DNA of 33,039 nucleotides from a virus. Of the stretch, positions 1-33,039 are shown one piece after another (position 1 is the first letter of the stretch; each line of letters begins with the position of its first letter). A program made the translations under genes and the position numbers. The notes beneath the pieces are model-generated. The model was not told the DNA's origin. It worked only from the letters and a program-made list of their open reading frames with translations, and searched no databases. The stretch is from positions 1 to 33,039 of the IMG/VR virus record IMGVR_UViG_3300044961_000591, one strand, 5' to 3'.

Positions 1-20
1 CCATGGCCATCGGAGCCTGA
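1..20 (+). CDS. 3' end of tail tubular protein B gene (partial copy)
   Basis: The last codons (AIGA, then TGA at 18-20) are the end of the tail tubular protein B gene that is complete at 31201-32928. The left edge differs slightly from that copy: it is either a G for C substitution at base 5 or an in-frame loss of six bases (ACCATC). This is a fragment only because the circular genome was opened here. Confidence 0.85.
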
Positions 21-131
21 CATGGGAGAGACCGTCGCCATTGTCGCCGCCGTCGCCTCCGCGCTGGCGACTGCCGCCGCCGCCGGAACGCAGATGATGC
101 AGGCGCAGCAGCAGGCCGCGGCGCTGCGCAA
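1..131. repeat. Terminal direct repeat (left copy), circle closure
   Basis: Bases 6-131 are identical to 32914-33039. Bases 1-5 match the corresponding right-hand bases except base 5. The repeat spans the end of one coding gene and the start of the next, which is what an opened circular or circularly permuted molecule gives. The unique genome length is then about 32,908 bases. Confidence 0.93.
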
Positions 132-555
132 CCAGGCCGCGATGGACGAGGTCCGCGCCCGCCAGCAGGGCCTCGAGGCGCGCGGCGCCTCGGCGCGCGG
201 CGAGGCCGAGGCGCTGGATGTGCGGGAGAACCTGCTGCGCACCCTCGCCGCGCAGAACGCCCGGTATTCGGCGAGCGGCATCGTCCTCGGCGAGGGCACG
301 GCCGAAACCGTGGCCGAGGAGACCGAGGCGGACGCCAACCGGCAGCTGGAGATCATCCGCACCAACACCACCCTGGCCGCCGAAGGCGCCCGCATGGGCG
401 CGGCTCAGACCCAGCAGCGCGCCCTGCTGCTGCGCGACCAGGCGGGCTTCACCATGACGGCCGGCATGATCGGCGCCGGCGCGACCCTGGCCGAGGGCAC
501 GTCGCGCACCGCCGCGCGATGGCCCGGCGCCACCACCCAGCCGCGGACCCCCTGA
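22..555 (+). CDS. Internal virion protein, T7 gp14-like
   Basis: A 177-residue protein beginning with a hydrophobic alanine-rich helix (about residues 4-22), followed by a long Ala/Gln/Arg/Glu-rich helical body and a second small apolar Gly/Ala segment near residues 140-160. This build, and the position directly after the tail tubular genes and before a transglycosylase-bearing giant protein, match the gp14-type small core protein of T7-like phages. That protein is ejected first and helps form the channel through the outer membrane. The ATG lies one base after the stop of tail tubular B, with CGGAG upstream as ribosome site. Its stop TGA overlaps the next start as TGATG. The function comes from position and composition, not from a diagnostic motif. 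Confidence 0.72.
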   Translation: MGETVAIVAAVASALATAAAAGTQMMQAQQQAAALRNQAAMDEVRARQQGLEARGASARGEAEALDVRENLLRTLAAQNARYSASGIVLGEGTAETVAEETEADANRQLEIIRTNTTLAAEGARMGAAQTQQRALLLRDQAGFTMTAGMIGAGATLAEGTSRTAARWPGATTQPRTP

Positions 556-3500
556 TGAGCCTGCCGCCCCTTCGCCGCCAGCAGGCCGGCATCCCGCTCA
601 TGGAAGGGCGGGCCCTGCCGGTGCCGCCGCGCGCCGGCGGCGGCATGGACCTGCCCGCCGGCGGCGGCGCCGCCGCCACGCTCGGCGCGCGGCTTCAGCG
701 CCTGGCCGACAGCATGGGCGGCATCGCCGACCGCGAGGCCGCCGAGGCGGCTTGGGCCGCCGGCACCCAGGCCGGGGAAGCGGCGCCCGGCACCATGATG
801 GAAGGCGGCGGCACCATCTACCGCACCGCCTTCAACCGCGCCGCCGTGGACGCCTCGGCGCGCCGGCTGGAAATCTCGGCGCGCGAGCACCTGAACGGGC
901 TATTGGAACGGCACGGCACCGAGCCCGACGTCTTCAACGTGGCGGCGCAGCAGTGGCGGGAACAGACGCAGCAGGGCCTGCCGCCGATCGTGCGCACGGC
1001 CTTCGTGCAGCGCTTCGACGCCATGGCGCTGCCCTACGCCAACCAGGTGCGGGAGAACCTGCGCCGGCGCGTCGCCGACGATGCCATGTCCACCTACAAC
1101 GCGGCGCTGCCCGGCCGCGTGGCGGACATCGAGCGCGCCGCCGGCCAGGCGGTGTCCGACCCGGCCGCCGCCGCGGCGCTGCGCCTGACCGAGACGCAGG
1201 CGATCGCCGAGGCGGTCGCGCTCGGCCCGCGGGAGGCCTTCAGCGCCGGCGGCCGGCAATACCCGGCGGATCCGTCCCGCGCCGGGGCGCTGACGGCGGC
1301 GCAGGTGACGGAACAGGTGCAGCGCGTCGAGCGCGCGCGCACCGAGGCCGCGGTGCGCGCCGCCTGGCGGGCGGCCGGCGGCGGCCTGCAATGGATCGTG
1401 GATTTCGAGCGCAACCAGCAGGCGGCGCCGGGCTTCAGCCCCTTCGCCCAGCGCCAGGCGGCGCAGGGCCGTGCGCTCGGTACCGTGGACGCCTTCGCCG
1501 CCCGCGTGCCCGAGCCCTGGCGTCCGGTCGCGGAACAGGCGGCGCGCGAGAACGGCCTGCCGCCGGTGCTGCTGCTGGCGCTGCTCGGCCTCGAGAGCGG
1601 CGGCAGGGCCGGCGCGACCAGCCGGGCCGGCGCGGTCGGGCCGGCGCAGATCATGCCGGCCTCCGCTGCCGATCCCGGCTTCGGGATGGCGCCGCTGCCG
1701 CGCGACGCCCTGACCGACCCGGCGCGCGCCATCCCATGGGCGGCGCAATACCTCGCGCGGCTGCGCGACCATTTCGGCGGGGACATCGGCAAGGCGCTGG
1801 CCGCCTACAACGCCGGGCACGCGCGCGTGACGGCGGCCGAGCGCGCCGGCGCCGCGCTGCCCGAGGAAACCCGCAACTACATCGCCACCCTCATGCCCGC
1901 CGCCGGCGGCGCCGGCGCCATGCTGCCCGCGGCCGAAGTGGCGCGCATCGCCGCCCGGCTGCGCGCCGACCATGCCGCCGAGACGCAGGCCGCCACGGCC
2001 GGCCAGGCGCAGGCGCGCGCCGAGCTCGAGCGCCAGATCGCCGAGAACCTGGCGGCCATCGGCGTCAATGGCAGGCCGGTGCACAGCCTGACCGAGGCGC
2101 AGATCGCCGCCGCCGGGCTCGACCCGGCGCGCGTTCTGGAGCGCGAGCGCATGCGGGCCGAGGTCTTCGCCGCCGACCAGACCGCGCGCAGCGTCACCGC
2201 CCCGGCGGACCTGCAGCGCCTGGCCGAGGACTTCGCGCCCGGCACCGCCAACTTCCGCGCCGACCCGGCCGCGGCGGTGCAGCTGCTGAACCACCTGCGC
2301 CAGCGCGGCGTGCTGGTGGCCGGCGCGGACCTGGCCGAGCGGCTGCGCGACCTGCAGGTGCAAGCGCAGACGACCGGCCAGCGCCTGGCGATCACGCCCG
2401 AGGAAGGCGCCGCCGCCGGCCTGCCGCCCGAGCGGGTGGCGGAGATCAACCGCGACCTCGCGCTGGCGGGCGATACCGGCGCCATCCGGCGCGAGGCCGC
2501 GGGCCTGCCGGATGCCGAGCGCGAGGCCTTCCTCGCGCGCTTCCCGCTGACCGGGCAGGATGCGCACCGCAACGCCCAGCGGGTGCGCGCCACGGCGGAA
2601 GCCTTCGCCGAGCGCGACCGCGCCGTTGCGGAGGATGCCGCGGCCTATGCGCTCGCCGGCAGCCCCGTCCTGCGCGACCTCGGCGGCCGCGTCGCCGGCG
2701 GCGACTGGGCCGCGCTCGCGCCCTTCCTGCGCCAAATGCGGGCTGAACAGGAACTGCTCGGCATCCCGCACGCGCAGCGGCGGGACCTGCCCAAGCCCTT
2801 CGTGGAGGCGCTCTACCAGCGCATCGCCAACAGCGCCGACGCGGATGCCGCCTGGGGCGCGCTGTCCGCCCTGACCGAGGCGGCGGGCCTGCCGGCGGTG
2901 CAGCGCATCATCCGCGAATGGCGCCCCGAAGGGGACCGGCAGGACGACCGGCGCCGCGCCATCGCCGTGGCGGCGGCGCTGCGCGGCCAGGACGACGAGA
3001 CCGCGCGGCTGGTGCTGCGCGGCGCCTTCGTGCTGCGCGACAACCCGCTGGTGGACGCCTCCCGCCGCAACGTGCAGGAGGCCGTGGACAGCCACCTTGG
3101 CGCCGCGCTGGAACTGCGGCCGGATGCGCGCGCCGACATCACCGCCGCCGCCGTCGCCGCCGCGGCCGCCACGGCCATGCGCGAAGGCCGCATGGCGCAG
3201 ACCTTCAGCCGGTCCTCCTTCGGCGACCTGCTCGAGCGCATCGCCCCCGTCGCCACCTTCGCCGGCCAGCGCACCCTTCTGCCCCCGGGCATGACCGAGC
3301 GCGCCTTCCTCGACGTGCTGGCGGACCTGCCGGCCGAGCGGCTGGACGGCGCCGCCGCGACCGATGGCCGGGCGATCACGCCGGCCATGCTGGCGCGCGG
3401 GGACATCGCGCTGCGCGCCGTCGGACTCGGCCGCTACGCGCTGTTGGTGAACGGGCGGGACGTGCCGGACGCCCGTGCGCCCGGCCGGCGCTTTATCCTG

Positions 3501-3617
3501 GACCTCAACGGCGCCGAGCCGGTCACGCCGCCGGCGCCGCGCGGGCCCGAACCCCCGCAATACCAGCGCGGCCGCCTCGGCCCGGCGCTGCGCGACCAGC
3601 AGGGCAGCACGCCATGA
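555..3617 (+). CDS. Giant ejection protein with lytic transglycosylase domain
   Basis: With the TGATG-coupled start at 555 the product is 1020 residues; an ATG at 519 would add 12 residues and overlap the upstream gene by 37 bases. Residues about 325-445 form a goose-type soluble lytic transglycosylase (SLT) domain: catalytic Glu347 in LESGG, then GAVGPAQIMPAS and AAYNAGHARV. This enzyme cleaves peptidoglycan glycan strands. In podovirus virions such a domain is carried on an injected core protein (T7 gp16 has one) and opens a local hole in the wall for DNA entry. The rest is Ala/Arg/Glu-rich and mostly helical. The C terminus has a small beta-type segment (GRYALLVNG, GRRFILDLNG) often seen at the end of phage ejection proteins. 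It overlaps the next gene by ATGA. Confidence 0.88.
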   Translation: MSLPPLRRQQAGIPLMEGRALPVPPRAGGGMDLPAGGGAAATLGARLQRLADSMGGIADREAAEAAWAAGTQAGEAAPGTMMEGGGTIYRTAFNRAAVDASARRLEISAREHLNGLLERHGTEPDVFNVAAQQWREQTQQGLPPIVRTAFVQRFDAMALPYANQVRENLRRRVADDAMSTYNAALPGRVADIERAAGQAVSDPAAAAALRLTETQAIAEAVALGPREAFSAGGRQYPADPSRAGALTAAQVTEQVQRVERARTEAAVRAAWRAAGGGLQWIVDFERNQQAAPGFSPFAQRQAAQGRALGTVDAFAARVPEPWRPVAEQAARENGLPPVLLLALLGLESGGRAGATSRAGAVGPAQIMPASAADPGFGMAPLPRDALTDPARAIPWAAQYLARLRDHFGGDIGKALAAYNAGHARVTAAERAGAALPEETRNYIATLMPAAGGAGAMLPAAEVARIAARLRADHAAETQAATAGQAQARAELERQIAENLAAIGVNGRPVHSLTEAQIAAAGLDPARVLERERMRAEVFAADQTARSVTAPADLQRLAEDFAPGTANFRADPAAAVQLLNHLRQRGVLVAGADLAERLRDLQVQAQTTGQRLAITPEEGAAAGLPPERVAEINRDLALAGDTGAIRREAAGLPDAEREAFLARFPLTGQDAHRNAQRVRATAEAFAERDRAVAEDAAAYALAGSPVLRDLGGRVAGGDWAALAPFLRQMRAEQELLGIPHAQRRDLPKPFVEALYQRIANSADADAAWGALSALTEAAGLPAVQRIIREWRPEGDRQDDRRRAIAVAAALRGQDDETARLVLRGAFVLRDNPLVDASRRNVQEAVDSHLGAALELRPDARADITAAAVAAAAATAMREGRMAQTFSRSSFGDLLERIAPVATFAGQRTLLPPGMTERAFLDVLADLPAERLDGAAATDGRAITPAMLARGDIALRAVGLGRYALLVNGRDVPDARAPGRRFILDLNGAEPVTPPAPRGPEPPQYQRGRLGPALRDQQGSTP

Positions 3618-6580
3618 GCGGCGTGCTGGCCCTTGGCGAGGAAGTCCGGCCGCTCGCCTGGAACCCGCTGCCCACCGTGCCGCGCACGGCCGCCGAGCGG
3701 TTCCGCCTCGGCCTCGAAGCGCAGCTCGCCACCGGCAACTTCGCGTCCGAGGAACGCAACCTCCGCCTGACCTTCGACGATGCCGCCGGCGCGCTGCGCG
3801 AGGCCGGCGCGCCGGTGGAAAACCCCTACGATGCCGGCGAGTTCCAGGGCAGCTTCCTGAACGACGCCATGAGCGCGGCCTCCCTGGCGGTGCTGCCGCC
3901 CGGCGCGGCCGGCGCCCGGGCCCGCATCGCGGAGGCCGAGCGGCGCCGGCGCGAACTGGCCTGGGACCAGGCCGTGAACCGGCTGCGCGAGGAACGCCCC
4001 GAGGATGCCGATCGCTACCTGACCACCCACGAGATCCGCGCCATGGCGCGCCGGCGTGCGCAGAACGCGGCAGCCGAGTCCGCGGCGGCCGAGGATCTCG
4101 GCGGCGGCCTCGGCGGCTTCGCCGGGACGGCGGCGGGCATCTTCGCGGACCCGATCCAGGTCCTCACGCTCCCGCTCGGTGCCGGCCGCGTGGCCGGCAC
4201 GGTGCTGGCGCAGGTGGCCCGCACGGCGGCCATCGAGGGCGTGGTGGCTGGTGCGACGCAGGCCGTGGTGGAAACCCGCGCCGGGCCCTACCGGCAGTCC
4301 CTGGGGCTGCCGGACGACAGCTTGGCGCAGATCGGCGTGGCGGTGCTGGGGGGTGCCGTCATCGGCGGCGGGGTGCGCGCGATCCTGGCAGGCGCCGAGC
4401 GCCTGGCCGCGCGCGCCCCCGCCGGCTCGGCCGCCGAGGTCGCGGCGCAGGACGCCGCCGCGCTGGCGCGGACCGACGCCATGGACGCCGCCGCCAGGCC
4501 CGGCGCGCCGGAGCGGAGCGCCGGGCACGACGCGGCGATGCAGCAGGGGGTGCGCCAGGCCCTGAACGGAGAGGCACCGACGGCCAGCCTGCCGCCGCCG
4601 GTCGCGCCCGCGCCCGTTGCCCAGAGCCTCGCGGCCCTGCCCGAGGCGGAACTGCGCGCGCATGTGCGCGCGGCGGTGGAGGACGTCATCGCGAGCCAAG
4701 GCGCGCGCATCGACGGCGCCTGGCGGTCCGACCTCGGCGCCATCACCGTCGAGTGGGGCCAGCCCGGCAACCCGAACCGGCAGTTTCGCGGCGGCAGCGG
4801 CCTTGCGCACATCATCGCGCACAGGAACGCGCAGGGGCTCGACGGCGAAGCCTGGGTGCGGGACGTGCTGCCAGACGTGCTCATGTCGGGCACCACGGCC
4901 AATCTTCGGGGGCCGCCCGACGGCATGCGCGTGGATCTGTTGTGGCAGGGCCATCGCGTCGTGTTGGCGCTGCGCCGCGACGGCACGCGCGAGAACTGGG
5001 TCCTGAGCGGCTTTCCGCCGGAACGCGGCCCCGGTGGAACGGCGGGAGGCAATCCGCAACCGCCCTACGCTCCCGGGCCGTCTGTGCTCCAACCGCGGGA
5101 GGGAGCGGGACCGCGCACGTCGGATATGCCACCCGGCGCCCGCCGCTTCAACGCCTATACGCCGACGGGCCGCGGCGTGCTGGTCGAACCGCGCGTCGTC
5201 AGCCTGCGCAGCCTCGTGTCGAGCCACGGCCCGGACGGACAACCGAACCCCGCCTATCCGCATGCCGAGGGGCTGCAGCCGCGCGACCGCTCCGCCGCCC
5301 CCAGCCAGGACCAGGTGCGGGCCATCGCCTCGGGCCTCATCCCCGAGCGGCTGCTGCCCAACACCGAGGCCGGATCGGGCGCGCCCATCGTGCATGGCGT
5401 GGACGGCGTGGTCGAAAGCGGCAACGGGCGCGTCGCCGCGCTCGCGCTGATCCATCGCGACCCGGCGCTCGCGCATGTGCGGGACGCCTACCTGGATGCC
5501 CTCCGCCGCGCCGGCTTCGGCACCGACGGCATCGAGGAGCCGGTGCTGGTCTCCGCCCGCGTCAGCCAGCTCAGCCCCGCCGAGCGCAACGCCTTCGTGC
5601 GGGAGGCCAATCTGCGCGGCACGGCGGCCGAAACGCTGACCGAGGCAGCGGCACGCGATGCCGACGCGGCGCGCGGCCTGCTGCATCTGTGGCGCGGCGG
5701 CGCGGTGGACGCCGCGGCCAATGCCGACTTCCTGCGCAGCTTCCTGGCGCGGCTGACGGCCGAGGAACGCACCGGTCTGCTCGACCGCGCCGGCCGCCCG
5801 CTGCCGGCCCTGCGCGAACGCATCGAGCACGGCCTGCTGATGGCGGCCTATGGCGACGCGCTGGGGCCGCTCGCCGCGCGGATGATCGCCGGCGAGACCG
5901 AGGGCCTGCGCGGCCTCGCCGCCAGCCTGCGCACCCTGGCCGGCGACTGGGCCGCCATGCGCGCGGACATCCAGGCCGGCCGGGTGCCGGCCGAATACGA
6001 GGCGACGCCGGCGCTGGCCGAGGCCGTCTCCGCCATCGCCGAGGCGCAGGCCCGGCGCCTGTCGCTCGAGGAGCTGGTCCTGCAGGTGGACATCGAACGC
6101 CCGGCCATGACGCCGGCCGGGCTGGCGATGCTGCGGGCGATGTTCCCCGACGGCGACCTCGGCCGCCGCATCAAGCCGCAACCGCGCCTGACCGAAATGC
6201 TGCGCGGCTATGTCGGCCGCGCCCGCGCCGCCGAGGCCGGGCCGATGCTGCTGGACCTGCCGCCGGTCCGCACGGATGAGGCGATCGCCTTCGCCGCCCG
6301 CGCCGACGACGCCGGCGCGCCGCCCGCGGCGCGCGAGGCCGCCGCCGACCCCCAGGCCGCGCGCCTGCTGGCCGCCGATGCCGAGGCCCGGCGCCTGGCG
6401 GCGGACCCCGCCACCCGCTCGGCCGAGATCCTTGAGGCGCAGCGCATCGCCGCCGAAGCGGACATCCGCGTGCCCGAGGAGGCCGGTGAGGCCAGCGCCC
6501 GCGACCTGCTCGACGCCGCCGAGGCCGAGGCCGCCGAGGCCGCCGCCGCCGCTGCCTGCCTGATCGGGGGCGCGGCATGA
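3614..6580 (+). CDS. Polyvalent ejection protein: RNase-like plus DdrB/ParB-like domains
   Basis: The reading frame is open from further upstream, but the ATG at 3614 in an ATGA overlap with the transglycosylase gene is the evident start, giving 988 residues. Residues about 160-265 contain glycine-rich hydrophobic stretches (GGGLGGFAGTAAGIF, VAVLGGAVIGGGVRAIL) that could contact membrane. Residues about 380-465 resemble the phage Barnase-EndoU-ColicinE5/D-RelE-like nuclease families (PBECR), with a GLAHIIAHR motif (His399) and a closing WVLSGF strand. Residues about 505-730 look like the DdrB-type ParB-like domain, with SGNGRVAAL (Asn604-Arg606) as its signature loop. Such domains occur in polyvalent proteins that phages deliver with their DNA to act in the new host. 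The C-terminal quarter is Ala/Glu-rich. Domain names are from motif memory and not searched. Confidence 0.72.
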   Translation: MSGVLALGEEVRPLAWNPLPTVPRTAAERFRLGLEAQLATGNFASEERNLRLTFDDAAGALREAGAPVENPYDAGEFQGSFLNDAMSAASLAVLPPGAAGARARIAEAERRRRELAWDQAVNRLREERPEDADRYLTTHEIRAMARRRAQNAAAESAAAEDLGGGLGGFAGTAAGIFADPIQVLTLPLGAGRVAGTVLAQVARTAAIEGVVAGATQAVVETRAGPYRQSLGLPDDSLAQIGVAVLGGAVIGGGVRAILAGAERLAARAPAGSAAEVAAQDAAALARTDAMDAAARPGAPERSAGHDAAMQQGVRQALNGEAPTASLPPPVAPAPVAQSLAALPEAELRAHVRAAVEDVIASQGARIDGAWRSDLGAITVEWGQPGNPNRQFRGGSGLAHIIAHRNAQGLDGEAWVRDVLPDVLMSGTTANLRGPPDGMRVDLLWQGHRVVLALRRDGTRENWVLSGFPPERGPGGTAGGNPQPPYAPGPSVLQPREGAGPRTSDMPPGARRFNAYTPTGRGVLVEPRVVSLRSLVSSHGPDGQPNPAYPHAEGLQPRDRSAAPSQDQVRAIASGLIPERLLPNTEAGSGAPIVHGVDGVVESGNGRVAALALIHRDPALAHVRDAYLDALRRAGFGTDGIEEPVLVSARVSQLSPAERNAFVREANLRGTAAETLTEAAARDADAARGLLHLWRGGAVDAAANADFLRSFLARLTAEERTGLLDRAGRPLPALRERIEHGLLMAAYGDALGPLAARMIAGETEGLRGLAASLRTLAGDWAAMRADIQAGRVPAEYEATPALAEAVSAIAEAQARRLSLEELVLQVDIERPAMTPAGLAMLRAMFPDGDLGRRIKPQPRLTEMLRGYVGRARAAEAGPMLLDLPPVRTDEAIAFAARADDAGAPPAAREAAADPQAARLLAADAEARRLAADPATRSAEILEAQRIAAEADIRVPEEAGEASARDLLDAAEAEAAEAAAAAACLIGGAA

Positions 6581-9042
6581 CCACCCGCCACGCCAAATGC
6601 GTCGCCGATGCGGTGGCCGCCGGGCGCATCAGCGCCGCCACGGCCGGCAAGGTCAATGCGCGGGTCGAGGAACTGCTCGGCAAGGGGCTGAGCGAGGCGG
6701 AGGCGATGCGCAAGGCGGCCGAGGACTTCGCCGCCGCCGCCGCCGAGAAGCAGCGCCAGACCGCCAAGCGGATCCTCGCCGCCGCCCGCAACGTCGAACT
6801 GGCCGCGGCGCACCCGTCCGGCTTCCGCGACGGCGTGCTGTCGCTGCTCGCCCGGGACCTCACCGGCAAGGCCACCTGGTCCAACGTGGAGGCCCGCGCG
6901 CGTGCGATCCGTGGCCTTGCCCATGCCGGGCTCGCCGACTTCCTGGACCGCTTCCGCTCCAAGGCGCTCGGCCTGATGCGCGACGAGGATGGGCTCGCCG
7001 GCTTCGTCCGCGCCGCCTATGGCGAGGCGCCGAAGGACCCGGCGCTGCGCGGCCTGGCCGCCGACTGGCAGCGCGTGACCGACAGCCTGGTGGACCGCTT
7101 CATCGCCGCCGGCGGCAGCCCGTCCACCAAGCGCGCCGACTGGCGCCTGCCCCAGGCCTTCGACCGGGACAAGGTGGTGGCCGAGGGGCGCGAGGCCTTC
7201 ATCCGCTTCATGGAGGACGAACACGCCGCCGGCCGGCTGTCCGTGCGCGACCCCGACACCGGCCTCGAGGTCAATGCCCTGCGCCGGGCGGAGATCGTCA
7301 GCCAGGCCTTCGAGCGCATCCGCACCGAAGGGCTGGTGGACATCACGCCGGGCGCGGCGCGCGGCCTCGGCGCGCTGGCGAACCAGCGCAGCGCCATGCG
7401 CGCCTTCCAGTGGACCAGCGCGGAGGCATGGCTCGGCTTCAACGACCGCTTCGGCGTCGGCAATCGCAACCTCTACGACCTGCTGAACGGCCACATCGAC
7501 GGCATGGCCCGCGACATCGCGATGCTGGAAGTGCTGGGGCCGAACCCGGAATGGATGGTCCGCTACCTGCGCGACGAAGCGGTGAAGCGCCTGGCGGACA
7601 GCCCGAACAGGGCGCGCGTGGCGGCGTGGCGGATCGACAGCACCTGGGCGCATGTCTCCGGCACGGCCAACACCCCGGTCAATGAATGGGTCGCGACCGC
7701 CTTCCGGGAAGTCCGGGCCTTCCTCTCGGCCACCCGCCTCGGCTCGGCCACCATCTCCTCCGTCAGCGACTTCGCCACCATGCGCCAGGTGGCGGCCTGG
7801 AACGGTCTGCCCGCGGTCGGGTGGATGGACGACTACCTGCGCCTGCTGAACCCCGCGAATGCCGACGACCGCCGCATCGCCGTACGCTCCGGCCTGCTGG
7901 CCGAGGCCTGGGCGCAGCGGGCGGCGGGCGGCATGCGCCACCAGGCGGATGTGGTGGGCACCGGCCTCGGGTCGCGCATGGCGGACTTCGTGCTGCGCGC
8001 CTCCGGCCTCACGGCGCATACGCAGGCCGCGCGGTGGGCGATCGGCATGGAGGCGCTCGGCGTCCTGGCCGACCAGGCCGGCAAGGCGTTCGACGCGCTG
8101 GATCCCATGTTGCGCCAGGGCATGGCGCGCTACGGCATCCGCGCGGCGGAATGGGACCTGCTGCGCGCATCCGGCGTCATCGACGAAGGCGGGATGCGCC
8201 TGCTGTCCCCGGAGGCGGTGGCGCGCGCCGCCACCACCGACCCAGCCGCCGCGCGCGCCAACCTGGACGCGGCGACGCGCCTGCTCGAATTCGTGCAGAC
8301 CGAGGCGCGCCTCGCGGTGCCCGAGCCCGGTGCCGCCGAGCGCGCGCTGATGATCGGCCAGACCCGGCCCGGCACCTTCCATGGCGAGCTTGTCCGGTCC
8401 GCCATGCAGTTCAAGTCCTTCCCGGTGACGGTGATGCTGATGCATATCGGCCGCGGCCTCGCGCAGGAAAGCCCGGCCGGCAAGGCCGCCTACCTGGCGT
8501 CCTTCGCCATCGGCACCACGCTGATGGGCGCGTTGGCGATGCAGCTGAAGGCGGTGGCGCAAGGCAAGGACCCGCGGGCGATGGACAACCACCGCTTCTG
8601 GTTGGCCGCCTTCGCGCAGGGCGGCGGCGCCGGCATCCTCGGCGACTTCCTGTCCACCTCGATCAATCGCGCCGATCAGTCCTTCATCGCGCAGACGCTG
8701 GGCGGCCCGACCGGCGGGCTGGTCGATGACATCGCCCGCATCGCCGGGCTGAACATCCAGGCGCTGGACGACGAGCGGAAGGAGCGCGCGACCGGCGCCG
8801 ATCTGGCGCGCTTCGTGCGCAACAACACCCCCGGGACCACGCTCTGGTATGCCCGGCTCGCCGCCGACCGGCTGCTGTGGGACCGGCTGCAATGGTGGGC
8901 CGACCCGAAGGCAGGGCAGCGCTTCCGCGCCGCGGAACGGCGCGCCATGCGCGACTACCAACAGGAATTCTGGTGGGCACCAGGCGAGGCCTCGGCCCGC
9001 CGCGTGCCCGCCCTTTCGGCTGCCGGAGGACGTGACCGATGA
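6577..9042 (+). CDS. Large internal virion (ejection) protein
   Basis: An 821-residue protein starting at an ATGA overlap. The N terminus (residues 1-70) is a charged coiled helix with an AEKQRQTAKR segment. The middle is rich in Trp, Arg and Asp with conserved-looking blocks (SVRDPDTGLEVNAL, QWTSAEAWLGFNDRF). Near residues 640-670 there is an apolar helix (AAYLASFAIGTTLMGALAM) that could insert in membrane. No enzyme motif is recognised. Its size, its place as last of four co-translated genes between the tail tube and tail fibre genes, and its likeness to the large uncharacterised internal proteins of T7-like phages support a role as an ejected core protein. Its stop overlaps the tail fibre start by ATGA. 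Confidence 0.7.
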   Translation: MTTRHAKCVADAVAAGRISAATAGKVNARVEELLGKGLSEAEAMRKAAEDFAAAAAEKQRQTAKRILAAARNVELAAAHPSGFRDGVLSLLARDLTGKATWSNVEARARAIRGLAHAGLADFLDRFRSKALGLMRDEDGLAGFVRAAYGEAPKDPALRGLAADWQRVTDSLVDRFIAAGGSPSTKRADWRLPQAFDRDKVVAEGREAFIRFMEDEHAAGRLSVRDPDTGLEVNALRRAEIVSQAFERIRTEGLVDITPGAARGLGALANQRSAMRAFQWTSAEAWLGFNDRFGVGNRNLYDLLNGHIDGMARDIAMLEVLGPNPEWMVRYLRDEAVKRLADSPNRARVAAWRIDSTWAHVSGTANTPVNEWVATAFREVRAFLSATRLGSATISSVSDFATMRQVAAWNGLPAVGWMDDYLRLLNPANADDRRIAVRSGLLAEAWAQRAAGGMRHQADVVGTGLGSRMADFVLRASGLTAHTQAARWAIGMEALGVLADQAGKAFDALDPMLRQGMARYGIRAAEWDLLRASGVIDEGGMRLLSPEAVARAATTDPAAARANLDAATRLLEFVQTEARLAVPEPGAAERALMIGQTRPGTFHGELVRSAMQFKSFPVTVMLMHIGRGLAQESPAGKAAYLASFAIGTTLMGALAMQLKAVAQGKDPRAMDNHRFWLAAFAQGGGAGILGDFLSTSINRADQSFIAQTLGGPTGGLVDDIARIAGLNIQALDDERKERATGADLARFVRNNTPGTTLWYARLAADRLLWDRLQWWADPKAGQRFRAAERRAMRDYQQEFWWAPGEASARRVPALSAAGGRDR

Positions 9043-10085
9043 CGCTGAGCATCATCCCGCAGGATACCCGCAGCCGGCGTTTCCTGTGCGTCGGCGGCGA
9101 AACCGTGTTCTCCATCACCTTCCCGTTCTTCGCCGCGGCGGACATCGCGGTGCGGCGGCAGCGCGCGGGGGCGACCTCCCTGCTGGTCGAAGGCGTGGAC
9201 TATACCGTCGCCGGCGCCGGCAACCCGGCGGGCGGCAGCGTGACCTTGCTGGCGGCGGCGCTGGCCGGCGACCTGATCGTGGTGGTATCCGAGCAGCCGG
9301 AAGGGCGGACCAGCGGATGGACGGACGGCCAGGCGCTGACGGCCACGGCGCTGAATGCCGAGTTCGCGCGGAAGTGGATCGCGCTGCAGCAGCTGCGTCG
9401 GGACATCAATCGCGGCCTGCGCCTGCCGATCGTGGATCCCGAAGGTGGGCTGGAACTGCCGGATGCCGGGGCGCGCGCAAGCAAGTTCATGGCGTTCAAC
9501 GGCTCGGGCGAAGTCATCGCAGCCGAGGGCTCGATCGGCGGGGTGCCGGTCAGCCCGTTCATCGCGACCCTGCTCGACGATGCTGACGCCGCCGAGGCGA
9601 GGGACACGCTCGGCGCTACCCCGATCGGCGCGGCGTTGTTCACCGCGGCCGACGCCGCGGCGGTGCGGACGCAGGCCGGGGCGACGGCAACCGGCTCCGC
9701 CCTGATCACCGCGGCCGATGCCGCGGCGGTGCGGACGCAGGCCGGGGCGACGGCAACCGGCTCCGCCCTGATCACCGCGGCCGATGCCGCGGCGGTGCGG
9801 ACGCAGGCCGGAGCGACGACCACCGGCTCGGCCCTGATCACGGCGGAGGACGCCCAGGCGGCGCGCACGGCGATCGTCGCACCGCCGACGCCCACCAATT
9901 CGGCTGGCGTAGGGCAGTGGGTTGTCATCGGCAACACGCTGCCGGCGGGCGGAACGTGGGCGTGGTTCTCTATCGGTTTTTCGGGCGGCGGTCCCGTGAC
10001 GCACGCGGCGGGCGTCTCGGCGGGCGGCTCGACCGTAGTGAGCGGCGCAACCGTCTACACCGGCTTCGCTTGGAGGATCGCATAA
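9039..10085 (+). CDS. Tail fibre protein, T7-type N-terminal anchor
   Basis: A 348-residue fibre with GGAGGACGTGACCG upstream as ribosome site and an ATGA overlap. Residues 1-130 have the look of the T7 tail-fibre N-terminal domain that docks on the tail: a beta-rich head (SRRFLCVGGETVFSITFPFF), a GVDYTV segment, and a GWTDGQALTATALNAEF block leading into a helix (LQQLRRDINRGLRLP). Residues about 190-270 are three and a partial fourth copies of a 22-residue repeat with ADAAAVRTQAGAT and TGSALIT, a motif common in trimeric fibre shafts. The last 60 residues (GNTLPAGGTWAWFSIGF and onward) are a Gly/Ser/Thr-rich beta tip and probably bind the host receptor. The fibre is short for this class. Confidence 0.85.
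   Translation: MTLSIIPQDTRSRRFLCVGGETVFSITFPFFAAADIAVRRQRAGATSLLVEGVDYTVAGAGNPAGGSVTLLAAALAGDLIVVVSEQPEGRTSGWTDGQALTATALNAEFARKWIALQQLRRDINRGLRLPIVDPEGGLELPDAGARASKFMAFNGSGEVIAAEGSIGGVPVSPFIATLLDDADAAEARDTLGATPIGAALFTAADAAAVRTQAGATATGSALITAADAAAVRTQAGATATGSALITAADAAAVRTQAGATTTGSALITAEDAQAARTAIVAPPTPTNSAGVGQWVVIGNTLPAGGTWAWFSIGFSGGGPVTHAAGVSAGGSTVVSGATVYTGFAWRIA
9642..9839 (+). repeat. Three 66-bp in-frame tandem repeats in the tail fibre
   Basis: Units begin at 9642, 9708 and 9774, each 66 bases (22 codons). The first two differ at very few bases and the third at several more near its end. They lengthen the fibre shaft by whole repeat units. The near identity at DNA level points to recent duplication or to copy-number change by slippage. 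Confidence 0.9.
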
Positions 10086-10477
10086 TGCGTGTGCTGCACA
10101 AGCGAGCAGACGGCTCTTTCGTCGTCCAGCTCAACGGCCTGCCATACCACGTCGAAGCGTCCGATCCCCTTTTTGCTGAGGTCAGCGAAATGGCGCAGGG
10201 CCTGTCTCTGCCGCCGGAACCGGCCCCGGAGACACCTGTGCTTCCGCGTCCCCTGCCAACGCCGCTGGAATGGATGGACCGCATCCCGGCAACCCGGCAG
10301 GAGCTGCTCCTGGACGCGCTGGACGCCACGCCGAAGGGCCGCCGCTTCCAGAAGCGGCTGCTGGCAGCGCGCGAGGTCAATCCCGCGCATCCGGACGTGC
10401 AGGCCGGGGTGGCCATGTTGCGCGCCGCCGGCGTGCTGACCGCCGAGGAGGCTTCCATCCTGCTGTCGGCCGAATAG
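10085..10477 (+). CDS. Tail-fibre companion protein (possible chaperone)
   Basis: The ATG at 10085 overlaps the fibre stop as TAATG, giving 130 residues. The N terminus (MRVLHKRADGSFVVQLNGLPYHV) is a short beta meander. The middle is proline-rich (residues about 42-58). The C-terminal half is helical (WMDRIPATRQELLLDALD, then AAREVNPAHPDVQAGVAML). Small proteins encoded directly after a fibre gene commonly help fold or trimerise the fibre; that role is inferred from position only. This is the last gene of the late rightward run, facing the minus-strand integrase across attP. Confidence 0.6.
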   Translation: MRVLHKRADGSFVVQLNGLPYHVEASDPLFAEVSEMAQGLSLPPEPAPETPVLPRPLPTPLEWMDRIPATRQELLLDALDATPKGRRFQKRLLAAREVNPAHPDVQAGVAMLRAAGVLTAEEASILLSAE

Positions 10478-10514
10478 TCTGACCACGCCTTGAGCGCGCT
10501 CGATTTCTGAGCCA

Positions 10515-10560
10515 ATTCGTAATCAGTAGGTCCGCGGTTCAAATCCGCGTGCCGGCACCA
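10515..10560 (+). other. attP core: 3' part of tRNA-Thr(CGU)
   Basis: The 46 bases read exactly as the 3' half of a tRNA: anticodon loop TTCGTAA (10516-10522, anticodon CGT), stem TCAGT, variable loop AGGTC, T stem/loop CGCGG-TTCAAAT-CCGCG, acceptor strand TGCCGGC, discriminator A and CCA (10558-10560). No 5' half precedes it. Tyrosine-integrase phages carry such a tRNA end so that integration restores the host gene. It lies 70 bases from the integrase stop. The predicted target is a host tRNA-Thr(CGU) gene with identity from the anticodon loop to CCA. Confidence 0.9.
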
Positions 10561-10593
10561 GCTTCAAGGCCGAGAGTTACAGAACATCGCGCG

Positions 10594-10645
10594 AACTGTC
10601 AGAGAGAACAAACGGACTGTCAGAGACGCCTCAACTCTGACAGTT
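10594..10645. promoter_or_regulatory. Integrase arm-type binding repeats
   Basis: ACTGTCAGAG occurs at 10595-10604 and 10616-10625 on the plus strand and inverted (CTCTGACAGT) at 10635-10644. The first and third share one further base. Short repeated sites beside the att core are typical of the arm sites bound by the N-terminal domain of phage integrases. The last copy lies within the final codons of the integrase gene. The second and third copies can also pair as a 10-bp hairpin with a 9-base loop, which could end transcription between the convergent genes. Confidence 0.72.
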
Positions 10646-11860
10646 CTGGCCCTCGTCCAGCGCCTTGTCCTCCGCCGCCAGGCGCTGCCGGAAGGCCCGC
10701 TCCGCCGCCCGCTCGGTCCGCACCAGGTAGTGCCGATCGAGGATCATCCGCACGCTCTGCGGCGTGTGGCCCGTGATACCGCTGATGCCGAGCTCGTCCA
10801 CTCCCGCCTCATGCAGCCTGGTCACCGCGGCATGGCGCAGCTCGCGGAACAGAAGCTCGGTGCAGGAGGGCATCGGCGGCAGCGCCGCGCGCCCGCCCTC
10901 GGCCGGCAGGCCGCGCGACGCCGCCTCCCGCACCTCGGCGAAGACATGCTCGAAGGTGGACAGCCGCCAGGGCTGGCCCGTGCGGTCGTGCAGCAGCAGG
11001 TGCGTCGGGCTCGCCACGCCCGCCCGCCCGACCTCCGCGCGCAGCCGCTCGACCAGATGCGGCACCAGGTGCACCGGCAGCGCCACGCGCCGCTTCGTCT
11101 TGCCCTGCGCAAGCGCCAGCACGCCGGTCTCCGCCCGCCAGGGCGGCAGCGCCAGCACGTCGCTCACCCGCTGGCCGATCCAGGCATTCAGCAGGATCGC
11201 CGTGCCCATGCTGCGCCAGCCCAGCGCGTCGGCCACCGCCGCCATGTGCCGGACTTCCTCGGCGCTCCACAGCCGCGGCTCGCGCTGGCGGCGCACCGCG
11301 ATGCCCGGTCGTGCCGCCGCGTTGGTCGCGCAATAGCCCAGCCGCACGCCCACCTGCAGCAGCAGCCGCAGCACCCGCACCGCTGCCGCCGCCTTGGCCG
11401 GGGTCTCGACCACCACGCGACGGCGGCCCTGCTGCTCGGTGCGGCGGGCCTGCGCGTCGTGGAAGGCCAGCACCGCCGGCGGCGTGACCCACCGCACCGG
11501 CTCATCACCCGCCCAGTCGCGGATCAGGTCGAGGCACCACTCGTAGTCCTTGCGCGTGCGGGGCGCGAGCTTCCGCCACCATTCCGACCGGCGGTAGTCC
11601 TCGATCAGCGCGGCCATGCTGCCCGGCGGCGCCACGCGCGCGCGGCGCTTCACCGCCGCCGGCGCGCCCGGCGCCGCGCGCCCCTCGCGCCAGGCGTCCA
11701 CATCGGCGTTGAGAACCTCGGCGCGCGCGATGGCGGCGCCGAGCTCGTCCGGCAGGCGCTCCGGCCGCCAGCCGGCGCGGCGCAGTTCGGACGATGGCTG
11801 CCAGTAGTGGCGCGCCGCCTCGCCACGGCCGGCGCGGGTGACGAAGTGCCGGATGCGCAT
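10631..11860 (-). CDS. int: Tyrosine-recombinase integrase
   Basis: A 409-residue phage integrase that would recombine attP with the host tRNA-Thr gene. Residues about 80-180 are the SAM-like core-binding domain (MAALIEDYRRSEWW, RTRKDYEWCLDLI). The catalytic domain follows, with Arg231 in IGQRVSD, Lys256 in QGKTKRRVALPV, Arg342 in ELRHAAVTRLHEAG, His365 in GITGHTPQSV and nucleophile Tyr378 in DRHYL. In the second box the first His of the usual HxxR appears replaced (R339-E-L-R342), a known kind of variation. The start is preceded by GGGAGG. It is transcribed toward attP and converges with the tail-fibre operon. Confidence 0.95.
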   Translation of the reverse strand: MRIRHFVTRAGRGEAARHYWQPSSELRRAGWRPERLPDELGAAIARAEVLNADVDAWREGRAAPGAPAAVKRRARVAPPGSMAALIEDYRRSEWWRKLAPRTRKDYEWCLDLIRDWAGDEPVRWVTPPAVLAFHDAQARRTEQQGRRRVVVETPAKAAAAVRVLRLLLQVGVRLGYCATNAAARPGIAVRRQREPRLWSAEEVRHMAAVADALGWRSMGTAILLNAWIGQRVSDVLALPPWRAETGVLALAQGKTKRRVALPVHLVPHLVERLRAEVGRAGVASPTHLLLHDRTGQPWRLSTFEHVFAEVREAASRGLPAEGGRAALPPMPSCTELLFRELRHAAVTRLHEAGVDELGISGITGHTPQSVRMILDRHYLVRTERAAERAFRQRLAAEDKALDEGQNCQS

Positions 11861-11914
11861 GGCTGTCCTCCCTTGCTATGCTGTCGGCCACCATCGAGTC
11901 GGGAACCCGCTCCC

Positions 11915-12070
11915 ATGGGCAAGAAGCAGTCCTCCCCATCCGTCTCCAGCCTCGCCGGCAAGGTCCTAGCGGGCGCGAAGAAGGCTACGCCGGCCGAGCA
12001 GAAGACGCTCGCCGCTTCCGTCCTGTCGCAGGACGAGAAGAAGGGCCAGAAGTCGCCGCCGAAGCGCTGA
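11915..12070 (+). CDS. Small basic conserved phage protein (51 aa)
   Basis: The protein begins MGKKQSSPSVSSLAGKVL and contains the block LAASVLSQDEKK. Such short Lys/Ser-rich proteins with a SLAGKVL and a LAASVLSQ half-repeat recur near phage and island integrases and are uncharacterised as far as I recall. The two halves look like copies of one short helix. It diverges from the integrase with 54 bases between starts. Its 3' end overlaps the 3' end of a minus-strand gene by 86 bases. I can give no function. Confidence 0.7.
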   Translation: MGKKQSSPSVSSLAGKVLAGAKKATPAEQKTLAASVLSQDEKKGQKSPPKR

Positions 12071-12317
12071 GCCCGCGCCCCAGCGCGCGCGTGCGCAGGA
12101 TCGCCCGGCGCGGGATTTCGATCACGCCGCAGGCCTGCGGTTCGCCGCTGCCGACATCGCCCAGGTTCGCGGCCAGCATCAGCGTCTCCCGCGTCTCGGC
12201 CACCACCCAGCCGATCGACAGGCAGCGCACCGCCCCGGCCGGCGCAAGATCGGACAGGAACCGCCAGGCCGGACCCGGCTGGCGGCTGTCCAGCCATTCG
12301 ACCAGCAGCGCCTGCAT
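11985..12317 (-). CDS. Conserved phage hypothetical protein (MQALLVEWLDS type)
   Basis: The first about 75 residues look genuine: MQALLVEWLDSRQPGPAWRF, an RCLSIGWVV strand, then ANLGDVG and ACGVIEIPRRAI. This beta-rich pattern (W-D-S start, cysteine before a strand, IP near the end) is familiar from small early proteins of temperate phages of unknown function. The remaining C terminus is Ser/Arg/Ala-rich and runs antisense through the end of the 51-aa gene, which suggests that the original stop has been lost. The start lies 4 bases after the stop of the excisionase-like gene, so the two are probably one operon with the genes up to 13050. Confidence 0.62.
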   Translation of the reverse strand: MQALLVEWLDSRQPGPAWRFLSDLAPAGAVRCLSIGWVVAETRETLMLAANLGDVGSGEPQACGVIEIPRRAILRTRALGRGLSASAATSGPSSRPATGRKRRASSARPA

Positions 12318-12320
12318 GGC

Positions 12321-12578
12321 CTAGCGCGCCGCCATCGCCCGCGCGCGGGCGATCAGCATTGCCTCGCCCTCGGCCGCCTCGTCGCGCGCGGGCGGCATCA
12401 GCCCGGCGCGCTGCGCCGCCAGCCAGGCCTCGATGGCGCGCGGGTCCCAGCGATCCGGCAGGCCGGCCACCGGCGGCGGGAAGCCGTGCTCCGCCTCCAG
12501 CCGCCGGCGCCGGCAGCGGAAATGGCGCGCCGCCGGCAAGGCCAGCGCCTGAGCCACCTGGTGCGCCGTCCACAGCAT
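12321..12578 (-). CDS. Excisionase/AlpA-like small HTH protein
   Basis: An 85-residue protein starting MLWTAHQVAQALALP. The pattern fits a MerR/AlpA-type winged helix: a first helix-turn-helix (TAHQVAQALALPAARHFRCR), a wing with the typical FPPPVAGLPDRW turn, and RAIEAWLAAQ, which closes the fold. In temperate phages such proteins act as excisionases or small transcriptional regulators. Its ATG overlaps the upstream stop by one base (TGATG). Nearness to the integrase favours an Xis role, but nothing in the sequence proves it. Confidence 0.62.
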   Translation of the reverse strand: MLWTAHQVAQALALPAARHFRCRRRRLEAEHGFPPPVAGLPDRWDPRAIEAWLAAQRAGLMPPARDEAAEGEAMLIARARAMAAR

Positions 12579-12838
12579 CAGCCCCGCGCCTCGTCCTGAT
12601 CGACACGGCGCACCTTCAGCTGGATCTCGAACCGCTCGCCGTTGCTCACGTCGATGCCGGCGATCGCGACCAGCGCCGTGCCCGGCCGCAGCGCCAGGAA
12701 ATCGGGCAGATGGTCCGCCGCCTGCCGGGACATCGTCGCCAGCAGCTCGCGCAGTGCGCCCAGCACGCTGGCGGCGCGGTACGAATTTTCCCGCTCGAAG
12801 ATCACGCGCGCCTCGGGGTCGTCCTCGTCGTCGGTCAT
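12578..12838 (-). CDS. Hypothetical protein in early minus operon (86 aa)
   Basis: It starts at an ATGA overlap with the winged-helix-like gene. The N terminus is acidic (MTDDEDDPEARVIFEREN), followed by a helix (SVLGALRELLATMSRQAADHL) and a beta segment (GTALVAIAGIDVSNGERFEIQLKVRRV). I do not recognise the family. Third-position GC and the tight overlaps on both sides support it as a real gene of the same operon. Confidence 0.6.
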   Translation of the reverse strand: MTDDEDDPEARVIFERENSYRAASVLGALRELLATMSRQAADHLPDFLALRPGTALVAIAGIDVSNGERFEIQLKVRRVDQDEARG

Positions 12839-13050
12839 GCCGCGCTCTCCCGCTGCGGTGCCAGCGCCGCCTCGCCGGCCGGCGTGCGGCGATACAGGCC
12901 GGGGCTGACCTCCTCGATCAGCCCGGCGGACAGCAGCGCCAGGATGGTGCTGCGATGCGTCCAGCGCGGCCGCGCCTGCGGCTCCGCGCCAGCGGGCGCC
13001 ACGCGCAGCAGCGCCGCGCGCTGCGGGCCGGACAGGGCGGTCATGGCCAC
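12835..13050 (-). CDS. Small winged-helix-like protein (71 aa)
   Basis: A GTG at 13050 is preceded at good distance by AAGGA and gives 71 residues; an ATG at 13044 would remove two. The sequence GPQRAALLRVAPAG, WTHRSTILALLSAGLIEEV, then LYRRTPAGEAAL is the helix-helix-wing pattern of a PadR/MarR-like DNA-binding domain, ending in the common TPAGEAAL block. It probably heads the minus-strand operon and may regulate it. The divergent 79-aa gene begins 64 bases away, so a two-way promoter region lies between. Confidence 0.58.
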   Translation of the reverse strand: MAMTALSGPQRAALLRVAPAGAEPQARPRWTHRSTILALLSAGLIEEVSPGLYRRTPAGEAALAPQRESAA

Positions 13051-13466
13051 ATCCCGTCCTTGACTCCGGGCGGCGGACCTTCAGGCTGATCCGCAACGCC
13101 AGCGGGGTGCGGCATGGGGCAGGACGACCTTCCGGAGGAGATCAGGGCGGCCAGGAGGGACGCCATCATGGTGGTGATGGCGGAACTGCTGCTGTTCCTC
13201 GAGCACACCGGCGGGCTGACGCCGGACGAGACGGCGCAGGTATTCGACAATGCGCTCGGCACCGCGACGGGCGAAGCGCAGGCGCAGGTCGCCATCCTTG
13301 CGAACCTCGTGCGGCACCTTCGTCCGCACAGGCCCGGGCTGATGGAGACATAGCCCGGCCCGGGTCCGGTCGGGACATAGCCCGGCCCGGCCGCGGCGAA
13401 GTGCAGCCGGCCGTCGAGCAGCACATAGGCGCCGTCCGGCGTAAGGCCGATGAGTTGCGCGCTCAT
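13041..13466 (-). CDS. Small hypothetical gene with a run-on 3' end
   Basis: The start MSAQLIGLTPDGAYVLLDGR is preceded by GAGG at good distance and looks like a genuine beta-type protein. After about 45 residues (YVSISPG) the composition turns to that of a non-coding frame, running antisense through the 79-aa gene to 13041. The likely real gene is only the first third, with its own stop lost or its 3' part replaced by recombination. Residues 27-44 include a duplicated GPGYV unit that mirrors the 17-base DNA repeat. Confidence 0.35.
   Translation of the reverse strand: MSAQLIGLTPDGAYVLLDGRLHFAAAGPGYVPTGPGPGYVSISPGLCGRRCRTRFARMATCACASPVAVPSALSNTCAVSSGVSPPVCSRNSSSSAITTMMASLLAALISSGRSSCPMPHPAGVADQPEGPPPGVKDGMWP
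13114..13353 (+). CDS. Hypothetical helical protein (79 aa)
   Basis: It reads MGQDDLPEEIRAARRDAIMVV and continues as amphipathic helices (MAELLLFLEHTGGLTPDETAQVF, QAQVAILANLVRHLRP). The composition resembles the 89-aa minus-strand protein at 15350-15619, and both may be related small early proteins. No function is assigned. Its stop TAG lies inside a 17-base direct repeat, and a minus-strand frame runs opposite its whole length. Confidence 0.55.
   Translation: MGQDDLPEEIRAARRDAIMVVMAELLLFLEHTGGLTPDETAQVFDNALGTATGEAQAQVAILANLVRHLRPHRPGLMET
13347..13390. repeat. 17-bp direct repeat, 27-base period
   Basis: GACATAGCCCGGCCCGG occurs at 13347-13363 and 13374-13390. The period is 27 bases, so it keeps the minus-strand frame. 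The first copy contains the stop codon of the 79-aa plus-strand gene. It could be a slippage product or a small protein-binding repeat. Confidence 0.7.
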
Positions 13467-13560
13467 GGCGCTTGCCTCGACTCGATCCGCGCTCGGAAGG
13501 CGGTCTTCCTCATGCAAGGAGCGCCGCGCATGACCCGTGAGGACCGCTGCTCGGGGCCGC

Positions 13561-13797
13561 TCACGCCACCCTCCGGCCCGCGCGGGCTTCGGCGAGGCTG
13601 GCCACGCCTTCGGGCAGCGGGGCGCCGGCCAGGTGGGGCGGCACCGGGCGGCCCTCGATGCCGCGGGCCAGCGCGGCGGCCTCGGCCAGTTCGGTGTGCA
13701 GCAGCGCGGCGATGCGCTGGTCGAGCTCGATCGGGCGCGGGCACAGCGCCCAGGCCCGGAAATGCGACGCCAGGGCGTCGAGGCGGTCACTCAGCAT
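13561..13797 (-). CDS. Hypothetical helical protein (78 aa)
   Basis: The ATG at 13797 has a strong ribosome site (AGGAGGG). The product is MLSDRLDALASHFRAWALCP, then PIELDQRIAALLHTELAEAAALARGIEG and a C-terminal tail with PLPEGVASLAEARAG. The helical profile looks genuine, and the family is not recognised. It lies 96 bases downstream of the repressor gene on the same strand, with an inverted repeat between them, so it may be expressed from the lysogenic transcript or from its own promoter there. Confidence 0.62.
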   Translation of the reverse strand: MLSDRLDALASHFRAWALCPRPIELDQRIAALLHTELAEAAALARGIEGRPVPPHLAGAPLPEGVASLAEARAGRRVA

Positions 13798-13843
13798 CCG
13801 TCCCTCCTAAGGTGGATGGAGGGAGGCTATTCACCATCGGTAC

Positions 13844-13885
13844 TTTTCGCAATCGAAAACTTCACCTTCAGTGATCTTTCGAAGG
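13844..13885. promoter_or_regulatory. Inverted repeats after the repressor gene
   Basis: TTTTCG (13844-13849) and CGAAAA (13854-13859) form a perfect inverted repeat with a 4-base spacer. CCTTC (13865-13869) and GAAGG (13881-13885) form a second one, which encloses the motif AGTGATCT also found at the repressor/Cro divergence. The stretch is AT-rich against its surroundings. It may hold an operator and promoter for the minus-strand gene at 13797, or a weak terminator of the repressor gene. Confidence 0.45.
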
Positions 13886-13893
13886 CGTGGCTG

Positions 13894-14247
13894 TTAGGCG
13901 GCTTCCTCGTCGAGGGCTGCGGCCAGTTCGGATCGCTGAGATGGTAACCGCGCGAGTTCCGCCATGATGCGCTCGCGGACCTCCCATCGGAGTGATCGAT
14001 CATCACCGAAAAAAACGAAATCTGCCGTCACGTCCAAGACCGGCAAAACGAGCGCAAGTTGATCGATGCTTGGGCGCTTTATCGCGGTTTCCCAATTCGA
14101 AATGGTGTTCTTATTTACTCCGGACTTCGCCGCGAGTTCTGTGTTGCGGAGCCCTTGGGCGCGCCGCGCTGCAATTAGACGGCGCGCGATACCCTCAACA
14201 TTAGCAGCGGTGCGCGCGAGGGCCTGGCCGGCACGGATCTGATCCAT
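13894..14247 (-). CDS. Short CI-type repressor (XRE HTH, 117 aa)
   Basis: The ATG at 14247 starts MDQIRAGQALARTAANVEGI; the frame extends further upstream but would cross the divergent promoter region. Residues about 20-75 are a clear XRE/Cro-CI helix-turn-helix (RRLIAARRAQGLRNTELAAK, SGVNKNTISNWETAIKRPSI), followed by a short helical tail. There is no S24/LexA-type autopeptidase domain, so SOS self-cleavage is unlikely. It diverges from a Cro-like gene in the standard immunity layout. Its DNA is less GC-rich than the neighbours, with A/T-ending codons, pointing to separate acquisition of the immunity module. Confidence 0.85.
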   Translation of the reverse strand: MDQIRAGQALARTAANVEGIARRLIAARRAQGLRNTELAAKSGVNKNTISNWETAIKRPSIDQLALVLPVLDVTADFVFFGDDRSLRWEVRERIMAELARLPSQRSELAAALDEEAA

Positions 14248-14337
14248 GTGGATGACGATAGCGGTCGCGAGCAGTGATCTCCGCACACCAAAAAGCACCT
14301 TGACATGATCACTGACGGTCAACAACCCTGCGCGCCC
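14248..14337. promoter_or_regulatory. Repressor/Cro divergent control region
   Basis: CAGTGATC occurs at 14272-14279 and inverted (GATCACTG) at 14307-14314; the same 8-mer is at 13869-13876 beyond the repressor gene. TTGAC (14300-14304) pairs with GTCAA (14318-14322) around the second site, and TTGACA at 14300-14305 looks like a -35 box. These are the expected parts of a lysis/lysogeny operator, with half-sites 28-35 bases apart. No convincing -10 hexamer is visible. Confidence 0.55.
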
Positions 14338-14646
14338 ATGGAGTCCCGCGTCGCCGCAGTCGTGTTCGATCTGGTTCGCGCCCTGGGTGGCCCCGCGCAT
14401 GTCGCGCGGGTGTGCGGGGTCAGCGCAACCGCGATCAGCAACTGGCAGGTCGCCAACGCGGTCCCGCCGCGGCACTGGCTGACGATCTGGCGCCTGGCCA
14501 AGGCGCGTGGCCTGGACTGGCGCCCGCCCGGGGCGGAGGACCTGGACATCGTGCCGCGTGCCGACATGGGGGGCGATCCTGTCGCGGCGCCCAGGTTCGC
14601 GCAATGTTCTCGTCATGCGGCGCAGCAGACGGAGGAAGCGGCGTGA
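14305..14646 (+). CDS. Cro/YdaS-like HTH regulator
   Basis: 113 residues from the ATG at 14305, or 102 from 14338 (MESRVAAVVFDLV); the later start avoids the operator-like DNA and is perhaps better, but neither has a clear ribosome site. Residues about 20-70 are a YdaS/Cro-type helix-turn-helix: LVRALGGPAHVARVCGVSAT, then AISNWQVANAVPPRHWLTIW. It is transcribed away from the repressor gene, so it would be the lytic-side regulator. The C-terminal tail is loosely structured and ends in an overlap (GTGA) with the next frame. Confidence 0.8.
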   Translation: MITDGQQPCAPMESRVAAVVFDLVRALGGPAHVARVCGVSATAISNWQVANAVPPRHWLTIWRLAKARGLDWRPPGAEDLDIVPRADMGGDPVAAPRFAQCSRHAAQQTEEAA

Positions 14647-14888
14647 CCGCGCGCGATCCCGCCGAACTGCTCGCATCGCTGGACCTTCGCGGGGCCGCCG
14701 CCTGGGCGGCCGAGCGTCTCATGCCGGCGGCGGAGGCTCCCGATCCGCCAGCGCCACCTGCAGCAGGGCATCGAGCTCGCGCTCGATCCGATCGCGCTGC
14801 ACATCGGTCAGCGAAGTCCGCGCCGTCGGCATCGCATCGAGCGCGTCCAGCGCCGCGCGGCGCAGCGCCGGAAGAAGAGCCGTCCTGA
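14643..14888 (+). CDS. Possible small gene, 3' part overwritten
   Basis: A GTG at 14643 overlaps the stop of the Cro-like gene as GTGA. The first 27 codons (VTARDPAELLASLDLRGAAA, WAAERLM) have the codon use of a real helical protein. From there the frame reads like the opposite strand of the 94-aa minus gene, with Ala/Arg/Pro/Ser runs. It is either a truncated gene whose 3' end was replaced, or a real 81-aa gene in a long antisense overlap. I favour truncation. Confidence 0.35.
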   Translation: MTARDPAELLASLDLRGAAAWAAERLMPAAEAPDPPAPPAAGHRARARSDRAAHRSAKSAPSASHRARPAPRGAAPEEEPS

Positions 14889-15003
14889 TGTTCAGCGCGC
14901 CCGCCATCAGCTGCGTCACGCCGGCCAGCAGGATGCCCTGCGCGACGACTGTGGCGCGAAGCCGCAGCACATCGGCGCGCAGGCTGGCATCGGCATCTTC
15001 CAT
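14719..15003 (-). CDS. Hypothetical helical protein (94 aa)
   Basis: It reads MEDADASLRADVLRLRATVV, AQGILLAGVTQLMAGALN, then RTSLTDVQRDRIERELDALL. It is almost wholly helical, with heptad spacing that suggests a coiled coil or small dimer. Strong third-position GC supports coding on this strand. Its start lies 54 bases from the divergent start at 15058. The family is not recognised. Confidence 0.6.
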   Translation of the reverse strand: MEDADASLRADVLRLRATVVAQGILLAGVTQLMAGALNIRTALLPALRRAALDALDAMPTARTSLTDVQRDRIERELDALLQVALADREPPPPA

Positions 15004-15057
15004 GGCTGCCAGCCTGCCGTGCCGCGCCGAGTCCGTTCAAGCGCATCGGCCGGCAGC

Positions 15058-15441
15058 ATGAGCGAGCAGTTCGCCACGCTCGCCGCCGCCCTGCGCGACC
15101 GCGCCGATGCCGCGCGCGCCGAAGCCGCGCTCGCGGCGGCGCGTGTGCGTGTCTGGGACCTCGCTGCCGAGGTCGCAGCCGAAGGCGGCGTGGTGGCACG
15201 CCAGATGCTCCGCTTGCTGGCCGGGGGCGCGGCTCTGTCCAGCGATCCGGTCAGCCTGGCGCTCGAGCTCGGCCTGTTCCCCACGCGGCGGGAGGCTCGG
15301 GACTGGATCGGCCCCTTGCCGCCGGACAGGCTCTACTATGCCGCGGTGTTCAGGCGGGCGGTCCTGGAGGCCATGGCGCGTCACAACCCGCCCCCGGCAG
15401 GCCGCGCAGCATGTTCAGCGCCGCCGTCAGGTCATCCATGA
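15058..15441 (+). CDS. Hypothetical protein (127 aa)
   Basis: From the ATG at 15058: MSEQFATLAAALRDRADAAR, then a long Ala-rich helix, VARQMLRLLAGGAALSSDPV, and a C-terminal half with ELGLFPTRREARDWIGPLPP and YYAAVFRRAVLEAMAR. Codon use is clearly that of the plus strand. The last about 30 residues overlap antisense with the 3' end of the minus gene at 15350-15619 and look less constrained. No family is recognised. Confidence 0.6.
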   Translation: MSEQFATLAAALRDRADAARAEAALAAARVRVWDLAAEVAAEGGVVARQMLRLLAGGAALSSDPVSLALELGLFPTRREARDWIGPLPPDRLYYAAVFRRAVLEAMARHNPPPAGRAACSAPPSGHP

Positions 15442-15619
15442 TGGCCGTCGCTCCCGCCCCGGCGAATTCCTCCGCCATGACGGCGGCGCGATCCGTGACG
15501 GTCTGCGCCGCGGCAAGGGTCAACACGCCCTTGGCCGCGAGCTCGACGATCAGCTGCGACACGAGCGCGAGCGCAGCCGCGGCGCGCTTGCTTGTCTCGT
15601 CCATCGGCGGCTCGCCCAT
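15350..15619 (-). CDS. Hypothetical helical protein (89 aa)
   Basis: It starts MGEPPMDETSKRAAAALALV (a second ATG at 15604 is possible), followed by SQLIVELAAKGVLTLAAAQT, VTDRAAVMAEEFAGAGATAI and DDLTAALNMLRGL. It is a compact all-helical small phage protein without a recognised family. The tail after LRGL is Pro/Gly-rich and lies opposite the 3' end of the convergent gene. Confidence 0.62.
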   Translation of the reverse strand: MGEPPMDETSKRAAAALALVSQLIVELAAKGVLTLAAAQTVTDRAAVMAEEFAGAGATAIMDDLTAALNMLRGLPGAGCDAPWPPGPPA

Positions 15620-15629
15620 CGCCCCCGCC

Positions 15630-15824
15630 TCACGCCGCCAGCCCGGCCTGCCGCGCGGCGGCCAGGTCGTGCGCGACCTGCAGGTTCATCCAGAACTCGG
15701 CGGTGGTGCCGAAGCGCGCCGCCAGGCGCAGCGCGGTGTCCGCGGTGATGGCCCGCCGCCCGTGCAGGATGGCGGTGATGCGGTTCGCCGGCACGCCGAT
15801 CTCGCGCGCCAGCGCCGAGGCGCT
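15630..15824 (-). pseudogene. HigA-type antitoxin remnant (C-terminal part)
   Basis: The frame reads SASALAREIGVPANRITAIL, HGRRAITADTALRLAARFGT, AEFWMNLQVAHDLAAAR, then stop at 15630. This is the HTH and C-terminal part of the HigA/VapI antitoxin family, which normally has about 25-30 more N-terminal residues. The family match stops at SASALA; upstream the frame has no plausible start and no HigA sequence. No HigB toxin gene is adjacent. On the opposite strand the joined DNA reads like the 3' end of another gene (EALVDLLEQLEDHQ), so two gene ends meet tail to tail at about 15825. Confidence 0.72.
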
Positions 15825-15894
15825 GGTCGATCTGCTCGAGCAGCTGGAGGACCACCAGCACCAGCTGGCCCTGCCCCCGGCGGAGCGCGCCTGA

Positions 15895-16228
15895 TGCGGC
15901 CCGCCCCCGTGCTCCGGTCGTCCCATGTTGCGCGGAGCCCGTTCGTTCCGCTTCCGACCCTGGCCCCGAGGGGAGGAAACATCAAGGAAGGCTGGCCGCG
16001 CCGTGACGTAATTTCCTTGCGTTGTGCGGCGCCGAAGTCGAGCGTTATCAATGGCTTGCGGGTGTTGCATGGTGTTGCAGGTGATGCAACGCGCAAGCCA
16101 TTGATAACGCTCGGTTTCCTGGTGTGTTGCATGTTGCACCCGGGAACCCCACGTGCGCGCGCCCGCACCTGCGCGCGCGGCCACCGCAACACCGCAACAT
16201 CGATAGATTTCCTAGGGAATTCAGAGTG
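15895..16228. promoter_or_regulatory. Gene-free control region, candidate origin
   Basis: No credible gene is present on either strand. The region is locally AT-richer than the rest and holds a very large hairpin (16039-16113), most of a TGTTGCA array, and an AT-rich patch (ATCGATAGATTTCCTAGGGA, 16199-16218) just before the next start. It sits at the head of the replication and late genes. A replication origin, an early promoter with operators, or a packaging site would all fit; the primase downstream makes an origin my first guess. Confidence 0.55.
16039..16113. repeat. 22-bp perfect inverted repeat, 75-nt hairpin
   Basis: The arm at 16039-16060 (beginning CGAGCGTTATCAATGG) is the exact reverse complement of 16092-16113. 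Within the 31-base spacer, GTTGCAT (16064-16070) pairs with ATGCAAC (16084-16090), so after a small bulge the stem extends to 29 pairs with a 13-base loop. Such perfection over 22 bases is not expected by chance and implies selection as DNA cruciform, RNA hairpin or dyad binding site. Confidence 0.92.
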
Positions 16229-16261
16229 ATGGATGTTGCAAGGGGTGCAACAGGCGCAACA
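16063..16261. repeat. TGTTGCA array (iteron-like)
   Basis: TGTTGCA occurs on the plus strand at 16063, 16073, 16125, 16132 and 16234, and on the minus strand (TGCAACA) at 16246. A six-base match (TGCAAC) lies at 16085, and one-off versions (CGCAACA) at 16185, 16193 and 16255. The first two are 10 bases apart and the next pair 7 bases. The last three copies run into the first codons of the gene at 16229. Clustered short repeats beside an AT-rich patch are typical of iterons or of multi-site operators. Confidence 0.75.
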
Positions 16262-16795
16262 GGGTCTGAGGGCGCGATCGCCGAGGTGGCGGACGGGCCG
16301 CTGAGCGGGGCCGAGCGGATGCGCCGCAGCCGGGCGCGCCGGCGCGCCGAGCTCGACGCGCGGCGGGTCGAGCAGGCGCGGATGCCGCTGCGGCTGCTGC
16401 TGGCCGAGCAGGCCGGGCAGGATCTCGAGCTGATCGAGCGGCACCTGGGCGACGAGGCGCGCGGCCTGCCGCTGGCCGAGCGCGTGCTTGAGGGCGCGAA
16501 GGCGGTGATCCTGCGCCTGAGCGGCCATCCTCTGCTGCGCCTGGCCGAGACCGCGAACGCGCCGCCCGAGCTGCTCGCCAGGCGGCTGGCCTGCACCAGG
16601 CTGGAAGCGGCGCGGCTGTCCTTCGAGGCGCAGCGCGAGCTGCTCGACCGCCTGTTCGGCAAGGCGCCTGCGGCGAAGGGTGGCGGCGAGGCGCCGGCGG
16701 TGGCGGTGCAGCTGAACATCACGCCGGCGCTCGCGACGGCGCTCAACCTTCAATCGGATCAAGCGGTTAGTGGGGAGGCAGAGGCATGTCTCTGA
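16229..16795 (+). CDS. Basic DNA-binding-type protein (possible small terminase or initiator)
   Basis: 188 residues from the ATG at 16229. After a short loose head there is a strongly basic motif GAERMRRSRARRRAEL (about residues 27-42), then a helical domain (MPLRLLLAEQAGQDLELIER, LAERVLEGAKAVILRLSGHP) and a C-terminal segment with VAVQLNITPALATALNL. Basic GAERMRR-type heads occur in small phage DNA-binding proteins, including some small terminases. It starts inside the TGTTGCA array, so it may bind there and regulate itself. The large terminase is four genes away, which weakens the small-terminase idea; an origin- or array-binding protein is the main alternative. Confidence 0.55.
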   Translation: MDVARGATGATGSEGAIAEVADGPLSGAERMRRSRARRRAELDARRVEQARMPLRLLLAEQAGQDLELIERHLGDEARGLPLAERVLEGAKAVILRLSGHPLLRLAETANAPPELLARRLACTRLEAARLSFEAQRELLDRLFGKAPAAKGGGEAPAVAVQLNITPALATALNLQSDQAVSGEAEACL

Positions 16796-17073
16796 CAGCG
16801 CGCAGTCTGACGGTTTGGCGCAAGCCCTGGCGCGGCAAGGCGCGCCGCGCGGCTCGGCAACTGATCGCCGATCAGTCGCCGCAGCCTGGCCAGCGCAGCC
16901 TGGCGCTGGCGGCGGCGGCGCCGAGCTCGGCCGCCAGCCCCCCCGGGGGGTGCCCGGCCGCCCCCCCGGAGCCGCGCCTCGCGCGCTCCGCCGCCCCTTC
17001 CAGCTCGATCGAACAGGCCGGGCGCCACGCGATGGGTGTCCCCGGCGCAGCCGCTATTGGGGATGGGGAATGA
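16786..17073 (+). CDS. Hypothetical protein with C7/G6 runs (95 aa)
   Basis: It starts 10 bases before the upstream stop. The N-terminal 45 residues (MSLTARSLTVWRKPWRGKAR, AARQLIADQ) look genuine and basic; the rest is Ala/Pro/Ser-rich. The gene contains C7-G6 at 16938-16950 and C7 at 16961-16967. The primase frame is open throughout, so a minus-one slip at either run would join this protein to the primase; a sequencing slip is equally possible. Its stop overlaps the primase start as ATGA. Confidence 0.5.
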   Translation: MSLTARSLTVWRKPWRGKARRAARQLIADQSPQPGQRSLALAAAAPSSAASPPGGCPAAPPEPRLARSAAPSSSIEQAGRHAMGVPGAAAIGDGE

Positions 17074-18140
17074 CCGCCCGCGGCGGCTACCTGCATTCGG
17101 TGCAGGACATCGCCCGCATGCTCGACCAGCATGCCGAGGCAATCGCGCGCGAATGCTTCCCGGCCGGCCGCAGGGCGGGGGCCGAGTGGCGCATCGGCAG
17201 CCTGGCGGGCGAGCCCGGCCAGTCGCTGTCGATCCGGATCGCCGGCGACAAGCGTGGCGTGTGGGCGGACTTCGCCGCCGGCATCAGCGGCGACATGCTG
17301 GAGCTGGTCGCGCGCCATCGCTACGGCGGCGACAAGACCGAGGCGCTGCGCTGGGCGCGGAACTACCTCGGCCTGTCCACGGTGGCCGCGCCGGCCGGCC
17401 AGGCGCCGCCGGCGCCGCCAGCGCGCGTGCCGGCCAGCGAGGTCAGCCGGTCGTTCAGCGGCAAGGCGCGCGCGCTGTGGCTCGGCGGGCATCCGCTCGG
17501 CGGCACGCCGGCGGCGTCCTATCTCGCGGCACGGGGCGTCGGGCTGACCGCGCTCGGCCGCGCGCCGGCGGCGCTGCGCTTCCGGGGCGACGTGTGGTGT
17601 TCCGAGCGCCAGCAGGCGGCGCCGGCCATGCTGGCCGCGATCACGCGCGGCGGCGCCATCATCGGCTGCCACAGGACCTTCCTGGCCGCCGGGCCTGCCG
17701 GGCGATGGGGCAAGGCGCCGATCGCCGCGCCGAAGAAGGTTCTCGGCCAGGTCGGCGGCGGCTTCATCCCGCTGTGGCGCGGCAAGTCCGGCAAGCCGCT
17801 GCGGGAAGCGCCCGAAGACGACACGCTGGCGATCACCGAGGGGATCGAGGACGCGCTGACGATCGCGCTGCACATGCCCGAATGGCGAGTGATCGCGGCC
17901 TATTCGCTCGGCAACATCGCCAACCTGCAGCTGCCGGACCGCTTCGCCGACATCGTGCTGTGCTGGGACCGGGATGGCGACAAGGCGGAACCGTCGCGGG
18001 CGCGCGAGGCCGCGGCCGAGCGCCTGCTGCGGCAGGGCCGCAGCCTGCGCGAAATCCGTCCGCCGGAGGGATTCAAGGACTTCAACGCCTGGCACCTGGC
18101 GGAAATGGCGGACGGCGCAGCGCCGCGGAGGCTGGCATGA
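17070..18140 (+). CDS. Toprim-domain DNA primase
   Basis: 356 residues from the ATG at 17070 in an ATGA overlap. Residues about 1-110 form an N-terminal domain (SVQDIARMLDQHAEAIAREC, VWADFAAGISGDMLELVA) of the type seen in phage primase/helicase proteins without a clear four-cysteine zinc ribbon. Residues about 250-345 are a Toprim domain: Glu257 in LAITEGIEDALTIAL, then Asp300 and Asp302 in CWDRDGD, the metal-binding catalytic triad. The closing IRPPEGFKDFNAWHL is typical of these proteins. It would make primers for phage DNA synthesis together with the ATPase two genes downstream. Confidence 0.85.
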   Translation: MTARGGYLHSVQDIARMLDQHAEAIARECFPAGRRAGAEWRIGSLAGEPGQSLSIRIAGDKRGVWADFAAGISGDMLELVARHRYGGDKTEALRWARNYLGLSTVAAPAGQAPPAPPARVPASEVSRSFSGKARALWLGGHPLGGTPAASYLAARGVGLTALGRAPAALRFRGDVWCSERQQAAPAMLAAITRGGAIIGCHRTFLAAGPAGRWGKAPIAAPKKVLGQVGGGFIPLWRGKSGKPLREAPEDDTLAITEGIEDALTIALHMPEWRVIAAYSLGNIANLQLPDRFADIVLCWDRDGDKAEPSRAREAAAERLLRQGRSLREIRPPEGFKDFNAWHLAEMADGAAPRRLA

Positions 18141-18622
18141 AGCGCATCGGTCGGCCGCCGGGCAGGATGTCGGCTGAGGCGCGCGCGGCCATGATCGCGC
18201 GGCGAAATGCCACGCTGGACGCCCATCCGGAGGTCCGCGCCCGGATGTCGGAGGCTCGCAAGCGCGCGTTGGCCGATCCGGAGGTCCGCGCCCGGATGTC
18301 GGAGGCTCGCAAGCGCGCGTGGGCCGATCCGGAGGTCCGCGCCCGGATGTCGGAGGCGAGCAAGCGCGCGTTGGCCGATCCGGAGGTCCGCGCCCGGATG
18401 TCGGAGGCTCGCAAGCGCGCGTGGGCCGATCCGGAGGTCCGCGCCCGGATGTCGGAGGCGAGCAAGCGCGCGTGGGCCAAGCGGCGTGATTTCGAGGTGC
18501 CCGGGTGGGTCGTGGCGGCCGGGCTCGACGACGATTTCCGTGACATCGCACAGCAGGACGGCGAGGAGGCGGCCGCCGCCTTCTGCCGCGCGCTGAAGCG
18601 CCAGATGGCGGCGGCTGTATGA
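18137..18622 (+). CDS. Basic tandem-repeat protein (161 aa)
   Basis: It starts MKRIGRPPGRMSAEARAAMI and then carries five copies of a 17-residue unit PEVRARMSEARKRAxAD (A/S, L/W variants), residues about 30-114. The unit is a strongly basic helix resembling the short NUMOD-like or SEARKRA modules found beside homing-endonuclease and phage DNA-binding proteins. The C-terminal 45 residues (FEVPGWVVAAGLDDDFRDIA, then DGEEAAAAFCRALKRQ) form a distinct helical domain. It is coupled by ATGA to the primase before and the ATPase after, so a DNA-binding role in replication is likely but not shown. Confidence 0.65.
   Translation: MKRIGRPPGRMSAEARAAMIARRNATLDAHPEVRARMSEARKRALADPEVRARMSEARKRAWADPEVRARMSEASKRALADPEVRARMSEARKRAWADPEVRARMSEASKRAWAKRRDFEVPGWVVAAGLDDDFRDIAQQDGEEAAAAFCRALKRQMAAAV
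18225..18479 (+). repeat. Five 51-bp tandem repeats
   Basis: Units start at 18225, 18276, 18327, 18378 and 18429, each 51 bases (17 codons). They differ mainly at GGCTCG versus GGCGAG and at the TTG versus TGG codon. The alternation of the two variants hints at duplication of a two-unit block. Copy number is probably variable. Confidence 0.95.
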
Positions 18623-20451
18623 CCGGCGCCATCCGCCAGCACCTGGCATCCCAGGCGCGTCCGCGCCGATCGAACGACGGCCGCCACCTGCCGGCCGGTT
18701 GCCCGGTCACGCCGCTCGGCGGCAACGGTCAGATGTTCCACTACATCAACGCCATCGGGCAGATGGTGTCGGTCGGGGCGCAGCAGCACTCGAAGAACAT
18801 CCTGATCGCGCTGTTCTCGCCCCACGTGAAGACCTGGCTCTACAGCCACTATCCCAAGTCCTTCGACAAGGAAACCGGCGAGCCGCGCGACTTCAACGTC
18901 AATGCGGTGAGCACCGACCTCATGGCCGAGGCGCAGGACCGCGGGCGCGCGTGGGAGCCGGCGGACAACGTGCATGGGCGCGGCTGCTGGCCGGGCGAGG
19001 ACGGCGACCTGCGCGTGCATCTCGGCGCCCGGCTGATCGTGGGGGGGCGCGAGCGCGACGTCGGCATGATCGGCAACAAGGTCTATCCGCTCTGCCCGGA
19101 ATGGCAGGGCCCGGCGCCCGACGCGCAGGCGGACGGGCCCGCCGGCCCGGCGGCGGAGGCGCTGGCGCTGCTGTCCTGCTGGCGCTGGGCGGAGGCGGAG
19201 CTTTCGCCGCGGCTGCTGCTCGGCTGGATCGTCTGCGCCTTCCTGTGCGGCGCGCTGCACTGGCGCCCGCACCTGTGGCTGGTCGCACCGCGCGCGTCCG
19301 GCAAGTCCACGCTGATCGGCGCGATCGGCCACATGCTCCAGCGCGGTGACTTCGCGCTGATGGCGGAAAGCGCCTCCGCCCCGTCGGTGCGGGCGACGCT
19401 GCAATTCGACGCGCGGCCGGTGGTGCTGGATGAGACGGAGCCCAGCGAGGACAACCGCGCGCTCAACCAGGTGGTGGAATTGATGCGCATCGCGTCCACC
19501 GGCGGGACGGTGATGCGCGCGCAGGTTGACCAATCGACCGTGGTGCAGACGGTGCGCTTCGTCGGCATGGGGGCATCGGTCGTGCGGCCAGCGCTGAAGT
19601 CGCAGGACGCCAGCCGCATCGCGGTGCTGCAGCTGCTGAAGCCGCTGCCCGGCTCCACGGCGCCGCTGCTGCGTCCGGCGGTGCTGGAACTGCTCGGGCG
19701 GCGCCTGTTCCGGCGCGCGCTGGACGGCTGGAAGCGCTGGCCCGAGACGCTGCAGGCCTGGCGCCAGGCGCTGGCGGCCGAGGGGCTCGAGGCGCGCGCG
19801 CAGGACCAGTATGGCACGCTGCTGGCCGCCGCCTGGATCGCGGAACAGGATCTCGACCCCGACGCCGACAGCCTGGCGGAATGGGCGCGGCGCGTCGCCA
19901 AGGCGACCGCGCCGGACCGCGCCGAGGAACGGCCGGAATGGTTCCGCCTGATCGAGACGCTGGCGGCCACGCCGATCAAGGACGACGCCGGCCGCGCCGA
20001 GCGCGCGGTGGCCGAGCTGGTCGAGACTGCGGCGCAGGCGCGGCGGGAGCCAGACCACGAGAACGGCGGCTGGATCTACGTCTCGGCCGAGGCGGCCGAC
20101 CGCGCCAATGCGCTGCTCGGCCGGCATGGGCTGCGCTTCGTGGCGATGCGCGACGCGCGCGGGCTGCCGCTGCGCCGGTCCTGGGACGACCCGGCGGCCG
20201 AGCCCGCCACGCAGGGCAACGGCCCGCTGCTGGGGCATGTCGCGGTGGCGAACGCGCATCCGGTGCTGGCGCGCATGCTGGACCGCACGCAATGGGCGGC
20301 GCGCGCCGGCGCGCCCGGTGCGTGGAAGGGGGTCCTGCTGCAGGCGCCGGGCGCGCTGGCGACCGATTGCGCGCGCTTCGGGGCGCGCACGGCGCGCGCG
20401 GTGATGGTGCCGATGGACCTGTTCATGGACGGGAGCGGCGAGCATGAGTAG
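18619..20451 (+). CDS. Phage replicative ATPase/helicase-like protein
   Basis: 610 residues, start in an ATGA overlap. The N-terminal 190 residues (CPVTPLGGNGQMFHYINAIG, DFNVNAVSTDLMAEAQ) form a domain often found ahead of phage P-loop ATPases. The P loop is APRASGKST (Lys229), and PVVLDETEP (Asp271, Glu272) serves as Walker B. Sensor-like and arginine-rich segments follow, and the C-terminal third (IYVSAEAADRANALLGRHGL) looks like a DNA-binding or accessory domain. Directly after a Toprim primase it is best read as the helicase or initiator partner, comparable to two-part versions of P4 alpha-type proteins. It overlaps the terminase start by 8 bases. Confidence 0.72.
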   Translation: MTGAIRQHLASQARPRRSNDGRHLPAGCPVTPLGGNGQMFHYINAIGQMVSVGAQQHSKNILIALFSPHVKTWLYSHYPKSFDKETGEPRDFNVNAVSTDLMAEAQDRGRAWEPADNVHGRGCWPGEDGDLRVHLGARLIVGGRERDVGMIGNKVYPLCPEWQGPAPDAQADGPAGPAAEALALLSCWRWAEAELSPRLLLGWIVCAFLCGALHWRPHLWLVAPRASGKSTLIGAIGHMLQRGDFALMAESASAPSVRATLQFDARPVVLDETEPSEDNRALNQVVELMRIASTGGTVMRAQVDQSTVVQTVRFVGMGASVVRPALKSQDASRIAVLQLLKPLPGSTAPLLRPAVLELLGRRLFRRALDGWKRWPETLQAWRQALAAEGLEARAQDQYGTLLAAAWIAEQDLDPDADSLAEWARRVAKATAPDRAEERPEWFRLIETLAATPIKDDAGRAERAVAELVETAAQARREPDHENGGWIYVSAEAADRANALLGRHGLRFVAMRDARGLPLRRSWDDPAAEPATQGNGPLLGHVAVANAHPVLARMLDRTQWAARAGAPGAWKGVLLQAPGALATDCARFGARTARAVMVPMDLFMDGSGEHE

Positions 20452-21907
20452 CCCCCGCCAGTGGTCCAGCCCCGGGCCGGTCAGCGACGCCTTCGTGGCG
20501 ACGGACGCGCCGGTCTCGGTGCTGATGGGTCCGGCCGCCGGCGGCAAGACCGTGACGAGCCTGCAGCGCGGCGTCTTCACCGCCTTCCGCTGGCCGGAGA
20601 CCGAGCCCGGCGTGCGGCGCTGCCGCTTCCTGGTGATGCGCCAGCGCATGACGGACATGGAGGCATCCACGATCCCGTCCTGGCTCGCGTGGTATCCGCG
20701 TTCGCTCGGCGGCTTCGTCGGCAAGGAAGGCAGCCCCAAGCGGCACGCCTTCCGCCTGCGCCACCCGGTCGATGGCGGGCGCGTCGAGATCGAGGTGCAT
20801 TTCCGCGGCATCGGCGAGCAGAGCGTGGACGATGCCCTGCGCGGGTTCGAGTTCAGCTTCGCCTACGTGGACGAATGCGACCTGATGGACGGCGACATCA
20901 TGGCGACGCTGTTCAAGCGCGCTGGCCGCTACCCGTCCGAGACGCTGGCGCGCAACCCGCGCCAGGTGTGGGGGTCGTGCAACGCGCCCGAACCCGACAG
21001 CTGGGTGGTGCGCGAGATGATCGAAAACCCGCGCGACGGCTGGGTGCTGTTCCGCCAGCCCTCCGGGCTGAGCGCGCAGGCGGAGAACCTGGCCGTGCTC
21101 GGCCCGCGCTTCTACCAGGACCAGGCGGCGGTCTTGCCCGACTACGAGCGCAAGCGGTTCATCGAAAACATCCCCGGCCTGCTGCGCGAGGCGGCGGCGG
21201 TCTATCCCGAGTTCAGCGAGGCGGTCCATGTCGCCGCGCGCCCGCTGGACGTGCTGCGCGGCGCGGCGCTGCGCGTCGGGCTCGACGCCGGCGGCACGCC
21301 GGCGGCGGCGGTGTTCCAACGCGCGCCCGACGGCCAGTGGCGGATGCTGGCGGAACTGTCCACCCATGACCGCGACGCTTCCGGCGTGACCGGGCCGCGG
21401 CGCTTCGGGGAGGCGCTGGCGGCCCTGATCGCCGAACGCGCGCCGGGCCTGCCGGCCGAGGCCGTGGCCGATCCCTCGGCGGCCTTCGGCGCCGACCGTG
21501 AGGCCGGCGAGGGCAGTTGGGTGGACATCGTGGCGCGCGCAGCCGGCCTGCCGGTGCGCGCGGCCATGAGCCAGGATCCCACGCTGCGCATCGAGGCGCT
21601 GCGCCGGCCACTGACGCGGCTGCTGGAAGGCGGGCGTCCCGGCCTGCTGATCGACCCGTCCTGCCGGCTGATGGCCCGCGCGCTGGCGCGCGACTTCCGC
21701 TGGCAGGTGACGGCGGGGCGGCGCGGCGACAGGCCGTTCAAGAACTGGGCCTCGCACCTGGTCGAGGCGGCGCAGTACGCGCTGCTCGACGGCGAGGGCC
21801 TGGCCGACGCGGCGGGGCGGATGCGCGCGCGCCCCGCGGCGCCGACGATCGCGCGCAGCGACTGGAACCCGTTTCACACCCCCATGGAGACCAGCCAATG
21901 GCCCTGA
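20444..21907 (+). CDS. terL: Terminase large subunit
   Basis: 487 residues. The packaging ATPase has Walker A GPAAGGKT (residues 29-36), Walker B FAYVDECD (Asp143, catalytic Glu144) and a motif-III-like WGSCNAPEP. The RNase H-fold nuclease domain has Asp281 in VGLDAGG, Asp343 in AVADPSAAFG and His438 in KNWASHLVEAAQYAL, the usual places for metal ligands. It pumps DNA into the prohead through the portal encoded five genes downstream, and cuts it. No small terminase is adjacent upstream; candidates are the genes at 16229 and 21898. Confidence 0.93.
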   Translation: MSSPRQWSSPGPVSDAFVATDAPVSVLMGPAAGGKTVTSLQRGVFTAFRWPETEPGVRRCRFLVMRQRMTDMEASTIPSWLAWYPRSLGGFVGKEGSPKRHAFRLRHPVDGGRVEIEVHFRGIGEQSVDDALRGFEFSFAYVDECDLMDGDIMATLFKRAGRYPSETLARNPRQVWGSCNAPEPDSWVVREMIENPRDGWVLFRQPSGLSAQAENLAVLGPRFYQDQAAVLPDYERKRFIENIPGLLREAAAVYPEFSEAVHVAARPLDVLRGAALRVGLDAGGTPAAAVFQRAPDGQWRMLAELSTHDRDASGVTGPRRFGEALAALIAERAPGLPAEAVADPSAAFGADREAGEGSWVDIVARAAGLPVRAAMSQDPTLRIEALRRPLTRLLEGGRPGLLIDPSCRLMARALARDFRWQVTAGRRGDRPFKNWASHLVEAAQYALLDGEGLADAAGRMRARPAAPTIARSDWNPFHTPMETSQWP

Positions 21908-22185
21908 CCCTGAAGCCCGGCGAACCGGAGTCCATGCCGGTCGAGGCGCCCGCCGAGGCGAAGCCGCCCGCCGGCGCGGCCGCGCCGCCGAGCGCCGTGC
22001 CAACCCTGACCCTGACCGTCACGCTGGAAGGCGTGTTCAGGGACTGGCTGATGGCCCGCGCGCAGGCCCACCAGCAGGACCCGGCCGAGCATGTCGCGGC
22101 GATCCTGCGCGCCTACTGGGCGCATCACGACGCCTGGCGGCACCAGCAGGCGGGCGGACAGACCCGCCGGGCGGACGCGCCGTGA
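21898..22185 (+). CDS. Ribbon-helix-helix-like small protein (95 aa)
   Basis: The ATG at 21898 overlaps the terminase stop. After a Pro/Ala-rich disordered head (residues 1-43), a strand (PTLTLTVTL) is followed by two helices (GVFRDWLMARAQAHQ, PAEHVAAILRAYWAHHDAW). This is the strand-helix-helix pattern of RHH (Arc/CopG-type) DNA-binding proteins. It may be a regulator, or the DNA-recognition subunit for packaging given its position next to the large terminase. The family is not confirmed. Confidence 0.55.
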   Translation: MALTLKPGEPESMPVEAPAEAKPPAGAAAPPSAVPTLTLTVTLEGVFRDWLMARAQAHQQDPAEHVAAILRAYWAHHDAWRHQQAGGQTRRADAP

Positions 22186-22487
22186 CGGCCGCGCAGGACG
22201 CGCCGGCGCCGGCCAGCTGGTCCATGCGCCTGGGCGAGGCGCAGGACGCGGCGCTCGCGCTGCTGAAGGCCGCGGCGCCGGCGGGCTGCGCCATCGTGGT
22301 CGCGACCGCGAGCCGCGACTGGACGATGATGGAAACGGCCGGCCGGGCGCCGCTGCGGCTGCTGTCCATCGCGCAGTCGCTGCTCGAAGACGCGGCGGAC
22401 ATGCTGCCCGACGACAGCCGGCTGCGTGAGGAGGCGCTGGCCGCCGCGCGGCTGCTGCCGGACAGGTTCGGCGATGACGCCGGCTGA
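22182..22487 (+). CDS. Hypothetical helical protein (101 aa)
   Basis: A GTG start in a GTGA overlap. It contains WSMRLGEAQDAALALLKAAA, a short apolar strand (GCAIVVATASRDWTMM), and LSIAQSLLEDAADMLPDDSR. No family is recognised. Position between terminase and portal suggests a packaging or head-completion accessory role. Confidence 0.6.
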   Translation: MTAAQDAPAPASWSMRLGEAQDAALALLKAAAPAGCAIVVATASRDWTMMETAGRAPLRLLSIAQSLLEDAADMLPDDSRLREEALAAARLLPDRFGDDAG

Positions 22488-22926
22488 GGCGGCTCTGGAC
22501 CGAGCGTCCAGCGAGGTCTTCCTGGTCTTCCGCCCGCGGCAGGCCAGCAACGGCCTGGCGTGGTGGCACCGGCTGATCGACCGGCACCGCGCCCATGTGC
22601 TGGCCATCCTGCCGCTCGGCGAGAACCAGTCGGTGGCGTTGAACCATGGCGGCACCAGCCTTGCCGTCGAACCGATGGGCATGGGCGCGGAGGCCGCTGC
22701 GCGCGGCCTGATGTGGTCCTGGCAGGCGGAGGCGCTGCGCGTGCCGCTGCCGGCCCTGCCGCCGCCGCGCGCGCGGCTTCGCCCGCCGATGACCTGCGTC
22801 GAGGCGGTGAAGGCGTTGCTCGGCCTCAATGCCTGGCGGGTGCTGACGCCGCGCCAGCTGCGCCGGGCCGCGATCCGGATGGGCGCGCGCCCGGTTTCCC
22901 CTTTTCCATCCCAGCACAGGAGTTGA
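22474..22926 (+). CDS. Hypothetical protein, possible permuted NlpC/P60-like fold
   Basis: 150 residues from the ATG at 22474, overlapping the previous gene by 14 bases. The order strand-WWHRLIDRHRAHVLAI (His41), then NQSVALNHGG and AVEPMG strands, then MTCVEAVKALLGL (Cys108) and VLTPRQLRRAA resembles permuted papain-like (YiiX/NlpC type) proteins in phage head regions, where the His precedes the Cys. If so it would be a peptidase or amidase; the catalytic pair is proposed from spacing only. Confidence 0.5.
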   Translation: MTPAEAALDRASSEVFLVFRPRQASNGLAWWHRLIDRHRAHVLAILPLGENQSVALNHGGTSLAVEPMGMGAEAAARGLMWSWQAEALRVPLPALPPPRARLRPPMTCVEAVKALLGLNAWRVLTPRQLRRAAIRMGARPVSPFPSQHRS

Positions 22927-22928
22927 CC

Positions 22929-23177
22929 ATGGGCGGCGGCGGCAAGCGGGTGAACACCAGCGCGATGGATGCTTCCATCGCGCGTCAGGAAGAGGCGATC
23001 GCGCGGCAGGAAGCCGCGCTGGCGGCGCGCGAGGCCGAGCTCAGCGCGAAGGAGGACGCCACGCGCAGGGCGCGCGCCGCCCGCGGCATGGCCCGCGCGC
23101 TGCTGCTCGGCGGGTCCGAGGCCGGCACCGAGGACCAGCCCATTCCCGGCGCCATCCGGCGCAACCTCGGCGGCTGA
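22929..23177 (+). CDS. Small coiled-coil protein before the portal (82 aa)
   Basis: It starts MGGGGKRVNTSAMDASIARQ and forms one long coiled coil (EEAIARQEAALAAREAELSA, KEDATRRARAA). A short tail GTEDQPIPGAIRRNLGG follows. It lies three bases after the previous stop and three before the portal start. Small coiled-coil proteins next to portals are common and uncharacterised. Confidence 0.65.
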   Translation: MGGGGKRVNTSAMDASIARQEEAIARQEAALAAREAELSAKEDATRRARAARGMARALLLGGSEAGTEDQPIPGAIRRNLGG

Positions 23178-23180
23178 GCC

Positions 23181-24806
23181 ATGGCCCAGGCCGATCCCGC
23201 CCTGCTGCGCCGCGCCGAGGCGGCCGAGCGCAAGCGCGACGCCTTCGCGGCGCTGATGCGCGACATCTATGCCTTCGCGATGCCGGAGCGCGATGCCTGG
23301 AACGCCTACGGCTACGGCGCCGAGCGCATGGTGAAGGTGTATGACAGCACCGCCGTCATCGCCACGGGGCGCTTCGCCAACAGGTTGCAGCAGGCCCTGT
23401 TCCCGCCGCAGCAGCGCTGGGCCATGCTGGCGCTGCCGCCGGAAATGACCGGCCCCGACGCGGCCGACGTGGCGCGCGACCTGGAAGCGGCGGCGGACAT
23501 CCTGTTCGCGCACCTGCACGCCAGCAACTTCGACCAGGTGATCAACGAATGGGCGCTCGACCTCGCGGCCGGCGTCGGCTGCCTGCTGGTCGAGAATGCC
23601 CGCCTGTCGGCGGGGCGGTCGAGCGCGCCGCTGCTGCGCTTCCAGGCGGTGCCGGCGGCGCTGGTCGCCTTCGACGACGGCCCGCTCGGCACCGTGGAAG
23701 GGGTGTTTTTCCAGCAGAAGATCGCCGGCCGGCTGCTGTCCCGCCTGTATCCGGACGCGACCCTGCCTCCGGACCTCGAGCGCAACGTCGCGCGCGAGCC
23801 GGAACAGGAGGTCGAGCTCCTGCAGGCGACCACCTACGACGCGGAAGCGGACGACTGGGCGATGACCGTGGTGCACCGCCAGTCGAGGGCGGTGCTGGCG
23901 GAACGCCGCTACCGCACCTGCCCGTGGATCGTCACGCGCTGGTCGAAATCCCCGGGGGAGGCGCATGGCCGCGGTCCGCTCGCCGCCGCGCTGCCGGACA
24001 TCCGGGTGCTGAACAAGGTGATGGAGCTTTATCTCCGCGCCGCCTCCTTCGCCGTCACGCCGGCCTATACCGTGGCGGATGACGGGGTGCTGAACGCAGC
24101 GACCATCCGGCTGGCGCCGGGCGCGCTGATCCCGGTGCGCAGCAATGGCGGCGCCGCCGGGCCGTCGATCCGCCAGCTGGAGGCCCCGGCGTCCTTCGCC
24201 GTGTCGAACGACCTGATCGACAAGCTGCGGACCAACATCCGCCAGACCCTGTTCGACGATCCGCTGCCGCCGGAAGTGCAGGTCGGGCTGACGGCGACCG
24301 AGGTCATCGAGCGGACGCGGCGCTTCCAGCAGGACACCGGCGCCTTCGGGCGGCTGCAGGCCGATGCGGTGACGCCGCTGGTGGTCCGCTGCATGGACAT
24401 CCTGGACGAGGCCGGGCTGTTCGCCGCCGATCGCTTCCGGGGCCTGATGCGGTTCCTGCGCAACGACGTGGTGCGGGTGCGCGCCATCAGCCCGCTGGCG
24501 CAGGCGCAGGACCGGGCGGACCTGCAGGCGGTGATGGGCTTCGTGCAGGCGGCGGCCTCGCTCGGCCAGCCGGGGGCGGCGATGCTCGAGATGGGGCTCG
24601 ACCTGCGCCGCGCCGGCCCATGGGCGGCGCAGCGGCAGGGCGTGCCGGCGCAGCTGATCCCGACGGCGAAGGAAATCGCCGAGCGCGAGGCCCGCGCACG
24701 GGAGGCCGAGCAGCAGAAGCAGGCCCTGTCGAGCCCCGTGCTGGCGCAGGCCGTCGGCAACCTCGCGCCCGCCATGACCGGCGCCGAAGAAGGATCCCCC
24801 GCATGA
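23181..24806 (+). CDS. Portal (head-tail connector) protein
   Basis: 541 residues, the usual size for a T7-like portal. Typical blocks are MRDIYAFAMPERD, VYDSTAVIATGRFANRLQQA, LFPPQQRWAMLALPP and RYRTCPWIVTRWSKSPGEAH. The C-terminal half is helical (LNKVMELYLRAASFAVTPAY; the long RTRRFQQDTGAFGRLQAD helix; TAKEIAEREARAREAEQQKQ). It forms the dodecameric ring at one vertex through which the terminase packages DNA and to which the tail attaches. It is coupled to the next gene by ATGA. Confidence 0.9.
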   Translation: MAQADPALLRRAEAAERKRDAFAALMRDIYAFAMPERDAWNAYGYGAERMVKVYDSTAVIATGRFANRLQQALFPPQQRWAMLALPPEMTGPDAADVARDLEAAADILFAHLHASNFDQVINEWALDLAAGVGCLLVENARLSAGRSSAPLLRFQAVPAALVAFDDGPLGTVEGVFFQQKIAGRLLSRLYPDATLPPDLERNVAREPEQEVELLQATTYDAEADDWAMTVVHRQSRAVLAERRYRTCPWIVTRWSKSPGEAHGRGPLAAALPDIRVLNKVMELYLRAASFAVTPAYTVADDGVLNAATIRLAPGALIPVRSNGGAAGPSIRQLEAPASFAVSNDLIDKLRTNIRQTLFDDPLPPEVQVGLTATEVIERTRRFQQDTGAFGRLQADAVTPLVVRCMDILDEAGLFAADRFRGLMRFLRNDVVRVRAISPLAQAQDRADLQAVMGFVQAAASLGQPGAAMLEMGLDLRRAGPWAAQRQGVPAQLIPTAKEIAEREARAREAEQQKQALSSPVLAQAVGNLAPAMTGAEEGSPA

Positions 24807-25048
24807 CCTGGCAGCCCCTCGACCCCACGCCGGCCGCGGCGGTGGCGACGGCCGACCCGGCGTGGCAGGCGCTCGGCGCCGCGCTGCGCGCGGTGGAACC
24901 GCAGCTGCGCGCGGTGGCGCAAGCGCACCTGGTCGCGCCGTCCTGGCGGCCCGGGGAGACCGCAGAGCATGCGGCCTATGCCGAGGGCGCGAAGGCGACC
25001 TGGCGGCTGCTGCTGGCGCTCGCGATGCGCGGCGAGGACGCCGCGTGA
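24803..25048 (+). CDS. Hypothetical helical protein (81 aa)
   Basis: It begins MTWQPLDPTPAAAVATADPA and continues as helices (WQALGAALRAVEPQLRAVAQ, HAAYAEGAKATWRLLLALAM). It sits between portal and scaffold with 4-base overlaps on both sides. A minor head protein is possible, and no family is recognised. Confidence 0.62.
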   Translation: MTWQPLDPTPAAAVATADPAWQALGAALRAVEPQLRAVAQAHLVAPSWRPGETAEHAAYAEGAKATWRLLLALAMRGEDAA

Positions 25049-25314
25049 GGGCGACCCGCGAGGAGCTGCTGCACGACCTGGCGCGGCAGGCGGCTCAGCA
25101 TCTGGGCGACATCCAGGGCGCCTGGTCGCAGGATTTCGACGCCAATGGCTGCGTCTGCGTGCAGGCCGGCTCGGCGCCGGGAGGCGGTCGGCTGATCGCG
25201 CGCACGAACATGGCGCGCGACGCGCAGGCCCTTGCCGGCCTGATCAATGTCTGCATCGGGCTGGTCGGCGCGCTGGCGCCGCCCGCCGAACCCCAGGAGA
25301 CCCCGCATGAGTAA
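25045..25314 (+). CDS. Hypothetical protein (89 aa)
   Basis: A GTG start in a GTGA overlap. The N-terminal helix is ATREELLHDLARQAAQHLGD, followed by a two-cysteine strand (NGCVCVQAG) and RDAQALAGLINVCIGLVGAL. It overlaps the scaffold gene by 8 bases. No family is recognised; it is a small head-module protein by position. Confidence 0.6.
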   Translation: MRATREELLHDLARQAAQHLGDIQGAWSQDFDANGCVCVQAGSAPGGGRLIARTNMARDAQALAGLINVCIGLVGALAPPAEPQETPHE

Positions 25315-26164
25315 AACCGCAGCCCCCACTGCGACGGACGGCACGGCCGCGGCGCCGGCCGCCCCTGCCGTCGCGCCGCCCGCCGCCGAGACCACTCCGG
25401 CGCCGGCCGCCGAGGGCAAGCCGGACCCGGCGCGCGTCGGCGGGATCTTCGCCGCCGCCGGCGCCGCGCCCGAGGATGGCCGCCCGGCCGACCTGCCGGA
25501 CCAGTTCTGGGATCCCGAGGCCAAGCAGGTGCGCCTGCCGTCCATGATCAAGGCGCTGAACGACATGCGCGCGCGCGTCGCCCGGCCGGGCGAGGAGGCG
25601 CCGCCGGCGTCGCCGGACGCCTATGCGCTGCCCGAGGTCAAGGGGCTGCCGCCAGAGCTCGTGCCCGGGGATGCCGACCCGGTGTGGCAGGCGGTGCGCC
25701 AGGCGGCGCACAAGGCGGGGCTGACGCAGAAGCAGCTGCAGGCGGTGGCCGCGCCCTACCTCGCCGCGGTGGCCGAACAGTCCCGCGCCACGGCGGACCC
25801 GGCCAAGCAGGCGGCGGCCTACGAGGCGGAGATGGCGCGGCTCGGCCCGCAGGGCCGGCAGGTGGTGCGCGATGTCGGGTCCTGGGTGTCCGGCCTGGTC
25901 GCGCGCGGCTTCCTGGCCAAGGAGGAAGCGGACGCGCTCTCCGGCGTCAGCACGGCCGAGGGCGTGCGGGCGCTGGCCAAGCTGCGCAGCCTGGCCGGCG
26001 AGAAGCCGATCCCGGTGGAGGCGATCGACCCCGGCGGCGGCAGCTACGAGGACGCGCAGCGCATGATGCGCGAGGCGATCGAGAAGGGCGACGACACGCT
26101 CGGCCAGAAGGCCGCGAAGGCGCTGCGCGACCTCGCCGCACGCGGGCTGATCCCGGCAAGGTGA
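25307..26164 (+). CDS. Capsid scaffolding protein
   Basis: 285 residues. A disordered Ala/Pro-rich head (residues 1-45) is followed by LPDQFWDPEAKQVRLPSMIK and DAYALPEVKGLPPELVPGDA, both very typical of T7-like and related podovirus scaffolds. A helical middle (WQAVRQAAHKAGLTQKQLQA) follows, and a charged helical tail (QKAAKALRDLAARGL) that would contact the capsid protein. It guides prohead assembly and leaves before or during packaging. It is the last gene before the long leader of the capsid gene. Confidence 0.82.
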   Translation: MSKTAAPTATDGTAAAPAAPAVAPPAAETTPAPAAEGKPDPARVGGIFAAAGAAPEDGRPADLPDQFWDPEAKQVRLPSMIKALNDMRARVARPGEEAPPASPDAYALPEVKGLPPELVPGDADPVWQAVRQAAHKAGLTQKQLQAVAAPYLAAVAEQSRATADPAKQAAAYEAEMARLGPQGRQVVRDVGSWVSGLVARGFLAKEEADALSGVSTAEGVRALAKLRSLAGEKPIPVEAIDPGGGSYEDAQRMMREAIEKGDDTLGQKAAKALRDLAARGLIPAR

Positions 26165-26177
26165 CGGTCAAGCGCCA

Positions 26178-26212
26178 CGACCCCGTGAAACCCCCCCCTT
26201 TCTGCGGGGTCG
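26178..26212 (+). terminator. Hairpin after the scaffold gene
   Basis: CGACCCCG (26178-26185) pairs perfectly with CGGGGTCG (26205-26212) across a 19-base loop holding a C8 run. There is no T tract after it, so termination would be weak or partial; this could set the scaffold to capsid ratio. Confidence 0.5.
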
Positions 26213-26287
26213 CGCGGCTTGACATTCAGGAAATCTGTCGTTGCGCGGCGCGAATCGCGTGATCTAGAACTGGCGGCGCAGCGGCGC

Positions 26288-26445
26288 CCTGCCCTATCCG
26301 CCTTGCCGGACCGGGGTAGCCGCAAGCGGTCATCCTGCCCCATCCGCCTCGCCGGACCGGGGTGATCGTGCCGACGGCGGCCACGTCACGGCCGAAGCAC
26401 AGACGACCCGGAACCGGGTGGGCCCTATCCGCTTCGCCGGACCCC
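26288..26445 (+). repeat. Three leader repeats ahead of the capsid gene
   Basis: Copies at 26288-26317 and 26334-26363 are 30 bases long and differ at two positions (CCTGCCC[T/C]ATCCGCC, then GCCGGACCGGGGT). A third, partial copy at 26421-26445 keeps the CCCTATCCGC and CGCCGGACC parts, and CCCATCCGCG follows it. The copies end in CCGG-A-CCGG, which can pair with itself or between copies, so they may fold as RNA or bind a protein as DNA. Confidence 0.82.
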
Positions 26446-26524
26446 ATCCGCGACTGGCCTATCGGAGTGCGAACCGAGCCCGCCGCGCAAGCGGCATGTT
26501 CCCGTTCGCCCGAAGGCCAGACAG

Positions 26525-27352
26525 ATGCCCGATCTCGATCCCGTCGTCGCCACCTGGTACGACCAGTCCTGCAAGGCGGCCTATGCCGGCGCCGCCCTGC
26601 TTCGCCGCACCGTGCGGACCGAGACCGGCATCACAGGCGGCACCGCCGAGTTCCCGCGCGTCACGCGGGCCATGGCCAAGCCGCACGTGCCCGCCACGCC
26701 GCGCTCGGCGCTCGGCGTCGCCTTCCAGAAGCAGGTCTGCACGCTGACCGCCTGGGACGCGACCGAGTACGTGGACACGCTCGATGCCACGCGCATCCGC
26801 TTCGACCAGCGCCCGGTGCTGTCCACCGTCATCGGCCAGGCGATGGGCCGGCGCGAGGACCAGCTGCTGATCGACCCCATGGTCGCCGCCTTTGGTGCTG
26901 CGACCATCGCCGACGGCGGCGCCGGCATGAGCGACGCGAAGCTGCGCCAGATCGTCAGGCTGTTCGACCAGCGCGCGGTCCCGCGCGAGAACCGCTTCGT
27001 GATCGTCTCGGCCAAGGTCTATGACGACATCCGGTCGCTGCCGATCGCGCAGAACAAGGACTTCGGTGAGAGCGCGGTCGGCCGCTCCGGCGTCCTGCCC
27101 AGCGTTTACGGCCTGCAGATCGTGCTGATCGACGATGCCAGGCCGGAAGGTGGCCTGCCGCTGTCGGGCGGTATCCGCCAGTGCTTCGCCTACGACCGCG
27201 ACGCGGTGGGCCTCGCCATCGCGCGGGAGGAGCCGCTGCGCACCGAATGGGTGCCGCATCTCGCCGCCTGGCAGCTGTCCATGCGTGCGCGCCTCGGCGG
27301 CGTCGTGATCGACCCCGAGGGCATCATCCGCGTCGATTGCACGGAGGCCTGA
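26525..27352 (+). CDS. Major capsid protein
   Basis: 275 residues. The position after the scaffold, the preceding GAAGG, and the sequence style (RRTVRTETGITGGTAEFPRV; VATWYDQ start; DQRPVLSTVIGQAMGRREDQ; NRFVIVSAKVYDDIRSLPIA; AYDRDAVGLAIAREEPLRTE) fit the HK97-fold capsid proteins of temperate podoviruses of the phage_capsid_2 type. The VYGLQIVLIDDAR segment is the usual start of the C-terminal A domain. It would form the icosahedral shell. Confidence 0.85.
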   Translation: MPDLDPVVATWYDQSCKAAYAGAALLRRTVRTETGITGGTAEFPRVTRAMAKPHVPATPRSALGVAFQKQVCTLTAWDATEYVDTLDATRIRFDQRPVLSTVIGQAMGRREDQLLIDPMVAAFGAATIADGGAGMSDAKLRQIVRLFDQRAVPRENRFVIVSAKVYDDIRSLPIAQNKDFGESAVGRSGVLPSVYGLQIVLIDDARPEGGLPLSGGIRQCFAYDRDAVGLAIAREEPLRTEWVPHLAAWQLSMRARLGGVVIDPEGIIRVDCTEA

Positions 27353-27355
27353 GCC

Positions 27356-27643
27356 ATGGCGTTCATCCGCAAGAACTTCGCCCCTGCCGCTGCCGTGCAG
27401 CTGGCGGGCCTCGCGCCGGCGATGCACACCTACCGCACGGAAGACGCACACGCGGCGGTCGATACCTCCGGCTACTTCAACGAGGTCCGCGGCCTGCTCA
27501 GCGTCGGCGACCTGATCTATGTGCTGGTCGTCAACGGCTCGGGCGTGGTGCAGACGGCCGGCTGGCATGTGGTGATGACCAAGACCGCCTCCGCGGTCGA
27601 TGTCTCCAACGTCACGGCGCTGACCGTGACCAACTCGGACTGA
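27356..27643 (+). CDS. Small head protein next to the capsid gene (decoration type)
   Basis: 95 residues: MAFIRKNFAPAAAVQLAGLA, MHTYRTEDAHAAVDTSGYFN, GLLSVGDLIYVLVVNGSG, ending NVTALTVTNSD. This mostly-beta pattern with D-T-x-G-Y-F-N and G-D-L-I is familiar from small proteins encoded directly after podovirus capsid genes, thought to decorate the capsid. It follows the capsid gene by three bases. Confidence 0.72.
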   Translation: MAFIRKNFAPAAAVQLAGLAPAMHTYRTEDAHAAVDTSGYFNEVRGLLSVGDLIYVLVVNGSGVVQTAGWHVVMTKTASAVDVSNVTALTVTNSD

Positions 27644-27647
27644 CGCC

Positions 27648-27965
27648 ATGGCCGTCGCCGACGGCATGGAGCTGGCCGTGGCGCGCCTGGCGTGGTCTTC
27701 GGCCGCGCCGGGCGCCAGCCCCGGCGTGCGCCTGCGCGGGCGCTTCAACCTCACGCTGTCCGGCGCGGTGACAGGCGTCTCGGCGACGCTGCAGCGGTCC
27801 TTCGACAACGGCGCCACCTGGCACGACTGCACGCGCGCCGGCGCGCCGGTGGTGCTGTCCGGCCCGCTCAGCGAGGTCTGCGACGAGCCGGAGGCGGGGG
27901 TGCTGTATCGCGTGAACCTCAGCGCCATCGCCTCCGGCACGCTGGCCGCGAGGCTGAGCCAATGA
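27648..27965 (+). CDS. Beta-rich structural protein (105 aa)
   Basis: It reads MAVADGMELAVARLAWSSAA, then RGRFNLTLSGAVTGVSATLQ, RSFDNGATWHDCTRAG, and VCDEPEAGVLYRVNLSAIAS. The NLTLSG and SFDNGATWHDC blocks resemble small beta-sandwich virion proteins that carry a single immunoglobulin-like or jelly-roll fold. It is likely a head or collar component. Its stop overlaps the next start by ATGA. Confidence 0.65.
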   Translation: MAVADGMELAVARLAWSSAAPGASPGVRLRGRFNLTLSGAVTGVSATLQRSFDNGATWHDCTRAGAPVVLSGPLSEVCDEPEAGVLYRVNLSAIASGTLAARLSQ

Positions 27966-28573
27966 CGGTCTTCGCCGCGGCGGATGCGGGGATCGCGGCG
28001 CTTCATCCGGGCTATGCCGCCGGCACCTGGATCGGTAGCCGCATCGTGGCGCCGACGGCCATCACCAATTTCGTGGCCAATACGCTCTACGCCGCGCCCT
28101 TCGTGGTGTTCTCCCCGGTCCGGCTCGACCGGCTGAGCATCAACTGCACGACCGGCGTCGCGTCCTGCCTGGGGCTCATCGGCATCTACGGCCATGACGC
28201 GGCGGCGCGCGCGCCCGGCGCGCTGCTCGGCACGACCGGCAACATCGACCTCAGCACCGCCGCGATGAAGGAAGCCGACCTGACGGCGCCGGTGCTGGCC
28301 CCGCCCGGCATCATCTGGTTCGCGGCCCTGTTCAACGGCCTGGCCCAGTGCACCGGCTTCAGCACCAACAACGCGCAGTCCGAACCGATCAACGAACTGA
28401 TCGGCTACCCCAATTCCTCCGGCATCGCCACCAGCACCGCCGCCAACCGGCAGGGGCGCATCCAGCGCGCGTCGGTCACCTTCGCGAGCGGCCTGCCGGC
28501 CGCCTTCGGCGCCGCCACGCGATCGTCGGCCAGCCCCACCACGCCCGTCATCATGGCCAGGGTCGCCGCCTGA
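27962..28573 (+). CDS. Putative head fibre/appendage protein (203 aa)
   Basis: 203 residues, rich in Ala/Ser/Thr/Gly. It contains repeated beta segments (NTLYAAPFVVFSPVRLDRLS, CLGLIGIYGHDAAARAPG, IIWFAALFNGLAQCTGFSTN) and ends VIMARVAA. The style is like the C-terminal carbohydrate-facing domains of phage fibres (the GTTGNIDLS and ATSTAANRQGR loops). It may be a head fibre or second host-contact protein, since it lies far from the main fibre. No N-terminal anchor is recognised. Confidence 0.55.
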   Translation: MTVFAAADAGIAALHPGYAAGTWIGSRIVAPTAITNFVANTLYAAPFVVFSPVRLDRLSINCTTGVASCLGLIGIYGHDAAARAPGALLGTTGNIDLSTAAMKEADLTAPVLAPPGIIWFAALFNGLAQCTGFSTNNAQSEPINELIGYPNSSGIATSTAANRQGRIQRASVTFASGLPAAFGAATRSSASPTTPVIMARVAA

Positions 28574-28995
28574 TGCCCAGGATCGAACGCTTCGACGCCA
28601 ATGGCCGACGCACGGTGCTCGACGACCGCACCCAGGCGGAGGCGGTCGAGGAGAACGTCGCGCGCATCCGCGCCGCCTATGAGGCGCAGGTCGCGCTCGG
28701 CGTGGCCCATCGCGGCAAGGTGCTGCAGATCGACCCGGCCTCGCAGCTGCTGCTGACCGCCGCCGTGGCGCAGCTGACGGCCGGGCTGCCGCTGTCCGCG
28801 CGGTTCCGAGGCTGGCGCATGGCGGACAACACCTTCCTCGCCGTGACGCCGGACCAGCTGAAGGCGCTGGCGCAGGCGGCCTCGGACCGCACCGTCGCGC
28901 TGCGCGACGCGATGTGGACCGCGATCGACGCCGTGCGCGCCGCGCGCACGCCGGCGGAAGCCGACGCCGTGGCGCCGGCATGGCCCGCGCCATGA
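28573..28995 (+). CDS. Fibre-associated protein, DUF4376-like
   Basis: 140 residues, start at TGATG. An N-terminal hairpin (PRIERFDANGRRTVLDD) is followed by a long helix, and GWRMADNTFLAVTPDQLKAL, then ALRDAMWTAIDAVRAARTP. The W-R-M-A-D-N-T-F-L and T-P-x-Q-L pattern with a final helix is that of the DUF4376-like proteins encoded after phage fibre genes. It probably helps assemble the fibre-like protein encoded just before it. Confidence 0.62.
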   Translation: MPRIERFDANGRRTVLDDRTQAEAVEENVARIRAAYEAQVALGVAHRGKVLQIDPASQLLLTAAVAQLTAGLPLSARFRGWRMADNTFLAVTPDQLKALAQAASDRTVALRDAMWTAIDAVRAARTPAEADAVAPAWPAP

Positions 28996-29303
28996 CCCCC
29001 GGCCTGTCGCATGTGCTGATCGCGCTGGCCCTGCAGGCGGCACTCGCCGTCCCGGTCACGCTGGCCATCCTGCATGCCGGGCCGCCTGCGCTCGCCGCCT
29101 TCGCCTGGCCGCTCGGCGTGGCGGCGGGCGCCTGCTTCGCGATGGGCTTCCATGCCGGGCGGGAACGCCGCCAATCGGAAGAATTCTGGGGCAGCAACCG
29201 CATCCCGCCCTGGATCTGGAAGCCGCGCGCGCTGCGCGACCTCGGGTGGCCGGCGCTGGCCGTCCTCGGCATCAGCCTCGCGACCGGGGCCTTGCATCCA
29301 TGA
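28992..29303 (+). CDS. Small two-helix membrane protein
   Basis: 103 residues from the ATG at 28992 in an ATGA overlap (the ATG at 28980 would add four residues). Two or three apolar segments are visible (HVLIALALQAALAVPVTLAI, AFAWPLGVAAGACFAMGF, PALAVLGISLATGALH). Between the second and third lies a polar stretch GRERRQSEEFWGSNRIPP. At the start of the lysis genes it may be a holin partner, antiholin or pinholin-like protein. Confidence 0.58.
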   Translation: MTPGLSHVLIALALQAALAVPVTLAILHAGPPALAAFAWPLGVAAGACFAMGFHAGRERRQSEEFWGSNRIPPWIWKPRALRDLGWPALAVLGISLATGALHP

Positions 29304-29650
29304 AAAGGGCAGGCCCGCACGCAGCCATGCACGACGCCTTCGATACCGTCTCCGCCCTCAAGGCGCTCGGCGCCGCCTTCGCCGGCCGGGCGCTGCTGCT
29401 GCTCGACGTGCGGCGCGACATCCCGATCACCCTGCGCCGGGTGCTGACGGTGATCCTGTGGGAAATCCCGCTGATCGCCGCCTTCGCGCTGATCGGCTGG
29501 CACGTCGCCGCGCTCATCGGCTTCGACAGCGAAAGCGGGCGCATCGTCGTGACCGCCCTGCTGTCCAACCTCGGCGCGCGCGGCATGGACCGGCTGGTCT
29601 CGCGCGTGCTGCCCCCGCCCGGCGGCCCCGGTAATGGACCCCCGACATGA
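29300..29650 (+). CDS. Holin, LydA/phage_holin_3_3-like
   Basis: 116 residues from the ATGA-coupled ATG at 29300 (an ATG at 29327 is an alternative). The segments VRRDIPITLRRVLTVILWEI, PLIAAFALIGWHVAALIGF and SGRIVVTALLSNLGARGMD match the usual layout of the LydA-type holin: an N-terminal cytoplasmic helix, two or three membrane spans and a conserved LGxRGxD end. It would perforate the inner membrane and set lysis timing. The endolysin gene follows with a 4-base overlap. Confidence 0.72.
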   Translation: MKRAGPHAAMHDAFDTVSALKALGAAFAGRALLLLDVRRDIPITLRRVLTVILWEIPLIAAFALIGWHVAALIGFDSESGRIVVTALLSNLGARGMDRLVSRVLPPPGGPGNGPPT

Positions 29651-30258
29651 CAGGGAACCCCCGCAACAGCCGCGGCTACCGCAACCGCAACCCCGGCAAC
29701 ATCGACTTCAACCCGGCCAACAAGTGGCAGGGCCAGGTGGGTCGCGAGACGACCGGCAGCCCGCCGCGCTTCGCGGTGTTCGAGACGCACGAATTCGGCA
29801 TCCGCGCGCTGGCGGTGCTGCTCACCACCTACCAGGACCGGCACGGGCTGCGCACCATCGCCGGCATCGTCAACCGCTGGGCGCCGGGCAGCGAGAACAA
29901 CACCGGCGCCTACATCGCCCATGTCGCCCGCCTGACCGGCCGGGCCCCGGACGAGCGGCTGGACCTGCACCGGCACGAGGACATGGCGCCGCTGGTCAAG
30001 GCCATCATCACGCACGAGCTCGGCGGCAATCCCTACGACGACGCCACCATCGACGAAGGGCTGCGCCTCGCGGGCCTTCCGCGCCCGGTGACCACGCTGC
30101 GGGAGGCCGCGGCGACCGGCACCGGCCATGGCGCCATCACCGTCGGCGCCGTCGCCTCGGCGGCGGCCTCCGCCGCCCCGGCCATCCAGGCCGTGGGGGC
30201 GCTGCCGCCCTGGGTCGGCGTGGCCTTCGTGCTGTCCCGCCGGAAGCGCCCGGCATGA
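29647..30258 (+). CDS. Endolysin (P5-like muralytic protein) with C-terminal apolar tail
   Basis: 203 residues. The block RGYRNRNPGNIDFNPANKWQ, RFAVFETHEFGIRALAVLLT and IAGIVNRWAPGSENNTGAYI is the signature of a common phage muralytic family (annotated as structural or P5-like lysin), and its position right after the holin makes it the lysis enzyme. Residues 155-198 form an Ala/Gly/Val-rich apolar stretch followed by a basic end (SRRKRPA). Such a tail could hold the enzyme at the membrane or act as a C-terminal anchor, which is unusual for a soluble endolysin. Confidence 0.78.
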   Translation: MTGNPRNSRGYRNRNPGNIDFNPANKWQGQVGRETTGSPPRFAVFETHEFGIRALAVLLTTYQDRHGLRTIAGIVNRWAPGSENNTGAYIAHVARLTGRAPDERLDLHRHEDMAPLVKAIITHELGGNPYDDATIDEGLRLAGLPRPVTTLREAAATGTGHGAITVGAVASAAASAAPAIQAVGALPPWVGVAFVLSRRKRPA

Positions 30259-30473
30259 TCGCCGCCCTGCGCGGATGGCTCGCAGCCGCCGGCGCCCTGC
30301 TGGCGGCGATCGGCGCTGCCCTGCTCTACCGGCAGGGCCGCCGCGACCGCGAAAGGGAGGAACTGCGGCGCCTGGTGCAGGGCGCCCGAGAGAGGTCCCA
30401 TGCGGAACTGGATGCTGGCCGTGCTGCTGACCCTGCTGCCGAGCTGCGCCGCGACTGGCGCCGCGGGCTGTGA
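30255..30473 (+). CDS. Inner-membrane spanin (Rz-like)
   Basis: 72 residues. There is one N-terminal membrane span (MIAALRGWLAAAGALLAAIG) and then a highly charged helical periplasmic part (RRDREREELRRLVQGARERS). This is the type of an i-spanin, which spans the periplasm with its outer-membrane partner and fuses the membranes at the end of lysis. The start overlaps the endolysin stop by ATGA. It is shorter than most Rz proteins. Confidence 0.7.
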   Translation: MIAALRGWLAAAGALLAAIGAALLYRQGRRDREREELRRLVQGARERSHAELDAGRAADPAAELRRDWRRGL

Positions 30474-30597
30474 GGCCTGGCGCCCGATCCTGATCGGCGC
30501 GGATGACGCGCTGGGCGAGCCGACGGCGCGCCAGATCCTCGCGCACAACCTGACCGGCGCGCGGCTGTGCGGCTGGCGCCCCGGCGGCCGGGAGTGA
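30400..30597 (+). CDS. Outer-membrane lipoprotein spanin (Rz1-like)
   Basis: 65 residues in a different frame overlapping the Rz-like gene by 74 bases. The signal peptide MRNWMLAVLLTLLPSC ends in a lipobox-like LPSC; the lipidated Cys would be residue 16. The mature part is short with two further cysteines and ends in LCGWRPGG. The family (C-E-A-W-R-P, T-A-R-Q-I-L-A-H-N, C-G-W) is a familiar small phage lipoprotein encoded after the lysin. Confidence 0.72.
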   Translation: MRNWMLAVLLTLLPSCAATGAAGCEAWRPILIGADDALGEPTARQILAHNLTGARLCGWRPGGRE

Positions 30598-30601
30598 CGG
30601 C

Positions 30602-31204
30602 ATGGACGCCGCCACCACCCTGGCCATCGGCAACGAGGCGCTGGCGCTGCTCGGCGCGCAGCCGGTGGCGCAGATCGACGAGGGCAGCGACCTCGCCGCG
30701 ATCCTGCTGCGCACCGCACCCACCACGCTCGAGCAGGTGCTCGGCGCGCATCCGTGGCAATGCACGCTGGCGCAGCCGCGCCTGCCCCGGCTCGCGGACC
30801 CGCCCGGCAACGGCTACCGCTATGCCTATGCCCTGCCGGCCGGGATGATCGCGCTGCGCCGCGCGCTGGCCACCAGCCAGCCGGGGGCGCCGTCCATCGT
30901 CCGCTGGCGCGTGGTGGGCGCCGCGCTGCACGCGGATGCCGAGGAAGTCCATGCGGACGTTCAGCTGGAACCTCCGCTGGCGCAATGGCCGGCGCATCTG
31001 CGCGCGCTGGCCCGGGCGGCCGTCGCGGCCGACATCGCGCTCGCGATCACCGGCAGCGCCACGGATGCGCAGCTCTGGACGCAGCGCGCCTGGGGCCCCG
31101 GCGGGCAGTCCCTGTTCGACCAGGCGCGCCGCCTCGAGGCGCAGCAGCAGACCCCGGCGCCGATCGAGGACTGGCCGCTGCTGGCCGCGAGGTTCGGCGC
31201 ATGA
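30602..31204 (+). CDS. Tail tubular protein A (gp11-like adaptor)
   Basis: 200 residues. The opening MDAATTLAIGNEALALLGAQ, TLEQVLGAHPWQCTLAQPRL, and NGYRYAYALPAGMIALRR are typical of T7 gp11-type adaptor proteins, in which the ALxxxPW block (here LGAHPW) and a Y-x-Y-x-x-P segment recur. The C-terminal helices include AVAADIALAITGSATDAQLW. It links the portal ring to the tail nozzle. It is coupled by ATGA to tail tubular protein B. Confidence 0.8.
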   Translation: MDAATTLAIGNEALALLGAQPVAQIDEGSDLAAILLRTAPTTLEQVLGAHPWQCTLAQPRLPRLADPPGNGYRYAYALPAGMIALRRALATSQPGAPSIVRWRVVGAALHADAEEVHADVQLEPPLAQWPAHLRALARAAVAADIALAITGSATDAQLWTQRAWGPGGQSLFDQARRLEAQQQTPAPIEDWPLLAARFGA

Positions 31205-32928
31205 GGACGCTGCGCGCGGTGCAGACCTCCTTCACCGCCGGGGAGCTCGACCCGCGGCTCGATGCGCGCATCGAGGTCAGCCGCTACTATTCCGGCGCCG
31301 CCCGCATGCGCAACGCGACCGTGCTGCCGCAGGGCGGCTTCCAGCGGCGCGCCGGGCTGCGCCACATCGTCACCCTGCCGGCGGGCGCGACGGCGGGGCT
31401 GCGCCTGGTGCCCTTCGCCTTCTCGGTCGCGCAGACCTTCCTGGTCGTGCTCTATGATGGCGCCTTCCGGGTCTATCGCGGCAGCGACGGCAGCCATGTC
31501 TTCACCGGCAGCTGGCCCGGCACCGCCGCGATCGCGGCGCAGGTCAACTGGGCGCAGTCGGCCGACACCCTGATCCTGTTCCACCACGACCTGCCGCCGC
31601 ACCGCATCCGCCGCGAAGGCTCCGACACGTCCTGGTCCTCCGCCGCGCTGACGCTGACGAACATCCCGACGCACGATTTCGGCTCCGGCGCCGAGGCGAT
31701 GATCAGCGTCACGCGCGGCTGGCCGGAATGCGGCACCTTCCATCAGGGCCGGCTGTGGATGGGCGGGCTGAAAAGCCGCCCGGCCACGCTGCTGGCCTCC
31801 CGCGCCGGATCGTTCTTCGACTTCCAGACCGGCACGCTGGACGACCACGCCATCGCGCTGACCATCGACAGCGATCAGCTGAACCAGGTGCATCAGCTGA
31901 TGCCGCATCGGGGGTTGCTGATCTTCACCTCGGGGGCCGAATACGCCATCACGGTCGCGCCGCCGATCACGCCGACCAACGTGGCGGTCGAGGAACAATC
32001 CCGGCGCGGGATCAAGCGCTTCGCGCGGCTGGACGAAGTGGACAGCGCGATCCTGTTCGTGCAGCGCGGCGGTGCCGCCGTGCGGCAGTTCGTCTATTCC
32101 GAGCTCGAGCAATCCTGGCAGGCGGACCTGCTGTCCCTGCTGGCGCCGCACCTGATCGCCGACCCGCGCGACGTGGTGATCCGAAAGTCGGCCGCGCAGG
32201 ACGATGCCGACCTCGTGCTGCTGCCCGACGCCGGCGGCATTACCGCGCTGAGCACGCTGCGCGCGCAGGAAGTGGCGGCCTTCGCCCGCTGGCAGATCGA
32301 CGGCCAGGTGCTGGCGGCGGCGGCGCTGGCCAATGGCCAAGCCTTCGTCGCCGTGCTGCGCGACGGCGCGGCGCGGCTGCTGCTGATGGACCGCGCCTGC
32401 CTGCTGGATCACGGGCTGGTCTTCTCCTTCGGCTCGCCGGTGGATGTGCTGTCCGGCCTCGGCCACCTGGCCGGGCGGGAGGCGGTGATGGTGCTGGACG
32501 GCCGGCCGGAGGGCAGCGCGACCATCCCCGGCGACGGCGTGCTGGCCCTGCCGCGTGCATGCCTGACGGCGGAGATCGGCCTGGGCTTCGAGGTCGTCGC
32601 CCGCACCATGCCGATCGAGCCGCGCGACCCGGCCGGCGCCATGATCGGGCGCAAGGGCCGCTTCGTGCGGGTGGCCGTGCGCGTGCACGAAAGCGGGCCG
32701 TTCGAGATGCGCAACGCCGTGCTGGCGGGGCGCGTGCTCGGCGGCCCGCCGGCGCCGCCGCTCGACACCGTGCCGCCGCCGCCGCCCGTGCCGATCACCG
32801 CGGAATACGTGGTGGACGGCCTGCTCGGCTGGCACCCGAAGCAGAGCATCGAGATCCGCCAGCCCCCGGAACGGCCGGCGCCGCTCACCGTCACGGCGCT
32901 GGCCATGACCATCGCCATCGGAGCCTGA
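31201..32928 (+). CDS. Tail tubular protein B (gp12-like nozzle)
   Basis: 575 residues from the ATG at 31201 in an ATGA overlap; the open frame continues upstream but overlaps gp11-like coding. The N terminus MRTLRAVQTSFTAGELDPRL, then AARMRNATVLPQGGFQRRAG is the hallmark of podovirus tail nozzle or stabilisation proteins. The middle has the beta-propeller style of those proteins (FHQGRLWMGGLKSRPATLLA, VEEQSRRGIKRFARLDEVDS, VQRGGAAVRQFVYSELEQSW). It forms the tail tube end through which DNA and ejection proteins leave. Its last codons are also at bases 1-20. Confidence 0.88.
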   Translation: MRTLRAVQTSFTAGELDPRLDARIEVSRYYSGAARMRNATVLPQGGFQRRAGLRHIVTLPAGATAGLRLVPFAFSVAQTFLVVLYDGAFRVYRGSDGSHVFTGSWPGTAAIAAQVNWAQSADTLILFHHDLPPHRIRREGSDTSWSSAALTLTNIPTHDFGSGAEAMISVTRGWPECGTFHQGRLWMGGLKSRPATLLASRAGSFFDFQTGTLDDHAIALTIDSDQLNQVHQLMPHRGLLIFTSGAEYAITVAPPITPTNVAVEEQSRRGIKRFARLDEVDSAILFVQRGGAAVRQFVYSELEQSWQADLLSLLAPHLIADPRDVVIRKSAAQDDADLVLLPDAGGITALSTLRAQEVAAFARWQIDGQVLAAAALANGQAFVAVLRDGAARLLLMDRACLLDHGLVFSFGSPVDVLSGLGHLAGREAVMVLDGRPEGSATIPGDGVLALPRACLTAEIGLGFEVVARTMPIEPRDPAGAMIGRKGRFVRVAVRVHESGPFEMRNAVLAGRVLGGPPAPPLDTVPPPPPVPITAEYVVDGLLGWHPKQSIEIRQPPERPAPLTVTALAMTIAIGA

Positions 32929-33039
32929 CATGGGAGAGACCGTCGCCATTGTCGCCGCCGTCGCCTCCGCGCTGGCGACTGCCGCCGCCGCCGGAACGCA
33001 GATGATGCAGGCGCAGCAGCAGGCCGCGGCGCTGCGCAA
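32909..33039. repeat. Terminal direct repeat (right copy)
   Basis: Matches bases 1-131 at an offset of 32908, exactly from 32914 on. It holds the end of tail tubular protein B and the first 110 bases of the gp14-like gene. Confidence 0.93.
32930..33039 (+). CDS. 5' end of the gp14-like gene (partial copy)
   Basis: The first 36 codons (MGETVAIVAAVASALATAAA and onward) are identical to the start of the complete gene at 22-555. The fragment exists only because the window repeats its own start. Confidence 0.92.
   Translation, partial: MGETVAIVAAVASALATAAAAGTQMMQAQQQAAALR

Follow-up and report, generated by a model that had tools for sequence, protein, structure and literature searches.

The 988-residue protein encoded at positions 3614-6580 of the window (the whole stretch of viral DNA analysed, 33,039 nucleotides of the IMG/VR record IMGVR_UViG_3300044961_000591; all features below lie on the plus strand) is a new polyvalent protein with an unusually clear case of cargo swapping. 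Sequence comparison indicates that its scaffold (residues 1-335) and its DdrB-ParB domain are the conserved ejection protein and that a predicted RNase is an exchangeable insert between them; the architecture comprises the scaffold, a payload slot (336-508, with boundaries at about 328 and 509), the ParB domain with a helical extension (504-860) and a C-terminal tail. Polyvalent proteins as a kind are known from Iyer et al. 2017 (PMC5512222), and the present protein has their hallmark, distinct effector domains (PBECR1 and DdrB-ParB) in a large protein encoded between ejection proteins. The MPTase/peptidase domain, which serves self-processing and is common but not defining in polyvalent proteins, gave no match in the 988-residue protein with Pfam or PHROGs.

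The reading frame, predicted originally from the sequence alone, was confirmed by translation; its ATG overlaps the stop codon of the upstream gene (ATGA, 3614-3617), and the frame shares 4 bases with each of its neighbours. An alternative start at 2918 was rejected, because the alignments with relatives begin at about residue 5 counted from the 3614 start, and 2918 is well within the upstream gene. The cassette begins with a gp14-like internal virion protein of the T7 gp14 family (22-555; phrog_418 internal virion protein, E 9e-11; PF24072, E 1.9e-4, with 21.9 bits under the cut-off of 27), followed by an ejection protein that occupies the epsilon15 gp15 position and whose SLT transglycosylase domain spans residues 338-444 (519-3617; PF01464, E 3.9e-20; phrog_2013 and phrog_342), the 988-residue protein at the gp16 position and an epsilon15 gp17-like pilot/ejection protein (6577-9042; phrog_684, E 1.5e-164) with homologues in 110 phage records. 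The same gene order is found in phiV10, BcepC6B and Piluca (the depositors' annotation of the latter records homology to epsilon15 gp15, gp16 and gp17), and the gp17-like gene adjoins the scaffold gene in 42 of 43 relatives, the exception being a truncated contig. Both neighbours are of the ejection type, as had been proposed, and by synteny the protein appears to be the gp16-position ejection protein of a short-tailed phage of the epsilon15/phiV10/BcepC6B type. That it is encoded in an operon of ejection proteins speaks for its delivery together with the phage DNA. The window also encodes an HTH repressor-like protein.

The N-terminal scaffold (3614-4618), delimited by profile search, hydropathy and modelling, is all-helical in the full-length model and membrane-prone, with two hydrophobic segments (residues 181-199 and 240-258). 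It is common to 48 proteins, including the gp16-position proteins of SI2, VP2, K300 and MT835618, which the scaffold profile matched at E values from 1e-15 to 2e-9; phiV10 itself was not found. At the other end, the C-terminal helical tail (residues 861-988; 6194-6577) was matched by phmmer in the relatives L020, L115, L130, L128 and L125, and its Cys982 is kept in all 22 full-length rows of the alignment.

The DdrB/ParB assignment was confirmed (PF18763, ddrB-ParB, residues 519-649; E 1.5e-20; 74 bits, where the cut-off is 27.6), and the SGNGRVAAL loop on which it was based begins at residue 602; the homologous region runs beyond the proposed end at residue 730, to about 784-860, and includes an all-helical extension (domain and extension, residues 504-860; 5123-6193). 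P1 DdrB is 31% identical across 280 residues (E 8e-28, obtained with a small set), and the blocks LQPRDR, GAPI and ESGNGR, which do not vary between this protein, P1 DdrB and three further phages, place the domain in this family. Arg606, the conserved pocket arginine in the SGNGR loop (codon 5429-5431), is invariant with P1 DdrB and present in 23 of 24 rows of an alignment of 22 full-length proteins and two PBECR fragments. The model of the whole protein is weak, with a pTM of 0.39; a Foldseek search with it returned chance matches only, and none in the PDB was significant for the ParB part.

The slot of the window holds a PBECR1 module (residues 342-470; 4637-5023), a BECR-fold domain predicted to be an endoRNase. 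Pfam matched PBECR1 (PF18809) at residues 371-468 with an E value of 5.9e-4 and a score below the cut-off of 27.6 (20.7 bits for the whole protein, 26.1 for the domain alone), but the homologous insert of L115, about 63% identical, passes it (29.6 bits), and we therefore file the module as PBECR1-like. Three lines of evidence secure the assignment: the passing homologue, the AlphaFold model with its BECR match and the conserved residues His399, Arg439 and Ser/Thr465. The limits suggested originally (380-465) were right to within about 10-15 residues. The structure prediction that had been recommended for this segment gave a model (pLDDT 88.8) with the BECR fold, in which a helix precedes a sheet of four or five strands, and its best PDB match in Foldseek was 7m5f_C, a BECR toxin of contact-dependent inhibition (CDI; probability 1.00, E 2.7e-3), although the match is moderate (TM 0.40-0.45, 19% sequence identity); the next matches, HigB1 and YoeB/ParE among them, were weak. 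The 7m5f toxin has the BECR fold and, according to its authors, lacks equivalents of the colicin E5 active site (PMC8616854).

The PBECR active-site pattern, a histidine in the helix and a serine or threonine in the last strand (PMC5512222), is present in the module. His399 (codon 4808-4810), the family histidine, lies in the helix 396-406 within the GLAHIIAHR block (396-404) and is H in 16 and K in 3 of 19 family members; Arg439 (4928-4930), a basic residue opening a core strand, is conserved in 17/19; and Ser465 (5006-5008), which lies in the last strand (WVLSGF, 462-467) and is predicted to supply the active-site alcohol, corresponds to a threonine in 14 of the 19 and to a serine in the other 5. 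The Pfam match is not due to chance, because the module recurs with the same architecture in independent contigs (L115 and, at 60% identity, L196) and is under purifying selection (dN/dS about 0.29). The fold and these residues suggest a metal-independent endoRNase, RNase activity being predicted. No match to the RNase segment was found in plasmids, nor did a PDB sequence search with the 988-residue protein and with the family profile give one; single-sequence scans of viral and genome contigs (with P0001, P0003 and the RNase segment) returned almost nothing, and alignments were needed.

The slot between scaffold and ParB domain looks like an exchangeable payload site, a main feature that the original prediction had missed. 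It is flanked by linkers predicted to be disordered (residues 282-334 and 470-508). DNA similarity to the sister contig L100 ends at 4599 and resumes at 5138 (blastn), which delimits an exchanged segment at 4600-5137; the flanks are 80-83% identical between the two and the slots are unrelated. Since L100 carries a PBECR3-type domain there despite such similar flanks, the RNase was swapped. The PBECR1 and PBECR3 profiles did not match significantly when compared (probability 0.8%, E 0.067), yet their histidine helices line up. L115 shows the reverse relation to the window, a slot 62.5% identical between flanks of 37.5-41%. Among 44 proteins with scaffold and ParB domain, the two are joined directly in 35, and inserts of 168-234 residues occur in eight; those of relatives are PBECR1, PBECR3, lysozyme or without a Pfam match, and at least six changes of slot state are needed on the tree. 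Wall enzymes are also found at this site: Phage_lysozyme2 in L095, GH108 in L015 and L204, and SLT at the same slot in Piluca, TPWB-05 and Acinetobacter phage MD-2021a.

From the architecture, the fold, the conserved active-site residues and the exchange, as given by the sequences and the model, we infer a gp16-position ejection protein with a swappable PBECR1 RNase payload that acts at entry, and we consider this mechanism as a whole moderately probable. The protein and its gp14-, gp15- and gp17-like partners would be packed together in the core of the head; upon adsorption all of them would be ejected, and the upstream protein would open the wall by means of its SLT domain. The division of labour proposed earlier, with the wall enzyme in the neighbour and the effectors here, fits because the SLT domain is located in that upstream protein. 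The scaffold may then enter or cross the inner membrane and present the RNase and ParB domains to the cytoplasm. There the RNase would, in the first minutes, cleave host RNA, whether tRNA, mRNA or an RNA used in defence such as crRNA, and nicking of DNA or hydrolysis of nucleotides would fall to the ParB domain. The slot would be exchanged repeatedly by recombination because the target or the host counter-measure varies.

Several other explanations have to be weighed against this mechanism. The PBECR1 domain might be non-catalytic in the infected cell and serve as an RNA- or DNA-binding or packing element, as proposed for the MuF protein of phage Mu, in which an inactive PBECR domain has been described (PMC5512222). 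We found no activity data for PBECR1 in the literature searched, and the slot is empty in most relatives, so that no specific slot activity can be required for infection; yet the family, although diverged, has kept His399, Arg439 and Ser/Thr465, the module evolves at the low dN/dS given above, and its replacement is often another BECR family, PBECR3, rather than an arbitrary domain, which makes a non-catalytic role unlikely, though worth some weight. A constant carrier whose toxin domains are rapidly exchanged is also reminiscent of polymorphic toxins, and a parallel is known from temperate phages in their MuF toxins (PMC5576092): prophage-derived particles or superinfecting phages could deliver the RNase to non-immune cells as an anti-competitor toxin, with lysogens protected by an immunity protein, and the HTH repressor-like protein would suit such a life style. 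An adjacent immunity gene was looked for, but both neighbours overlap the 988-residue gene by 4 bases and leave no room for one, and the gp17-like neighbour is present whatever type of slot is carried; we judge this possibility rather improbable.

Relatives have SLT or lysozyme domains in the slot, so its position is not enough to establish a cytoplasmic effector, and slot contents may act in the periplasm. That the domain of the window itself acts there, or at the wall during channel formation, in the manner of the SLT, Phage_lysozyme2 and GH108 domains, is nevertheless very unlikely, given that it has the fold and active site of an RNase family, whose substrate is cytoplasmic, and that the same phage already encodes a wall enzyme in the upstream protein. 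Finally, the window and L100 are both metagenome contigs, and the join of scaffold, RNase and ParB domain could be an assembly chimera; one continuous reading frame is kept, however, L115 and L196, which come from other samples, are arranged in this way too, and the order scaffold-PBECR3-ParB is present in an isolate genome of Roseomonas acroporae NAR14 (L020), so that a chimera is effectively ruled out.

Among known systems, the Helicobacter jhp1044-type polyvalent proteins (PMC5512222), which the RNase domain of the window finds by sequence, likewise combine PBECR and DdrB-ParB domains as a mosaic in one large late-gene protein; they carry several PBECR domains, whereas the 988-residue protein has a single RNase, held in a fixed slot within a scaffold of the epsilon15 gp16 type, lacks the chain of repeated domains and differs from its closest relatives mainly in the slot. 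Proteins of Acinetobacter and Alcaligenes phages (Piluca gp47, TPWB-05, MD-2021a) have the same operon position and a similar length, with DdrB-ParB at residues 527-660 preceded by a domain at 363-443, but the latter is a wall transglycosylase instead of an RNase, and their N-terminal part is closer to phiV10 gp16-like proteins than to the scaffold of the window; Iyer et al. (PMC5512222) pointed out the combination of lysozyme and DdrB-ParB in prophages of Acinetobacter. The gp16 of epsilon15 and phiV10 shares gene position, partner proteins and variable size with our protein, but that of phiV10 has no PBECR or ParB match and direct sequence similarity is undetectable. The head protein DdrB of phage P1 (darA operon), which is processed and packaged in the head, shares the DdrB-ParB domain and helical extension and differs by a C-terminal metallopeptidase (PMC5512222) that we did not detect in the 988-residue protein. 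MuF polymorphic toxins (PMC5576092) similarly place exchangeable toxin domains on a virion-associated carrier, but the carrier is another one, the toxin is C-terminal and immunity proteins accompany it; Pfam gave no MuF match in the window, nor was an immunity protein found there, and we do not assign the protein to this class. CdiA-CT of Serratia marcescens BWH57 (PDB 7m5f) shares the BECR fold with the module and differs in its delivery by contact-dependent inhibition, with an immunity protein.

The cleavage target of PBECR domains and the anti-defence role of injected polyvalent proteins are answered neither in the 2017 description nor in the literature searched, and sister phages whose main difference is a single RNase domain within an ejection protein constitute a natural swap experiment. 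The slot boundaries (about 328 and 509) offer clean domain limits for biochemistry, and reading the sequence between scaffold and ParB domain is a way to find other injected effectors. More tentatively, with somewhat less than an even chance, the gp16-type ejection proteins of short-tailed phages may have a dedicated slot that swaps entry-stage toxins between sister phages; this reading would join one site carrying PBECR1, PBECR3, lysozymes and unknown domains with a second, C-terminal site carrying an ADP-ribosyltransferase, LPD23 or PBECR1. If so, the unannotated slot contents of L046 and L165 would be new injected effectors, and the slot would be the counterpart, in an injected protein, of tip exchange in polymorphic toxins, with RNA-based defences of the host as the driving force.

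The open reading frame at 3614-6580 is real: it encodes 988 aa, overlaps the genes on either side by 4 bases and is under purifying selection (dN/dS 0.27-0.30), and its translation carries the motifs of the original prediction in their expected places. Pfam matched residues 519-649 to ddrB-ParB (E 1.5e-20) and residues 371-468 to PBECR1, a BECR-fold family of predicted endoRNases (E 5.9e-4, under the curated cut-off). The DdrB-ParB domain is intact and aligns to phage P1 DdrB (31% over 280 residues); its LQPRDR (V-QPRDR in some relatives), GAPI and ESGNGR blocks are invariant across five diverged sequences, and all but one of the alignment rows (23 of 24) retain Arg606. Judged by sequence, the protein is a DdrB-ParB member, as the predicted ParB-like domain had implied; the full-length model was poor overall, and for that reason its structural comparison gave no confirmation of a ParB fold.

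Since the PBECR1 match fails the Pfam threshold by itself, it was tested by further routes. The independent contig L115 has the same architecture, and its domain, 63% identical, passes the threshold (29.6 vs 27.6 bits). A 19-member family gathered from the loci, in which every member matches PBECR1 at E <=0.01, shares the pattern W-G, G-[LI]-x-[HK]-I, R, W-x-x-[ST], of which the window protein retains His399, Arg439, Trp462 and Ser465. AlphaFold modelled residues 342-480 with confidence (mean pLDDT 88.8) as a helix, two strands, helices (396-425) and four strands. His399 falls within a helix and Ser465 on the final strand, which is exactly the PBECR active-site configuration of Iyer et al. (PMC5512222). 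The top PDB match was 7m5f (prob 1.00, E 2.7e-3, TM 0.40-0.45), the Serratia marcescens BWH57 CDI toxin, for which its authors reported a BECR fold (PMC8616854); weak matches after it include HigB1 and YoeB/ParE. The homologue, the family pattern, the model with its toxin match and the published active site together identify a BECR-fold, PBECR1-type domain with predicted catalysis, which bears out the PBECR-type call.

The module is flanked by predicted disordered linkers (most of 282-334, plus 470-508, in the full-length model) and occupies a slot between the N-terminal scaffold (residues 1-335) and DdrB-ParB. Among 160 DdrB-ParB loci retrieved, 43 have this scaffold (44 counting the window): 35 have no insert, only a link of 10-49 residues, eight (the window included) have an insert of 168-234 residues and one has 73 residues. 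By Pfam, the slot holds PBECR1 in the window and L115, PBECR3 in L020 (56.5 bits) and L108 (49.9; cut-off 30), a weak PBECR3 in the sister phage L100 (16.1 bits against the same cut-off) and Phage_lysozyme2 in L095. For the inserts of L046 (7275-8012) and L165 (7485-8018) themselves Pfam gave nothing significant, and they are candidate new injected effectors. A second scan with the scaffold as query added L193 (PBECR3, 40.3 bits), L195 (PBECR3, 25.1 bits, under cut-off), L196 (PBECR1, 19.8 bits, under cut-off; own-profile E 6e-26) and two others without insert. In more distant gp16-position proteins the slot holds SLT (Piluca, TPWB-05, MD-2021a) or GH108 (L015, L204). A second cargo site lies 3' of ParB, with PBECR1 in L144, L163, L148 and L046 and, in scaffold relatives, ART-PolyVal in L027 and LPD23 in L153. 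The C-terminal PBECR1 of L144, L163 and L148 has lysine in place of the active-site histidine (GLAKI or GLSKI), so it may be inactive or use other chemistry.

The DNA of the window and L100 is ~80% identical over 46-4599 and 83% over 5138-5635, with no similarity detected between 4599 and 5138. Protein identities to the window for scaffold, slot and ParB are 80/29/83% in L100, 73/35/75% in L193, 67/60/67% in L196 and 38/63/41% in L115, a slot identity of ~25-35% being the level for unrelated domains under global alignment. In the scaffold + ParB tree the window and L100 are sisters (support 98/96), and the three slot states (none, PBECR1, PBECR3) require at least six changes, the direction of which is not readable. 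A chimeric assembly of the window gene is very unlikely, because the architecture recurs in independent contigs and in an isolate genome (L020).

Two genes lie upstream, one encoding a protein like T7 gp14 and the other a 1032-aa protein that carries an SLT transglycosylase domain; the downstream gene encodes a phrog_684 protein akin to epsilon15 gp17 and its counterparts in phiV10, BcepC6B, VP2, SI2 and others (110 records). With these neighbours, and with gp15, gp16 and gp17 equivalents explicitly named by the depositors of Piluca, the gene is placed at the position of gp16. In a study of epsilon15 that cites Guichard et al. 2013, gp15 and gp17/16 are counted as parts of the injection apparatus (PMC12391199). 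A review of ejection proteins emphasizes that wall-hydrolase domains are swapped between them (PMC8954989).

The window ends (1-131 and 32909-33039) share the same 131 bases with a single mismatch, and in contigs L002 and L100 the sequence continues without a break from its end into its start. The record, though classed linear, is therefore most likely a complete genome of ~32.9 kb that can be closed into a circle. L020, a provirus-like locus of Roseomonas acroporae NAR14, combines PBECR3 with the scaffold and ParB found in the window protein; together with the window's G+C of 71-77% it suggests a Roseomonas-like host as a candidate. A repressor-like HTH_3 protein encoded on the other strand (13894-14676, minus) hints at a temperate phage; the subset of ORFs scanned contained no integrase. 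The tail-fibre-like protein at 9039-10085 contains 3.5 near-identical copies (92% matching) of a 66-base (22-aa) unit at 9640-9869, and the ORF at 17036-18622, which weakly matches a homing endonuclease family in PHROGs, contains 5.1 copies (95% matching) of a 51-base (17-aa) repeat at 18221-18478.

The protein is best read as an entry-stage effector. The analysis shows directly how it is built and folded, which residues it conserves, its setting among the ejection genes, the purifying selection on it and the exchange at the slot. Beyond this, it would be packaged in the particle, ejected and carried over the envelope by the ejection machinery into the cytoplasm of the new host, where the RNase domain would cut RNA and the ParB domain would act on nucleotides or DNA. 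Caution is called for mainly because relatives carry wall enzymes in the same slot; an RNA target is favoured mainly because one BECR family is replaced by another in the slot. The 2017 description (PMC5512222) already covered polyvalent proteins that combine PBECR and DdrB-ParB, as well as their mosaicism and fusions of lysozyme to DdrB-ParB, and the window protein is a further member; the new elements here are the slot defined within an epsilon15-type ejection scaffold and its swaps between closely related phages.
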